Of a stretch of 36,485 nt of DNA, positions 1 through 36,485 are shown in pieces. The notes beneath the pieces are model-generated. The model was not told the origin of the DNA. It worked only from the letters and a program-made list of their open reading frames with translations, and ran no database searches. The stretch covers positions 1-36,485 of the IMG/VR virus record IMGVR_UViG_3300042922_000564; one strand, given 5' to 3'. A program made the translations under genes and the position numbers. This DNA is from a virus. How positions within the stretch are numbered: the stretch's first letter is position 1; each line of letters starts with the position of its first letter.

Positions 1-157
1 CCAGATCCGCCCCGAAGTCATACGCACCGTGCATGAAGGGAACGGTGTATGAACGGTCAACCGTAGGGGGCAGGATAGGGCGCTGCGACTCCCTCAGTGT
101 CTTCAAGCCCATGTCCTGCGGACTCATGCCATCCAATAATGCAACTACGCCTCTCAT
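1..157 (-). CDS. Distal tail protein (Dit), N-terminal fragment cut by the window edge
   Basis: The first 52 codons of a distal tail protein are present, starting at the ATG at 157-155, which overlaps the tape measure stop codon. The protein sequence is the same as the start of the complete gene at 34708-35514. In siphophages Dit forms the hexameric ring that joins the tail tube to the baseplate or fibre, and it normally follows the tape measure gene as here. The remainder lies outside the window. This copy belongs to a different phage genome copy from the right-hand one if the sequence is a tandem prophage. Confidence 0.85.
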   Translation of the reverse strand, partial: MRGVVALLDGMSPQDMGLKTLRESQRPILPPTVDRSYTVPFMHGAYDFGADL

Positions 158-1128
158 GTCACCACCCCCGCCCCCCGTAATGCATCTGCAAATTGGCCGC
201 CCAGTACCTGACCCAATCGTCTCGCCTCGTCTTCGTCTTTCATGATGAAATTCGCACCTGCAAACAGACCTTGCATTACCACTTGAATAACCCCTGTTGG
301 CGCCGCTGCGGCAGCAGACGCTTCCGTGGAGGCAGAACCACTACCACTACTTACAGAGGACGACTGAAGACTCGGCATCGCCGCTGCTGCCATGGCTTGC
401 GCCTGCCGCTCAATGCTGGCCATTGTACCCGCCAACCCCTCGACCAGTCCGGAACCGGCCATTTCACCGATCCAGGCCAGCTCCCGCGACGGCGAATGAA
501 TGTCCAGTGCCTTCTGCATGGTTTTGGTGACTGAATTGGCGATTTCCTTCGCTTTGGCGGATACCGCTCCTTGCATGCTGGTCATACCGTCAATGAGCCC
601 CTGCATGGCCTGCTTGCCAATGGTCGGCAGATCCGCCTTCATGGCATTGAATTCCTTATTGGCGCTACCGCGTATGGCCTTGACCTTGGTTTCAAAGTCA
701 CCCCGCAGCTTATCCAGCTCTGCGACGGCTTCCGTATGCAGCAGTGCAATTTGAGTATTTGTATCCTGGCGCAGCCCGGACAGTTCGATAACAGCCGCCG
801 TACGCGCCTCGGAAGACTTCGTTTTCCAGAGCGTTGTATACTCGGCAAGCTCCGTGTCGGTCAGCGTATTGAGTGCGGCCAGCTCCGGCGCAGCCTGTGG
901 CCCCATCTCCCGCAGTTGCTGAAGCAATCCCTGGTCAATGCCCCGGGCAGACAGCAGTTGCAGGTTGGTCGCCCATTTATCCAGGTATTCGACCTGTCCA
1001 CGTAGATTGTCCAGCAGATCCTTCCCGCTGGTCTCTGAAGCGATCGTCACCTGATCGAACAGCCCGGCGAAATCATTGATAGACTTAGCCCGCTGCTCTA
1101 CCGCCGCCGCGTACTCATCGTTCAGGCG
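1..1128. repeat. Imperfect direct repeat, left copy (pairs with 35358-36485)
   Basis: This block aligns base for base, without indels, to the right end of the window at an offset of 35,357. I count 64 substitutions in 1128 positions by hand. The first 127 positions are identical and differences begin within the distal tail gene start and the tape measure C-terminus. Almost all changes are synonymous. It is therefore a diverged homologous copy, not an exact terminal redundancy. Confidence 0.95.
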
Positions 1129-4100
1129 TTTTTCCTCTGCGGCGACGTTCGCATTGATCTCCTTAGTTTTGGCCAAAAACTCCTCGCTGGCTGCGGTCAG
1201 CTGATTATAGATTTCCAGCCGGACCTTTCCGGCAGCTTCGTCCGCCGCCTTCCGCTCGTCCGTGCCTTCCTTGTAACGGGCCTGCACCCGTTCCCAGGCA
1301 GCCAGTTCCTCTGTAAGAGAAAGCTGATTCGCCGCTGCCGACTTCTCAATCCATTCCTTAGAAGCCTCATAGCTGGCTTTGTCCATCTCCTGCTTCACCC
1401 GGTAGACTTCCTTATCCGCCGCGATCCGCTGCACGCTGCCCGCCTTATACTTCGCCTGCACCTGCTGCCATAGCACCAGCTCCTGGTTAAGCGAAAGTTT
1501 TCCGGTAGAGGCCCGGTTTTCAATGAATGCCTTGGACGCGTCAAACGCCTCTTTCGCCGCCTTGATTTGATCCGCAGCAGCCGTCTTATTCATTTTGCTG
1601 ATTTCTTCGGTGACTTTCCGGTGCTGGTCTGCGGTCTTCGCGTATTGCTTGTTGACCGCCTGAAGCGCTGTAATGTACTGAGACGCATCCAATTGTCCGA
1701 TCTTGTACTTATGCTGCGCTTTGGTGAAGGCCTCCTGGAAAGCGGTGTTGGTCTTCTGAGCCGTCTTCTTGGCCGCTGCCTCCGCTTCCTTGCTCCCGCT
1801 TTCAATACCGACAGCCAAACCCTGAGCAACGTAATACCCGTATTCCGTGGTCAGCTTGGAAGGCGAGTGAATGCCGAAGAAATTCCGGATGCTCTCTCCG
1901 ACCTTAGACGCTACATTTTTAGCGGATTCCTCCAGCTCGGCGGCCTTGCTCGTGATTCCGACCTTCAGACCTTCCATGATGTTCGCGCCGATGTCCTTCA
2001 GGTTAATATTTTTAAACCAATCCATCAGTTCGTTCCACTCAGCCATGACGTCGTCTTTAATCTTTCCGGCTATCTCTTTAATCTTGGTCCAAATAGCGTC
2101 CCATATTTTGGCGGCCTCTGCCTTGAATTCATTCCACAGCTTGGCTGAATCCTGCTTGAATATCGCCCACTTGGACAGGATTTCACCTGTTTCCCAGTCC
2201 ACTTGATTGACATGCTCTCCAGCCTGCTTCTTCGCCACCTCAATGACGTTCTCATACATGGAGTTGGCTTCAGACAGCGTCTTGTCATGCTGGCGCTTCG
2301 CTTCCGCGATCAGCTTGTCGGCCTGTTCGGCGGAAATGGTTCCGGCTTCGTCCCGCTGCTGGATAATCGTCTTGATAACCTCGTTGTACTGCTCATCCGC
2401 AGCTGCAATGGATTCATCCCGCTGCTTGACGGTGTTCTGTACAACCTCCGCTGCCTGCCGGGCTGTCAGATCATTGGCGTTCTGACGCATTCGCTCCAGG
2501 ATCGCCTTCTGCTCCAGCTCATTCTTGGACATATGCTGAATGCCGGTATCCACCATTTGCTGCTGCAGGCGGTTGATCTCTGCCCGCTCCGCATCGGTGA
2601 TTCCCCGCTTCTCGGATCGGGCCGTCTCCAGGATGGCCGCAATCTTCCGCTGCCCTTCCTGGATATAGGCTTGCTGAGCCGCCTGGTTCTGCTCCATCCG
2701 CTCCAGTGCTGCAACTTCTTCAGCTCCGGTCAGCGCCGAAGAATTCACGAAGAACTCCGTCATCGTCTGCAACTGCGCCGCATGATCTTCCTTCATGGCG
2801 GCGGTCACCTGCTCGCCCATTTGCGAAAAGGTTTCGACAATGTCCGCCGCTGTCCTGCCCGTGATTTGCTGCCCGAACCAATGCAATTGATCCAATGCCA
2901 CCGTTGCTTTGTCATTCAGGTCCATGAATCCGCCGACCGCCTTCTGCGTGGAGGCAGAAACTTCGGAACCGAACCGCTGGATGGTTGGAATAGAGTCCTG
3001 GCTGAAATGTTTATACAGCGCAATCCCTGCCACTGTCAGCCCCGCTATGGCGGCGACAGTAATTCCTATTGGCCCCGTTGCCACGGCCAGCAGAGCCGCT
3101 CCCAGCCCTCCAGCACCGCCCACGGCTACACTGATTGCGCCGACGGCGGATACAACCGAGCCGACGGCGTTGACTACGGCTCCAAGTCCGATCAGGACCG
3201 GGCCTGCCGCTGCTGCAATTGCACCGAAGGTGATCACCGCCTTGATGCCGGCCGGCGACATATTCGCTAAGAAGTCTGTGACCTTCTGAACCTGCACCGA
3301 TATCTTCGGCAGTGCATCTTCCGCGATCTTCACCAGCTCCTGACCAAGAGGCAGGAGGGAGGTCTGTGCTTCGCGGACCAGGGATGTCCAGCGCGATCCT
3401 AAGTTATCAGACAGGGCATCTCCCGCACTGTTCGCCGCTCCCTCGAAGTCTCCCAGGTCCGTGTTCGCCGTAGCGAAGAAGTCACGGAACGAGGGTCCCA
3501 AATCTTCCAGTGGAGATCCCATCAAGGCCAGAGCGACTTGTGATTGCTTCGCAGGATCCTTGATGGCAGCAATAGACGAAACCACGGCCATAAAGGCACG
3601 CTGAGTGGATTCCCCGCCAGCTGCAACATCCTTCTCAATCTTCTCAAAATCCAGGTTCATTGCCTTCAGCGCATCGCGCGAACTGGCACTGCCATCCCCA
3701 ACACGCAAGAACGACTCTTTCGCCGCGTCCCCGATTTTATCCAGGTTGAAAGCGCCCTTCTCTGCCCCTGAAATCAGTATCGCGGTAAATTCATCGGCAC
3801 TGTATCCCAGACCCTTGAACTGCGGCGCATATTCGCGCAAGGTGTCAAGCAGCTCATCACTGAAGTTCCCCCCGCGCTGGAAGCCGACCGTAATCAGATC
3901 CATCGCTTCATCGGCATCAATTCCAAACTGCTTCATCAGCACGCGGGCAGTCCGGGTGGTCTCGTTGACCTCAGCATCGAAGGCATCCCGGAGAATCAGC
4001 GCCTTGGTTGTGATGTCGTTCAGTTCAGAACCGTTGAGCTCCTGAATATTCTGTTTGGTCGTGATCAGTGCGCCGTTAACATCCTCCAGGTTCTCGCCCC

Positions 4101-4731
4101 AGTTGTTCGCCCATATCTCCTTGGAACCGGCAGCCATCTTATCCGCCTGGGTTTCGGTCACACCCAGAGCAGCCTGGATTTTGTCGGAGGCCGATTCCAC
4201 ATCGATCGCCGCTTTACCTGCCGCAAGACCGATGCCAATGATCGGAGCCGTGAGGCCGACCGTAAGGCCTTTGCCCACGCCCTGCATCTTATCCCCGACG
4301 CCTTTGATCTTCTCGCCGACTTCCTGCAGCGCCCGGCCGTTGACCTTCCACTTATTTGTCTGGTCCTCAATCTGGTCATTGGTGGACTCTAAGTCCGTCC
4401 GCATCCGGCCCAGTGCGGCCCGGGCATTGTTCAGTTGGATCTGCAGCCGCTGGGTTGCCGCGGCATCTTCGCCGTTGGCCGCCGCTGACTGCGCATGAGC
4501 CTGGGTCAGCGCATCGATGCGCTGCTCCTGGATTCTGATCTGGTCCGCCAGGGATGAGGATCTGAGGCGCAGTTGCTCGGTGGAATCCCCCAGCCCGCCG
4601 GCTTCTGCCGATGCTGCGCGTAGCGCACTTTGCGCCAGCTGCATTTGCCGGTTTAAATTCTGCATCCCCGCTTTAAACGTGGTATCCTCCATCCCAATCC
4701 GGACGACTAAATCCCCTACATTCTCGGCCAC
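154..4731 (-). CDS. Tape measure protein
   Basis: A 1525-residue protein, the longest gene of the window, at the tape measure position between the tail chaperones and Dit. It sets tail length and is ejected into the host membrane on infection. The N-terminus is coiled-coil rich, with the phage tail tape measure core at about residues 150-480. A strongly hydrophobic Gly/Ala segment lies at about 495-570. Long charged helices follow, including roughly 50-residue imperfect repeats at about 1000-1180 with the shape 'LSL.EEL..W..VQA.YK.G'. The motif IHSPS occurs twice, near residues 950 and 1408, each followed by a small hydrophobic 'GL..G' segment. The start is GTG at 4731, preceded by GGGGGTGAGG. 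It overlaps Dit by four bases (ATGA type). Confidence 0.95.
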   Translation of the reverse strand: MAENVGDLVVRIGMEDTTFKAGMQNLNRQMQLAQSALRAASAEAGGLGDSTEQLRLRSSSLADQIRIQEQRIDALTQAHAQSAAANGEDAAATQRLQIQLNNARAALGRMRTDLESTNDQIEDQTNKWKVNGRALQEVGEKIKGVGDKMQGVGKGLTVGLTAPIIGIGLAAGKAAIDVESASDKIQAALGVTETQADKMAAGSKEIWANNWGENLEDVNGALITTKQNIQELNGSELNDITTKALILRDAFDAEVNETTRTARVLMKQFGIDADEAMDLITVGFQRGGNFSDELLDTLREYAPQFKGLGYSADEFTAILISGAEKGAFNLDKIGDAAKESFLRVGDGSASSRDALKAMNLDFEKIEKDVAAGGESTQRAFMAVVSSIAAIKDPAKQSQVALALMGSPLEDLGPSFRDFFATANTDLGDFEGAANSAGDALSDNLGSRWTSLVREAQTSLLPLGQELVKIAEDALPKISVQVQKVTDFLANMSPAGIKAVITFGAIAAAAGPVLIGLGAVVNAVGSVVSAVGAISVAVGGAGGLGAALLAVATGPIGITVAAIAGLTVAGIALYKHFSQDSIPTIQRFGSEVSASTQKAVGGFMDLNDKATVALDQLHWFGQQITGRTAADIVETFSQMGEQVTAAMKEDHAAQLQTMTEFFVNSSALTGAEEVAALERMEQNQAAQQAYIQEGQRKIAAILETARSEKRGITDAERAEINRLQQQMVDTGIQHMSKNELEQKAILERMRQNANDLTARQAAEVVQNTVKQRDESIAAADEQYNEVIKTIIQQRDEAGTISAEQADKLIAEAKRQHDKTLSEANSMYENVIEVAKKQAGEHVNQVDWETGEILSKWAIFKQDSAKLWNEFKAEAAKIWDAIWTKIKEIAGKIKDDVMAEWNELMDWFKNINLKDIGANIMEGLKVGITSKAAELEESAKNVASKVGESIRNFFGIHSPSKLTTEYGYYVAQGLAVGIESGSKEAEAAAKKTAQKTNTAFQEAFTKAQHKYKIGQLDASQYITALQAVNKQYAKTADQHRKVTEEISKMNKTAAADQIKAAKEAFDASKAFIENRASTGKLSLNQELVLWQQVQAKYKAGSVQRIAADKEVYRVKQEMDKASYEASKEWIEKSAAANQLSLTEELAAWERVQARYKEGTDERKAADEAAGKVRLEIYNQLTAASEEFLAKTKEINANVAAEEKRLNDEYAAAVEQRAKSINDFAGLFDQVTIASETSGKDLLDNLRGQVEYLDKWATNLQLLSARGIDQGLLQQLREMGPQAAPELAALNTLTDTELAEYTTLWKTKSSEARTAAVIELSGLRQDTNTQIALLHTEAVAELDKLRGDFETKVKAIRGSANKEFNAMKADLPTIGKQAMQGLIDGMTSMQGAVSAKAKEIANSVTKTMQKALDIHSPSRELAWIGEMAGSGLVEGLAGTMASIERQAQAMAAAAMPSLQSSSVSSGSGSASTEASAAAAAPTGVIQVVMQGLFAGANFIMKDEDEARRLGQVLGGQFADALRGAGVVT

Positions 4732-4742
4732 TCCCTCACCCC

Positions 4743-5221
4743 CTATAAGACTTGATCAATGTATCCTGTCGGCACATGTGCAGATGAACTGATCCGGCGC
4801 TTCATGAGCCGGAAATAGAGTCCGATGTCCATCTCATCAATTTGGCTGAGCGTCATGCCTTCTTGCATCCGCGACAGGTAAAACCGTTCGATAAATTCCA
4901 GAGGGTCTAAGCCCTCACTCTGACGTTTGGGTCCGGCTCCGCTCCGGCATCTTCATTCAATTTCCCGAACACACGCTTCTGAAGTTCTGTAAAGGTAGGC
5001 AGGATCTCATGAGAGGAAAGCCCTTCATACACATCATCCCGGGTGAATTTACCTTCAAAGACCTCCGCGATATAATCGGCCACGGAATCAATGGCTTCGA
5101 CGTCCATATCAACCAAATTCATCGTCTTGTTAATTTCGATGGTCCGGCGCAGCATCCGCGCATTGATGAACTCCACAACAAAGGTTTGTTCTTTCCCATT
5201 CTTTCGCAGTATAATTTCCAC
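4743..5221 (-). CDS. Tail assembly chaperone, frameshifted long form (gpGT type)
   Basis: Predicted product of a -1 ribosomal frameshift from the gpG-like gene. The heptamer CCCAAAC at 4931-4925 (minus strand) sits in the correct zero-frame phase, C CCA AAC. Slipping back one base opens a frame that reads about 59 codons to TAG at 4745-4743. The extension reads LDPLEFIERFYLSRMQEG and onward, resembling the T domain of siphophage tail chaperones, and has no convincing start codon or ribosome site of its own. As in lambda gpG/gpGT, the short form and the rare fusion would coat the tape measure protein and recruit tail tube subunits. The ORF stops 11 bases before the tape measure start. Confidence 0.75.
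4907..5221 (-). CDS. Tail assembly chaperone, short form (gpG type)
   Basis: A protein of about 104 residues between the major tail protein and the tape measure, the standard slot for the tail assembly chaperone. It is acidic in its C-terminal half and predicted helical. I place the start at GTG 5221 because AGAGG lies nine bases upstream. The in-frame ATG at 5230 directly abuts that AGAGG and would have no usable spacing. The last codons contain a -1 slippery site giving the long form. A strong terminator upstream (5248-5285) should lower its expression relative to the major tail protein. Confidence 0.85.
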   Translation of the reverse strand: MEIILRKNGKEQTFVVEFINARMLRRTIEINKTMNLVDMDVEAIDSVADYIAEVFEGKFTRDDVYEGLSSHEILPTFTELQKRVFGKLNEDAGAEPDPNVRVRA

Positions 5222-5247
5222 GGTTATCATCCTCTCAGGTTATGAAA

Positions 5248-5285
5248 AACAAAAGGAGCACCCCTATGGAGTGCTCCTTCCCGTA
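5248..5285 (-). terminator. Rho-independent terminator between major tail protein and chaperone genes
   Basis: On the minus strand AAGGAGCACTCC pairs with GGGGTGCTCCTT across a 3-base loop (stem arms 5253-5264 and 5268-5279), followed by TTTTGTTTTT. It lies in the 94-base gap after the major tail gene. It probably acts as a partial stop that makes the abundant tail tube protein mRNA exceed the chaperone and tape measure mRNA. Confidence 0.8.
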
Positions 5286-5294
5286 CAACTCATT

Positions 5295-5312
5295 ATCCCA
5301 AACGATTGGGAT
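5295..5312. repeat. Palindrome ATCCCAA-ACGA-TTGGGAT
   Basis: A perfect 7-bp inverted repeat with a 4-base centre in the same gap as the terminator. It resembles the dispersed CCCAAACGCTTGGG palindromes at 13571-13584 and 28993-29006, with a GA in place of GC in the centre. It lacks a T-run, so it is not itself a convincing terminator. Confidence 0.5.
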
Positions 5313-5323
5313 TATCCATTGAC

Positions 5324-6205
5324 CTAGGCCGTCGTGAATTTCGTGATGTTCGGCGCGGCCAGCGCATTCCCGGTCTGATCCCGCACGCCCACACCCGCCA
5401 TGGCCAGATACAGCGTAGCTGCCGTGAGATTCGCAGCAGGGGTGAAAGTGACGATCTTCTTGGTCGCATCCAGAGAGAGCGAACCGGACACCGCACCGCT
5501 ACCATCCGCCTTCTGCAGAATGAAGTTGGCCGGGATTACAGAGCTTTCCGCAAGCGCCTTGCTGAAGGTCCATTTCATCGGTGCAGTCACAGCAACCGCC
5601 GTTGCATTGTTGGCCGGCAACGCGGTCAACGTTGGCGCTGTCGTATCGCCACTTAAGTTCGGAACCTCATCGAACCAGGCATCCGCCAGAGCGAACCCGG
5701 CCTGATCATCGTCACCGGTCAATCTCCACTGGCTGTCAAAATCCCGGACAACAAAAGTGCCTGTGATTTCCGGAGTCTGGAACGCCGGTGTATCTCCCTT
5801 GGTCTCGTAGGAATCTTCCGGAATGGAGAACTGACCTTTCAGCAGCCACACATACCGATAGCTACCGTTCGTCTTCACGCTGCGGAAGCCTACGGCCACG
5901 TAAGGCGCCGTATCCTCGGAACTGTCGATCAGCACGCCGCTTGAAATTTGTTTACCGAGCAAGTCGGCCTGTACCGGCAAGCTCAGATTGTCAACGCCGA
6001 GCGTGACCTCGATCCCGCCGATGCTGGTTGCTGTTTCTGACGGACCGTCATCGGCATACAGCGTTTCACTGTTCACCGTTGGTGTAATGGTCGCGGAAAT
6101 GGCTTTTGCAATGCGGACCGGCGTTTCATACGAAATGGCGTCCCGGCTGTCTTCGATAATCTTGGCATAGAACAAATCTCTCAAACCAATTTTTACTCCT
6201 GGCAT
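5324..6205 (-). CDS. Major tail (tube) protein with C-terminal Ig-like domain
   Basis: A 293-residue protein. Residues 1 to about 180 look like a siphophage major tail protein of the phi13 type (start MPGVKIGLRDLFYAKI, beta-rich). Residues from about 188 form an added domain beginning DTTAPTLTALPANNAT and ending in a TKFTT strand. This matches the SbsA/Big_5 Ig-like domain pattern of Firmicute surface proteins. Such domains protrude from the tail tube and are thought to bind cell-surface sugars. The gene follows the head-tail joining genes and is followed by a terminator, fitting its high expected copy number. Confidence 0.9.
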   Translation of the reverse strand: MPGVKIGLRDLFYAKIIEDSRDAISYETPVRIAKAISATITPTVNSETLYADDGPSETATSIGGIEVTLGVDNLSLPVQADLLGKQISSGVLIDSSEDTAPYVAVGFRSVKTNGSYRYVWLLKGQFSIPEDSYETKGDTPAFQTPEITGTFVVRDFDSQWRLTGDDDQAGFALADAWFDEVPNLSGDTTAPTLTALPANNATAVAVTAPMKWTFSKALAESSVIPANFILQKADGSGAVSGSLSLDATKKIVTFTPAANLTAATLYLAMAGVGVRDQTGNALAAPNITKFTTA

Positions 6206-6207
6206 GG

Positions 6208-6585
6208 TTAATCCTCCTCATATCTGCGGACCGTCCGGTACCGCAGGGCTTTGTGATATATTTTTGTATCATCTTCGAACAAATCCGCTCCGGAGTAACG
6301 GGCGAAGCCCGCCCCCTTCATCGCAGCATCCACTTCCGTTCCAACTTCCGCCGTCGAAGGGTCCATGCTCCATATATCCACTTGATAGTGGACCTCGCTG
6401 GAGTCGGCAGCATCTTCGGCATAATGATTATCGAAGTTGCTGAGCTCAAAGAATGTCACCCTTGGGAAGACATTCTCTTTGTCCTTCGGGACCCAGTGAC
6501 GATAGATATGTTCGCCACCAAGCAGAGAAATCAGCTCAGTGCTCTCGCGTAGCGCTGCGGCGACTTCAGGAACCAGGTTAATCAT
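6208..6585 (-). CDS. Tail completion/terminator protein (DUF3168-like)
   Basis: A 125-residue protein between the HK97 gp10-like gene and the major tail protein, the usual slot of the tail terminator that caps the tail tube and joins it to the head. The sequence pattern 'V....L.....E.I' at the N-terminus, a central 'FP.VTFFE' strand and a C-terminal 'YHKALRYR' segment fit the small alpha/beta DUF3168 family. It overlaps the upstream gene by four bases (ATGA) and is two bases from the next gene, so it is part of the tightly packed late operon. Family assignment is by position and general resemblance. Confidence 0.75.
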   Translation of the reverse strand: MINLVPEVAAALRESTELISLLGGEHIYRHWVPKDKENVFPRVTFFELSNFDNHYAEDAADSSEVHYQVDIWSMDPSTAEVGTEVDAAMKGAGFARYSGADLFEDDTKIYHKALRYRTVRRYEED

Positions 6586-6971
6586 CGCAGCTCCCTCCGC
6601 ACTGCTTCCGCCATGGCTTGCACCATCTGCACCGTGCTTTCCGCTGCAGCCGGACCCATGAACGGACGCGCAGGCTGTTTCGAAGTTCCAAACTCCAGGA
6701 ACTTCCCATAAAAGAATTTGTTATTATCGCCGCGCTGCGGTCCAACCAGAATAAACTTCTGGCCATCCTCTGACCGCACATTGCTGACGATGATGTTATC
6801 TGCCAAATGCTCCTTTTGGCTGGCGCTGCGAGGCGCTCGAACGGCGGCAGCTGCCTTTACGATCAAAGCCCCCGATCGCAGCGCCTTGTTCTCCGCCTTG
6901 GCCTTTTTGTCGGTCAGCCCTTCCAGCATCCGCCGGATCTCGTCCATCCCTTCCAGCTGTATACTAGCCAC
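6582..6971 (-). CDS. HK97 gp10-like head-tail joining protein
   Basis: A 129-residue protein carrying the family's signature near residues 90-108: FLEFGTSKQPARPFMGPA. The N-terminal half is charged and helical. Members act at the neck, between the head completion protein and the tail terminator. The start is GTG at 6971, nine bases after GGAGG. It overlaps the head closure gene by 8 bp and the next gene by four bases. Confidence 0.9.
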   Translation of the reverse strand: MASIQLEGMDEIRRMLEGLTDKKAKAENKALRSGALIVKAAAAVRAPRSASQKEHLADNIIVSNVRSEDGQKFILVGPQRGDNNKFFYGKFLEFGTSKQPARPFMGPAAAESTVQMVQAMAEAVRRELR

Positions 6972-7272
6972 CAGACCCCACCTCCTTCTGGCAGGTCAGC
7001 TCCAGCTCTTCGAAGCTGGTTGCATAGGTCCGAATCACCTTGTACCGGATGCCCTGGAATTCAACCACCTGCTGATTGTCATACTCATAAGCATGAATCG
7101 TGAAGACCAGCTCCGGGCGCAATTGCAAGGCAGCTGCCGCGTAGAACTCTCCACGCCCCACGGAATTCAGACCACATAGGATATCGATCTTCGTAGGAAC
7201 CAGGATCGGGTCGGCGTTCGCATTCGTGCCGGACGTGAAGGAGACTAACGACAGCTCATGATCATAGGTCAT
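6964..7272 (-). CDS. Phage head closure protein (SPP1 gp16-like)
   Basis: A 102-residue beta-rich protein at the position of the head closure or stopper protein, directly after the connector. The C-terminal part, with FQGIRYKVIRTYATSFEELE, fits the family's typical ending, where a strand pair precedes 'E..l.c'. These proteins form a ring under the portal and connector that seals DNA in the capsid. It overlaps the connector gene by four bases. Confidence 0.85.
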   Translation of the reverse strand: MTYDHELSLVSFTSGTNANADPILVPTKIDILCGLNSVGRGEFYAAAALQLRPELVFTIHAYEYDNQQVVEFQGIRYKVIRTYATSFEELELTCQKEVGSGG

Positions 7273-7547
7273 GTTGGCGGCCTCCCCGCATGCAGAATCA
7301 TATTGTGGAGCCGGAACTGCAAATGCCGCGGCATCGCCCCGGATTCATCCCGGGACTGATAGCGCCACGTTGCATAGTCTGCAAGAAAAAGAAGATGATT
7401 GTCGTTGTCGCTTTCCAGCAGCAACCCCTTTTCATCTTCCATTTCGGTAATGACTGATTTTGCAATGGCCGTCAGGTACGTATCCCGGACGGTGGTTGAG
7501 ATCCCCAGCCTCGCCTTCACCAAATCGACTACCGCTTGGGCTTCCAT
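7269..7547 (-). CDS. Head-tail connector protein (gp6-like)
   Basis: A 92-residue helical protein starting MEAQAVVDLVKARLGI, with a central 'DYATWRYQSR' segment typical of small gp6/gp15-like connectors. These form a dodecameric ring below the portal. It sits directly after the capsid gene with a one-base gap and overlaps the head closure gene. Length agrees with the family's usual 90-110 residues. Confidence 0.85.
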   Translation of the reverse strand: MEAQAVVDLVKARLGISTTVRDTYLTAIAKSVITEMEDEKGLLLESDNDNHLLFLADYATWRYQSRDESGAMPRHLQFRLHNMILHAGRPPT

Positions 7548-7548
7548 C

Positions 7549-9234
7549 TTAGGACTTGGTAACGGCTACGGTATACGTCCGGATGGTTGTGCCGTTGGTG
7601 ACCTTGAATTCAACGGTATTTGCGCCAGTGGTCCAGGTTGCATTACCGCCGTTGCTCACAACCGTTCCGTTCACCTTGATTTCAACCGTAGCATCCTCTT
7701 CAACTTCCGTTGCCGACACCGTGTTCGTGGTGTTCGTGGTTGTTGTGGAATACGCCAGCGTAGCAGGGTTAAATGCCGGAGACAGCGTCAAGCTGCCGAT
7801 GGAAAGCGCCGACAGGTAGGAATCTTCCGGATTCGCATTGTCCGGCGCAAATGGCACGGATGTCGTCGGGTTCGCGTTGTTGATGTTAATAACCACAAAG
7901 CCCCGGCCGATGACCGGTTCGCCATCGTAGCGAGCCGTTCCCTTAAACACCGTCTGATCCTCAATGAAGCGAACATGTTCCGACTGTGCCAGTTGAATAC
8001 CTGCGCGTTCAGCCAGTAGGTACAGCTCGCCGTATCCTCCAACAATATCACCATCAGGGATAAACTCCAGAATGACATGCTCCCCGCCGATAATCGGCAT
8101 TGTCATGCCCATGGCCGTAGTCAATGCGCCAGCAGCATTCAGGCTGACCAGCTTGGCAACCAATTGAGCATGGGTTTGGGTATTCATAGCCCAGAACTTA
8201 GATCCGGCTGTCGTATAGTTTGCCTTCGCTGCTGCTGCAGCCAGCACAAGCGAAGCGAAAAATTCCGCGGCTGTGCCGGATGCCTGGTTGAGCTTGAGCA
8301 AGTTTGAGGTATGCAGGTCTGTCCATGCCTGACGCTTGTCGGACCAGTCGGACGGTTTAACCGTCTGAGCCAGGCGCGGCACAATACCCAGCGGCATCTT
8401 ATTCCCGGTACCGTAGATGATCGCCTTATCTACCGCAAGACCGATAGATTGCGAAATGGCATCTAAGATCAGGCCGATCAGATTTTCGTCGCTGTCCTCC
8501 AGGTTTGCATTGCAAATCGGAATGAACCCCCCGACCTTGTAGCCGTCTACTTCGATTTGATTGAATACAAGAGCCAGATCGTTCAACCGGGCACAAGCTT
8601 CTGTCCAAATGGCTTCAGGAATGGCTCCCATGACGTTCTGCCGGGCCGTGCCCTTGACAGGCACAAGGTTAACGCGAGTAATCAGCTTACTGTACCGGTG
8701 CAGGTTGTCCCGAATCATGGAAAGCAGCACCAGTGGAACGGTCAGCTCCGACCCGCTCACTGCCCGCTGCTGGGAAACCTTCGCTAGCTCGCGTACTTGC
8801 ACCATAAATTCTTTGACTTCGTTCCGTTTTGCCAATGCCTCCCGCTGCTCAAACGACATATCCTTAAACCGTACATTCATTCTTGCTTCGCCTCCCTGGT
8901 ATGGTGTTCTGCTTCTTTGGTCCGGATCCCCGGAAGGTGCAGGCGCTGGTGTATTATCCGGTGCCTTATTGTTTAATTCGGCAAGCTCTGCTTCCAGCGT
9001 CGTGATCTCCGCCTGCAGGTCGCCTTTCTTCTTGTCCAGATCTTCCTGTTCGGTTTCGATGGCGGTCACTTCTTCTTCTACCGCCGCGATTTCCTCGTCC
9101 GTCTTCGCTTCTTCCAGTGCCTTCTCTGCATCCGCGCTGCGTTTCTGCAGCGCCGTATCCTGCTCCAACAGTGGAGTAAGTAATGCCTTGCGCTGCTCGA
9201 TCTTTTTGCCAAGCATGAGTTGTTTAAGAGCCAT
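7549..9234 (-). CDS. Major capsid protein (HK97 fold) with N-terminal delta domain and C-terminal Ig-like domain
   Basis: A 561-residue protein. Residues 1 to about 85 are a charged coiled coil that resembles the HK97 delta/scaffold domain removed by the prohead protease. A Pro-rich linker follows, and a cleavage site is likely near residues 110-125. Residues from about 150 to 470 form the HK97-type shell domain. From about 478 there is an extra beta-sandwich starting YLSALSIGSLTLSPAFNPAT. This matches the cadherin-like (PF12733-type) repeat common on Firmicute surfaces, and would decorate the capsid exterior. The gene overlaps the protease gene by 11 bases. Confidence 0.93.
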   Translation of the reverse strand: MALKQLMLGKKIEQRKALLTPLLEQDTALQKRSADAEKALEEAKTDEEIAAVEEEVTAIETEQEDLDKKKGDLQAEITTLEAELAELNNKAPDNTPAPAPSGDPDQRSRTPYQGGEARMNVRFKDMSFEQREALAKRNEVKEFMVQVRELAKVSQQRAVSGSELTVPLVLLSMIRDNLHRYSKLITRVNLVPVKGTARQNVMGAIPEAIWTEACARLNDLALVFNQIEVDGYKVGGFIPICNANLEDSDENLIGLILDAISQSIGLAVDKAIIYGTGNKMPLGIVPRLAQTVKPSDWSDKRQAWTDLHTSNLLKLNQASGTAAEFFASLVLAAAAAKANYTTAGSKFWAMNTQTHAQLVAKLVSLNAAGALTTAMGMTMPIIGGEHVILEFIPDGDIVGGYGELYLLAERAGIQLAQSEHVRFIEDQTVFKGTARYDGEPVIGRGFVVININNANPTTSVPFAPDNANPEDSYLSALSIGSLTLSPAFNPATLAYSTTTTNTTNTVSATEVEEDATVEIKVNGTVVSNGGNATWTTGANTVEFKVTNGTTIRTYTVAVTKS

Positions 9235-9808
9235 TCTTCTTCAACCTCGCTTTCAATTCGTTTTTTCTATGCTGCAGCTGCCGCGCTCGGTGCTGCGCGA
9301 CTTCCGCCTGCCTTGCTTGGACACCCGTTGCTTCATATGCCGGGAAGGTAACAACGGAAACCTCATGCAGATCAATTTCTTTGATGATCCATTTCACGGT
9401 TCCGTCATCTCGCCAGTCTGTTTCCTCGCGGATCACATTGAATCCAAACGAGCATTGATCCACATCCCCGCGCTTTACGCGCTGATACAGGTTGACTGCA
9501 TCGCCATCGTCCGGGTTCACCCGGATACTTCCCCAAAGCCCGCGGGCGTCTGCTTTGAGATCCAAGGTGCCCGACTTGTTTCGAGCCAGCACAAGCCGGC
9601 TTTCGTGGTTGATCAATGCCCGGATATCATTGCCTAAGGTGCCATCGAACGCGCCGGGTGAAATTTCTTCAAACGCGCCTGGCCATAGCTCGGTTTGCTG
9701 ACTGCATACGGCGAAATAACCTTCAATCACCATATCCTCGCTGCCCGGATCTGCCCGGGTTTCCAACTTGCTCATAATGCCCCGGGTCATCCGCTGGTTT
9801 CTATCCAT
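9224..9808 (-). CDS. Prohead serine protease (HK97/U35 family)
   Basis: A 194-residue protein between portal and capsid. The likely catalytic histidine is His68 in ALINHESRL and the likely catalytic serine is Ser120 in CSFGF, both in the usual family setting, with a 'VSVVTFPAY' segment after them. It cleaves the capsid delta domain during maturation. I use ATG 9808, with GGAGG eight bases upstream; in-frame starts at 9814 and 9817 overlap that ribosome site. It overlaps the portal stop by eight bases. Confidence 0.92.
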
Positions 9809-11003
9809 CCCCATCACCTCCCTCCTGGTTCAGCTTTTTCTGATCTCCGATCATGCCGGCCGGAATGTAGTTCTCCAGAATGATCCGCTCATCCAGCCCC
9901 GCGAGAGGCGACAGGCCAATCCAATCCCGCACCTCGTTGCCGAGCATAAGGCTGCGGACAAACAAATTACTTCCAACGTCGGCCAGCTCCTTCAGGTCAT
10001 AGGAGTACAGGCTGCGAGGATTAAACTTCAAATAATAATCTGGACTGATTAGCAGCTTCCGGGTCATTTCCTGTACAATCCCTGTAGCAAACGGTAGGAT
10101 CTTCGTGTTGATGAAGGCATTGAACTCATCCTTCTTGAAGTCGCCGACGCCAACAAAAAAAGCCGGCACTCCGACGAGGCCCGCTACCGTCCGTTTATCC
10201 AGTTGTACTGCATCATTGATGGCCAGGTCATTCAGAGATAGTGGCTTGATCTGCTCCACCTTGATGAATTCTGCCGGAACGATCCAAGGCTTGCCGCCGC
10301 CCGTCTCCGAAATATACTTATTGAGTATTTCATCGCGGCCTTCCTTGCTGGATAGTTCTTCCGTCATGGCATCCACAGACACAATAACCGACGGTTTCCA
10401 CTTATCCGACATGAATCCTTTTTTCGTGGCCGTCGCTTGCTTCAGATTATCTATGATGTCTTTCAGAACTACCCGGTACCCGGTTCCAATCCAAGGACGT
10501 TCCGGATCCGGATTGATCGTGAAATGCAAAACCTCATCATGATCATATGAATTTCCCTTGTACATCACCTGATACGCATCTGGCGTATCCATGAAGCTCA
10601 CCCCGGACGGTTTCAGAGGAATCAGCTCATCGATAAGCCCATTCGACATCTTTGGGTACACCACGCTGTTCCCGTCCCCTGGAAGCAGCAGCGTATAGAC
10701 GATGTTATACATCCATGCTTTACGGGTCATGAGGCTATACGGGCTGATGTCCAGCTTGCGTGATAACTCATTCTTCACACGCACATCGCCTGCATCCGTG
10801 TTCTGCATCAAGTGGATGGTCATGGAGGAGATCAGGTCTGCGATTTTATCAACGGCCATTCTAACTTCCGGATTATCGGACAGCCGTGTATACCCCTTAA
10901 CACAAAGCGTGCTGTGAGCATCGTCCGACAACAGCCATCCAATTGAATTCTGCGGTGCAGCGCGGCTTTTTGTCGCTGCAGCTGATTTCCGCTTCTTACT
11001 CAA
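9801..11003 (-). CDS. Portal protein (HK97 family)
   Basis: A 400-residue portal protein between terminase and protease. Family features include the N-terminal '[15 protein letters not shown]' helix, the '[20 protein letters not shown]' segment near residues 165-185, and the '[20 protein letters not shown]' stretch in the stem. The C-terminus contains '[22 protein letters not shown]'. Twelve copies form the DNA channel at one capsid vertex. The start is TTG 11003, preceded by a GGAGGGTGAAGTGA ribosome site. Confidence 0.95.
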
Positions 11004-11008
11004 TCACT

Positions 11009-12730
11009 TCACCCTCCTTTCAGCCAGTTGTTTGCCGTATTGGATTTCTCAATGTCTTCAAGTTTCCGGACACATGCGAAAACAGAAGCATCGAAAATAT
11101 CAATCCGCTGCTCCGGCATAATCTTCTCATATTGAATCATGTCATCCGTCTTCTCGATGGCCCCCACGTTCTGCAGACAATATTCGTAGGCGCTGGAATG
11201 CAGGTAATAGAACTTACCTTCCTTTGCCTTGGCCTCGATCCGCCGGAAGCCCTGCGATTTCCTCCAGAAATATTGAGGCTCATCGATCATACTGAATCCT
11301 GCCGTCTTCATTCCGACAAAGAATTCCCGGGAGAACTTACGGTCGAATCCGACCTGCTTGATCTTGAACCCCATGGACTTCATCTTCTTGAACCAGTTCA
11401 CGATATCGGCATAATTGACCACCGGGCTATTGCATAAATCTAACAATCCATCGTCCCGCCAACCAAACAACGGAATATTATCCTCATCCGCTTTCCTTGC
11501 AGCTGCCGTGATCGGGAACCAGGCGTGCGTAATGGTGATATCTACGCCCTCATACTCCCCGTATAACGCTCCGGCCGTAAGGTCATGCAGCTTGGATAAA
11601 TCCGCCCCGCCATACCAAACGATGGGCAGCTTCGCCAGTTGCTCCATTGTCCAAGTGAATTTTTTATCACTCGCCTTGAATTCATCAATATTGAAATAGG
11701 CCCGAACGGCTGCCGTGTACACATTCAGAGATTTAGCGAAGAAATCCTTTCGCTGCTGCGGATCGTTCTGAGCATCGTAGGCATCGTTTAAAATATCTTC
11801 CGGCCGAATGGTCACGCCGTAATTCGGATTGGCCTTCTCATGCTGCACGGGATCCGTATAATCCACTTCGCCCGTTTCAGGATGTTCATCCGCTTTGGCA
11901 ATGAATACAAAATAGGTTTCAGCCGTTACTGACTTATCCAGGATCTTCTTGCAGTACTGAAGCCGCTGGTAACAAAACGAAGTCATGTTATCGCCGGCTG
12001 TCGTGATGCCGATCATCAGCTTATTGGAATAAGCCTTCATCGCTTCCTTGATGATGTTGTACTGCTTCGGCTTGCGGTAGGCGTGAAGCTCATCGGCAAT
12101 CGCAATATTGCAGTTCAGGGAATCCTGATTGTCCGGATTCGCTGCCAGCGCCTTGATGTACAGCGAACCATCGCCGAGATCCCCGCTGATGCTATGCTCC
12201 TGGTTGTTGTCCAGTACACGGAAGTTCTCTTTCTCCCCCATGTGGTCCAGGTTAAAGTTGATGAAGTTGAAGCTCTGCAGCGATTGTTCCAGCGCAGCTC
12301 CAACAATATAGATCTTGGAACCGGATTTCCGGTTGAGCAGCGCCAGCGCCCACGATATCGCAGCGACAAAGCGAGTCTTCCCGTTCTTCCGAGGGATGAA
12401 GATGAACGCCTCTTTGTACCGCCTTAAGATGGTCCCTGTATGGAACCATCCGAGCAAGTTATAGATGATGAACTTCTGCCACGGCTCCAATAAAAAAGGC
12501 TCCCCGCGTAACGGAGTGCCGTCTAATCGTTCGCCCTGATCATGAACAAACGTCCTTTCGATGATGTTGATCACAAACTCGGCATCCTTGGACTTGAATT
12601 CGTATTTCGGATTCTCGAAATCATCCATGAATCGCTGACAGGCTTGAATCATTTCCTTGCCGGCTACTTTATCGCCGCTCAAAATACTCTTGGCATACTC
12701 CAGTACTACTTTGGAATTATCCGGAATCAC
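11009..12730 (-). CDS. Terminase large subunit (TerL)
   Basis: A 573-residue packaging motor. The ATPase domain has Walker A PRKNGKT at residues 113-119 and Walker B IADE at 211-214, followed by the adenine/coupling region. The C-terminal half carries the RNase-H-like nuclease, beginning at [10 protein letters not shown]. This is the HK97-like TerL type that usually goes with cos-type packaging and an accessory HNH protein, both plausible here. The start is GTG 12730, overlapping the small terminase stop. Confidence 0.96.
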
Positions 12731-13077
12731 TTAAGACCCTTCAAAGCTTCAGCCAGAGAAGACTTCTTCTCTTTTTCAATGGTGACACTCTCAATGGACT
12801 TCGGATTGAGACACAAACGATCGGAGTATGCCAGTATATCCTTTCGCAGCGTCTCCAGAGTTGCAACAATCGGGCTTTTTTTTGCACCTCCTTGATCCGT
12901 GCTGACCTCATATTTAAAACCGCTCTCTTCAAATTCCTCCGTCAACGTGTTGTACTGAAACACGAGTTCGGAATAGATCTCAATCAGGCGATTATACTGG
13001 GGTTTATGCACTTTCAGGGATTTCATATCCGCAATCGTTGCCCGCTTAATCGTCTCCTTCGTCGGCGACCTCGCCAT
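12727..13077 (-). CDS. Terminase small subunit (P27-like)
   Basis: A 116-residue protein directly before TerL, starting [20 protein letters not shown]. The N-terminus is basic, followed by the two-helix '[19 protein letters not shown]' segment and a C-terminal '[14 protein letters not shown]' typical of P27-family small terminases. It recognises the packaging site and loads TerL. I place the start at ATG 13077, seven bases after GGGAGGTGA; the longer frame to 13137 has no ribosome site. Confidence 0.9.
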
Positions 13078-13188
13078 GCTCTCACCTCCCATATTTTGTA
13101 ATTTATACGTCCAAAAAAGTTTTTCGGGGAAACGCACTATTGGAAAAGGCTGCCCCCTCCGGTCCCCGTTTTTCTGAAAAAAATATTT
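13078..13188. other. Gap between HNH and small terminase genes: possible cos region
   Basis: No gene is seen here. The gap holds a GC-rich block (13148-13171, containing CCCCCTCCGGTCCCCG) next to AT-rich tracts of A and T. In phages with an HNH-TerS-TerL order the cohesive-end site is often beside these genes. The assignment of cos is inference from position and composition only. Confidence 0.35.
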
Positions 13189-13509
13189 TTAAGGTGGGGG
13201 GGTCTGAACTTTTTTGAAAAATATTTCAAAATCTTTTAAAACTTTTTCCTGCCAGGCCAAACCCAAAGCAGTCAGCTCATGAGTGATCCGGTCATGCATC
13301 GCGTTGTGCTGTTTATCCGACAGTGAGATCAGGTTCCAGCTCTCCAGCGCCAACTGTGGGTAATACTCCAGCGGATAGATATGATGTACCGTTGTAGCCG
13401 GTTCGGTCTTACCGTACCTTTTGCTTTGCTGACACAAGTATTCATCCCTCCGGAGAACCGCTTCCCGCTTCCGTTTCCACCTCTTTGACTTGTAAAAAGC
13501 CTGCGCCAT
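13189..13509 (-). CDS. HNH endonuclease, packaging associated
   Basis: A 106-residue HNH protein with a basic N-terminus (YKSKRWKRKREAVLRRDEYLC), the VHHIYP motif with His42/His43, Asn59 in 'SWNLISL', and His68 in 'DKQHNAMH'. Small HNH proteins immediately upstream of terminase genes (HK97 gp74 type) are needed with TerL to cut cos sites. ATG 13509 is preceded by GGAGGTGAAGGG. It is the first gene of the late operon, downstream of the proposed late promoter. Confidence 0.92.
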   Translation of the reverse strand: MAQAFYKSKRWKRKREAVLRRDEYLCQQSKRYGKTEPATTVHHIYPLEYYPQLALESWNLISLSDKQHNAMHDRITHELTALGLAWQEKVLKDFEIFFKKVQTPPP

Positions 13510-13570
13510 CCCTTCACCTCCATTCCCGATAAAATAAAAAGAGCCGCTTCTCAGCGACCCTTCCGATATC

Positions 13571-13590
13571 CCCAAACGCTTGGGAATTTG
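13571..13590. repeat. Dispersed palindromic motif, copy A
   Basis: CCCAAACGCTTGGGAATTTG lies in the late promoter region upstream of the HNH gene. Its core CCCAA-ACGC-TTGGG is an inverted repeat. Sixteen bases, AAACGCTTGGGAATTT, recur exactly at 17740-17755 and 28996-29011. Confidence 0.7.
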
Positions 13591-13614
13591 TTTCTATATA
13601 CCTTTGACAACAAT

Positions 13615-13684
13615 ACCATTTTAGCACGGCAATATACCCCTTGTTGCGCCAACTTTCCGCCAAAACACCGCCAACTTTCCGCCA
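13615..13684 (-). promoter_or_regulatory. Proposed late promoter with two direct repeats
   Basis: On the minus strand an extended -10 (TGC-TAAAAT, hexamer 13623-13618) precedes the HNH/terminase operon. Upstream are two identical 16-bp direct repeats (plus strand CGCCAACTTTCCGCCA at 13647-13662 and 13669-13684) spaced 22 bp, two helical turns. There is no consensus -35 (CAACAA at 13646-13641). This pattern suggests activator-dependent transcription. The activator is probably the protein encoded immediately upstream, whose stop codon abuts the distal repeat. Seen: repeats and -10. Inferred: function. Confidence 0.65.
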
Positions 13685-14299
13685 CTACTTAATGAGCGTG
13701 CAATATTCCTGCAACGCTAACGGGCGGCGACGTTCGAAAGACCTCCGTGAGATCTGCATTTCGTCGGCTACAGCGGAGATATCCAGGTTGTCCACGTACC
13801 TTAACCGCAGCAGCTTGGCATAGTCCGGCTTATAGGATTCGAGTACGACGAACACCTCATCGATCCGCTTGATCTCTGCCCGGAGATCCTGGAGCTCACT
13901 CAGCCGTTCCAGTACATCATCAAGGTCGTACTTGCTTCCTGTTCTAGCATCAATGACTTTGGCAATCTTGGCTCTCAGTTCCTGCAGCGGTTTATCATCC
14001 TCCGGATATGCACCGATATCAGGAATGGCTTCACGTTGCGCCTTCACTCCAGATGGATAGAACTTCATGTATGCGTGAGCTGTAGACTCCAGCTCCTGCT
14101 CCCGCTTCGTGAGATACATATAGCTGGGCAACCCGCGAAGCCGGCGATGCAGCTGCTGCAGTTGGTCTTCTTCTGATAGCCGGCTAATAGCTATACCGCT
14201 TCCCACCTTATAATTGCCCAGTGCCTGGATGCGCGCCTGCTTCTGCCGGTAGCTTGATAGTTGTTCAATGGCCTGCTGCTCTCTCTGGTTGTCGGTCAT
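13685..14299 (-). CDS. Late transcription regulator, sigma-region-4-like (ArpU/RinA type)
   Basis: A 204-residue protein with charged helices and a C-terminal helix-turn-helix near residues 160-200 (LLRLRYVDNLDISAVADEMQ, then RSFERRR). The pattern resembles sigma factor region 4. Proteins of this type, encoded at the end of the early operon just before the terminase genes, switch on late transcription in many Gram-positive phages. Two direct repeats and a promoter with no consensus -35 lie directly downstream of its stop codon, fitting that role. ATG 14299 follows GAGGGGTGAGCGA. Confidence 0.75.
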   Translation of the reverse strand: MTDNQREQQAIEQLSSYRQKQARIQALGNYKVGSGIAISRLSEEDQLQQLHRRLRGLPSYMYLTKREQELESTAHAYMKFYPSGVKAQREAIPDIGAYPEDDKPLQELRAKIAKVIDARTGSKYDLDDVLERLSELQDLRAEIKRIDEVFVVLESYKPDYAKLLRLRYVDNLDISAVADEMQISRRSFERRRPLALQEYCTLIK

Positions 14300-14303
14300 T
14301 CGC

Positions 14304-14921
14304 TCACCCCTCAGTCCCTTCTATCAGCTGGTCAGCAATGAAGAAGTTCCCCCAGCCGTCCCGCTCCCCTTTAGGCGCTGCAGGTCGTATGTTGTGCGAG
14401 GCTCCGCAGGTCTTGCATTTGAATTCCAATTTGTCGGGCAGGATGTACTCCGTACCTTTATCCCGGCAGGCTACATTCTTGCACCAGTAACGCAGCCGAT
14501 AGTGTGGAACACCATCCTTATACATAATGCCAGTCTTGTACCACTCCGGTTTTTCAGGGAGCGCTGGGACTGCTACCGCCTCTTTTGGGAGCTCGGCTAT
14601 CAGCTCTCTGATTTCTGTATGCATGGTCCGCTCCGAGCCAAGGAGCGGCAGCTGCTTCGGTCTCCCTGGTTGCTGGTCCTTCTTGGCTGTTGGAACATAC
14701 ATTATCGGGGCGGCCGATGTCTGCGTACCATAGATAGAATACTCTTCACTGAGATGATTCGGTGTAATCACTCCTTCCTTCAATGCATCTACTGGATCTT
14801 TGACACCGAAGAAGCGGAGGAGTCCGCGAAGCAGAGTCCCTCTCTCTTCACCAACCGAGTTTTCAATCTCCAGCTCCGCGTTCTTATTGCCCTGGCTCAT
14901 AATCAATTTAAGATAGCTCAT
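14304..14921 (-). CDS. Unknown phage protein with C-terminal zinc ribbon
   Basis: A 205-residue protein that I do not recognise. Its C-terminal third has CKNVAC and CKTCGA pairs, a probable zinc ribbon, and an N-terminal helical part ('LLRGLLRFFGVKDPVDALK'). It overlaps the upstream gene by four bases and is five bases from the late regulator gene. A nucleic-acid-binding role is possible, based only on the ribbon. Confidence 0.65.
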   Translation of the reverse strand: MSYLKLIMSQGNKNAELEIENSVGEERGTLLRGLLRFFGVKDPVDALKEGVITPNHLSEEYSIYGTQTSAAPIMYVPTAKKDQQPGRPKQLPLLGSERTMHTEIRELIAELPKEAVAVPALPEKPEWYKTGIMYKDGVPHYRLRYWCKNVACRDKGTEYILPDKLEFKCKTCGASHNIRPAAPKGERDGWGNFFIADQLIEGTEG

Positions 14922-15118
14922 TTATGATCATCCTTCCGATTTTTGATATATCCATCAATGGGAATTGGCTTCTTCGCATCTGCACCGGTTGGAGCGGGAT
15001 ACTTCCGGCGGATCTCATCCAACTCTTCCGGGGTCAGCTGGGAGACCTTGATCTTGCCCTGCCCACCAGCTGCCAGCTCTACTGCCTTATCCTTATTGGA
15101 GAAATGCCACTCATTCAT
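14918..15118 (-). CDS. Small hypothetical protein
   Basis: A 66-residue charged protein (MNEWHFSNKDKAVELAAGGQ). I place the start at ATG 15118, which overlaps the stop of the preceding gene in the sequence ATGAATGA. A longer in-frame extension to 15241 would run antiparallel to nothing but fully overlap the upstream gene and lacks a ribosome site. The pattern 'LTPEELDEIRRKYP' is common in small phage proteins of no known function. Confidence 0.6.
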   Translation of the reverse strand: MNEWHFSNKDKAVELAAGGQGKIKVSQLTPEELDEIRRKYPAPTGADAKKPIPIDGYIKNRKDDHK

Positions 15119-15506
15119 GATGTGCCTGCCCTTTATCAATAGGTTTGAAGTCTCCGATATCCTCACCCACAGAACCCTTATAGACCTCCCGGTCATGATC
15201 CCAGCAGTTACGGCACATACGCTTACCAAAGGCCATATCAAGCATATGTGGATGGCTCAACTCCTGCTCTCCGAACACCTCGTTATCGCACCAATCGCAT
15301 TTCGCAAACTCAGGGAGGATCGACAGCCAAAGTGTGATATCCATAGCCAGTTGCTGGTTATCAGTTGCTTCTGCATATGCCATCAGTGCCGCCCGTGCTG
15401 CCGGGTCCTTGGCTGGACGAAGAATGAAGCAGTTGCCATCGACCTTATCTCCGTTTTTCTTGAAGACCAGGTACTTCTCATACAATCCTTTGTCTTGATC
15501 GCTCAC
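15111..15506 (-). CDS. Hypothetical phage protein with two Cys pairs
   Basis: A 131-residue protein with CDWC (near residue 70) and CRNC (near 97), and His residues around them ('HPHMLDM', 'WDHD'), suggesting a structural zinc site. The N-terminal half contains 'KYLVFKKNGDKVDGNCFILRP', a pattern seen in many phage and prophage proteins of unknown role. GTG 15506 is preceded by AAGGAGGTATGACCA. It overlaps the next gene by eight bases. Confidence 0.65.
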   Translation of the reverse strand: MSDQDKGLYEKYLVFKKNGDKVDGNCFILRPAKDPAARAALMAYAEATDNQQLAMDITLWLSILPEFAKCDWCDNEVFGEQELSHPHMLDMAFGKRMCRNCWDHDREVYKGSVGEDIGDFKPIDKGQAHHE

Positions 15507-15553
15507 TGGTCATACCTCCTTGGGGCTACTGCCAATAATCTTCGTACTGTTCA

Positions 15554-16372
15554 TCAAAACAACGTTATCTGGGCGCTGTGTTCTGCTGCTACTGGATTTA
15601 GCCAAAGAACCTCAGTCCGTGGCCGTTTTGAATCCGCATAAGCCGCTAACTCTTCCCGCCTCCAGTTATGCAGCATATCGTTGTACAGAGGATGGTCATA
15701 TCCAGACAACAAAACCGGACCCGGGTGCTCCTTCAAGGCTTCCAGCAATTCAATGTGATCGGAATCCTTCATTTCGTGCCTATACATCCGTTTCGACCTG
15801 GTTGATAGCACATAAGGAGGATCCGCATAAATCAAAACATCGTTATGCTTGTATCTCTGAAGTATCTGCACTGCTGGTTGCTGCTCGATTTGAACGCCTT
15901 TCAGCCTTTCGGTGACTGCCATTATCTTGTCAGGCACTTCCATCCATGCCTTGGCGAATGTCTTATTGGGCGCTTTATCAAACTGTATGACGCTTTTCCA
16001 TCCGGTCCGGTCACTTGTTTTTGCTCCGATGGCTTGCCATGTACGCACCAGGAAGCGCCGAGCTTTTTCAATGTCCGTATCTGCATCGTCATAGGATCTG
16101 TAGTACTCCTCCCGACTGTACGGCGTCCATTCCATCACGTGAGCTAACTTTTCCGGATCGTCCCGAATGACTTTGAATAAATTAACCACATTCCCGTCCA
16201 AATCATTAATCGTCTCTAGCGGATGGCGCGGCTTATTAAAAAACTCGCCGCCGGATCCGAAGAACAAGTCAACATAGGTCGGAAATGCCTGTGTGGAAGG
16301 CATGTAACCATTAATCCAGTCATACATGCTCCATTTGCTGCCCGGGTATTGAAGTATTCTCGGGACTGACAT
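15554..16372 (-). CDS. DNA adenine methylase (Dam/D12 class)
   Basis: A 272-residue class-D12 N6-adenine methyltransferase. The SAM-binding motif is split as PGSKW (residues 10-14) and DLFFGSGG (35-42), and the catalytic DPPY is near residue 184. The C-terminal 'VLLSGYDHPLYNDML' is also typical. It likely methylates phage DNA against host restriction or for regulation. ATG 16372 is preceded by GGGAGGTAAT. The target sequence cannot be read from the protein. Confidence 0.92.
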   Translation of the reverse strand: MSVPRILQYPGSKWSMYDWINGYMPSTQAFPTYVDLFFGSGGEFFNKPRHPLETINDLDGNVVNLFKVIRDDPEKLAHVMEWTPYSREEYYRSYDDADTDIEKARRFLVRTWQAIGAKTSDRTGWKSVIQFDKAPNKTFAKAWMEVPDKIMAVTERLKGVQIEQQPAVQILQRYKHNDVLIYADPPYVLSTRSKRMYRHEMKDSDHIELLEALKEHPGPVLLSGYDHPLYNDMLHNWRREELAAYADSKRPRTEVLWLNPVAAEHSAQITLF

Positions 16373-16401
16373 ATTACCTCCCCTTCCTGCGCCGTATGCG
16401 T

Positions 16402-16716
16402 CTATTGTTCCATGATCTCGGAAGCACTTAGTCGGTCTTTAATCAAGTGGTATGCATCTGTCCGATCATACAGCGGGACAAACCGATAACGGTCATCTTC
16501 CTTGGAAGCGGATAAGGCTTTATACAGTAGGGCAGAAGGTTTTTCAGTATCAACACTCATAGCCGGCACACCGAGTTTCTGGCAGCGGGTCCGCGTAAGA
16601 AGCACGGCAAACGGATACGGCCTGGCTGTCCAGCGGCCTTTTCCTGTAGGGTAGTAGATGGGAAGACTGCTTTCTAAGGCCTCTTCCTTCATCATCCAGC
16701 CTCTTTTATCTGGCAT
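16402..16716 (-). CDS. Hypothetical protein
   Basis: A 104-residue protein not recognised. It contains 'YPTGKGRWTARPYPFAVLLTRTR' in the middle (quoted in part: TGKGRW, RPYPFAV) and a helical C-terminus. AAAGGAGATATAAGCC precedes ATG 16716. It overlaps the upstream gene by 11 bases and is 29 bases from the methylase, so the two are probably co-translated. Confidence 0.6.
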   Translation of the reverse strand: MPDKRGWMMKEEALESSLPIYYPTGKGRWTARPYPFAVLLTRTRCQKLGVPAMSVDTEKPSALLYKALSASKEDDRYRFVPLYDRTDAYHLIKDRLSASEIMEQ

Positions 16717-17014
16717 GGCTTATATCTCCTTTCCCGAATATGCGATTCAGGAGCGGCTCTGCTCCCGGGAAGTAATCTCCCCGCTCCAAGATGGAACGAT
16801 CATACCGGGCGAATACCCGGCTGTACTGGATGTCCTCGGCAATACACAGGTCAACCAAGTGTGCAGCTGTCAGGGCATAGTAATGGGCAATCTGCCCGGT
16901 ATGGGTCTGGTAGCAGTGATACTGCCGCTGCAGCAGTACCACCTCGCCTACCAGCTCCTCGATGGCCATAACCTCCGGATCCTCGTTAATGTCGAAGAAA
17001 AAGAAGAAGAACAT
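16706..17014 (-). CDS. Hypothetical protein with N-terminal poly-Phe
   Basis: A 102-residue protein beginning with Met and six Phe residues, encoded by a TTC repeat tract, followed by DINEDPEVMAIEELVGEVVL. The rest is helical. The start ATG overlaps the DUF3102 stop in TAATG, and there is no ribosome site, so translation probably depends on coupling. A longer frame to 17092 is within the upstream gene and less likely. No function can be assigned. Confidence 0.55.
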   Translation of the reverse strand: MFFFFFFDINEDPEVMAIEELVGEVVLLQRQYHCYQTHTGQIAHYYALTAAHLVDLCIAEDIQYSRVFARYDRSILERGDYFPGAEPLLNRIFGKGDISHAR

Positions 17015-18015
17015 TAGTCGGTATCTGGCCGTGTAACGGCGGTAAGCATTTTTTTCATCCGCTCCATGGTCTCGATGAGTATATTCCCGCACTTTTCTGC
17101 AATCGCAGCATCTTTACCTTTCACCGATGTAATAACTCCGAGAGCTGCGTTAAAACTATCTCCAAAGCTTTTAGTGTGAGCTTTAAACATTGCCGTATCT
17201 TCACCAGTAGTAGCCGCGGCCTTCTTGCGGAGCGTTTCCAGCTCCTGAAGGACTTCTGGAGGCGTCTCGTATACCGTTTGGGTTGCGGTGGTCACTTCTA
17301 CCGGTTGCACCTTCATCTGTTCCTCCAGCTCGCGGATCCTTGCTTGAGAATCAATAAGCTGTTGTTCGGAGGTGGAGAGGGCTCCCCGCAGGCTATTTGC
17401 CTCTTCCTGCAATTCGGCAGCTTTATCTTCATCACCGGAATCAGAAGCAGCTTGTGCCGCTTCGAGCTGTGCCTGCAGGCGCTGGACAATGATGGCATGG
17501 TCCTTCTGTTGTGTCTCCAGCTTCTCCCGGACTTTCCGTTCCTTCTCAGCCTTCTTTTCCGCCTCTTCCTTGGCCTTCTCCGCTGCCTCCCGCTCCCTCT
17601 CAGCTTGCTGCTTCTCCTTAATCGCTGCCTGAAGCTCCCGGGTCGTCATTTCGGATACGTTGTTTTCAACGACAAATGATTCCCGCTCCTCATCCGGAAC
17701 ACCCAGCAAGGCAACTGCCTGCGTATACGTCAAATTTGCAAACGCTTGGGAATTTGTGTTATCTCCGAAGAGACTGAGCTGATCGGAACCGTATTTTTCA
17801 AAGATGTTCATCAGGTTGTTGGCCGTGCTTTGCTTATAATCAACCGAATCAGCAAGCCAGTTTCCCCACTCGCCATGCGGGAGCATAGCTTTTGCCTCTG
17901 TAAGCCGTCTGCCGATCTCCACGCTGGCGGAAAGCAGAATCCGCTGTGCCTGGTCCCGAATACTGTTAATCTCAATGGCAATGACTTCCGGTGTTCTCAT
18001 ACTTACTTGGCTCAT
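17014..18015 (-). CDS. DUF3102 coiled-coil protein
   Basis: A 333-residue protein. Residues 1 to about 115 fit DUF3102: 'IRDQAQRILLSASVEIGRRL' and 'GEWGNWLADSVDYKQSTANNLM', a segment reminiscent of ParB/Noc-like helix-turn-helix regions. A long Glu/Lys/Ala-rich coiled coil follows at about 125-240. A C-terminal helical part ends in 'MERMKKMLTAV'. Found in phages and plasmids next to replication and PcfJ genes; the function is not established. A copy of the dispersed AAACGCTTGGGAATTT motif lies inside its coding sequence (17740-17755). It overlaps PcfJ by four bases. Confidence 0.8.
   Translation of the reverse strand: MSQVSMRTPEVIAIEINSIRDQAQRILLSASVEIGRRLTEAKAMLPHGEWGNWLADSVDYKQSTANNLMNIFEKYGSDQLSLFGDNTNSQAFANLTYTQAVALLGVPDEERESFVVENNVSEMTTRELQAAIKEKQQAEREREAAEKAKEEAEKKAEKERKVREKLETQQKDHAIIVQRLQAQLEAAQAASDSGDEDKAAELQEEANSLRGALSTSEQQLIDSQARIRELEEQMKVQPVEVTTATQTVYETPPEVLQELETLRKKAAATTGEDTAMFKAHTKSFGDSFNAALGVITSVKGKDAAIAEKCGNILIETMERMKKMLTAVTRPDTD
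17738..17757. repeat. Dispersed motif, copy B (inside DUF3102 gene)
   Basis: GCAAACGCTTGGGAATTTGT contains the same 16 bases, AAACGCTTGGGAATTT, as copies A and C. Here the left arm of the palindrome is changed (TTTGCAA rather than TCCCAA), so only half of the symmetry remains. It encodes Asn-Ser-Gln-Ala-Phe in the DUF3102 protein. Confidence 0.6.
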
Positions 18016-19580
18016 ACTGCTACCCCCTGGACTTTTTTAGATTTTGATTTGGTAGATAGTTTATCAAGACGTTCCCGCTTGAATGAATCCACAAATTCAC
18101 TCACATCATCCGTCATGGAACAATTGCGTAGGCCGCGGCACTGCCTTACCTCATTACCTTTGACTTCCATCGTAAAGAATGGAGCATCTGGTTCTTCGGT
18201 CTGCCGGATAAGGAAAATAGTCGTTTCTCCGCTGGCATGCCGATCAGCATAAGTGCCGACACAGTGCTTCAGGATCTTCCCTTCTGCTATCAGCTCGTCA
18301 CTACTTGCAGCAGGACGAAGAAGGAGATTTTCATCCGCAAAGCAGAATTTATTCAAAACTTCCAACCGCTTGGTAATTTGACGATTCAGAAGCTCGTCCG
18401 ACTGGAGCTTTACCTGTTTAGAAGTGTTCTCATGCGCTCTACGAAGGTTGGACGGGAATAACGTGTCCTCCTGCGTTAAGTCCATCTGAAGCTTTTTACA
18501 GTCTGAAAGATAATCCCACCAATCGGTGATTACATCCCTGCCGTATTTAAAAATGTGGTTGTTAAGCTGCTTTCTGATGTATGATAATGCCTTTTGCACA
18601 TTTACATACCGGAGCACGAGAGAAAATGAATGATAATCTCGGATATATTCTGCCAGTTCGAGAACATCGCGAACGGAAACTTTGGAACCGTCTTTTGCCG
18701 CTGTCTGCATGATCTTTAATTCCTTCGGATCAACGGACCAGGCTCCGTCCAGAACTTCCTTGATTTGATGTTTGGTCAATCCAAGCACCTTCTGTATGCT
18801 TTTGGCACGCCACTGAATGGCCCCGTAGGTCCTTCTCCCCTCAAGTTTGGCGACCACAAGTTCTCCCAAACCAAGCTTAGTAAGGTATTCAATGCAAGGA
18901 TACTTAGCGTAGAAATCGAAGAATTTGACCATGTCTCCATCTTTATATCTATCCCACGTGGAATATTGAAATGGCGTCCCGGCTATCGATTGCTTGATAC
19001 TCTCCATTGAAACGAAACATTCTTTATGCGCCATCGCGCTGCCCGCCTGGCTAAACACTCCGCTCCTCCGGTTCCAATCATAGTCAAGTCCCTTGATTCC
19101 GTTATCACTATCCCAATACCACAGGCCGCAACTATACATAATCCCGCCAGCTCCCGGTTCAAAGAGGTAGGCTGTGTGCAGCGCCATGACCGTTTCAACA
19201 TTCGTGTAATCACCAGTGTAATTCCGTACTGCAAGAAATCCACGAGCTATGATTGCGTTAGGATTTATTACCGATTTTTCGTAATAAACAAAGTAGGCTT
19301 CATCAACTAGCCGTATTCTGCTTATGCCACTTGCTTTTACCGTGCATTCAGAGCTGCAGTGTGGGCAGGTGCTCCGCTTGTTATGCTTTAACCCCACTGT
19401 TTCAAACTCTTGCTTACAATGAGTGCAGAAACCAAACTGCTTTTTACCGCGACGTTTCGTAAAAATGTACCGGCTATGGCGGAATACTGTATCAATAGCG
19501 AAGTCATGAATTTTCTGGCTTTCCTCTGTGGGGAAGTGCGCAAAGAACTTCTGTTCAGCAGATACATCAGTCTTTTTCAT
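18012..19580 (-). CDS. PcfJ-like protein
   Basis: A 522-residue PcfJ-domain protein. A zinc ribbon is at the N-terminus (Cys52, Cys55, Cys72, Cys75). The PcfJ core is at the C-terminus, containing 'EGKILKHCVGTYADRHASGE', then FLIR and FFTMEV strands and 'VRQCRGLRNC'. PcfJ and PcfK are widespread on conjugative plasmids and phages; their biochemical role is not settled. ATG 19580 follows GGGGGAGAGGGACT. The PcfK-like gene is immediately upstream. Confidence 0.88.
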   Translation of the reverse strand: MKKTDVSAEQKFFAHFPTEESQKIHDFAIDTVFRHSRYIFTKRRGKKQFGFCTHCKQEFETVGLKHNKRSTCPHCSSECTVKASGISRIRLVDEAYFVYYEKSVINPNAIIARGFLAVRNYTGDYTNVETVMALHTAYLFEPGAGGIMYSCGLWYWDSDNGIKGLDYDWNRRSGVFSQAGSAMAHKECFVSMESIKQSIAGTPFQYSTWDRYKDGDMVKFFDFYAKYPCIEYLTKLGLGELVVAKLEGRRTYGAIQWRAKSIQKVLGLTKHQIKEVLDGAWSVDPKELKIMQTAAKDGSKVSVRDVLELAEYIRDYHSFSLVLRYVNVQKALSYIRKQLNNHIFKYGRDVITDWWDYLSDCKKLQMDLTQEDTLFPSNLRRAHENTSKQVKLQSDELLNRQITKRLEVLNKFCFADENLLLRPAASSDELIAEGKILKHCVGTYADRHASGETTIFLIRQTEEPDAPFFTMEVKGNEVRQCRGLRNCSMTDDVSEFVDSFKRERLDKLSTKSKSKKVQGVAV

Positions 19581-19595
19581 AGTCCCTCTCCCCCT

Positions 19596-20264
19596 TTACA
19601 AATCGCCGAACAGGTCGTCAAGTTCAAGGCTGAGCGCTGGCGGCTGAATCGCCGGAGTGGGCGGCAATGCAACTTCCGGAACAGGTACAACCGCCGCAGG
19701 AGCGGGAACAGCACCAGCTTTGATGCCGAAATAATTAAGGATAACTGTACGCCCTTCATCTGGAGTGAACATCGCTTTCCGGTTGACCGCCTTCTTTTGC
19801 GCTAAGGCTTCCATTGCTTCATAGCTGCCCTTGATGGTCTTATCCGGAGTCATGATTTTCTCGGCAGCTCCAGGATTCACAGCAATAATCTGCAGCAGCT
19901 CCCCACCAACCTGTTGAATGTATGCATCACCAGCTGCTGCAGCCATTTCTGCCTGCAGTTTGTTAATCGCATCTTGCATATCTAATACCTCCCATATCCA
20001 CGGCTCTACCGTGTGTAAATTTAGTCTGGCACCGCACTGGCTGCACTCGCGAATCATCGTATGATCAATAATGAGCAGCTTACCGCTGGCCGAAGCGCAG
20101 CAAAAGCAGTACCCGGGGATCTCCCGTAATGGTATGAGTGCTGTAACCTCTGAACACAGTGGGCATTTATCAACTAGCTTCTTGGCCTTCTTATCACGCT
20201 GCGGCTTGCCTTCCCAGCCACATGAGCAACGGTGCATTCCTGGCGATCTCAGAAGGTAGCTCAT
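19596..20264 (-). CDS. PcfK-like protein with N-terminal zinc-binding extension
   Basis: A 222-residue frame. Residues 96 to about 185 (MQDAINKLQAEM onward, with 'IKGSYEAMEALAQKKAVNRK') match the PcfK-like family. Residues 1-95 hold four Cys clusters (CSC, CPLC, CFCC, CSQC), a zinc-ribbon extension not usual for PcfK. A strong internal ribosome site, GGGAGGTATTAGAT, precedes ATG 19979. A 127-residue short form is therefore likely in addition to, or instead of, the long form, whose start at 20264 overlaps the initiator stop. The C-terminal tail is Pro/Ala/Val-rich and ends in an acidic 'LDDLFGDL' that may be a protein-binding tip. Confidence 0.75.
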   Translation of the reverse strand: MSYLLRSPGMHRCSCGWEGKPQRDKKAKKLVDKCPLCSEVTALIPLREIPGYCFCCASASGKLLIIDHTMIRECSQCGARLNLHTVEPWIWEVLDMQDAINKLQAEMAAAAGDAYIQQVGGELLQIIAVNPGAAEKIMTPDKTIKGSYEAMEALAQKKAVNRKAMFTPDEGRTVILNYFGIKAGAVPAPAAVVPVPEVALPPTPAIQPPALSLELDDLFGDL

Positions 20265-21409
20265 CTTCCGGCCGGCCCCTGTTTGTTTGCCTTGATCTCA
20301 GCAGCCTTGGCCATCATTTCAGCAAATTCTTCATCCGATACAGCGCCTGCTTGGCCATCATCCTTGACGATTGGAATTTCCACTTTCCCGGAGTACCCGC
20401 TCCGGCTGCCGGAACCCTTATTCCCCCCGGCTGGCTTCTTCGATTCATTCATAGCAAGAACAAGCTTGGGGTATTGGGCGCGGAACGCTGCTGCACTCAG
20501 CACATTTCTGCGCCAAAACTCATGAGAGGGCAGCCATTCCATCAGGGCCCGGGTCAGCGTACGATCCGTATGCTTGTTTTGCTCCTCCATCAGCCGAATT
20601 TCATTCGCCCAGCTCTGCAGATTGGCTTTCGGGGCCAAATCTACTCCTTGTATAGCCGATAATTCGTCGATTTTAGCTTTCAGATACGTGGCCATCATCA
20701 AGAACGGGCTGTCGGGTTCGTAGAACGGCTTTTTCCGGCTCCCTTTTTCCGGAGGTTTTGGCGGCTTGCCCGGCTCAGAAACTTTTTCGGCGGTCGGCCC
20801 TGCATGCGGGTCTTGTTTTGGATTTTGATCTGCATTTGCCTTTGAATCTGATTTTGGATCTGCATCACCGTATATCTTTGAATCTTTATTTAGATCTAAA
20901 TCTTTATCTAAATCTAAATCTCTATCTATAGAGTGGACTTCTGTTGGAACTCCTTCGGATGTCCCTAGCTTGTCCGGTGGATGTCCGCCGGACTTCCCTT
21001 GGACATCCGAAAGACCTTCCTTCTTGAGTCGTTTCTTTTCCCGAGCTTCTGCCTTGCGTTCAGCGTCCTTTTTCTTGGACTCAATGATCTGTCCGCCAAT
21101 CTTGAACCAGTTGGCAATCTCGCGCCCTGACTGGGTTTCAACGACATAACCTGCATCTATCAACGCTCTCATAAGCACCCTGGGTTCACCTTCGAAGTTC
21201 ACTGCATCAGCGATATCAATATCATGGTACTTACTGATGTCTCCATCCTGCGCCCAATCCAGCACCCACCACCAGAGCATGTGTAACGTGCCTACTGCAG
21301 CGGGGGTGTTTAAGCCGGTCGAACGGCAAAAACGTCGTGTTATAGGGTCCCGATCTGTCGCTTGATAGCTCTTAATCCATAATCTTGGGGCTTCTGTTGA
21401 TTCACTCAA
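20261..21409 (-). CDS. Replication initiator (DnaD-like / winged-helix)
   Basis: A 382-residue protein. Residues 1 to about 115 look like the N-terminal winged-helix domain of phage replication initiators ('LWWWVLDWAQDGDISKYHD', 'LIDAGYVV'). The middle (about 130-225) is low complexity and charged with alternating Asp-Leu/Lys, encoded by AT-rich repeats. A C-terminal helical region (about 240-345) ends in a Gly/Ser-rich tail. Such proteins recruit host DnaC/DnaB-type helicase at the phage origin. The start is TTG 21409, with GGTGA upstream. The gene contains and is preceded by clustered GGATGTCC repeats, candidate binding sites. Confidence 0.78.
   Translation of the reverse strand: MSESTEAPRLWIKSYQATDRDPITRRFCRSTGLNTPAAVGTLHMLWWWVLDWAQDGDISKYHDIDIADAVNFEGEPRVLMRALIDAGYVVETQSGREIANWFKIGGQIIESKKKDAERKAEAREKKRLKKEGLSDVQGKSGGHPPDKLGTSEGVPTEVHSIDRDLDLDKDLDLNKDSKIYGDADPKSDSKANADQNPKQDPHAGPTAEKVSEPGKPPKPPEKGSRKKPFYEPDSPFLMMATYLKAKIDELSAIQGVDLAPKANLQSWANEIRLMEEQNKHTDRTLTRALMEWLPSHEFWRRNVLSAAAFRAQYPKLVLAMNESKKPAGGNKGSGSRSGYSGKVEIPIVKDDGQAGAVSDEEFAEMMAKAAEIKANKQGPAGR
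20880..21010. repeat. AT-rich repeats and GGATGTCC sites inside the initiator gene (candidate origin, part 1)
   Basis: AT-rich near-repeats of ATCTAAATCT (20880-20932) lie next to GGATGTCC-type sites: CGGATGTCC at 20956-20964, GGATGTCCG at 20979-20987, and GGACATCCG in inverse orientation at 21001-21009. Lambdoid and many Gram-positive phages carry iterons and an unwinding region inside the initiator gene. Origin function is inference. Confidence 0.5.
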
Positions 21410-21429
21410 TTGTTGTCACCGCCTCCTGC

Positions 21430-21515
21430 GCGGACAATGCATGGACAGGACACGGACATCCGCGCGCTGTCCGGTTGTTATCCGATGGATGTCCGCTGGA
21501 CGTCCGCCGGACATG
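21430..21515. repeat. GGATGTCC-type repeat cluster upstream of the initiator (candidate origin, part 2)
   Basis: Contains CGGACATCCG (21453-21462, itself palindromic at the ends), GGATGTCCG (21487-21495), GGACGTCCG and CGGACATG. These are the same words as inside the initiator gene. The 116-base gap has no gene. The cluster lies just upstream of the initiator start and could be used for autoregulation, replication, or both. Confidence 0.5.
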
Positions 21516-21525
21516 CTGCATGCCC

Positions 21526-21909
21526 CTATTTCCAATATTGCCGACCGTCTCCGGCCGTGTAGTAAAGGTAAAGCTCTGCTTGCTTCCGGGCCTTCCAGTC
21601 ACGGCCTTCTGTTGTCTCGTCTGCCCAATGATGGCAGCTGCCGTTATCATTACGGGGACCGCACAGGATAACCACGTTCCAGGGAGCTCTGCCTGTCCCA
21701 TACTGCGATGCATTGAGCATGTGGCAGCGCTCAAAACGAAATTTAGGAACACTGCAGCCGCAGTGCTCACAGACCGTGTATCCAGCCTCTCCGGACCGTC
21801 TGTAGATCTCTTTATCCACCTTGGCTGTGATGGCTGTCTCCTGGCTCTGCTTGCGCTTACCGCGCTTGTGCTCCGGCTTGGGTACCGGGCGAAAGTCAAA
21901 GCTACCCAT
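21526..21909 (-). CDS. HNH-like zinc nuclease (putative recombination/replication protein)
   Basis: A 127-residue protein with a basic N-terminus (KPEHKRGKRKQSQE), a CEHCGC zinc pair, then RCHMLNASQYGTG, 'PWNVVILCGP', and CHHWADET. The His in RCHML, the Asn in PWN and the Cys/His group form an HNH-like arrangement. Position next to the replication initiator suggests a junction-processing or recombination role, but the family is not certain. The start at ATG 21909 follows AGGAGGCATTGCCC; the longer frame to 22014 overlaps the upstream gene and has no ribosome site. Confidence 0.7.
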   Translation of the reverse strand: MGSFDFRPVPKPEHKRGKRKQSQETAITAKVDKEIYRRSGEAGYTVCEHCGCSVPKFRFERCHMLNASQYGTGRAPWNVVILCGPRNDNGSCHHWADETTEGRDWKARKQAELYLYYTAGDGRQYWK

Positions 21910-22306
21910 GGGCAATGCCTCCTGTTTGCATGTCGATCCGGACACGCATTCTAAGTTCGTAAATCTTCTCCTTGACCGAGTCCCGCTCATTCCGCCACAA
22001 CATCTTCTGTTCATACGCTTCTGCCTCGAGCTTTCGCAGCTCCATTACAGCAAGTTCGGCCGTCAGTATCTTGTCGCCCTTCTTGGCCGTTGATTTGGCC
22101 AGTGTGAAGGTATTCTGCCGCAGCGTATAGAGTTTCTCGTAATCTCCATCCATTTGCGCGGAGATCCGGCCCATCAGATCATAGGCAGCTGTGAGCAGAC
22201 GGACGATCTCAACCATAGCTCCGGGAGCGTCCTCGTCATATGCCTTTGCCTGGGCACGCAGCTTATCACACTGCTCAATATGCCAATCCAGTTCCGCGTC
22301 CTTCAT
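21902..22306 (-). CDS. Hypothetical helical protein
   Basis: A 134-residue, mostly helical, charged protein of the early operon (MKDAELDWHIEQCDKLRAQA). A coiled coil is likely at the C-terminal part ('LRKLEAEAYEQKMLWRNERD'). It overlaps both neighbours by four or eight bases. Not recognised. Confidence 0.6.
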   Translation of the reverse strand: MKDAELDWHIEQCDKLRAQAKAYDEDAPGAMVEIVRLLTAAYDLMGRISAQMDGDYEKLYTLRQNTFTLAKSTAKKGDKILTAELAVMELRKLEAEAYEQKMLWRNERDSVKEKIYELRMRVRIDMQTGGIAHG

Positions 22307-22497
22307 AGGCGCTGCACCGAAGCAGAATCCACCAGATATAGCGCATCCTGTACACGTTTAATTTCATCAGCGATATCTTCGCTTGCCTTACGGTGTAATT
22401 TGACGTAATCCGCCTGTTTGGCGTAAAGCACATTGAGTTGCTTCCGCAGGCTGGTGCGTTGGACCGCTTGTGCCGGCAGCAATTTCGCTTTTTTCAT
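22303..22497 (-). CDS. Small hypothetical protein
   Basis: A 64-residue basic protein from ATG 22497 (MKKAKLLPAQ), with GGGGGTTG about eight bases upstream; GTG 22503 is an alternative. It ends in an ATGA overlap with the next gene. It overlaps the preceding gene by about 110 bases in another frame, so one of the two frames may be partly non-coding. Confidence 0.55.
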   Translation of the reverse strand: MKKAKLLPAQAVQRTSLRKQLNVLYAKQADYVKLHRKASEDIADEIKRVQDALYLVDSASVQRL

Positions 22498-22738
22498 TGC
22501 CACAACCCCCAGTCAGTGGTAATCTGGACTTAATTGTAAATTTGAATGTTAGTGACGGCTTTCCGGCTCCTACCCCGGAAGGCCGTTTTTCGTCTGCCTG
22601 ATAAAGTAACCATTGATAATTGCGGTATGCCTTGTCTGCATTAGCAGCTGCTTGGGTCAATCCTTCAGCTTCTGCCTGGTCACGCAAGGTAAGGAACAGA
22701 ACACATACATTCCGGATCATGTTTGTTGTCAGCTTCAA
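22388..22738 (-). CDS. Small hypothetical protein, start TTG
   Basis: A 116-residue frame starting at TTG 22738, seven bases after AGGAGG. The N-terminal half (MKLTTNMIRNVCVLFLTLRD, 'NADKAYRNYQWLLY') looks like a real small helical protein. The C-terminal 38 residues, in the overlap with the next gene, are low in character and may be read-through sequence after an indel. It is the first minus-strand gene left of the inverted-repeat cassette. Confidence 0.5.
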   Translation of the reverse strand: MKLTTNMIRNVCVLFLTLRDQAEAEGLTQAAANADKAYRNYQWLLYQADEKRPSGVGAGKPSLTFKFTIKSRLPLTGGCGNEKSEIAAGTSGPTHQPAEATQCALRQTGGLRQITP

Positions 22739-22794
22739 TGTTTTTCCTCCTCATAGGTTTTTGGTCCTTGATGTCGAATATTGATAGTGGCCTC

Positions 22795-23098
22795 GTCGTA
22801 TCAAGGCAGAACCCTCCGGGCGAAAGGAGCGTGATGCGCCTTCTTTTGGTTTTTTTATTTCCCATCTGATTTTTCCATGCGCCTACAATCCGCAATGGAA
22901 GATCGAGCTTTAGACCATGTCACCCTGGCTATGATCGCCAACGTTACCCCTTCCACAGTGAAACGTTGGCTTGACGGAAAGTTTGAACCTCGACACAAGA
23001 ACCTACGGCGGCTTGCCGATGCTCTTGATGTGTCCGGGGATTACCTCTTAGGTAGAGCCTAAGTTAATACGGCCCGGAGGGTTCTGCCTTGATACGAC
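22795..23098. repeat. 304-bp cassette bounded by perfect 27-bp inverted repeats
   Basis: Bases 22795-22821 (beginning GTCGTATCAAGGCAGAA) are the exact reverse complement of 23072-23098. The repeat ends sharply on the outer side. The enclosed 250 bases contain one small plus-strand HTH gene, opposite to the surrounding early operon. No clear target duplication is seen. It could be an invertible segment, a small mobile cassette, or a long-range RNA stem. Function is unknown. Confidence 0.9.
22877..23062 (+). CDS. Small XRE-type HTH protein within the inverted-repeat cassette
   Basis: A 61-residue protein that is almost only an HTH: 'VTLAMIANVTPSTVKRWLDG' then 'RRLADALDVSGDYLLG', the classic Cro/CI-type pattern in which the last helix reads D.LLGR. 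It is on the plus strand inside the minus-strand early operon. The ATG at 22877 has no good ribosome site; a strong one (GAAAGGAGCGTG) serves an 11-codon leader ORF at 22834-22869, so translation may depend on re-initiation. It may regulate the early operon or the cassette itself. Confidence 0.75.
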   Translation: MRLQSAMEDRALDHVTLAMIANVTPSTVKRWLDGKFEPRHKNLRRLADALDVSGDYLLGRA

Positions 23099-23161
23099 TT
23101 CAGTTTTTCTCACCTCCTGCGAATAGATTGTATTTATGTGGTTATGATTGCTTGTAGAGGG

Positions 23162-23452
23162 CTACACCGATGAACTGCAACTTGCCCTCTCTCGTTCAAT
23201 AATCCATTCATCAAGAACGGATTGGCGGAACCGATAATCCGTCCCGATCTTATAAAACCTGATTTCCCCCCGCTTACACATCTGTTGTAACGTACGCTCG
23301 CTACAGCCAATGTAAAGAGCTGCTTCTGGCGTACTAAATGCATTATGCTTTAATTTTTGCTGGATTAATGGTTCCAACTTCTGCAGTAATCTACCAAAGA
23401 CATCTTCAGAAACCTCAGTTTTCAATGCCTCAATAAAATCCAAAGTAGACAA
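23162..23452 (-). CDS. Excisionase-like HTH (MerR/HTH_17) DNA-binding protein
   Basis: A 96-residue protein. The C-terminal half carries a winged HTH of the excisionase type: 'FSTPEAALYIGCSERTLQQM', then KRGEIRFYKIGTDYRFR and LDEWI. The N-terminal half is helical. The start is placed at TTG 23452 because GGAGGTG lies six bases upstream; ATG 23467 lies just upstream of that site. As the second gene of the early operon after Cro it may be the phage Xis or an early regulator. A repressor-type site (23487-23503) lies just upstream. Confidence 0.7.
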   Translation of the reverse strand: MSTLDFIEALKTEVSEDVFGRLLQKLEPLIQQKLKHNAFSTPEAALYIGCSERTLQQMCKRGEIRFYKIGTDYRFRQSVLDEWIIERERASCSSSV

Positions 23453-23486
23453 AATATCCACCTCCATTCTACTTCTCCATTCATAA

Positions 23487-23503
23487 ATCTACTTAAAGTA
23501 GAC
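23487..23503. promoter_or_regulatory. Repressor-type operator ATCTAC-N5-GTAGAC
   Basis: Same design as the operators in the cro/repressor intergenic region, with one changed base (ATCTAC TTAAA GTAGAC). It lies at the end of the Cro gene and upstream of the excisionase-like gene. It may allow separate control of that gene. Confidence 0.6.
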
Positions 23504-23709
23504 TATACGATAAACGAAATGTTATCCACCTCTATCTTGACCAAAGATGCAAATTCATGCGCTTTTTTCAATGGCATATCACTTGCATCCTTCTCCCACT
23601 TCCCAACGGTTTGCCTATGAACACCAAGAGTATTAGCAACATCTTGCTGAGATAACTCGCTGAGCGCCCTTGCCTGTCTCATCGTTATTTTCTTTGTCTT
23701 ATCCTGCAT
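23503..23709 (-). CDS. Cro-like XRE repressor
   Basis: A 68-residue HTH protein (ARALSELSQQDVANTLGVHR, then QTVGKWE), first gene of the leftward early operon. ATG 23709 is preceded by AAAGGAGGTAACCTG, so the longer frame from 23727 is not used. It is divergent from the CI-like gene, with operators between them, as in the lambda or phi-adh type genetic switch. It would repress the CI promoter and promote lytic growth. Confidence 0.85.
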   Translation of the reverse strand: MQDKTKKITMRQARALSELSQQDVANTLGVHRQTVGKWEKDASDMPLKKAHEFASLVKIEVDNISFIV

Positions 23710-23739
23710 CAGGTTACCTCCTTTCATGATTGCAACCCC

Positions 23740-23768
23740 ATATTAATCTACCAAAAGTAGATTGTCAA
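23740..23768 (-). promoter_or_regulatory. Early lytic promoter with operator filling the spacer
   Basis: TTGACA (23768-23763) and TAATAT (23745-23740) are separated by 17 bases. Those 17 bases are exactly the palindrome ATCTAC-N5-GTAGAT (23746-23762). Repressor binding would fully occlude the promoter. It drives the cro/early operon leftwards. Confidence 0.88.
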
Positions 23769-23786
23769 CACCAAAACGGTATTTTT

Positions 23787-23828
23787 ATCTACCAAAAGGT
23801 TGATTTATATCTACATGTCGTTTATAAT
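23787..23828 (+). promoter_or_regulatory. Repressor promoter with two further operator-like sites
   Basis: TTGATT (23800-23805), 17-base spacer, TATAAT (23823-23828), directed at the CI-like gene. ATCTACC-N4-GGTTGAT (23787-23804) overlaps the -35, and ATCTAC-N5-GTTTAT (23809-23825) spans the spacer and -10. These imperfect sites could serve autoregulation by CI and repression by Cro. Confidence 0.8.
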
Positions 23829-23869
23829 CGACACAAGAACAAAAAAAGATTGCGAGGTAAGTATAAGAG

Positions 23870-24208
23870 ATGATGGATAACGAATTTGGTATCTCTGATA
23901 ATTTGAAGATTTTAAGAAAACGCTATGGCCTAACACAACAGGAACTGGCTGAAATTGCTGGAGTTACTAATAAAGCGGTATCCGCTTGGGAAAGAGGACA
24001 AAAAGAGCCTCGTATGGGTGCGATTGAGCGTATTTCAAAGCACTTCAATATCAAAAAGAGTAATTTAATTGAACATGGCGGAATGGATATTTTGGGTCCG
24101 GACCTTAGTAATGCAATTGCTCTCAGCTTTGGCAGTGAGGTTTTTTCAGAAAAAGAAATCGAAGACATCGTAAATTACATCAACTACGTGAAGGCTAAGC
24201 GTAATTAA
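23870..24208 (+). CDS. CI-like XRE repressor (lysogeny maintenance)
   Basis: A 112-residue protein: an N-terminal HTH at about residues 12-60 (LRKRYGLTQQELAEIAGVTN, then KAVSAWERG) and a short C-terminal helical part. It has no LexA-type Ser/Lys peptidase domain, so induction would not be by simple RecA-stimulated self-cleavage. It is divergent from Cro. ATG 23870 or 23873; GAGG lies about 12 bases upstream. Likely the phage immunity repressor, though a second XRE pair lies right of the att site. Confidence 0.8.
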   Translation: MMDNEFGISDNLKILRKRYGLTQQELAEIAGVTNKAVSAWERGQKEPRMGAIERISKHFNIKKSNLIEHGGMDILGPDLSNAIALSFGSEVFSEKEIEDIVNYINYVKAKRN

Positions 24209-24294
24209 TATATTTTCTTAAAAATCAGCGATAACCAAATTCTGTTTGTATACATATAAAATAGAACATACATTCGTGGAAGGGGGTGATTACG

Positions 24295-24525
24295 ATGAGA
24301 AACTGGGAAAAGATCGACGATAGTATCTATTGGTTCACTTTTGATTTTTTGAGACAGCCGGACAGACGGCGCATTCGGCAAAGGATGCGAGTGACGTTTG
24401 ATAGCCCGCCTACACCGAGTGAGATAAAAACCAAATATCTGCAGCTTGAGAAGACAGCAAGAGTACAGCAATTGCGTAAGGGGTTGAAAACCGATGCCAA
24501 ACTGGACGAAACGGGGGGAGAATAA
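24295..24525 (+). CDS. Orphan integrase arm-binding-domain paralog
   Basis: A 76-residue protein from ATG 24295, with AAGGGGGTGA upstream. Its first 55 residues align without gaps to the N-terminus of the adjacent integrase, with 14 identities (M.NW.K, Y12, RIRQ at 26-29, T.D at 34-36, P39, E43, E52). That part of the integrase is the arm-type DNA-binding (AP2-like) domain. The gene overlaps the integrase by 32 bases and is co-transcribed. A stand-alone arm-binding protein could compete for or co-occupy arm sites and so affect integration versus excision. Homology is seen; function is inference. Confidence 0.7.
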   Translation: MRNWEKIDDSIYWFTFDFLRQPDRRRIRQRMRVTFDSPPTPSEIKTKYLQLEKTARVQQLRKGLKTDAKLDETGGE

Positions 24526-25723
24526 GTACCGGCTTATTGCTGAGCTTGGGTATGACGCCAAAGGCAAGCGTATCCGCCAGACTACAACAATCACACTTGA
24601 TCATAAACCTAAAAAGGGAGAACTGGATTTAGCTGCAGCCAGGTTTGAAGAGAGTGTCATTAATGGGGAATGGAAAAAGCGCGGTATTGTCGGATTTGAA
24701 GCATTTGTACTGGGCGACTGGAAGAAGAATTATGCTGAGATTGAAATGGGGGAATACACCTGCTTCAATACTATGAGAATAATTGAAGGCCGACTGATTC
24801 CCGAGTTTGGTCGCTTTCAGCTTGATCAAATAAGTACAATTCACTTGGTTCGGTACTTCACGTCCTTGCGAGCTCCTGACGCCCGTAAGGACAAACGCAA
24901 AGGACCTTTGGCTACAAATACCTTACTTAACATTTACAAAGCTTTAAAATCAATATTTGACGCCGCTCATGAGTGGCAGATAATAACCAAAAATCCGATG
25001 GATGGAGTAAAAAGACCTACTGCTGATAAAATTGAGAAGCGCGCCCTAAAGAAACGCAAACGCTCATACTCTCCAAAAGAGGTGGAACGATTAATTACAG
25101 CCCTTTATAAGGAGCCGGAAAACTGGAAGCTGTACTTTATCGGTGTGTTGGTGGGTGGATATCGTCGAGGCGAATATTTAGCCGTGGAATGGCCAGCTGC
25201 GGATTTCCAAATGTCTAGAATTTATGTAGAAAGGCAGATCACCTTTGACAGTGATGGGCAAGCCACTGAAGGAGAATTAAAAACACTTGAGTCCGAGGGT
25301 TTTGTGCCGATGCCTCGCTGGTACATGACTGAGTTGAACGCATTTAGGATGAAAGAAATTAGAGCAAGGTTACGAATGGCACCGAATGACTGGAAAGGAG
25401 GCGACAGACATTTTATATTTCACTCCGGCCATGGCGAACCTTACTATCCAAACACTCCATCAGCAACATGGAGAAAATTCCTGGATAAGTGCGGGCTTCC
25501 AAGAGTGCGCTTGCACGATCTGCGACACACAACGGCAATGTTGCTGCGTGAGTACGGCGCAGACGTCAGAGCAATTCAAAGTCAGCTACGACATTCGAAA
25601 TTGGCAACTACCACAGACACCTATATGGAACGGGATAATACGTTTATTCCCGAAGGTGACAACTTACTGGAAGTTTTGGACCCAAATCGAATTGATGGAC
25701 ACCAAATGGACACCACAAGTTAA
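24494..25723 (+). CDS. int: Site-specific tyrosine integrase
   Basis: A 409-residue tyrosine recombinase. Residues 1 to about 55 form the arm-binding domain, about 68-175 the core-binding (SAM-like) domain, and about 190-385 the catalytic domain. Catalytic residues: Arg224 (GYRRGEY), His341 and Arg344 (HDLRH), His367 (LRHSKL) and Tyr377 (TTTDTYMER). The start is ATG 24494, overlapping the paralog gene; no strong ribosome site, so coupling is likely. The att core in tRNA-Gly lies 75 bases downstream and arm-type repeats flank it, one pair within the last codons. Confidence 0.95.
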   Translation: MPNWTKRGENKYRLIAELGYDAKGKRIRQTTTITLDHKPKKGELDLAAARFEESVINGEWKKRGIVGFEAFVLGDWKKNYAEIEMGEYTCFNTMRIIEGRLIPEFGRFQLDQISTIHLVRYFTSLRAPDARKDKRKGPLATNTLLNIYKALKSIFDAAHEWQIITKNPMDGVKRPTADKIEKRALKKRKRSYSPKEVERLITALYKEPENWKLYFIGVLVGGYRRGEYLAVEWPAADFQMSRIYVERQITFDSDGQATEGELKTLESEGFVPMPRWYMTELNAFRMKEIRARLRMAPNDWKGGDRHFIFHSGHGEPYYPNTPSATWRKFLDKCGLPRVRLHDLRHTTAMLLREYGADVRAIQSQLRHSKLATTTDTYMERDNTFIPEGDNLLEVLDPNRIDGHQMDTTS

Positions 25724-25756
25724 ATGTAGTCTGTCCATGTCGAATAATTGGCAAAC

Positions 25757-25781
25757 AAAAAACCCTTGTAGGGCAAGGGTT
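25757..25781 (-). terminator. Terminator after the tRNA-Gly fragment
   Basis: On the minus strand AACCCTTG pairs with CAAGGGTT around a 5-base loop (25761-25768 and 25774-25781), followed by TTTTTTG. It would end transcription of the tRNA-Gly gene restored by integration, and lies between integrase and att core. Confidence 0.75.
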
Positions 25782-25798
25782 ACGAGACAAAATTAGTA

Positions 25799-25846
25799 TG
25801 GAGCGGGTGATGGGAATCGAACCCACGCTATCAGCTTGGAAGGCTG
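25799..25846 (-). tRNA. tRNA-Gly (anticodon TCC), 3' half only: att core
   Basis: The minus strand reads anticodon arm CAGCCTTCCAAGCTG, variable region, T arm GTGGGTTCGATTCCCAT and acceptor strand CACCCGCTCCA with encoded CCA. The 5' half (acceptor GCGGGTG and D arm) is absent; the sequence diverges right after the anticodon stem. This is how phages that integrate into tRNA genes carry the gene's 3' end to restore it. It is not a functional tRNA in this window. Confidence 0.92.
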
Positions 25847-25996
25847 TTCCTAGGGTATGAACCAGATGGAATAAGCCGCATAATATTAGGTTTTCAGCGA
25901 GTCCGCGAGAGGAATGTTTCGCGGATTCGCGCATATGAACGCATATGGATGATTACGACCGGACACCAATCGGACACCAGGCCCGCCATGCTAATT

Positions 25997-26203
25997 CTAA
26001 TTAAAATCGATGCCATCTATGTCTTTCCCCAAAGCCAAAGATATACGTTTCGCAAGGTGTGGAGAAATAACTGATGGTCTCTTTTCAATTTTCATTAACC
26101 TTTCTTCGGATATTTCTAGCGCAGCAGCCAACTGTTGTGTTGAAATCCCCGCCTTCTCCCTCGCTACAGTAATTGTAGGTATATTACTGATTTCATCACC
26201 CAA
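25997..26203 (-). CDS. XRE-type HTH regulator
   Basis: A 68-residue HTH protein: 'REKAGISTQQLAAALEISEE' with RLMKIEKRPSVISPHLAKRI. I place the start at TTG 26203, eight bases after AAGGGGAG; the longer frame has no ribosome site. It is divergent from another XRE gene at 26342. Found right of the att site, at the other end of the prophage from the main switch, so it may be a moron-type regulator or a second immunity element. Confidence 0.7.
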   Translation of the reverse strand: MGDEISNIPTITVAREKAGISTQQLAAALEISEERLMKIEKRPSVISPHLAKRISLALGKDIDGIDFN

Positions 26204-26285
26204 AACACATACTCCCCTTCTATATACTAAAAATAAGAACTTATGTTCCCAATTATAATCGGTCAATTCCCTTTAAATCAATGTC

Positions 26286-26339
26286 TATGGTATAATTCGG
26301 ACGTATCTATTCACCCTTTCTCAAATTAATAGGAGGGAA
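26286..26339 (+). promoter_or_regulatory. Extended -10 promoter and ribosome site for the rightward XRE gene
   Basis: TATGG-TATAAT (TATAAT at 26291-26296) has the extended TGN element but no good -35, and AGGAGGG precedes the ATG at 26342 by five bases. The weak -35 may indicate an activator or regulation by one of the two XRE proteins. Confidence 0.6.
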
Positions 26340-26341
26340 CA

Positions 26342-26572
26342 ATGAGACTCCGTCAAGGGAGCTGCCTGCTGCCAGATATTCGGAAGTCTCGGGGAAAGAC
26401 ACAAGAGCAGGTTTGCACTGCTCTTAAGAATGAGTTAGGGGTGGAAATGTCCCCTTCCTACTTCTCCAGGATCGAGAAAGGCATTGCACCTCTGACTCTG
26501 CTACAAGCCAGAGCAATATGCATTGTACTGGCTTGTACCGAGCAACAACTTTATCACTATACGCAAGACTAG
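26342..26572 (+). CDS. XRE-type HTH regulator
   Basis: A 76-residue HTH protein: 'DIRKSRGKTQEQVCTALKNE', then SPSYFSRIEKGIAPLTLLQA. Strong ribosome site AGGAGGGAACA. It resembles short stand-alone XRE regulators. It is divergent from the 25997 gene and convergent with the agr-like operon. Confidence 0.75.
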   Translation: MRLRQGSCLLPDIRKSRGKTQEQVCTALKNELGVEMSPSYFSRIEKGIAPLTLLQARAICIVLACTEQQLYHYTQD

Positions 26573-26831
26573 GCAGCAGGCTGGAGCATTTATTGCTCCC
26601 CCGTGACACAAAAATGAACTAAGCACGAAATAAAACTTTAAGTCAATACTTTTTCATCGGTTGAATACATTTCTAATTAAACCCCTTTTAAGATAAAATG
26701 TATAGTTGAACTCGGATTCTAAAATAGGCTTTTCGACACCATAATTCGACAAACAAGTTATCGTTTTTATGGTATATTGTTTAATTAGCAAATAAAAAAA
26801 GCCACCTATAAGCCGGAGGCTTTTTTTATTA
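26573..26831. other. AT-rich intergenic region
   Basis: No gene is supported. It holds a small hairpin (GGAGCATTTATTGCTCC, about 26582-26598) after the XRE gene, with no T-run, and a bidirectional terminator at its right end. The rest is AT-rich with no recognised motif. Confidence 0.5.
26794..26827 (-). terminator. Terminator of the agr-like operon (possibly bidirectional)
   Basis: GCCTCC and GGTGGC arms (one mismatch) are flanked by seven A and seven T residues, so the structure ends in a T-run on either strand. It lies five bases after the LytTR stop codon. Confidence 0.75.
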
Positions 26832-27194
26832 TTAAGCATATACAATTGTGTGCGATGCTTTTCTTTTAATTTCTTTTATTCGATCTTCGGCCAATGGACA
26901 GTATTTTCCTCTTCTTTCGGCTGAAAAATAAGCCCGGCAAAAAAACTTGTCCACCAACTGAATTGCATCTACATTAATAACCCCGATCCTATCAGCACGA
27001 GCGAAATTGTATCCATTAAGCTTAAACAGGTCCAACCAGTAAACCAATGTTCCTACCGTATAATAGGTGTTTAATTCAGTATGCACAATAATTCTTTTTT
27101 CAGAGCGAAGATATTCAATAAATAAAATTTGATTTATAAGAACAGAGAATAATCCGCTGCCGTCGACTTCTTTTGTCACTGATATTGAGTGCAT
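26832..27194 (-). CDS. LytTR-type DNA-binding regulator without receiver domain (AgrA-like output)
   Basis: A 120-residue protein that consists of a LytTR domain only: ILFIEYLRSEKRIIVHTELN near the N-terminus, then 'YYTVGTLVYWLDLF' and FARADRIGVINVDAIQLVDK, matching the family's IxyIE, HT, FxRxHRS and VN..I positions. There is no phospho-acceptor receiver. ATG 27194 follows GGAGG; the frame's GTG at 27206 lies in that ribosome site. Last gene of the agr-like operon, so it is probably its transcription regulator, perhaps acting on the promoter at about 28510. Confidence 0.82.
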   Translation of the reverse strand: MHSISVTKEVDGSGLFSVLINQILFIEYLRSEKRIIVHTELNTYYTVGTLVYWLDLFKLNGYNFARADRIGVINVDAIQLVDKFFCRAYFSAERRGKYCPLAEDRIKEIKRKASHTIVYA

Positions 27195-27205
27195 ATAAAC
27201 CTCCA

Positions 27206-27325
27206 CTACAGCAATTCTTCTGGAACTTCCCCTTCGTACACATACAGTAAGCTCGCTGTACTAAGCGATCCTACAGCAACAACTGACAATAATGTTGCGA
27301 GTAAAGATAGAGCGCGACGTTTCAT
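27206..27325 (-). CDS. agrD: AgrD-like autoinducing peptide precursor
   Basis: A 39-residue peptide directly after agrB (three-base gap). It has a basic, amphipathic N-terminus (MKRRALSLLATLLSVVAVG) and a C-terminal tail YEGEVPEELL that matches the conserved AgrD recognition segment (DEVEVPKEL in S. aureus AgrD-I). Aligning those tails places SLLYV at residues 25-29 as the five-residue macrocycle, with Ser25 in the position of the usual Cys. The signal would then be a lactone, as known for S. intermedius. GGAGGTGA precedes the ATG. Exact N-terminal trimming cannot be predicted. Confidence 0.8.
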   Translation of the reverse strand: MKRRALSLLATLLSVVAVGSLSTASLLYVYEGEVPEELL

Positions 27326-27328
27326 TCT

Positions 27329-27850
27329 TCATTTCACCTCCCTCCATGTAATTAAAGTAAGACCTTGCACCAAAAAGCACAGAGTAAGTGTTGTTGATTG
27401 GAAGAAAAAACTGCTGGATACAATTAATACAGAAAGAATTTTTAAACCAGGATAGTATCGTCTCGGTATTCGATTTTGCTGTCTAATTCTAGAAGGCGCA
27501 TATACTATGTAAAGGATGATGCTAACTACATTGAGTATCTGAATATATTGCAATTCCAGGTGTATCAGAGAAAGTATTGTGAATGTAGTTGTTGTAGCTA
27601 AAACACACTTCATTCCCGACTTCAGATGAATACCTCCAGAAATTTGTCTTATAGAAGCAAAGACAATCAGTAGAATAATCACTTCCTTTGTCCGGCTGGT
27701 TACGAATGATACAAGTAATGTTCCAATAATAATGAAAGCCGTATTAAGCATAATGGCGAGTGAATATTTCAGGACAGCTACCGAAGCTTTATGATCGGGA
27801 ATATTTCGTTTTATCCCTTCTGCCATTTTTAATGCTAGTGTTTCAATCAT
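27329..27850 (-). CDS. agrB: AgrB-like peptidase/processing membrane protein
   Basis: A 173-residue integral membrane protein of the AgrB family. The catalytic pair is visible as His75 (ISGGIHLKSG) and Cys82 (MKCVLAT), seven residues apart as in S. aureus AgrB (His77/Cys84). About five to six membrane segments. It cleaves the AgrD C-terminal tail and forms the thiolactone or lactone ring. ATG 27850, after GGGAGAGGGAAG, overlaps the receptor gene's stop by eight bases; agrD follows after three bases. Confidence 0.92.
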   Translation of the reverse strand: MIETLALKMAEGIKRNIPDHKASVAVLKYSLAIMLNTAFIIIGTLLVSFVTSRTKEVIILLIVFASIRQISGGIHLKSGMKCVLATTTTFTILSLIHLELQYIQILNVVSIILYIVYAPSRIRQQNRIPRRYYPGLKILSVLIVSSSFFFQSTTLTLCFLVQGLTLITWREVK

Positions 27851-28472
27851 CTTCCCTCTCCCTTTTAAAAGAGTAGTACAAGAAAAACATAGAAAGCAGG
27901 AAGAAAACAAGAATATTCATGTAAATTTCTTTGTAGTACAGCAAAACAGATATGCCTAACAAAAAACCAATAATAGTTATTGTAAGCGCTATATCCTCAA
28001 ACTTAAATCGTAATTTCTCAAATTCAAAATTAAACCCTTTGCCCATGTGGTAAAGGAAATAGGCTCCGACTATAAGAACAATAGCGCTGATTACCTGCAG
28101 CAAATATCCATTTACGATACTATTATCTATTGCGCTTATTGATCCAAAAAACAATAACACAATGCAAGTCTGCGTCACAGCAAAAATCACATACCCGGCG
28201 ATCGTTGCAAGTAAAGAAAATATCAATGGAAGTTTTACCACAACTGTAAAGAAGATTGTAAATAACATGATACTGATTACCGGCGCAACATTTGCCATAG
28301 ATAAATCATTTCTCAGAAGATAACTTTGGAGGTTCATTAGAAGGATGAAAAAAAGCACTTGCCATGCGTACCAACTCCACTTAAACCTAAACAAGCACAT
28401 TATTAAAAAGTACATAGAGAACGCTTCAATAGTTGAAAAAAACATAAAACCTACGGGCTCCCACGACAACAT
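27843..28472 (-). CDS. Seven-TM membrane protein, AgrC-like sensor without kinase domain
   Basis: A 209-residue protein made almost entirely of about seven hydrophobic segments, ending in a short charged tail (SFKREREDD). The size and topology resemble the N-terminal peptide-sensing half of AgrC, but the dimerisation and HATPase domains are absent; the gene stops where the linker would begin. ATG 28472 is preceded by AGGTGG. First gene of the operon, overlapping agrB. It may be a receptor that controls the LytTR protein directly, or an exporter or immunity protein for the peptide. Family assignment rests on topology and context. Confidence 0.6.
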   Translation of the reverse strand: MLSWEPVGFMFFSTIEAFSMYFLIMCLFRFKWSWYAWQVLFFILLMNLQSYLLRNDLSMANVAPVISIMLFTIFFTVVVKLPLIFSLLATIAGYVIFAVTQTCIVLLFFGSISAIDNSIVNGYLLQVISAIVLIVGAYFLYHMGKGFNFEFEKLRFKFEDIALTITIIGFLLGISVLLYYKEIYMNILVFFLLSMFFLYYSFKREREDD

Positions 28473-28509
28473 GCAACACCACCTGACATAATTTTCATTT
28501 GACGCAATC

Positions 28510-28540
28510 ATTATACCGCCAAAAACCTAAAACCGTATAT
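28510..28540 (-). promoter_or_regulatory. Promoter of the agr-like operon
   Basis: A perfect TATAAT (28515-28510) lies 38 bases upstream of the receptor start. The -35 position holds ATACGG, far from consensus, so activation, for example by the operon's own LytTR protein, is plausible. No clear AgrA-type direct repeat could be identified. Confidence 0.6.
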
Positions 28541-28585
28541 CAGAATGTGCGACTTTTGCATACTTGAATATTCATGACATAAATA

Positions 28586-28653
28586 TATACTCGTACAAGT
28601 ATATTGTCAATAAATATTTAATACTTGTACGAGTATAACAATTTCTATATAAT
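28586..28653 (+). promoter_or_regulatory. Promoter of the RHH gene with two inverted 17-bp operator sites
   Basis: TATACTCGTACAAGTAT (28586-28602) is the exact reverse complement of ATACTTGTACGAGTATA (28621-28637). Each is itself nearly palindromic. The right site contains the -35 (TTGTAC, 28625-28630) of a consensus promoter with 17-base spacer and TATAAT (28648-28653). They are likely operators of the ribbon-helix-helix protein, autoregulated and possibly reaching the agr promoter to the left. Confidence 0.78.
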
Positions 28654-28664
28654 TACAGCAAAGG

Positions 28665-28886
28665 ATGGTGAGCATATTGGAGGAATCTAAAAGAAGCCCA
28701 GCATCACGGGCAAAGATGAAATACAACGCCAAAAACTATGAACGAATCCCCTTAGATGTCAAAATAGGCACCAAAGCAATCTATAAGGCTGCAGCTGCGG
28801 CAGAGAATCTAAGTCTAAATGCTTTTATCCAGAAGGCCATAGAAGAAAAAATGGATCGAAAATCAAAGGAAACCCCGCCAGCATAA
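28665..28886 (+). CDS. Ribbon-helix-helix (Arc/MetJ-type) DNA-binding protein
   Basis: A 73-residue protein: a basic N-terminus, the beta-strand region YERIPLDVKIGTKAIYKAAA and the helix 'ENLSLNAFIQKAIEEKMDRK', a pattern of Arc-like repressors. The start is uncertain: ATG 28665 abuts its AAAGG, while TTG 28677 has GGTGAG four bases upstream. It is divergent from the agr-like operon and likely binds the paired 17-bp sites before it. It could alternatively be an antitoxin, but no toxin gene is adjacent. Confidence 0.68.
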   Translation: MVSILEESKRSPASRAKMKYNAKNYERIPLDVKIGTKAIYKAAAAAENLSLNAFIQKAIEEKMDRKSKETPPA

Positions 28887-28906
28887 TCGTTGACGGGGTT
28901 TCCTTT
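28865..28906 (+). terminator. Strong terminator of the RHH gene
   Basis: AAAGGAAACCCCG (28865-28877) pairs perfectly with CGGGGTTTCCTTT (28894-28906). The stop codon lies in the loop. The arms give a T-rich end in both directions, so it may also protect against readthrough from the lysis genes. Confidence 0.8.
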
Positions 28907-28991
28907 ACATGATTTCTTGGATATCACCTGAAACTCCTAATAATGTGTCGTCCAGTAGTCTGTGTTGCCTGAATTGATTTGTAACCCATAC

Positions 28992-29011
28992 TCCCAAACG
29001 CTTGGGAATTT
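28992..29011. repeat. Dispersed palindromic motif, copy C
   Basis: TCCCAAACGCTTGGGAATTT, just after the endolysin gene. The core TCCCAA-ACGC-TTGGGA is palindromic, and 16 bases are shared exactly with copies A (13574-13589) and B (17740-17755). It could form a hairpin at the end of the late mRNA. Confidence 0.65.
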
Positions 29012-29636
29012 ACTTTTTTGCAACGACAAACGTCAACCATGCAAGCTCGGATGTTGTCAGTGTCCTTTTGTCGATCTTATCCAGCCAGGATGTGTCACTG
29101 ATCGTCTTAGCGTCCAGGAGCGCCTTAACTCCTGCGCGGAGTGTTGTCCATTGATAGTTTGACAGTTCCAATTCTTCGTCCTCCTTGATGGCCTCAACGG
29201 CCTTATTATATAGCTCCAACTCCGCCATGCGGCGGCGGACCAGCCCGGGCAACACATTGCCGCCGCCCTTGTTGTACTTGGTGATGTTATCGGCAATCTG
29301 CGCAATTGTGCGGCCCTTACAAAGCTGCTGCAGACTACCATTGCCGCAGTTATAGGTAAAGCTTACAAGAGCATCAAACTGGTTTTGATTGAGTTGCGCT
29401 GTCACCGGTACATAAGACGGGCTGTTAACGTATCCCTCATACTTGGCGAGATCCGTCACCAGCATGCTATCAGCCTGGGCCTGTGAGATAGTCATGCCCT
29501 CGTTAACATTAGGGCCATAGTGGCCCCAGCCAATTGTCCAATATTGCTCTGTCGGCACTGGCTTGTATGCCTTGAGGCGGCATCCTTCATAATTTTTAAT
29601 CAGCTTGATGCCCGTTCCTGATATTTTACGACTCAT
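29010..29636 (-). CDS. Endolysin, lysozyme-like muramidase (GH24)
   Basis: A 208-residue lysozyme of the T4/lambdoid GH24 type: catalytic Glu17 in KNYEGCRLKAY, TIGWGHYG at 34-41, 'LNQNQFDALVSFTYNCG' and 'GLVRRRMAELELY'. The C-terminal about 65 residues are an extra helical segment that could bind the wall. It hydrolyses peptidoglycan at the end of infection. ATG 29636 has GGGGG seven bases upstream. No signal peptide, so it relies on the holin directly upstream. Confidence 0.93.
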   Translation of the reverse strand: MSRKISGTGIKLIKNYEGCRLKAYKPVPTEQYWTIGWGHYGPNVNEGMTISQAQADSMLVTDLAKYEGYVNSPSYVPVTAQLNQNQFDALVSFTYNCGNGSLQQLCKGRTIAQIADNITKYNKGGGNVLPGLVRRRMAELELYNKAVEAIKEDEELELSNYQWTTLRAGVKALLDAKTISDTSWLDKIDKRTLTTSELAWLTFVVAKK

Positions 29637-29647
29637 TTCCATTCCCC

Positions 29648-30157
29648 CTATGCAGATTGGTCATTGTCTGGATGCTCCGGCTTAGCTGGATTGTTCTTGC
29701 TCTTGTCCTCGCTCAGCTGTAGTAAATAATCCTTGAGCTTGTCCGGAAGAGGTACGCCGATAACTCCGAAATTTTCCACAACTGAAAGCGCCTCGCGGCC
29801 AGCATAAAATAGTATGGCAGCCATCCGAAATATTGGAGCACCTGGCTGAACCCATTCATCTACCAAGGCCGCTAGTCCGACTACAAAGAGCACGGTCACT
29901 TTGCGAATCCCGCCCCAGAACATAATGTCACTACTGACTGTCTTGGTCTTAAACGCTCCTGCTACACCGCTGGCATAGTCAGCCAGCATGAGAACTATGA
30001 GAAGTTCAAGTGGTTTGTCATATCCACCCAACCAACCTGCAGCCATAGCAAGCAATCCAGTAATTGAGGCTACGCCTCCTACTGCTATTTCTCGACTTCC
30101 AGATCCGATAGCTGCCGTGAATACCGTTGTTACAATATGTCTGATTTGATTAATCAT
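29648..30157 (-). CDS. Holin (phage holin family 4 / toxin secretion type)
   Basis: A 169-residue protein with three or four membrane segments (ITGLLAMAAGWLGG, 'PLELLIVLMLADYASGVAGA', 'VTVLFVVGLAALVD', MAAILFYAGREALSV), the pattern of holin family 4, and an acidic/basic hydrophilic C-terminus. It makes membrane holes that release the endolysin. ATG 30157 follows AGGAGGAACAAC. It overlaps the preceding small gene by eight bases and lies 11 bases before the endolysin. Confidence 0.92.
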   Translation of the reverse strand: MINQIRHIVTTVFTAAIGSGSREIAVGGVASITGLLAMAAGWLGGYDKPLELLIVLMLADYASGVAGAFKTKTVSSDIMFWGGIRKVTVLFVVGLAALVDEWVQPGAPIFRMAAILFYAGREALSVVENFGVIGVPLPDKLKDYLLQLSEDKSKNNPAKPEHPDNDQSA

Positions 30158-30353
30158 GTTGTTCCTCCTTATTTCTGTCTTCATCACTTTGTTCTGGCAT
30201 AAGAATATTCAGCCGTTCATCCAGTGCAGCGCGGATTCCCTCAAGGAACTTTACTTCTTGACCAGGGAAGAATGTGCCGACAGCCGATATTACCGCGCAT
30301 ACCTCACTTACAGTAGGCTCGATTTCAATTACCAGTTTGTTTTGTACTCTCAT
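30150..30353 (-). CDS. Small hypothetical protein in the lysis cassette
   Basis: A 67-residue acidic protein (MRVQNKLVIEIEPTVSEVCA, ending in DEDRNKEEQHD). AAAGGAATGATCAC precedes ATG 30353. It overlaps the holin gene and may be co-translated. Not recognised; it has no membrane segment, so is not itself a typical antiholin. Confidence 0.6.
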   Translation of the reverse strand: MRVQNKLVIEIEPTVSEVCAVISAVGTFFPGQEVKFLEGIRAALDERLNILMPEQSDEDRNKEEQHD

Positions 30354-30371
30354 GTGATCATTCCTTTCGAC

Positions 30372-30405
30372 AATAAAAAAGAGCCCTGCCAATGGCAGAA
30401 CCCTT
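30372..30405 (-). terminator. Terminator after the copper-amine-oxidase-like gene
   Basis: On the minus strand GGGTTCTGCC and GGCAGGGCTC form a hairpin, followed by TTTTTTATT. It separates the 30420 gene from the lysis cassette and may reduce lysis gene expression. Confidence 0.75.
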
Positions 30406-30419
30406 TAATGTCGTATATT

Positions 30420-30938
30420 TTATTTTTGAAGCTCAGCTAACTTTGCTTCAGTTTGAGTAAGAAGATTATTTAGTATTTCTAATTTACTTTCAAGCATCTG
30501 AATGCCGAAAGATATGCTTTCTTTTCTACCGTCAGTCTGAGCGACCTCCAGTTTTTCTTTCTCAATTGTCAAATCAGACTGAACTTTAGTAATATCATTT
30601 TTTGTCCTCTCGATACTATTTGTTAAATCCGAGATTCGAGTATCTTTTGTTTGATCAGATACACTTGTATTATCCACAACAGCCTGCGCCTCCTTGTCCT
30701 GAATAATGATTCGCTTCCCCTCAACCGTAAGCCCAGCGCCTGTTGCATCAGAAATAGCCCTTACTGGTGCATAGGCCGTGCCGTTGATCACCACTGCATC
30801 AGCTACCTTCGTTCCTGCCTTCTCCACACTGAATAGCCCCTGAACCTTCTGCCCGATTAGGCTTGAGCTATCCGCAAATGCAGAAGCCCCCGCAAATAAA
30901 AAACCACCGACAATAACGCCTGCTACGAACTTTTTCAA
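30420..30938 (-). CDS. Secreted protein with copper-amine-oxidase-N-like domain and coiled coil
   Basis: A 172-residue protein. Residues 1 to about 23 are a signal peptide (KKFVAGVIVGGFLFAGASAF). Residues about 45-85 (VVINGTAYAPVRAISDATGA, then LTVEGKRIII) match the copper amine oxidase N-terminal-like (stalk) domain abundant in Paenibacillus surface proteins. From about 95 to the end is a coiled coil. TTG 30938 has GGGAG eight bases upstream; GTG 30944 is too close. It is placed between tail and lysis genes and bounded by terminators, so may be a lysogenic conversion (moron) gene. Confidence 0.8.
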   Translation of the reverse strand: MKKFVAGVIVGGFLFAGASAFADSSSLIGQKVQGLFSVEKAGTKVADAVVINGTAYAPVRAISDATGAGLTVEGKRIIIQDKEAQAVVDNTSVSDQTKDTRISDLTNSIERTKNDITKVQSDLTIEKEKLEVAQTDGRKESISFGIQMLESKLEILNNLLTQTEAKLAELQK

Positions 30939-31000
30939 AGTCACCGCTCCCTTAGAAGAATGTTACTTCTATTATCGGCGAAAGATGGTATATTTTTCAA

Positions 31001-32659
31001 TCAGGAAACGATAAATGTTCCTCCACCTGAATTTGCATTGTCAGGGTTTCCGTGATTATGATTTGGTATGGTCACACTATGGGTGTGGAAGATATCTGCT
31101 TTAGAATCAAGTAGAGTGTAGATACGATCTAGTTCCTCACTCAATGTTATAGCATCTGCCGCACTGTATAAGTTACCCCAACCATTCAATTGAACTTTTG
31201 GGGAAGTTAAAGATAAGATTGTTGCTGCCCACATATCAAGATGCCCTAAATATGATGTGATTGCGCCTAAGTTTAAACCATTTGCAATAAATCTCACACC
31301 TGGAGCCCCCGATAAATCCGCTTCGATTTTAACGTAATTGTTAACATCCCGATAGGCTGCAAACATGTGATCCGAAGAACTCATCTCAGCACGCGGATAA
31401 ACTCCGAATATTCCTGTCCGGATCAATGCACCGGTAATTACCCCACCGTCAATGTCCGAAGCAGTTATCTTTCCCTGGAACTCACCATCCACTGCCTTCA
31501 TCTTTCCGGCAACGTTAACGCTAAAAGGAGCATCTGCAAAGGATTCATCGCCTAACCAAATGCCCCAGTCGCTGGCGCGGAACGCATTGTCTCCACTGCC
31601 TATCATGATCGTGCCGCCTTCAAAGGATGAAGCAATGACCCGTCCAGAGAAGATGCCGTTCCCTTCGTTGTCCAGGTAAATGACATCCGTCCAGCTGGAG
31701 CCGCTGCCGTTGCCCTTCTGCAGCTTAATCCCTTCCGTGGCATTCATGACCGCTCGGGCCAAGTTGTCGCTGCGGACAGCCTCAAATCCCACTTCCGGCC
31801 CGATCCGGGTACCGTTGTATACCTTGTCCTTCACAACCGTGGTCTTCCGCAGGCTCACGACGGCATCCGTGATCCCCGGTATCTTCTTGGATATGGTCAC
31901 TTTGCTGTTTATCCGGCGACGCGGGCTGTATGCATAACTGATAATCCGCTGCTGCTCATCAATCCCAAGCTCCGCATCATCGATGCCTACGGTATCGCCC
32001 AACTCGAAGTATTCCAGCCCTTGAAATTCCGGCAGGCTGTTCAGCTCCAGGACATCAATCTCATACCCTACCACCCGCTCCCCTGACCGTATATCTACGT
32101 CCTTGATAAGCCCCCGTAGGTTTTTACCCAGCGAGAACCGAACGCCCCTCGGCTGCCCACGACGCACCAGCAGGGATATCGTATATCGGTCAAAGAGGAG
32201 TTCTCCTCCGGACTGTGCGGCGATCTCCATCAGGATCGACCGGACACTGATATTTTCTTCCGCGAGATCCACAGAGATATACTCCGCAAGCTCCACGGTG
32301 CCGATCGTAAACCAGGTACCTGCCAGCGCCATTTCGAGCAGCTGCGCTGGGGTACCGGCATGAACAAATCCATCCGCCCATTCCGTCAGGAGCAGATCAT
32401 AACTTACCTGCTCACAATCGACGGAAACCAGTGTTGCACCGGTATTTGAACGGGTCCTGCGGTGATGGGCAATGTTGAACAGTTGATCCTCGACTTCGAT
32501 AAGATTCCCGTCAACCAGGTATTCACTCTTCCCGTCCTCATCGATGTAGGTAGTGAAAGAGAATTTATATTCCCCGTTGATCTGCTCCTGTATAGAATCG
32601 TTGTCGTATTTTTCAATGATGGCCAGAGGCTGGAAAGATGGATTGCGTATGGTTATCAA
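31001..32659 (-). CDS. Phage tail/baseplate protein (Gp37-like, tail endopeptidase type N-terminus)
   Basis: A 552-residue protein. The N-terminal about 300 residues (YKFSFTTYIDEDGKSEYLVD, 'GVRFSLGKNLRGLIKDVDIR', 'LGDTVGIDDAELGIDEQQRI') resemble the Siphovirus Gp37-like / prophage endopeptidase tail proteins, which form the baseplate hub. The middle (about 330-420) is a Gly-rich beta region typical of fibre stems ('ITASDIDGGVITGALIRTG'). The C-terminus is a His-rich 'FHTHSVTIPNHNHGN' segment, as often seen in receptor-binding tips. TTG 32659 follows GGAGGTGCTGCT. Confidence 0.85.
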   Translation of the reverse strand: MITIRNPSFQPLAIIEKYDNDSIQEQINGEYKFSFTTYIDEDGKSEYLVDGNLIEVEDQLFNIAHHRRTRSNTGATLVSVDCEQVSYDLLLTEWADGFVHAGTPAQLLEMALAGTWFTIGTVELAEYISVDLAEENISVRSILMEIAAQSGGELLFDRYTISLLVRRGQPRGVRFSLGKNLRGLIKDVDIRSGERVVGYEIDVLELNSLPEFQGLEYFELGDTVGIDDAELGIDEQQRIISYAYSPRRRINSKVTISKKIPGITDAVVSLRKTTVVKDKVYNGTRIGPEVGFEAVRSDNLARAVMNATEGIKLQKGNGSGSSWTDVIYLDNEGNGIFSGRVIASSFEGGTIMIGSGDNAFRASDWGIWLGDESFADAPFSVNVAGKMKAVDGEFQGKITASDIDGGVITGALIRTGIFGVYPRAEMSSSDHMFAAYRDVNNYVKIEADLSGAPGVRFIANGLNLGAITSYLGHLDMWAATILSLTSPKVQLNGWGNLYSAADAITLSEELDRIYTLLDSKADIFHTHSVTIPNHNHGNPDNANSGGGTFIVS

Positions 32660-32679
32660 AGCAGCACCTCCTTAGAAAT

Positions 32680-32712
32680 GAAAAAGAGCCGCAGGAGGTA
32701 TCCGGCAGCTCG
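32680..32712 (-). terminator. Terminator between small zinc protein and tail protein genes
   Basis: On the minus strand GAGCTGC pairs with GCGGCTC (one G-U), followed by TTTTTC. It could be a partial terminator inside the tail module. Confidence 0.6.
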
Positions 32713-32745
32713 CTTAGAATTATTCGGTTGTTGCACAGTATCGTC

Positions 32746-32967
32746 CTAATCTGAATCTGTGTCAGGAGCCTCCACAGGCAGTGAATCCCCATCCTTTTCC
32801 GGCATGTAATAGCGATCACTCTTTTTACCTGTCTTTGAGTGGACAGAAACTGTAATGTTCACTCCGCACTTTTTGCAAACACCGCGATGCTCGATAGTCT
32901 CTCTAGGACCTCCGCTTTTCAACATGACTTCATTGCCACACCCCTTGTACTTACAAAACACCAACAT
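32746..32967 (-). CDS. Small zinc-ribbon-like protein
   Basis: A 73-residue protein with CKYKGC at residues 5-10 and CKKC near 31-34, then a beta-rich middle and acidic C-terminus. ATG 32967 is preceded by GAGGAGATAAGT. Not recognised; it lies between the tail fibre and baseplate genes. Confidence 0.6.
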   Translation of the reverse strand: MLVFCKYKGCGNEVMLKSGGPRETIEHRGVCKKCGVNITVSVHSKTGKKSDRYYMPEKDGDSLPVEAPDTDSD

Positions 32968-33040
32968 ACTTATCTCCTCCTCATGCAACCATTGGAAGCT
33001 TTTAGGAAGATAAAGTCAAGCGCTATTTATAAGGTGCCGA

Positions 33041-34702
33041 CTATGCCTGGTACATCATATTGACCTTGATTACATCTCCGGCAGTAAAGGTATCGGAATC
33101 AATGTAAATGATCCCGTTTGGTGCGATAACCGATCCTATGGAGTTCTTATTCTGGGTAAAGTTCCGGAACAGTAGGGGCGTCTCGAAGTCCGGCAGCGCT
33201 TCTTCTGCGTAAATTGTCCCGATTGTAGTAGCAACGCCTAATGTTACACTTCCTCGCATCCACACCCGGCCCATAATATCGATGCTGTATTGCAAGGTCC
33301 CAGTATGGGCCGCATTAAGGGCGACATTCACCGTTTTTACGTATTCAGAACCTGCGGGCTTCCATGCCGTCCACGCAACTGTACCGGTATCCCATCTGCT
33401 TAAATAGATGATATTCTCATTAATCGGCTTGAATGTCCGATAAGAGTAAACATCACTGTTTGAGTTACGGAAGACCACCACAGTCCCGCCCTGACCTTTG
33501 AACGTATCCCGAACTGCGTCAACACTCCAGTGGGTCACTGAGTCCTTTGGGTATGCTGTAATAGGCGCAGTTATCAGATGAGAGTTAACAGGATTTTTAA
33601 CGAATAACCCCTTATCTTGGTCACCTTCCACGCTTATGAACTTACTGTCTGTCTGGGTCCGTTCGCCCAAGGCAATAGCATTCCCCTTTCTTTTGGCCGC
33701 CTCTGTAAACGGTAGAATAGGTACGCCGTTAGCCCTAGCGTAATCAATAAATGATTCCAATTTTGGAATACTGGCCGATGTCATTATGTGTGAGTGTGTC
33801 ATCACGATGAGCCATCCGTTATTAGCGATAGCCTGATCCAAGAAGCCCTTGAGCGTTGCCAGGTCGGAGCCATCTTCATTTACCCGCGCAAGACACCAGT
33901 TATCCACCGGAGTGGCGTTGTAATTGGTCCCGAACGTCCACGCGCCGATTCCGTATTTATAGTATTTCCGCGCCAGGTTCTTAACGTCCACACGAGTATT
34001 CGGCAAGCCCCCGCTGTACACCACATACTCATAACCGTTCATGCCGTTCACCTTCATCCATGCCTGCCCGTCCCGGAAATCGGCGTCAACCGTAGCCAGA
34101 TCGGTATTCGGCACGTCGATTCCGTTCATGCCGTGGGAAAGCAGATCATTGCCCGTAGCTTGTAACGCCAGCAGTTCTGCTTTAGTCATATATCCAGATG
34201 TATCAACCTTACTCGGAATAACGGCAAAACTGATATTAATGTTCTTGGCGTCAAGGATGGGCTGCCATCTGACTCTAATAAATTCCATAACATCATCATC
34301 TACAAAGGTCAGGCAAGCGCCGAGTCCGCGCAAAGGACTACTCTGTGTCAGCCGCAACTCAGACGCACTATCCGCCAACTGTTCATCAGTCTTGTCCAGA
34401 CGATCCGACAAGATTGCTTCGCCTCCACGGGCATCAATCAGCTCTGTGTCCTTCGTCCCATCCCCGTTATGAGCGATAATGTTCGATATGCGGTTGTCCT
34501 GAGTGATTAACTCCGCTTCCGCCTCGGAGATCCGGCTTCCGTGATTACTAACTGCCGCTTCCGCCGAACCCAGCCGCCCCTCGTGGTTGACCACCTGATT
34601 ATTGATATTTTCTGTATTCTTGTTTACTTTGTCGTACATGGTCGGCAGCGAATCCGATGGGTTTCCGTTCTTCGCCCCTTTGATCAGCTGAATGTCAGCC
34701 AT
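33041..34702 (-). CDS. Tail fibre / receptor-binding protein with polysaccharide-deacetylase-like (CE4) domain
   Basis: A 553-residue protein. Residues 1-115 are coiled coil, as in trimeric fibre stems. Residues about 125-330 look like a NodB/CE4 deacetylase: LTFVDDDVME (131-140, the TFDDG-type motif), SHG at 189-191, and MTHSH at 301-305. The C-terminal part, with 'INENIIYLSRWDTGTVAWTA', resembles pyocin-knob/fibre tips. It would remove acetyl groups from surface sugars during adsorption. ATG 34702 is preceded by GGGGTGATTGGG, just after the Dit stop. Confidence 0.85.
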   Translation of the reverse strand: MADIQLIKGAKNGNPSDSLPTMYDKVNKNTENINNQVVNHEGRLGSAEAAVSNHGSRISEAEAELITQDNRISNIIAHNGDGTKDTELIDARGGEAILSDRLDKTDEQLADSASELRLTQSSPLRGLGACLTFVDDDVMEFIRVRWQPILDAKNINISFAVIPSKVDTSGYMTKAELLALQATGNDLLSHGMNGIDVPNTDLATVDADFRDGQAWMKVNGMNGYEYVVYSGGLPNTRVDVKNLARKYYKYGIGAWTFGTNYNATPVDNWCLARVNEDGSDLATLKGFLDQAIANNGWLIVMTHSHIMTSASIPKLESFIDYARANGVPILPFTEAAKRKGNAIALGERTQTDSKFISVEGDQDKGLFVKNPVNSHLITAPITAYPKDSVTHWSVDAVRDTFKGQGGTVVVFRNSNSDVYSYRTFKPINENIIYLSRWDTGTVAWTAWKPAGSEYVKTVNVALNAAHTGTLQYSIDIMGRVWMRGSVTLGVATTIGTIYAEEALPDFETPLLFRNFTQNKNSIGSVIAPNGIIYIDSDTFTAGDVIKVNMMYQA

Positions 34703-34707
34703 CCCAA

Positions 34708-35514
34708 TCACCCCGCATATTTTGCTTTGAATTTTATTGCCATACTGAAGTTCAAGCCGGTACCGCCAACGGTCACCGTCGATACGCCCCGGGGCAGCAC
34801 GCCGAACCGGGCATTGGTATGAAGCAGCACGTTTGTTGAGCCAATACGCGCCGTCCGTCGCTGGAAGTCAAGAACCAGTGTTCCAGACATGGGAACATTG
34901 TAGGTAGTAACCACACCGCCCACAGTCAGCGAAAGCGTGCTGAAGCTTCCGGAAATCTCAATGACCGGCTTAACGTTTAGCGATCCATAATTTTCAATGG
35001 ATAGCGCAATCGGCCCATTGACCGCAAAATTATAAGCAGCGTCCAGAGATATTGCCGTGTCAACCAGAATCGGAGTATCCACGTTAATATCGTCAGAGTC
35101 AAATATACTGTAGGCATAAGGATCAAAGGCGGTGAACGGTAAGGAAAATTTGCCTAATCCGGCTGACCGGTTTATGGGCAACTGTCCGGAGTAACGAACC
35201 ATGTAATGCCGGTCCGGCAGCAGCTCAAAGATCAGAGGAATGGTTCTCGGTCTGCCGTCGCCGTCCAGCAAGAACTCTGCCAAGGCCGAAATACGCCGCT
35301 GCAGCTGATAGGGGTTGCGCTCATTAAAAGCACAATCCAGTATCAACGGCAACGGAGCCAGATCCGCCCCGAAGTCATACGCACCGTGCATGAAGGGAAC
35401 GGTGTATGAACGGTCAACCGTAGGGGGCAGGATAGGGCGCTGCGACTCCCTCAGTGTCTTCAAGCCCATGTCCTGCGGACTCATACCGTCCAATAATGCA
35501 ACTACGCCTCTCAT
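34708..35514 (-). CDS. Distal tail protein (Dit)
   Basis: A complete 268-residue Dit of the SPP1 gp19.1 / Siphovirus tail component type. The N-terminus (MRGVVALLDGMSPQDMGLKT, RSYTVPFMHGAYDFG) forms the ring domain, and the C-terminal part from about residue 140 is a galectin-like beta domain (LSIENYGSLNVKPVIEISG). It overlaps the tape measure stop by four bases. The first 52 codons, also present at the left end of the window, give an identical protein. Confidence 0.9.
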   Translation of the reverse strand: MRGVVALLDGMSPQDMGLKTLRESQRPILPPTVDRSYTVPFMHGAYDFGADLAPLPLILDCAFNERNPYQLQRRISALAEFLLDGDGRPRTIPLIFELLPDRHYMVRYSGQLPINRSAGLGKFSLPFTAFDPYAYSIFDSDDINVDTPILVDTAISLDAAYNFAVNGPIALSIENYGSLNVKPVIEISGSFSTLSLTVGGVVTTYNVPMSGTLVLDFQRRTARIGSTNVLLHTNARFGVLPRGVSTVTVGGTGLNFSMAIKFKAKYAG

Positions 35515-36485
35515 GTCACCACCCCCGCCCCCCGTAATGCATCTGCTAATTGGCCGCCCAGTACCTGGCCCAATCGTCTCGCCTCGTCTTCGTCTTTCAT
35601 GATGAAATTCGCTCCTGCAAACAGACCTTGTAACACCACTTGAATAACCCCTGTTGGCGCCGCTGCGGCAGCAGACGCTTCCGTGGAGGCAGAACCACTA
35701 CCATTATTTACAGAGGACGACTGAAGACTCGGCATCGCCGCTGCTGCCATGGCTTGCGCCTGGCGCTCGATGCTGGCCATCGTACCCGCCAACCCTTCGA
35801 CCAATCCGGAACCGGCCATTTCGCCGATCCACGCCAGCTCCCGTGAAGGCGAATGAATGTCCAGCGCCTTTTGCATCGTCTTGGTAACTGAATTGGCGAT
35901 TTCCTTCGCTTTGGCGGATACGGCTCCCTGCATACTGGTCATACCGTCAATGAGCCCCTGCATAGCCTGCTTGCCAATCGTCGGCAGATCTGCCTTCATG
36001 GCATTGAATTCCTTATTGGCGCTGCCGCGTATGGCCTTGACCTTGGTTTCAAAGTCTCCGCGTAGCTTATCCAGCTCTGCGACGGCTTCCGTATGCAGCA
36101 GCGCAATTTGCGTATTGGTATCCTGGCGTAGACCGGACAGTTCAATAACGGCAGCCGTACGTGCCTCGGAGGACTTCGTCTTCCAAAGCGTTGTATATTC
36201 GGCCAGCTCCGTGTCGGTCAGTGTATTGAGTGCGGCCAGCTCCGGAGCAGCCTGCGGCCCCATCTCCCGCAGCTGCTGAAGCAATCCCTGATCAATCCCC
36301 CGGGCAGACAGCAGTTGCAGGTTGGTCGCCCATTTATCCAGGTATTCGACCTGACCGCGTAGATTGTCCAGCAGATCCTTCCCGCTGGTCTCGGAAGCGA
36401 TCGTCACCTGGTCAAACAGCCCGGCGAAATCATTGATGGACTTGGCCCGCTGCTCCACCGCCGCCGCGTATTCATCATTCAGGCG
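35358..36485. repeat. Imperfect direct repeat, right copy (pairs with 1-1128)
   Basis: Covers the start of Dit and the last 325 codons of tape measure. See the left copy for details. The zone free of differences is 35358-35484; differences become denser to the right. Confidence 0.95.
35511..36485 (-). CDS. Tape measure protein, C-terminal fragment cut by the window edge
   Basis: The last 324 residues of a second tape measure protein, open to the right edge. It differs from the complete gene at 154-4731 by only four residues (two Ser to Asn, Met to Leu, Phe to Leu) despite about 60 nucleotide changes. It contains one IHSPS motif. It is a real, selected gene from a related phage rather than a mutated remnant. 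Confidence 0.9.
   Translation of the reverse strand, partial: RLNDEYAAAVEQRAKSINDFAGLFDQVTIASETSGKDLLDNLRGQVEYLDKWATNLQLLSARGIDQGLLQQLREMGPQAAPELAALNTLTDTELAEYTTLWKTKSSEARTAAVIELSGLRQDTNTQIALLHTEAVAELDKLRGDFETKVKAIRGSANKEFNAMKADLPTIGKQAMQGLIDGMTSMQGAVSAKAKEIANSVTKTMQKALDIHSPSRELAWIGEMAGSGLVEGLAGTMASIERQAQAMAAAAMPSLQSSSVNNGSGSASTEASAAAAAPTGVIQVVLQGLFAGANFIMKDEDEARRLGQVLGGQLADALRGAGVVT

Follow-up and report, generated by a model that had tools for sequence, protein, structure and literature searches.

In phage lambda, the promoter pRE lies downstream of cro and reads back antisense to the early genes toward the repressor gene. In hok-type mRNAs, which encode a toxin, the 5' and 3' ends are joined by long-range pairing, and in IS10 and IS50 the terminal repeats protect against read-through. 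A small element in a phage genome resembles each of these systems in part. Like the lambda pRE/CII establishment transcript, it has a promoter-like site antisense to the early genes and directed toward a repressor gene, but its transcript would contain an HTH gene, shut in by a stem that joins the two ends, and no CII homologue was identified. Its full-length message would close by pairing of both ends, as in hok-type mRNAs; however, it codes for a DNA-binding protein, and the stem would be a perfect or near-perfect duplex of 27-32 bp. As in IS10/IS50, the inverted ends would pair in RNA beside a ribosome site, whereas the element has no transposase, carries a promoter-like site beside its arm, and has unrelated arms in its relatives. 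It also resembles invertible promoters and segments, being a short segment between perfect inverted repeats near regulatory genes, but all 24 known copies lie in one orientation and the arm sequence varies so long as pairing holds. Finally, it shares fold, family, and place among phage regulatory genes with the Cro/CI-type (HTH_3) regulators. Unlike them, its domain is stand-alone, has a Phe-rich N-terminus, and is encoded between pairing repeats, on the strand opposite the early operon. The element appears to combine three features that are rarely seen together: a repressor domain that stands alone, antisense transcription in the lysis-lysogeny region, and a stem joining both ends of the mRNA. 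No description of such an element was found in the literature searched, which lay mostly outside subscription journals. A Brevibacillus 'transposable region' was considered as a match and rejected, because the paper describes a different feature (PMC4909266).

The element was identified in a 36,485-nt stretch of viral DNA (the window; all of IMG/VR record IMGVR_UViG_3300042922_000564), in which it occurs once. Its left arm (22795-22821) and right arm (23072-23098) are 27 nt each and enclose 250 nt on the plus strand. The sequence-only reading had described them as perfect 27-bp inverted repeats, and they are indeed exact reverse complements. They form the longest perfect inverted pair that the repeat search found in the window; the runner-up was 17 nt. 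At 28586-28637, perfect inverted arms of 17 bp are separated by 18 nt. Just inside the left arm lies a strong Shine-Dalgarno-like (SD) stretch, AAAGGAGCGTGATG (22824-22835, plus strand), in which GTGAT is invariant in 20 aligned elements. It is followed on the same strand by the frame of a mini-regulator of the HTH_3 (Cro/CI) type (22835-23062), which has 75 codons and a stop, and no normal start codon beside the SD. The right arm begins 9 nt past the stop codon. The 61-residue XRE gene noted earlier is present within this frame as a 61-codon ORF (22877-23062), assigned to HTH_3 by Pfam. The 75-codon frame starts in a pyrimidine tract (22835-22873), which would be translated as a Phe-rich N-terminus, and a short out-of-frame ORF (ATG...TGA, 22833-22868, plus strand) overlaps it, with the HTH frame at +1 relative to this ORF. 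A strong ribosome-binding site (RBS) outside the right arm had also been reported. It is present on the minus strand at 23111-23118 as an orphan RBS of the early operon, with no usable start codon before the arm, and a similar orphan RBS adjoins the right arm in L001, L004, L008, L022, and L061. Rfam gave no match at gathering score in the window or in six loci.

The arms and HTH layout in the window belong to a family of elements. The family numbers 24 distinct elements at 22 loci; in each, inverted repeats flank a small HTH frame of the Cro/CI type. Of these, 21 elements (19 loci) share one common arm sequence and range in length from 255 to 309 nt; the remaining three (L154, L156, and L165) were found through the protein alone. 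The exact arm is present in four IMG/VR contigs, and looser patterns gave further loci. Among 394 genomes of the Paenibacillus family, 12 match the whole element or one arm, including one with a single arm only (G005). Where a host is named, it is a Paenibacillus species or, in one record, 'Bacillus sp.'. A nucleotide search with the element over phages and plasmids gave no match, and a protein search over phages returned only XRE genes of less than 60% identity. In each of two metagenomic phages, L004 (954-1628) and L008 (4409-5078), two diverged copies stand in tandem, both with matched arms of their own, and in one L004 copy the frame is back in register with the ATG. L020 (1988-2242) has lost about 49 nt of its HTH frame while keeping both arms, and the frame of L065 (1501-1798) stops early at a TGA.

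Comparison across the family shows that the pairing of the arms is conserved and their sequence is not. In an alignment of 20 elements (L094, found later, was left out), 97.8% of arm cells form a standard pair, and sliding the partners against each other as a control drops this value to 37-46%. Twelve of the 27 arm pairs have changed on both sides, which none of 500 shuffles matched. The decisive evidence comes from the three members found through the protein, whose arms of 32 nt (L154), 30 nt (L156), and 28 nt (L165) are mutually unrelated in sequence while the layout is unchanged; four unrelated arm sequences thus occur across the family. Both covariation and arm replacement point to the co-varying long-range stem that is characteristic of 5'-3' closed mRNAs. 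The sequence of the stem is replaceable, but its pairing is not. Predicted folds are dominated by the arm pairing, with a mean pair probability of 0.74-1.00. They did not reveal a conserved SD-sequestering hairpin, as the pairing partners of the SD differ between elements.

The repeats cannot be put down to chance. Among 560 phage DNA windows scanned as controls for inverted repeats of comparable span, the highest true null score was 15; one window scoring 28 proved to be the L008 element, a family member. Searches with the HTH profile only, a control independent of the arms, gave 45 locus rows, with several elements recurring between searches. Bracketing repeats score 20-28 in every one of the 36 rows that belong to the family, whereas the nine distant XRE rows score only 7-10. 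The arms also keep a close distance to the coding sequence. The GTGATG near the SD lies 7-10 nt from the left arm in all 21 elements, and the HTH stop codon and the right arm are separated by 6-14 nt in 20 elements, L020 with its internal deletion being the exception.

The enclosed frame is predicted to encode a regulator with a Cro/CI-type HTH_3 fold. The Pfam HTH_3 match of the window frame has an E-value of 1.9e-6, and PF01381 was over its cut-off of 23 bits in all three members scanned (window, 28.2; L001, 39.9; L009, 32.6). An AlphaFold2 model of the frame has a mean pLDDT of 82, with residues 1-8 below 50. The model and its PDB matches, which include the P22 c2 repressor as the top match (TMq 0.81) and the 434 Cro fold, agree with the five-helix repressor fold. 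Family-wide, the HTH frame alone is free of stops; an overlapping antisense gene was considered and rejected, as stops occur in the antisense frames of all elements, save one frame of L020.

Where does translation of this frame start? The reading frame is open upstream of the ATG at 22877, as far as 22835, and pairwise comparison of 21 elements gave pN/pS values of 0.31 and 0.38 before and after the invariant Met, and 0.11 in the pyrimidine tract. Purifying selection on the codons ahead of the ATG at 22877 makes this ATG an unlikely start. In the model, the first helix comprises residues 13-23, so that a start at Met21 would destroy it. The C residues of the tract fall 2, 9, and 94 times at HTH codon positions 1, 2, and 3 in the 21 elements, a bias indicating that the tract is conserved as a Phe-rich N-terminus. 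Most elements have no ATG, GTG, or TTG in the HTH frame near the RBS and have an in-frame TGA upstream. An in-frame ATG is found in L002, L059, L063, and the first copy of L004, and an in-frame GTG in L009 and L016. The absence of a standard start codon in most elements could mean weak or no translation. A programmed +1 frameshift from the GTGATG ORF was considered, since the GTGATG start sits +1 to the HTH frame in 18 of the 21 elements and the phase is constant in these, yet conservation of the tract follows the HTH frame from its first codons onward. Such a frameshift is not claimed; L154, L156, and L165 read GTG ATT in frame, overlapping the RBS.

A shared sequence extends about 25 bp past the left arm across differing contexts, and in the window it is a putative promoter or regulatory site beginning with TGTCGAATATTGATAGT and containing TGTCGAA (22772-22794, plus strand). 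TGTCGAA precedes the left arm by 19-28 nt in 10 of the 21 elements, including that of the window, and a -10-like box (TGCTAAAAT, TGCTAAACT, or GGTAAAAT) precedes it in 9. The left flank of the window element itself is a poor -10 match, and L009 and L094 (2 of the 21) have neither box nor TGTCGAA. The members with divergent arms have promoter-like boxes as well: TGATATAAT in L154, TGTTATAAT in L165, and CTGTAAAAT in L156. A published study gives TGTCGAA as the core of the Spo0A box (PMC3485338). Further TGTCGAA sites occur in the window at 25738 and 26730-26751, near the integrase end of the prophage. A literature search on 0A boxes in phages, hok, and IS10 found nothing usable.

The gene neighborhood places the element inside or beside the early operon. 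On its left side in the window is a minus-strand early operon. On its right side are two minus-strand HTH genes (HTH_17 and HTH_3), followed by a plus-strand HTH_3 gene in the CI position and a tyrosine integrase. The plus-strand gene (23870-24208; Pfam HTH_3, 2.5e-14) is a likely CI-type repressor on the same strand as the element, and a terminator scan of the window found no terminator-like site on the plus strand between the two. Neighbors were tabulated for the 19 loci and the three divergent loci (L156 being truncated). Relative to the early operon, the HTH frame is antisense. To its right, on the HTH strand, 20 of the 22 loci have a repressor-like and/or integrase-like gene; the contigs of the other two, L004 and L156, end before the repressor/integrase region. 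One or both of these genes were confirmed by Pfam in the window, L001, L002, L016, L022, L165, and L154, and the others were called by reading the sequences. The nearest left ORF, defined as the nearest one passing an RBS filter, is antisense to the HTH frame at every locus but L008, which has an antisense ORF in between. In orientation, the layout is that of pRE in 20 of the 22 loci, two contigs being too short; the promoter itself is putative. In L008, L094, and L154, the repressor-like gene is 3-5 kb away with other genes intervening. Thus, read-through to the repressor cannot be general.

The preferred model, to which we give about an even chance, is that of a lysis-lysogeny cassette in which a pRE-like antisense transcript encodes a mini-repressor and the paired ends of the mRNA limit its translation or stability. 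The promoter, next to the left arm, would read against the early lytic operon, toward the CI-type repressor and integrase genes. The transcript would start at or shortly before the left arm and encode a stand-alone Cro/CI-type DNA-binding domain of 60-75 residues. Once the right arm is transcribed, the first ~27-32 nt would anneal to the ~27-32 nt downstream of the stop codon, trapping the frame in a closed loop. The base of this stem would be 7-10 nt upstream of the GTGATG in the ribosome site. Translation would then most likely occur mainly on nascent transcripts and be shut once the ends zip, and the zipped RNA would be protected or cut by RNase III. The outcome would be a brief, self-limiting pulse of the mini-repressor, accompanied by RNA antisense to the early operon. 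The conserved pairing is the strongest part of this model; the strand of the stem, the missing start codon, and the presumed transcription are its weakest. If the stem acts as proposed, it constitutes a simple co-transcriptional timer that could be rebuilt in a laboratory reporter, and it suggests a previously unnoticed control of the choice between dormancy and attack in Paenibacillus-type phages. A more speculative version, which we regard as doubtful, is that of a control device in which the mRNA zips its own ends, only unfinished transcripts are translated, and the protein pulse measures promoter firing antisense to the lytic operon. In this version, the device would perhaps be switched by Spo0A via TGTCGAA in spore-formers, and the missing start codon would be a second, recoded step.

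Which transcript carries the stem? The arms would pair equally well in early-operon RNA, and wobble G-U pairs give mixed results. They are of the sense type in L001, L012, and the L002 clade, of the antisense type in L009, L010, L065, L094, and L165, and of both types in L154. There is no strand asymmetry among the elements, and the wobble pairs therefore do not decide between the transcripts. The stem could act in the early-operon mRNA as a processing, RNase III, or stability element of the lytic transcript, with the HTH frame as a passenger. The G-U pairs on that strand and the position of the element inside or beside the early operon in the tabulated loci are consistent with this idea. We consider it unlikely, as the HTH frame is under purifying selection, promoter-like boxes lie outside the left arm in most elements, and a passenger would not need arms that hug the SD and the stop codon. 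The HTH-sense transcript is favored as the carrier because the arms hug the frame and promoter-like boxes precede the left arm. A recombinase acting at the arms could instead flip the 250-bp segment and align the HTH gene with the early operon, which was the phase-variable switch put forward in the sequence-only reading. The perfect inverted arms would suit such a switch, the strong RBS outside the right arm would feed the inverted gene, and a lone arm at L028 in G005 (at about 1074; G005:C11:505074) stands in operon sense, with an RBS and an unrelated gene behind it; the early operon there is a related one that lacks the element. However, all 24 elements in the assembled loci face the same way with respect to the flanking operon and also, on contigs long enough to show it, with respect to the repressor and integrase genes. 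The window has no dedicated invertase beside the element, and the arm has no internal dyad by inspection. One arm sequence occurs beside both serine and tyrosine integrases and four unrelated arm sequences serve the same layout, which by this indirect test argues against arms matched to a recombinase. The same earlier reading held that a single orientation in deep data and in all relatives, together with compensatory changes in the arms, would point to an RNA stem, and the 24 elements come close to this pattern. An invertible switch is thus extremely improbable.

The element has been gained or lost and exchanged as a cassette, so that the earlier suggestion of a small inserted cassette holds in part. 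A conserved early gene has matches in 37 of the 394 genomes, and among 18 loci inspected around it, arms were found in 7 and none in 11; one of these loci (L117) belongs to G005, whose single arm falls outside the inspected stretch. Comparison of relatives thus revealed presence and absence among related operons, though no inverted copy. The element is placed between different genes in different phages, and its flanks and interior have different histories: the flanks of L002 and L003 score 0.91 and 0.83 against 0.73 for the interior, and the left flank of the window element and L001 scores 0.85 against 0.64 for the interior. These findings, and the tandem diverged copies, could indicate a non-autonomous, MITE-like cassette whose arms are terminal inverted repeats served by a transposase in trans. 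A transposon, however, fits the data poorly, and we hold this possibility to be very unlikely. The search of host genomes for a mobile repeat found one site per genome, with side-by-side pairs only in L004 and L008 and no several copies at unrelated sites. Inspection revealed no consistent target-site duplication, no transposase was found, and the common sequence past the left arm is at odds with precise ends. The fixed orientation and the unrelated arms around the same gene also argue against it. Alternatively, the arms could act at the DNA level as homology blocks for cassette exchange, homogenized by gene conversion, as the discordance between flanks and interiors might suggest. This is decidedly unlikely, since unrelated arms cannot serve as homology blocks between lineages and gene conversion would not explain why the arms keep so close to the frame; the interior of L059 looks mosaic by eye in the alignment, so that exchange is not confined to the arms. 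The pairing of arms of unrelated sequence argues against transposon ends, recombinase sites, and operators alike. Short perfect inverted repeats around a small gene are therefore not necessarily mobile ends or inversion sites.

A separate feature of the early region is a set of palindromic repeats rich in TGTCCC/GGGACA, which lie in or near an early gene at 20951-21014 of the window and in L118 and L121-L123 (TGTCCCCGGGGACA in the relatives), and which are perhaps replication-origin iterons.

Follow-up and report, generated by a model that had tools for sequence, protein, structure and literature searches.

A predicted stand-alone paralogue of the integrase arm-binding domain encoded directly upstream of int in a virus genome

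Organization of the integration region

The window, i.e. the whole stretch of DNA that was analysed, consists of 36,485 bases of IMG/VR virus record IMGVR_UViG_3300042922_000564 and is from a temperate phage, probably one of Paenibacillus-like bacteria. Near-identical though not exact copies of the C-terminal part of the tape-measure protein lie at both record ends (154–1100 and 35511–36458, minus strand), and represent either a terminal near-repeat or an assembly overlap. A search for defence systems gave no match. On the plus strand, a cI-like repressor gene is followed by a small ORF, the integrase gene int and a candidate attP, in that order, and the features of the region are as follows:

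23162–23467, minus strand: HTH_17 (excisionase-type) gene, candidate conventional Xis (PF12728, E 1e-13)
23870–24208, plus strand: cI-like HTH repressor gene, upstream of the small ORF and on the same strand (PF01381, E 2.5e-14)
24263–24276, plus strand: LexA-box-like site AGAACATACATTCG, with 2 mismatches to CGAACRNRYGTTYC (better strand) and 18 nt between its end and the ATG of the small ORF
24280–24286, plus strand: Shine-Dalgarno-like AAGGGGG of the small ORF, 8 nt before its ATG (from the sequence)
24295–24525, plus strand: small ORF (P0001), 76 aa, putative stand-alone arm-binding-domain paralogue, predicted arm fold at residues 4–63
24478–24483, plus strand: Shine-Dalgarno-like AAGGGG of int, inside the small ORF (from the sequence)
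24494–25723, plus strand: int, tyrosine integrase of 409 aa with its own N-terminal arm-binding domain (residues 3–56)
25697–25715, plus strand: pair of GGACACCA boxes with 11-nt spacing at the 3′ end of int, candidate arm-type sites of one arm
25802–25847, minus strand: candidate attP core, the 3′ part of a tRNA-Gly gene (blastn to an annotated phage tRNA-Gly, H47, 87.5 % over 48 nt)
25961–25979, plus strand: pair of GGACACCA boxes with 11-nt spacing, candidate arm-type sites of the other arm

The integrase was recognized by Pfam (PF00589, E 1.7e-16) and by PHROG 1 (integrase, E 5.5e-41), and scored 47 bits against a profile built from 135 arm domains of integrases at other loci, with the window excluded. 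Exact GGACACCA boxes occur only four times in the window, as one pair to either side of the tRNA-Gly-like attP core. Autoregulation via these boxes was considered and set aside, as no exact box lies near the promoter.

A reading made earlier from the sequence alone (the sequence-only reading) had the small ORF overlapping int by 32 nt, and the ORF coordinates bear this out (24494–24525). Relative to the small ORF, whose last codons overlap int in another frame, int is read in the +1 frame. A programmed frameshift fusing the two was rejected because the frame of int closes three codons upstream of the int ATG, and the sole run in the overlap (six G) belongs to KRGEN codons. The product of the small ORF is basic (pI 9.9), and its codon usage scores above 95 % of off-frame windows, with one of its own off-frames scoring equally high.

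Relationship of the small ORF to the integrase arm

The proposal that the small ORF encodes a stand-alone paralogue of the integrase arm-binding domain is well supported by BLASTP, shuffling, profile rank and the predicted fold. Residues 1–55 align with the N-terminus of Int, Met1 to Met1, with 14 identities and no gaps, as had been noted before (BLASTP E 9e-5, for a single comparison). The BLOSUM62 local score of 57 between the small protein and the N-terminal 65 aa of Int was reached by none of 5,000 shuffled versions of the former and, when the whole of Int was used, by a fraction of 0.0004. Against the arm profile, the small ORF scored 11.1 bits (E 0.008), a value reached by 1 of 5,000 of its shuffles, and ranked second of the 385 ORFs in the window after int, the next scoring 4.3 bits. 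HHalign comparison with 10 arm domains placed it in register, but weakly (E 0.042, probability 1.2 %), and there was no match in Pfam (up to E 10), PHROGs or NCBIfam. In the arm-family profile search that had been suggested as a check, the 135-arm profile placed the small ORF second and PF14657 (Arm-DNA-bind_4) failed to match it; a PF14657 match is also absent for the window's own Int arm. Because Pfam, PHROGs and NCBIfam are silent and HHalign is weak, the case for homology is built on comparing the two proteins directly, on the rank in the profile search, and on register and fold.

The sequence-only reading had named different predicted folds for the two N-termini as the outcome that would speak against it. 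AlphaFold, run on single sequences with no alignment, instead gives a beta-beta-beta-alpha arrangement for both, with elements E4–6, E11–20, E25–34 and H41–63 in the small ORF (mean pLDDT 78.5) and E3–6, E11–20, E26–34 and H41–56 in Int. This is the topology described for the AB domain of the IntTn916 group (PMC8138268). Searches of solved structures, which include the arm domains 3jtz and 3rmp, did not single out arm domains either for the small ORF or for the true Int arm. With VIA-align, the ORF superposed on the HPI integrase arm domain 3jtz with Z 3.9 and rmsd 3.1 over 52 aligned residues, tied with unrelated chains, and the true Int arm did so with Z 3.6, also among many ties.

The AB domains of IntTn916-type tyrosine integrases (PF14657; PMC8138268) share with the small ORF the positions of strands and helix and the N-terminal start, and a profile of such domains detects it. 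However, the small ORF differs from them in being a free 76-aa protein, in falling below Pfam detection and in its hallmark residues. None of the arm-domain residues R7, N10, G19, Y20 and G24 is retained; of these, R7, G19 and G24 (Int numbering), which are kept in most arm domains, are I7, L19 and R24 in the small ORF. Hence, binding of its product to the GGACACCA boxes is not to be assumed. W4 is limited to the small ORF and its own Int, and was found in 0 of 116 other arms. At 76 aa the small ORF includes no catalytic domain and thus is not itself a tyrosine recombinase.

Free arm domains in other phages

No relative of the small ORF was found in 50,697 phages, 72,556 plasmids, viral contigs, genome contigs or 394 Paenibacillaceae genomes; among the phages this held even at E 10, whereas the arm of the window's Int matches 34 phage records. 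The nearest relatives of Int, L006 (50 %) and L007 (43 %), are without a gene resembling the small ORF. None of ten genome matches (L246–L255) was convincing as a relative, and one, L248, is a spurious frame within another gene.

Complete free arm domains were nevertheless found before int elsewhere. In a genome prophage (L286) the free domain is 62 aa long and overlaps int by 29 nt, and in two related phages (L314 and L315) it is 54 aa long with int 6 nt downstream. As in the window, these ORFs include an arm domain only, have their own ribosome site, lie directly before an integrase that carries its own arm and have a LexA-like box. Unlike the window ORF, they retain the hallmark residues typical of their arm type, and they share approximately 56–58 % identity with their own Int arm, as compared to 25 % for the window ORF. 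Short PF14657 frames in L292–L296 look like frameshift-broken integrases and were left uncounted. The 51 other integrases of the L314 family include none with an upstream free arm domain, and searches with two of the free domains matched 74 and 196 phage records, each at a single place. Judged from these sequences, the layout with a complete free arm domain before int is rare and recurrent, having arisen independently in a few other phages. The open-access literature yielded no paper on a naturally occurring free arm domain, although absence from it proves little.

Origin and persistence

When 127 arm domains were placed in a tree, those encoded free in the window, L314 and L286 were each nearest to their own Int arm, and local duplication is therefore favoured over replacement by a foreign integrase. 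With few columns in the tree and a very long branch for the small ORF (3.87), which leaves its placement unsure, this is suggestive.

A less probable though substantial alternative to the reading preferred below is that the small ORF is a non-functional remnant that happens still to be open, either what is left of the N-terminus of a previous integrase or a part of int that was duplicated and is now decaying. Precedents for both were seen. In L031, a truncated PF14657 arm ORF of 51 aa (2793–2948, plus strand; E 1.4e-7, profile positions 1–27 of 47) precedes an integrase with its own arm and is likely a scar of integrase replacement. In L290 (G735:C29), a stretch just before int is identical to the int arm at 31 of 38 positions (pairwise alignment), which on sequence comparison is a partial and recent duplication. 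The sporadic distribution of free arm domains, the loss of hallmark residues in the window ORF and its end in the other frame of int, as expected of a truncated fragment, also fit a remnant. However, a scar left by a foreign integrase should resemble known integrases, and in the phages, where the Int arm has matches, nothing was found for the small ORF, which the tree puts next to its own Int. Neither the gapless 55-residue alignment nor the open frame is readily accounted for by decay. When the Int arm was allowed to decay neutrally to 14/55 identity in simulations using substitutions only and assuming descent from the present Int arm, 81 of 4,000 sequences (2 %) still had a start codon and an open frame; the observed arm-profile score was kept by none of these 81. 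Under this model, an open frame that still resembles an arm is poorly explained by neutral decay.

The free-arm ORF and its ribosome site are both kept in L314 and in L315, and the dN/dS of L314 against L315 is about 0.4, derived from 8 changes, which are too few to show selection.

A LexA-box-like site upstream of the small ORF

The chance of finding a LexA-box-like site such as the one upstream of the small ORF in the 87-nt gap is approximately 0.02. In related phages, such sites are enriched near int (30/85 versus 27/425, p 2e-11; L006–L085 and L314–L324, upstream of int in Gram-positive phages), suggesting damage-induced int expression in Gram-positive phages. The integrase family of L314 has a lower share of close matches (16/55 with ≤2 mismatches in 200 nt). 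In the window, L286, L314 and L315, a site of this type lies directly before the free arm gene, and in the window it may function as an operator.

Proposed role of the free domain

The reading that we tentatively prefer, and to which we would give a little under an even chance, is that a local duplication taking in the 5′ part of int gave rise to the small ORF, that its product, a free arm-binding domain, was then kept as a protein in its own right, and that this protein is expressed together with Int and modulates it. The two genes would probably form an operon, with the small ORF first, behind the LexA-box-like operator, and translation of the ORF through the ribosome-binding site of int would lead to both proteins being made together, with output probably highest upon prophage induction. 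The small basic protein may bind DNA at or near the arms of the attachment site, or may contact the arm domains of Int itself, and either would alter the number of arm sites that Int can bridge.

Translation through the int ribosome-binding site would also be expected if the small ORF were a translational leader that opens this site and couples or limits Int synthesis, its protein being dispensable. The AAGGGG of int lies inside the ORF, which runs 32 nt into int, and comparable arrangements are seen in L286 (overlap of 29 nt) and L314, where the int ribosome site is within the last codons of the free ORF. However, an arm fold would not be required of a leader, whereas both the predicted fold and the arm-profile score have persisted, and we consider this explanation improbable. 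Slightly less probable still is that the free domain regulates another target, such as phage promoters or the att site of a related phage, rather than its own Int, for though a basic protein with changed hallmark residues, encoded next to the repressor gene in the lysogeny region, would suit such a role, no candidate target sequence was found and the promoter is without an exact GGACACCA box nearby.

If the free domain does modulate Int, a directionality or competition role, as raised in the sequence-only reading, is conceivable. Recombination directionality factors, Xis among them, mostly belong to the winged-helix or HTH proteins. They resemble the small ORF product in being small, basic, DNA-binding proteins of the integration module (binding by the latter being predicted) but differ in fold, and the window already includes a separate Xis-like HTH_17 gene as candidate. 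The isolated N-terminal domain of lambda Int is a parallel in that a free domain of this kind could take up arm sites or make contact with Int; it is a laboratory construct, an engineered fragment and not a natural separate gene. Bridging of arms by the N-terminal domain of lambda Int has been described (PMC4880445).

A broader proposal, that free copies of the arm domain have been split off repeatedly in temperate phages, are co-expressed with Int from a damage-inducible promoter and tune arm-site occupancy, we regard as possible but less likely than not. If true, split-off free arms would make up a class of regulators of integration derived from the integrase itself. Should the free domain work, site-specific recombination would be regulated by a detached piece of the recombinase, and a small natural protein would be available with which to separate arm-site binding from catalysis in the integrases of Gram-positive phages. 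As the layout is recurrent, the question can be tested in several phages. If the small ORF is only a remnant, it documents the duplication and replacement of integrase genes.

An agr-like cluster near int

A phage-borne agr-like cluster lies at 26832–28511 on the minus strand of the window and includes:

26832–27206, minus strand: LytTR regulator
27206–27325, minus strand: AgrD-like ORF, 39 aa
27329–27910, minus strand: AgrB (PF04647)
27843–28511, minus strand: membrane protein

In Brevibacillus phage Abouo, AgrB and a membrane protein also adjoin int.

Follow-up and report, generated by a model that had tools for sequence, protein, structure and literature searches.

The window analyzed here, i.e. 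the whole stretch of DNA of 36485 bases, corresponds to a single IMG/VR virus record. Direct repeats of 1128 bases with 94% identity form its two ends, and the contig therefore probably represents one turn of a phage genome of about 35.4 kb. Genes for terminase, portal, tape measure, tail and replication proteins, a holin and a lysozyme are present together with an HTH repressor-like gene and a tyrosine integrase gene, a gene content that identifies a temperate phage. A cassette of four minus-strand genes (26832-28472) is located between the lysozyme gene (29010-29642) and the integrase end and encodes a membrane protein (MEM in the following), AgrB, AgrD and a LytTR protein. The MEM and AgrB genes overlap by 8 bases, followed by gaps of 3 and 11 bases between the remaining genes. 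The cassette and its surroundings comprise the following features:

26786..26838, minus strand: terminator immediately downstream of the LytTR gene, a hairpin with T run (dG -17.7 kcal/mol, z -3.6)
26832..27194, minus strand: DNA-binding LytTR protein of 120 aa, stand-alone and without receiver domain (PF04397, 31.3 bits)
27206..27325, minus strand: AgrD-type peptide precursor, 39 aa (TIGR04223, 36.2 bits, cut-off 19)
27329..27850, minus strand: AgrB-type membrane peptidase, 173 aa, His75/Cys82 (PF04647, 74.7 bits)
27843..28472, minus strand: MEM, sensor-only membrane protein in the AgrC position, 209 aa (phrog_15604, E 8e-7; alternative start 28511)
28510..28539, minus strand: cassette promoter TATACG-N18-TATAAT, conserved upstream of MEM
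28582..28610, minus strand: strong promoter of sigma-70-like type, TTGACA-17-TATATT, directed into the cassette
28665..28886, plus strand: divergent small Arc-like (ribbon-helix-helix) gene (phrog_13890, E 6e-15; phrog_582 Arc-like repressor, E 0.0013)
28862..28916, no strand assigned: strong hairpin, candidate bidirectional terminator at the boundary between lysozyme gene and cassette (dG -28.2 kcal/mol, z -7.2)

These coordinates bear out the layout given in the original prediction, and its assignment of the soluble and peptidase components held as well: the family matches identify AgrB, whose His75 and Cys82 are invariant among six cassette AgrBs, an AgrD of the expected length scoring above the family cut-off, and a LytTR protein devoid of a receiver. 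Thus, of the hallmarks of agr, the AgrB peptidase and an AgrD precursor with ring nucleophile and PxEL tail are present, whereas an AgrC sensor joined to a histidine kinase and an AgrA protein combining receiver and LytTR domains are missing. Neither a kinase nor a receiver was found in the cassette on the basis of its open reading frames and the family matches of the four genes.

The absence of both parts could indicate that the cassette is a remnant of an ordinary agr locus, left by decay or by accident. This explanation, to which we assign practically no probability, is refuted by dN/dS values between the window and its closest relative of 0.04 for MEM, 0.12 for AgrB and 0.15 for LytTR, and by the conservation of the identical architecture across many genomes. 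The occurrence of the same gene order in dozens of genomes together with the low dN/dS values argues that the cassette is more than a chance assembly, and a nucleotide search of phage records returned no near relative of the window. The cassette is a real, conserved, kinase-free agr-type unit on a temperate phage of Paenibacillus type, and judging from its layout it should work like agr.

Promoters and boundaries of the cassette

The promoter TATACG-N18-TATAAT is conserved in 21 group-A loci including the window with at most two mismatch points, while the spacer varies freely. The strict motif TATACG-N18-TATAATTA occurs 13 times in 15 genomes or records, and 12 of these occurrences are located just upstream of MEM. 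At the level of sequence the promoter is nearly cassette-specific. The window contains one exact copy, and no second copy was detected in it beyond one two-mismatch site at chance level. The non-canonical -35 box would fit an activator-dependent, self-regulated operon, with LytTR as the obvious candidate for the activator, and the conservation of the promoter is suggestive of peptide-dependent autoinduction.

A second control of the cassette may be exerted at the TTGACA-17-TATATT promoter, which is overlapped by the arms of a hairpin-forming inverted repeat (28637-28621 and 28602-28586). The product of the divergent Arc-like gene is a candidate repressor at this promoter. Given the strong hairpin on the lysozyme side and the terminator behind the LytTR gene, the cassette is probably an independent transcription unit. 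It had been proposed that the position next to the lysis genes might couple the cassette to lysis. This transcriptional coupling was rejected as unsupported, since a strong terminator hairpin lies in between, the cassette is equipped with promoters and a terminator of its own, and the promoter motif is not found a second time in the phage.

MEM, its regulator and the peptide

For MEM, translation starts at 28511 and 28472 would give 222 and 209 amino acids, respectively; the latter is favored because of the ribosome site GGTGG and the agreement with relatives. The AlphaFold2 model (pLDDT 77) contains seven long helices, in line with the seven transmembrane segments originally predicted. An affiliation with an unrelated transporter family was not observed: MEM has no Pfam or NCBIfam match, Pfam scans of 48 MEM proteins revealed no consistent family, Foldseek comparison of the model with solved and viral structures gave no match, and AgrB follows MEM in dozens of genomes.

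When MEM was compared by profile with staphylococcal-type AgrC sensors, the result (E 0.065) was barely above controls, so that homology was not detected. The weakest matches of the MEM family are the N-terminal halves of proteins of 406-450 amino acids encoded directly 5' of AgrB-AgrD. These AgrC-like N-terminal halves match the MEM family with E 6.7e-17, and the C-terminal halves match AgrC/GHKL kinase domains with E 7.3e-8. The H-box histidine (RHDY in AgrC) is missing in six out of six of these proteins and the kinase half is degenerate. The expected relationship to AgrC sensors was therefore established for the sensor half of AgrC-like pseudokinases and not for the staphylococcal proteins. 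The pseudokinase operons have the order C-B-D-A, most of them with a gene for a receiver-LytTR protein, which follows AgrD in four of the loci with downstream sequence (L155, L156, L157 and L159). An intermediate architecture is present in locus L163, where a sensor-only MEM is followed by AgrB, AgrD and a receiver-LytTR protein. From the homology of MEM to the sensor half in C-B-D-A operons it follows that MEM takes the place of AgrC and LytTR that of AgrA. As far as sequence comparison goes, the order C-B-D-A is kept while the cassette is without kinase and receiver, the direction of this change being unrooted. A kinase reading frame lost by frameshift or sequencing error, as considered in the original prediction, is ruled out because the start of the AgrB gene lies within the 3' end of the MEM gene and because, wherever the family occurs in Paenibacillus and phages, its members consist of the sensor alone.

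All 41 LytTR relatives analyzed match LytTR, and the best PDB relatives of the cassette protein are the LytTR domains of S. aureus AgrA (E 1.5e-6). Among 95 distinct MEM loci, which were gathered through MEM matches and are thus not a random sample, MEM is followed by AgrB, AgrD and LytTR in the same order and on the same strand in 66. Nine MEM-AgrB-AgrD loci are without a recognized stand-alone LytTR gene behind them, one of which has a receiver-LytTR gene instead. In loci L012, L038 and L047 AgrB and AgrD are absent with MEM and LytTR intact, and an apparent scrap of the AgrD tail is left in at least L012. Between L038 and L047 the dN/dS values of MEM and LytTR are 0.08 and 0.09 at a synonymous divergence above 1; judged by these rates, MEM and LytTR are under purifying selection where AgrB and AgrD have been deleted. 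The pairwise divergences of MEM and LytTR are correlated over 67 loci (0.91; partial correlation given AgrB 0.74), with lower partial correlations for MEM-AgrB (0.41) and AgrB-LytTR (0.18), of which only the ranking is used since locus pairs are not independent.

The persistence of MEM and LytTR pairs without AgrB and AgrD would also be expected if MEM were a membrane inhibitor that holds LytTR and answers a membrane or host cue, with the AgrBD peptide being sensed by another receptor. Such pairs are known as LytTR Regulatory Systems from streptococci (HdrRM, BrsRM; PMC6193735), which likewise consist of a stand-alone LytTR protein and a membrane partner in one operon and likely operate without a phosphorelay. 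However, in all cases identified there the regulator is located upstream of the inhibitor and AgrB and AgrD are lacking, whereas the cassette has MEM first and LytTR last with AgrB and AgrD in between, as in the 66 loci mentioned above; that paper mentions neither Paenibacillus nor autoinducer peptides and describes no such cassette. Moreover, MEM shares ancestry with AgrC-like receptors of agr operons, and the few loci that have lost AgrBD are explained equally well as listening-only derivatives. We therefore consider this alternative unlikely.

With respect to the peptide, the residue ten positions ahead of the tail proline is Ser in 52 and Cys in one of the 77 cassette AgrDs (53 in total); we take this to be the position of the ring cysteine in S. 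aureus AgrD. Alignment with the S. aureus protein predicts the ring S-L-L-Y-V, a Ser lactone, before YEGEVPEELL in the AgrD of the window. The other 24 AgrDs have an invariant Lys at position -9, and 23 of them are without Ser or Cys at -10. In the cassettes of both classes AgrB retains its catalytic His and Cys, and the peptide of the Lys class could be closed as a lactam or be linear.

Distribution and a possible link to lysogeny

The closest relatives are IMG/VR contigs with 93% and 52% identity in MEM. The cassette is also present in the Brevibacillus phages Davies, Abouo and Emery and the P. larvae phages Harrison and Paisley, where the LytTR gene is labelled either 'peptidase', a misnomer, or 'hypothetical'. 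The MEM profile matched in 85 out of 100 genomes from the GTDB genus that includes Paenibacillus tengchongensis and in 28 of 300 sampled Bacilli, with only weak partial matches outside the Bacilli. Some copies are chromosomal and syntenic with no evident prophage around them, one of them between a thymidine kinase gene and spo0A, and one copy resides on a plasmid. In the MEM tree, a quick tree with long branches, phage copies are interspersed among bacterial ones, requiring at least seven label changes. Mobility of the cassette between phage and host is the best reading of this sequence pattern.

The promoter motif of the phage cassette recurs in chromosomal cassettes, whose peptides are also similar, which makes it plausible that phage and host copies engage in cross-talk. 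A more far-reaching form of cross-talk would be that the phage peptide acts on an AgrC-type kinase of the host, that LytTR competes with or reinforces host AgrA at the promoters of the host, and that MEM is an accessory or decoy receptor. Many Paenibacillus genomes encode GHKL kinases, but kinases are likewise missing from the chromosomal cassettes, the phage cassette needs no host part to be complete, and no host kinase was tied to cassette peptides. We regard the use of a host kinase as improbable.

In the SPbeta phage, MrpR/YopR is the master repressor (PMC10516654). Genes encoding both MrpR domains, PF22822 (E 6e-23 to 1e-28) and PF22823, immediately precede five MEM cassettes. In 7 of 12 mrpR loci surveyed in Paenibacillus SPbeta-like prophages, yopQ-mrpR is followed 107-144 bp downstream on the same strand by a complete cassette, so that the four-gene order sought in Paenibacillus prophages was indeed found there. 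Of the remaining loci, one has a lone LytTR gene and one a degraded cassette. The LytTR members at mrpR loci give weak matches (15-45 bits), one being without a Pfam match. AimR (NF038310) was absent from all 11 mrpR-bearing genomes checked, and no MrpR was identified in the window phage.

The position of close relatives directly behind mrpR adds indirect weight to the idea that the cassette is connected to lysogeny. This genomic context supports a role of the cassette in informing lysogeny for the mrpR-linked relatives only; for the window phage, control of lysogeny by the cassette is a hypothesis. With regard to the output, and not to the switch as such, the cassette might alternatively serve mainly for lysogenic conversion, by altering density-dependent behavior of the host or by interfering with the host copy, rather than for directing the decision of the phage. 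The cassette is situated where conversion genes usually are, with the lysis genes on one side and the attachment end on the other, is bounded by terminators and has its own promoters; the phage has no other copy of the TATACG promoter motif, and the MEM tree does not separate the copies of phages from those of chromosomes. Against this stand the relatives directly behind the SPbeta lysogeny repressor gene and the copies in Davies, Abouo, Emery and Harrison, which adjoin integrase or repressor genes. On balance, we give conversion, conditionally, a chance only a little short of even.

The neighborhood recalls arbitrium (AimR-AimP-AimX) and MrpR/YopR: in phi3T the yopQ-yopR pair is near aimR-aimP-aimX, so that a peptide module is found in the yopQ-mrpR lysogeny neighborhood of SPbeta-like phages in both cases. 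Arbitrium differs in that a linear peptide is imported and bound by a cytoplasmic RRNPP receptor, and the cassette contains no RRNPP gene. Taken together, the cassette may be the counterpart of arbitrium in Paenibacillaceae phages: behind yopQ-mrpR, where AimR is absent, a secreted ring peptide would set MrpR-dependent lysogeny, a sister copy would steer the window phage, and phage and host copies would listen to each other. We offer this joint reading tentatively, as it appears rather less probable than its opposite.

Proposed mechanism and relation to known systems

The reading that we favor with moderate confidence is that of a self-contained, kinase-free agr-type peptide switch in which MEM signals directly to LytTR. 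AgrB would cut and cyclise AgrD to a short ring peptide, in the window probably the five-residue Ser lactone with a short tail. The exported peptide would be sensed by MEM, presumably through binding; MEM, being without a kinase, would act on LytTR directly at the membrane, where it would bind, release or activate the regulator, presumably in direct contact; and LytTR would raise the expression of its own operon via TATACG-N18-TATAAT, with both its binding there and the positive sign of the response being putative. The phage cassette would thus be a mobile module reporting the density of lysogens or hosts.

This switch is suggested by the four-gene order, the presence of MEM in most congeneric genomes, the sensor homology, the intermediate locus with a receiver-LytTR protein, the retention of MEM and LytTR without AgrBD, the MEM-LytTR correlation, the promoter and the ring Ser. 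The lack of detected homology to staphylococcal AgrC and of any structural match, the nine loci without a recognized stand-alone LytTR gene and the absence of a second LytTR site in the window argue against it. From the original idea of a minimal switch, a kinase-less receptor in the AgrC slot paired with a stand-alone LytTR protein was strengthened by comparison, including the maintenance of this pair without AgrB and AgrD and the intermediate architectures, and the coupling to lysis was dropped. If true, autoinducing peptide signaling would proceed without a phosphorelay, a kinase-stripped sensor talking directly to a stripped AgrA. Such a simple, portable two-protein receiver would help to understand the evolution of agr.

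With S. aureus-type agrBDCA, the cassette shares the AgrB peptidase, an AgrD with PEEL-type tail and ring nucleophile position, a membrane sensor in the AgrC slot and a LytTR domain in the AgrA slot. It differs in the lack of histidine kinase and receiver, in the order C-B-D-A and in a sensor whose homology to staphylococcal AgrC is undetectable. As in the Clostridioides phage phiCDHM1, agr genes are carried by a temperate phage, but the agrC of phiCDHM1 has an HATPase domain and a regulator is missing. In the report on phiCDHM1 (PMC3901668), membrane proteins without a kinase were also mentioned alongside AgrB and AgrD for the phages Davies, Emery and Abouo, which carry this very cassette, and 'without precedent' would therefore be too strong; the LytTR gene, the four-gene unit and the bacterial distribution are not mentioned there. 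In the open-access literature, with subscription papers and preprints outside the scope of the search, no description was found of the unit of four genes, of how widely it is distributed or of its position behind mrpR, although the cassette is common in Paenibacillus chromosomes. Given the location of the cassette behind the gene for the SPbeta master repressor in Paenibacillus prophages, the existence of a second phage communication system with a different chemistry can be tested directly, and the four-gene set may allow these viruses and bacteria to gauge each other's numbers. Agr-like or cyclic-lactone clusters have been mentioned for P. polymyxa (PMC7425212, PMC10938842), and agr homologs in SPbeta-like phages are mentioned in a 2025 review (PMC11945551), the reference cited there being a Listeria paper.

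Contig ends, candidate attachment site and region upstream of the cassette

Two features of the window bear on the extent and possible integration of the phage genome:

1-1128 and 35358-36485: direct repeats at the contig ends, 94% identical
25790-25847: adjoining the integrase gene, a segment that matches phage records lacking annotation over short stretches at 92-94%

The end repeats probably mean that the assembly runs past one full turn of the genome, with differences between strains accounting for the mismatches; the unique genome would then be about 35.4 kb. The segment next to the integrase gene is possibly an attachment site at the end of a tRNA gene.

In the region 28582-28886, an Arc-like gene is divergent from the kinase-less agr cassette, and a strong promoter lies within an inverted repeat with 17-bp arms. 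This arrangement was not seen upstream of the cassette of the 93% identical relative L002.

Genomic settings and duplications

In 7 of 12 mrpR loci (Paenibacillus; L186, L187, L190-L194), a kinase-less agr cassette is located 107-144 bp downstream of mrpR, the SPbeta-type master repressor gene. The arbitrium receptor AimR was absent from the genomes checked among the Paenibacillus mrpR-bearing set. One locus (L169, genome G033) carries a tandem pair of complete cassettes, and Davies-type cassettes (L005, L066, L073) contain two tandem paralogues of the sensor-only membrane protein ahead of AgrB. A conserved chromosomal site holds a cassette copy in L061, L062 and L064, with spo0A a few kb away in L061.

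AgrD and receptor variants, and naming of the LytTR gene

An invariant Lys at position -9, counted from the tail proline, defines a second AgrD class (L005, L006, L007, L050-L054, L066, L073 and others). The ring position is without Ser or Cys in 23 of its 24 members, whose signal peptides could be lactams or linear.

In L093/L094, L150-L154 and L155-L159 the receptors are AgrC-like, but their GHKL half is degenerate and lacks the H-box His; their operons contain AgrB and AgrD and, in most cases, a full receiver-LytTR gene.

In the GenBank phages Abouo, Davies, Harrison and Paisley, the label given to the LytTR gene, 'peptidase' or 'dipeptidyl aminopeptidase', is very probably wrong.

Follow-up and report, generated by a model that had tools for sequence, protein, structure and literature searches.

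We find that a four-gene operon on the minus strand of the 36,485-nt viral stretch analysed here (IMG/VR record IMGVR_UViG_3300042922_000564, hereafter the window) encodes, in this order, a membrane protein, AgrB, AgrD and a LytTR protein, and that purifying selection acts on all four genes (dN/dS 0.04–0.16). We consider it fairly probable that this is a phosphorelay-free Agr operon of a temperate Paenibacillaceae phage and that it controls a phage decision. In the mechanism we propose, AgrB would cut AgrD between Val29 and Tyr30 and close a 5-residue, 16-atom ring via the hydroxyl of Ser25. The released lactone would be sensed by the 209-aa membrane protein, acting as the sensor half of an AgrC-type protein without its kinase. 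This receptor would in turn act directly on the LytTR-only regulator, by hold and release or by a change of dimer state, with no phosphorylation involved, and the regulator would control the promoter of its own operon and probably the adjoining lysogeny genes as well.

The signal precursor is encoded by agrD (27206..27325, minus strand), the third gene, whose 39-aa product is MKRRALSLLATLLSVVAVGSLSTASLLYVYEGEVPEELL. The gene starts 3 nt past the end of agrB behind a strong ribosome-binding site, GGAGGGAGGTGAAATGAAGAATG. The NCBIfam model TIGR04223 (quorum_AgrD) matches the product with E=4.7e-9 and 36.2 bits against a cut-off of 19. Between the window and its sister phage L002, agrD carries 12 changes that are synonymous and 4 that are not (dN/dS ~0.09), a pattern of selection not seen in the other two frames of this comparison. 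A chance ORF, a frameshifted gene and an assembly artefact are excluded by the TIGR04223 match together with this codon selection. A reading made earlier from the letters alone (the sequence-only reading) had taken the ORF after agrB for an agrD gene, and the model match, the ribosome-binding site and the codon selection bear it out.

Alignment of AgrD homologues points to Ser25 as the residue that closes the ring. We assembled 62 distinct AgrD cores from phages and Paenibacillaceae genomes and anchored them on the proline of the PxEL motif. Counted from this proline, which in the window belongs to EVPEEL, position -10 is Ser in 49 cores, Cys in 3 and neither in 10; the window has Ser25 here, exactly where the staphylococcal and listerial AgrDs have their ring cysteine. 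The strongest sequence argument for ring closure by Ser25 is that Ser and Cys replace one another at a constant position. In the 52 Ser/Cys-type cores, the ring residues from -9 to -7 are variable, position -6, which precedes the cleavage site, is almost always aliphatic, and position -5 is only ever H, Y or N. This pattern is what would be expected of an AgrB substrate that forms a five-residue ring, in the window the predicted Ser25-Leu-Leu-Tyr-Val29 (27239..27253, minus strand). SLLYV does form the five residues immediately before the conserved tail, as the sequence-only reading had it, and the serine-lactone signal it proposed gains support from the variable neighbors of a near-constant Ser or Cys. 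The tail itself, YEGEVPEELL (27209..27238, minus strand), is probably recognised and removed by AgrB. Its predicted conservation holds as well: the P and L of PxEL occur in 62/62 cores, which had been selected with the pattern P.xL, and the E occurs in 60/62.

The N-terminal end of the mature peptide is less certain. The sequence-only reading had given the lactone a short tail from the preceding STA residues; its placing of the serine ring stands, and the tail is not settled. Thr at -12 (31/52) and Ala at -11 (34/52) are conserved among the Ser/Cys-type cores, and since the resulting STA|S looks like a target of signal peptidase, cleavage there may leave the mature peptide tail-less. In Listeria, the mature AgrD peptide has been argued to be tail-less, and lactones of this kind are able to rearrange into head-to-tail cycles (PMC11297923). 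Serine-lactone chemistry on its own is already known, given the precedent of Staphylococcus intermedius, for which a serine lactone is documented (Ji 2005, cited in PMC10482373). Serine replaces the ring cysteine there as in the phage; in S. intermedius, however, it is an exception in a cysteine family with normal AgrC and AgrA, whereas in the Paenibacillaceae and phage family serine is the rule and the relay is missing. We note that AgrDs with serine also adjoin AgrC-type kinases in other Bacillota.

The enzyme that would process this precursor is encoded by agrB (27329..27850, minus strand), a 173-aa membrane peptidase (Pfam AgrB, PF04647, 7.8e-21; dN/dS 0.12). Its catalytic His and Cys are invariant among the phage relatives (H76/C83 in P0002 numbering).

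The first gene of the operon (27843..28472, minus strand) encodes the 209-aa membrane protein, with about six membrane helices and the lowest dN/dS of the four genes (0.04). Its start is ATG 28472 with the ribosome-binding site AGGTGG; the longest ORF frame begins at 28511. Pfam gave no match for this protein, which ends shortly after its final membrane helix. In an hhalign comparison, its profile aligns with the sensor half of AgrC-type kinases over 171 columns (probability 96.4, E 1.4e-9), while the membrane-protein control, AgrB, scored a probability of 0.1. Because identity is only 11% and both partners of the comparison are membrane proteins, homology to the AgrC-type sensor half is likely, not beyond doubt. 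The link to AgrC came first from locus L092, in which a receptor-like part is fused to SPOB_a and HATPase domains and adjoins a receiver-LytTR regulator. In other Bacillota, related AgrC-type kinases directly precede AgrB-AgrD, the same slot that the kinase-less receptor occupies here. An AF2 model of the receptor reached a pLDDT of 78.6, and Foldseek and structure searches with it against PDB and BFVD returned just low-confidence helical matches, so the case for homology is made by the profile comparison together with the order of the genes. The phage record, which may be incomplete, yielded neither a HATPase_c nor a Response_reg domain at any position, and a histidine kinase may be encoded elsewhere in the phage or in the host.

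Several receptor loci depart from this layout. Phage Davies has two tandem receptor genes ahead of agrB (L003:2604-4008). In other Bacillota (L075, L077, L081), a short receptor-like gene is followed by a separate GHKL kinase gene, and in L075 and L081 the AgrB gene comes next, a split AgrC arrangement. Two long frames were set aside. The 426-aa frame in G022 looked like a fusion but owes its length to an in-frame start further upstream, and the gene there is an ordinary receptor of ~217 aa; the 464-aa frame in L089 gave no kinase match on inspection.

The last gene (26832..27194, minus strand; start ATG 27194, ribosome-binding site GGAGG) encodes a 120-aa LytTR-only regulator without a receiver domain (PF04397, 2.7e-7). 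Its AF2 model has a pLDDT of 94, and the best PDB matches of this model are the LytTR structures of S. aureus AgrA, 4g4k and 3bs1 (E 5.7e-7, TMt 0.84). Pfam LytTR also matches 21 of 22 relatives of the protein. PHROGs labels the family 'peptidase', and the records of phages Harrison and Abouo use the same label, which looks wrong. In GenBank, LytTR regulators labelled 'peptidase' occur at L004:4651-5019 and L005:4648-5004, probably a propagated error.

Compared with the canonical agrBDCA of Staphylococcus and Listeria, the phage operon shares the AgrB His and Cys, the AgrD nucleophile at -10, the PxEL tail and a LytTR domain of the AgrA fold. It differs in having Ser for Cys, a sensor without a histidine kinase, a regulator without a receiver, and the gene order sensor-B-D-LytTR. 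Of the canonical components, the AgrC-type membrane sensor is thus present as a remote homologue, whereas the kinase/HATPase domain and an AgrA combining receiver and LytTR are absent from the operon, two gaps on which the sequence-only reading did not remark. A closer parallel for the regulatory half is found in the LytTR Regulatory Systems HdrRM and BrsRM (PMC6193735), where a LytTR regulator and a membrane partner likewise work with no phosphorelay, and where the membrane protein is proposed to inhibit the regulator directly. It is on this analogy that we propose direct control of LytTR by the receptor. In those systems, the regulator gene comes ahead of the membrane gene, whose product acts as inhibitor (PMC6193735); the phage membrane gene, in contrast, comes first, with agrB and agrD before LytTR, and encodes an AgrC-like protein accompanied by a peptide signal and its maturase. 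LytTR Regulatory Systems autoregulate through direct repeats upstream of the -35 element; the window has a conserved promoter block without clear repeats.

Phage-borne agr genes have been described before. The phage phiCDHM1 carries agrB and agrD in its agr3 locus, as the window does, but there AgrC retains its HATPase_c kinase domain and a regulator is lacking (Hargreaves 2014; PMC3901668). The same paper notes, in the related phages Abouo, Davies and Emery, membrane proteins that lack HATPase_c and lie beside AgrB and AgrD; we saw no LytTR partner reported there. Of these phages, Abouo and Davies proved on examination to share the gene order of the window and to carry a LytTR-like gene as well, labelled peptidase or hypothetical protein. 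Our reading of the open-licence literature turned up no account of the LytTR partner, of the kinase-less family, of serine as a family rule or of a lysine subfamily; searches of this literature on kinase-less Agr/LytTR systems, Paenibacillus serine-lactone AgrD and lysine-lactam autoinducing peptides led to nothing beyond PMC3901668. Arbitrium (AimP/AimR) is likewise a phage peptide signalling system and, like the window's, possibly one for lysis-lysogeny. It uses, however, a linear peptide and an RRNPP-type cytosolic receptor, with no AgrB, membrane receptor or LytTR, the very genes that lie next to one another in the window.

The AgrDs of Abouo and Davies are themselves unlike that of the window: position -10 is neither Ser nor Cys, and -9 is an invariant Lys. 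They belong to a subfamily of ten distinct AgrDs that lack Ser and Cys at -10, and on this point the alignment goes against the sequence-only reading in part: a Ser or Cys at the ring position, on whose conservation it had staked its proposal, is found in 52/62 cores, yet this phage subfamily has neither. Lys occupies -9 in 10/10 of its members, Gly -5 in 9/10 and Ser -4 in 9/10; phages of Brevibacillus and P. larvae, together with related viral contigs, supply eight of them, and genomes the other two (ORFs in L003, L004, L005, L009, L010, L013, L014, L017, L134 and L136). The NCBI AgrD model does not match the five that were examined. AgrB nevertheless keeps its catalytic His and Cys alongside a Lys-type AgrD in the three phages checked. 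By atom count, a four-residue ring closed through Lys, with the same bond cut, has 16 atoms, equal to the five-residue Ser/Cys ring, and because of this equality a lactam through Lys -9 is a reasonable guess, though no more than a guess. The receptors differ as well: a PPH loop is present in 9/11 of those paired with a Lys-type AgrD by pattern, and in that of L134 by inspection, compared with 0/79 receptors of the other type. This fits joint change of receptor and peptide, but shared ancestry would account for it equally. The invariant Lys would predict a new linkage chemistry among autoinducing peptides.

The cassette is not confined to phages. Receptor homologues were found in 155 of 245 sampled Paenibacillaceae genomes, nearly always as kinase-less frames of 200–280 aa, and in 23 of 299 genomes of a phylum sample, mostly as weak matches. 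At 40 inspected receptor loci, one per genome and picked mainly among strong receptor matches, LytTR was present in 36, AgrD in 38 and AgrB in 34; the four loci without a neighboring LytTR are L113, L114, L116 and L128. Three loci (L107, L125, L127) have receptor, AgrD and LytTR with AgrB absent, and two (L099, L103) have receptor and LytTR alone. The persistence of these last pairs without AgrB or AgrD makes receptor and LytTR look like the core couple. All five loci may be listeners, or may rely on a different AgrB. A P. polymyxa agr-like cassette has been mentioned (PMC7425212); in that species group, L027, L029, L032 and L113 have receptor-AgrB-AgrD with no LytTR nearby, and the cassette of L027 adjoins the core genes rsmD/coaD, as read from translations. 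The same four-gene order recurs in the GenBank records of phages Davies, Abouo and Harrison and in most of the viral loci, which were gathered with AgrB and single-protein receptor queries. In the AgrB tree, phage and chromosomal sequences are intermixed, which forces at least 9 changes, with possible prophages counted among the chromosomal loci. The spread of the kinase-less receptor/LytTR kit in Paenibacillaceae suggests bacterial signalling without the usual phosphate relay.

Could the membrane protein be a partner of AgrB and AgrD in export or processing, with LytTR constitutive or answering another cue? The gene lies directly upstream of agrB and overlaps it in many loci, the P. polymyxa-group loci just described do without a LytTR neighbor, and no solved structure backs a receptor function. 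We nevertheless regard this as unlikely, since the protein is a probable homologue of the AgrC-type sensor half in the same genomic position, since the L099 and L103 pairs have nothing to process or export, and since the PPH-loop receptor subtype tracks AgrD chemistry. Somewhat less likely still is that the receptor partners a histidine kinase of the host, or that the peptide mimics host peptides to manipulate Agr-like systems of the host. Chromosomal AgrD rings (SFLYI, SVLYV, SYVYV) do closely resemble the phage SLLYV, and a 2025 review suggests that phages without AgrA may use that of the host (PMC11945551). However, the phage's own LytTR regulator has no receiver to phosphorylate, and bacterial versions of the receptor are likewise kinase-less.

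AgrB-like peptidases fall within RiPP chemistry, and bacteriocin operons commonly carry membrane immunity proteins. That the product is a cyclic antimicrobial, with immunity conferred by the membrane protein and LytTR as regulator, is nonetheless improbable: the AgrD tail and ring match those of pheromone AgrDs, and the receptor resembles AgrC sensors. The retention of receptor and LytTR alone in places is also as expected of listeners, although immunity might be kept in the same way. We therefore prefer the phosphorelay-free Agr operon among these readings. A broader proposal is more tentative, and we would put it at somewhat under even: that an AgrC sensor, its kinase lost, signals straight to a LytTR regulator whose receiver has been lost as well, that the sister phage subfamily makes a macrolactam through Lys -9, and that the cassette family, common in Paenibacillaceae, has repeatedly switched between phage and chromosomal carriage. 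If true, two-component quorum sensing can shed both phosphotransfer domains and yet signal. Agr would also be linked to the poorly understood systems of LytTR and membrane proteins, which would gain a defined ligand, and a complete kit of sender, receiver and regulator beside phage lysogeny genes would be an Agr counterpart of arbitrium.

The operon's promoter, TATACG-N18-TATAAT (28510..28540, minus strand), is exact in the window and has no consensus -35 element, which fits control by an activator. The block is common to phages and chromosomes, with identical spacing in L002, L035, L036, L042, L050, L101, L102, L105, L108, L110 and L112. The window promoter shows no clear LytTR repeat sites, and no second copy of it was found in the phage. 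With mismatches allowed, TATACG-N18-TATAAT has no more matches in the window than in shuffles, and we therefore claim no further members of the regulon.

The surroundings of the cassette make lysogeny control its likeliest use, because it adjoins integrase and repressor genes in several phages (the window, L002, Davies, Abouo, Harrison and L015). In the window, the lysogeny module beside the cassette includes an integrase (24494..25723, plus strand; phrog_1, 5.5e-41), an HTH regulator between integrase and cassette (25997..26266, minus strand; HTH_3 3.3e-7, phrog_1373) and a second HTH regulator that adjoins the cassette (26342..26572, plus strand; HTH_31 6.2e-7), a protein like which also lies beside the cassette of L002. 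On the other side, a gene for a ribbon-helix-helix, Arc-like protein (28665..28886, plus strand; phrog_13890 6e-15, phrog_582 Arc-like 0.0013) is divergent from the agr operon. Between the two lie two exact palindromes, TACTYGTACRAGTA, at 28588-28601 and 28622-28635 (span 28588..28635), against 0.2 sites expected at up to 2 mismatches. They are probable operators of the adjoining Arc-like protein, which may co-regulate the agr operon. Finally, we note that positions 1-1128 and 35358-36485, at the end of the tape-measure gene, are 94.3% identical with 64 mismatches: either two related strains overlap at the window's ends, or a circular assembly was left unclosed.

Follow-up and report, generated by a model that had tools for sequence, protein, structure and literature searches.

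A small ribbon-helix-helix (RHH) protein encoded in the accessory region of a phage probably represses both its own promoter and a divergent promoter (P1) facing an agr cassette by means of twin operators, and the cassette appears to have a further promoter of its own (P2). Judged by sequence comparison, the repressor, its sites, and P1 would form a portable control module. The window, i.e., the whole stretch of DNA analyzed here, is an entire IMG/VR virus record of 36,485 bases, representing a phage with an integrase, lysis genes, and tail genes. The twin sites lie between the endolysin gene and the agr cassette (Table 1). A nucleotide search with the 26.3-28.9 kb region gave no match among phage records, and a protein search of phages returned a single weak relative, Dulem virus 34.

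Table 1. Features of the region between the LytTR gene and the end of the RHH gene in the window.
Feature	Position	Strand	Evidence or remark
LytTR DNA-binding protein without receiver domain	26832..27194	-	Pfam LytTR, E 2.7e-7
AgrD-like 39-aa peptide precursor	27206..27325	-	Sequence reading; homolog in L007
AgrB	27329..27850	-	Pfam AgrB, E 7.7e-21
AgrC-like membrane protein without kinase domain; ATG 28472, RBS AGGTGG	27843..28472	-	
agr promoter P2, TATACG (28539-28534) N18 TATAAT (28515-28510)	28510..28539	-	Common to 30/38 agr loci
Promoter P1 facing agr, TTGACA (28610-28605) N17 TATATT (28587-28582)	28582..28610	-	11/12 match; register kept in 24/28 loci
Operator 1, ATACTCGTACAAGTAT, near-palindrome	28587..28602	.	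In 17-bp spacer of agr-facing promoter P1; paired sites in relatives
Operator 2, ATACTTGTACGAGTAT	28621..28636	.	Over -35 of RHH promoter; centre 34 bp from operator 1
RHH promoter, TTGTAC (28625-28630) N17 TATAAT (28648-28653)	28625..28653	+	Sequence reading
RHH repressor gene, TTG start (alternative ATG 28665), phrog_13890 / Arc-like	28677..28886	+	
Probable RHH-gene terminator, CCCCGCC...GACGGGG then T-rich	28875..28906	+	Sequence reading; the pattern scan did not report it

Twin sites and promoters of the divergent region

The initial annotation described a 17-bp site, TATACTCGTACAAGTAT, at 28586-28602 on the plus strand and its exact reverse complement at 28621-28637, and both were found as described. 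With up to three mismatches allowed, the sequence occurs in these two places only (each on both strands) in the 36,485 bases, where shuffled sequences are expected to give 0.02. The two copies are separated by 18 bp. Each copy is nearly palindromic in its own right (consensus ATACT-N6-AGTAT), which accounts for most of their exact inversion; they are near-direct repeats as well (88%), and in relatives the two sites of a pair are often not exact inversions of one another. A literature search with the operator sequences returned unrelated papers only.

P1, whose spacer is filled by operator 1, scores highest among the promoter matches in the region. It had been overlooked in the initial annotation, which credited the agr side with a -10 element lacking a -35; the TATAAT in question belongs to the separate promoter P2, with TATACG (TATACT in some relatives) 18 bp upstream. 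No terminator-like site was found by pattern scan on the minus strand between P1 and agr, and the first open reading frame with a ribosome-binding site behind P1 is AgrC. On the other side, the -35 of the RHH promoter does lie inside the right-hand copy of the site, as had been proposed, but the promoter is not of consensus type: the -10 is perfect and the spacer is 17 bp, and the -35 matches in only three of six positions.

P2 is located about 50-70 bp outside the operators. Its arrangement was observed with or without an RHH gene nearby, in a sample of 38 agr loci, most of which come from a single bacterial family or its phages and a few of which are overlapping copies of one locus; the distance from P2 to the AgrC start is the same in most of the loci that have it. 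P2 is probably activator-dependent, and we infer that its activation by the LytTR protein of the cassette is plausible. In several other agr loci (L087, L091-L093) the element GTGTCGAA was observed shortly upstream of P2. A tandem TGTCGAA element (TGTCGAATTATGGTGTCGAA) is present past the LytTR gene in the window (approximately 26735-26756, minus strand) and is conserved in L007 (approximately 5709-5730). The motif resembles Spo0A boxes.

The RHH protein and its paired sites

The RHH gene is monocistronic, and the gene following it, the endolysin gene, is on the other strand. Translation more likely starts at the TTG, giving 69 amino acids with AAAGGATGGTG upstream, than at the alternative ATG. 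The best-matching PHROG family is phrog_13890, to which no function is assigned, and the match is Arc-like. Only sub-threshold matches were obtained from Pfam and NCBIfam, and a sequence search of the PDB gave no relative. The AlphaFold model was matched by Foldseek mostly to RHH proteins, including Arc, CopG, CopASO, and AmrZ, with probabilities up to 0.97 and weak E-values (0.3-1). The expected beta-strand is modeled as coil in the monomer; in RHH proteins this strand normally forms in the dimer.

A site-only pattern scan of 2.9 million viral contigs, with a pattern not learned from these loci, returned 13 stretches. RHH relatives were found directly beside the motif in L015, L020, L021, L023, L026, and L025, the last being the contig of L006. 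In L014, L016-L019, L022, and L024 the motif falls within or next to genes of other kinds and no RHH relative is present; these stretches were taken as chance matches. Protein searches covering the family (394 genomes) and the order (392 genomes) of Paenibacillus rhizophilus, two sets that partly overlap, supplied further relatives. Among 54 RHH-family matches, many of them fragments, ATACT-N6-AGTAT was present upstream at least once in 36 and at least twice in 31, with a consensus learned from part of the same loci; shuffled controls gave 0.78 and 0.0, respectively, and the downstream control gave 0. Nearly every intact gene of the family has paired upstream sites 31-34 bp apart, i.e., about three helical turns. 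In 24 of the 28 pairs with this spacing, divergent -35 and -10 elements separated by N17 surround site 1 in one fixed register. In the 5.2-Mb genome of P. rhizophilus, allowing up to one mismatch, the only match is the pair adjoining the RHH gene of that genome.

Sequence is almost constant in the outer half-sites, and the inner six bases vary by subfamily, tracking the RHH beta-strand. YERIPLDV is found with a YGTACR core, YDQVKLWV with GGTACC, YDRLYPYV with CACGTG or TGCGCA, and YDKFLVVT with TATATA. The varying residues 27, 29, and 31, which from an alignment by eye we take to correspond to the contact residues 9, 11, and 13 of Arc, are by this analogy expected to touch DNA. The core hexamer correlated with these three residues in a Mantel test (r 0.64), and the correlation held after removal of similarity in the rest of the protein (partial Mantel r 0.60, permutation p 2e-4), in tests that do not fully remove shared ancestry and include a few near-duplicate rows. 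With the beta-strand residues given, no further correlation comes from the rest of the protein (r -0.15). Natural variants of phrog_13890-type RHH proteins may make it possible to read, nearly as a code, how the beta-strand specifies DNA.

Since the blind scan, the family-wide pairs, and the covariation of core and beta-strand agree, the twin sites are very probably operators of the RHH protein. The initial annotation had named conservation in related prophages as a check on the sites, and the paired layout is indeed kept upstream of nearly all intact RHH relatives, among them those in other Paenibacillus prophages. Its suggestion that the RHH protein represses itself gains support from the position of operator 2 and the paired sites of relatives, and the suggestion that it may also repress the agr operon from the position of the other operator in the P1 spacer. 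An unannotated phage RHH family thereby gains a likely function and predicted operators.

The agr cassette and the genes facing RHH in relatives

The cassette resembles agr quorum-sensing systems in its AgrB, recognized by Pfam, and in an AgrD-like reading frame after agrB, identified by position and look and not by profile. The AgrC-like protein (209 aa) has no Pfam kinase domain, and the LytTR protein (120-124 aa) has, by Pfam, a LytTR domain only; the pair of an AgrC histidine kinase and an AgrA response regulator combining receiver and LytTR domains was not found in the cassette by Pfam. Matches to the AgrC-like protein were observed in 217 of the 394 genomes of the P. rhizophilus family. 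In several phages the cassette comes with an XRE-type gene that converges on the end of the LytTR gene (window, 26342-26572; L007, 5904-6131; L109, 11085-11309; L010, 6018-6242).

In the closest agr relative, L007, AgrC is 93% identical, the divergent gene is of XRE type, and neither an RHH gene nor RHH sites were found at the agr locus. Conversely, of 16 RHH loci inspected together with their flanks (up to about 9 kb), only 2 had agr nearby. In most relatives the first divergent gene encodes a peptide of 36-71 aa that combines a single hydrophobic segment with a basic stretch; a membrane peptide of 27-30 aa and other small genes often come next. The RHH modules examined often stand after a prophage holin. 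The divergent operon of P. rhizophilus reaches agr after about 1 kb, small reading frames coming first. One gene of the divergent small-gene operon of L100 is shared with the operon preceding agr in L007. The window lacks the small divergent genes but retains the RHH gene and its sites.

A second RHH-like family, RHH2 (MAGRPKKDESEKKIREAIYFEPELLEW; L139-L148), has different repeated operators, GCATTTAAA. In 8 of the 10 nearest viral loci of RHH2, agr was found within 4 kb, on either side; it is divergent from RHH2 in L139-L141 and on the same strand in L142 and L145-L148. A small membrane peptide of the MKDW type, with a basic tail and a toxin-like or holin-like look, was observed as the first divergent gene under both RHH families in spite of their different operators (L005, 2094-2210; L038; L044; and L146, upstream of RHH2). 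The idea of RHH and agr as one conserved operon was dropped, agr being on either side of RHH2 and absent beside most RHH genes of the window type.

Because P2 occurs with or without a neighboring RHH gene and the predicted RHH-controlled promoter of relatives usually faces a small membrane-peptide operon, the direct coupling of RHH and agr is best read as a local joining of two modules. Across the loci compared, such joining in a prophage accessory region recurs only in variants. Since L007, P. rhizophilus, and the RHH2 loci are arranged differently, agr cassettes and RHH modules appear to share an accessory hot spot and to combine in several ways.

Proposed regulation and comparison with known systems

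The paired sites across the family, the promoter register, the covariation of core and beta-strand, and the conservation of P2 are consistent with the following scheme. An RHH dimer on operator 2 would cover the -35 of the RHH promoter and so cause autorepression, and a dimer on operator 1 would fill the spacer of P1 and block RNA polymerase. As P1 reads straight into agr here, RHH would keep read-through transcription of agr low. P2 would give the cassette separate control, probably through activation by its LytTR protein. Repression may be lifted by dilution or titration of RHH at entry or replication of phage DNA. The unit of RHH, operators, and P1 would be a portable module of prophage accessory regions, with agr in the window taking the place of its usual small membrane-peptide target.

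It could be argued that the twin sites serve RHH autoregulation only, that P1 is weak or silent, and that agr is run by P2 alone, its adjacency being incidental. The occurrence of P2 regardless of RHH, the closely related agr locus of L007 without RHH, and the lack of agr at most RHH loci all fit this explanation; nevertheless, we consider it unlikely, as P1 is close to consensus with its register maintained in most of the loci compared, the pattern scan found nothing resembling a terminator before agr, and AgrC is the first reading frame with a ribosome-binding site downstream. A bistable switch, as suggested in the initial annotation, is considered here in the form of mutual shut-off between RHH and the LytTR/agr circuit. 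Although a shared intergenic region flanked by an autorepressor and by an agr circuit that may activate itself would suit a switch, RHH would act negatively on itself, no LytTR-type element was recognized by eye at the RHH promoter, and P2 stands apart from the operators in the same form as in agr loci without RHH. With a loop of negative feedback, no cross-repression element seen in the divergent region, and no sign of LytTR or agr products acting on the RHH promoter, the switch finds no support in the sequence and seems improbable.

The hydrophobic and basic peptides faced by RHH in relatives, one type of which also faces the second RHH family, raise the thought that RHH is an antitoxin and the divergent peptide its toxin. 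This is improbable: the RHH gene is short and monocistronic with no visible toxin-neutralizing tail, the divergent order is unlike type II loci, whose antitoxin is in an operon with the toxin gene (an arrangement not found in the window), and the peptide is absent from the window where RHH and its sites remain. That the repeats are recombination sites or terminator hairpins is scarcely credible. Two exactly inverted 17-bp copies with a short interval would allow it, but a pattern scan found no hairpin followed by a T run at the sites, and in relatives the copies have drifted apart in sequence with the palindrome of each preserved, and the spacing and promoter register are kept.

Under the preferred reading, repression of both promoters by RHH, a prophage agr cassette can have two controls that are independent of each other, one through a phage-type repressor promoter and one through its own promoter, which makes the use of peptide signaling by phages directly testable. 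As a speculation that we regard as doubtful, temperate Paenibacillus phages could place a kinase-less agr cassette behind an RHH-repressed promoter so that phage DNA, on entering or replicating, dilutes or titrates the repressor and signal production goes up, reporting infection or induction to neighboring cells via a short secreted peptide.

The RHH protein resembles repressors of the Arc/CopG/AmrZ type in its small size, predicted fold, near-palindromic operators over promoter elements, and apparent reading of DNA by the beta-strand. Three features typical of RHH (Arc/MetJ) repressors are thus indicated: the fold by the structural model, near-palindromic or repeated operators at regulated promoters by the sequence, and specificity set by alternate beta-strand residues by statistics only. 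In contrast to Arc/CopG/AmrZ-type repressors, the twin 16-bp sites lie at a fixed 31-34 bp, one per divergent promoter, and the operator cores of the phrog_13890 family change with the beta-strand.

HdrRM and BrsRM are LytTR regulatory systems in which a receiver-less LytTR regulator is encoded beside a membrane protein. The window has the same combination, but its membrane protein is AgrC-like and is accompanied by agrB and agrD. A phage-borne agr locus (agr3) with agrB, agrD, and agrC has been described in the Clostridium difficile phage phiCDHM1, whose AgrC has a HATPase domain (PMC3901668). The two phages share these three genes, and an endolysin gene is mentioned in the text on the flanking region of phiCDHM1; the word "promoter" is absent from that paper (PMC3901668). 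The window cassette differs from phiCDHM1 in its kinase-less AgrC, in the presence of a LytTR protein, and in the RHH-operator promoter that faces it. What the window combines is a kinase-less agr cassette and a probable RHH autorepressor whose twin operators serve divergent promoters.
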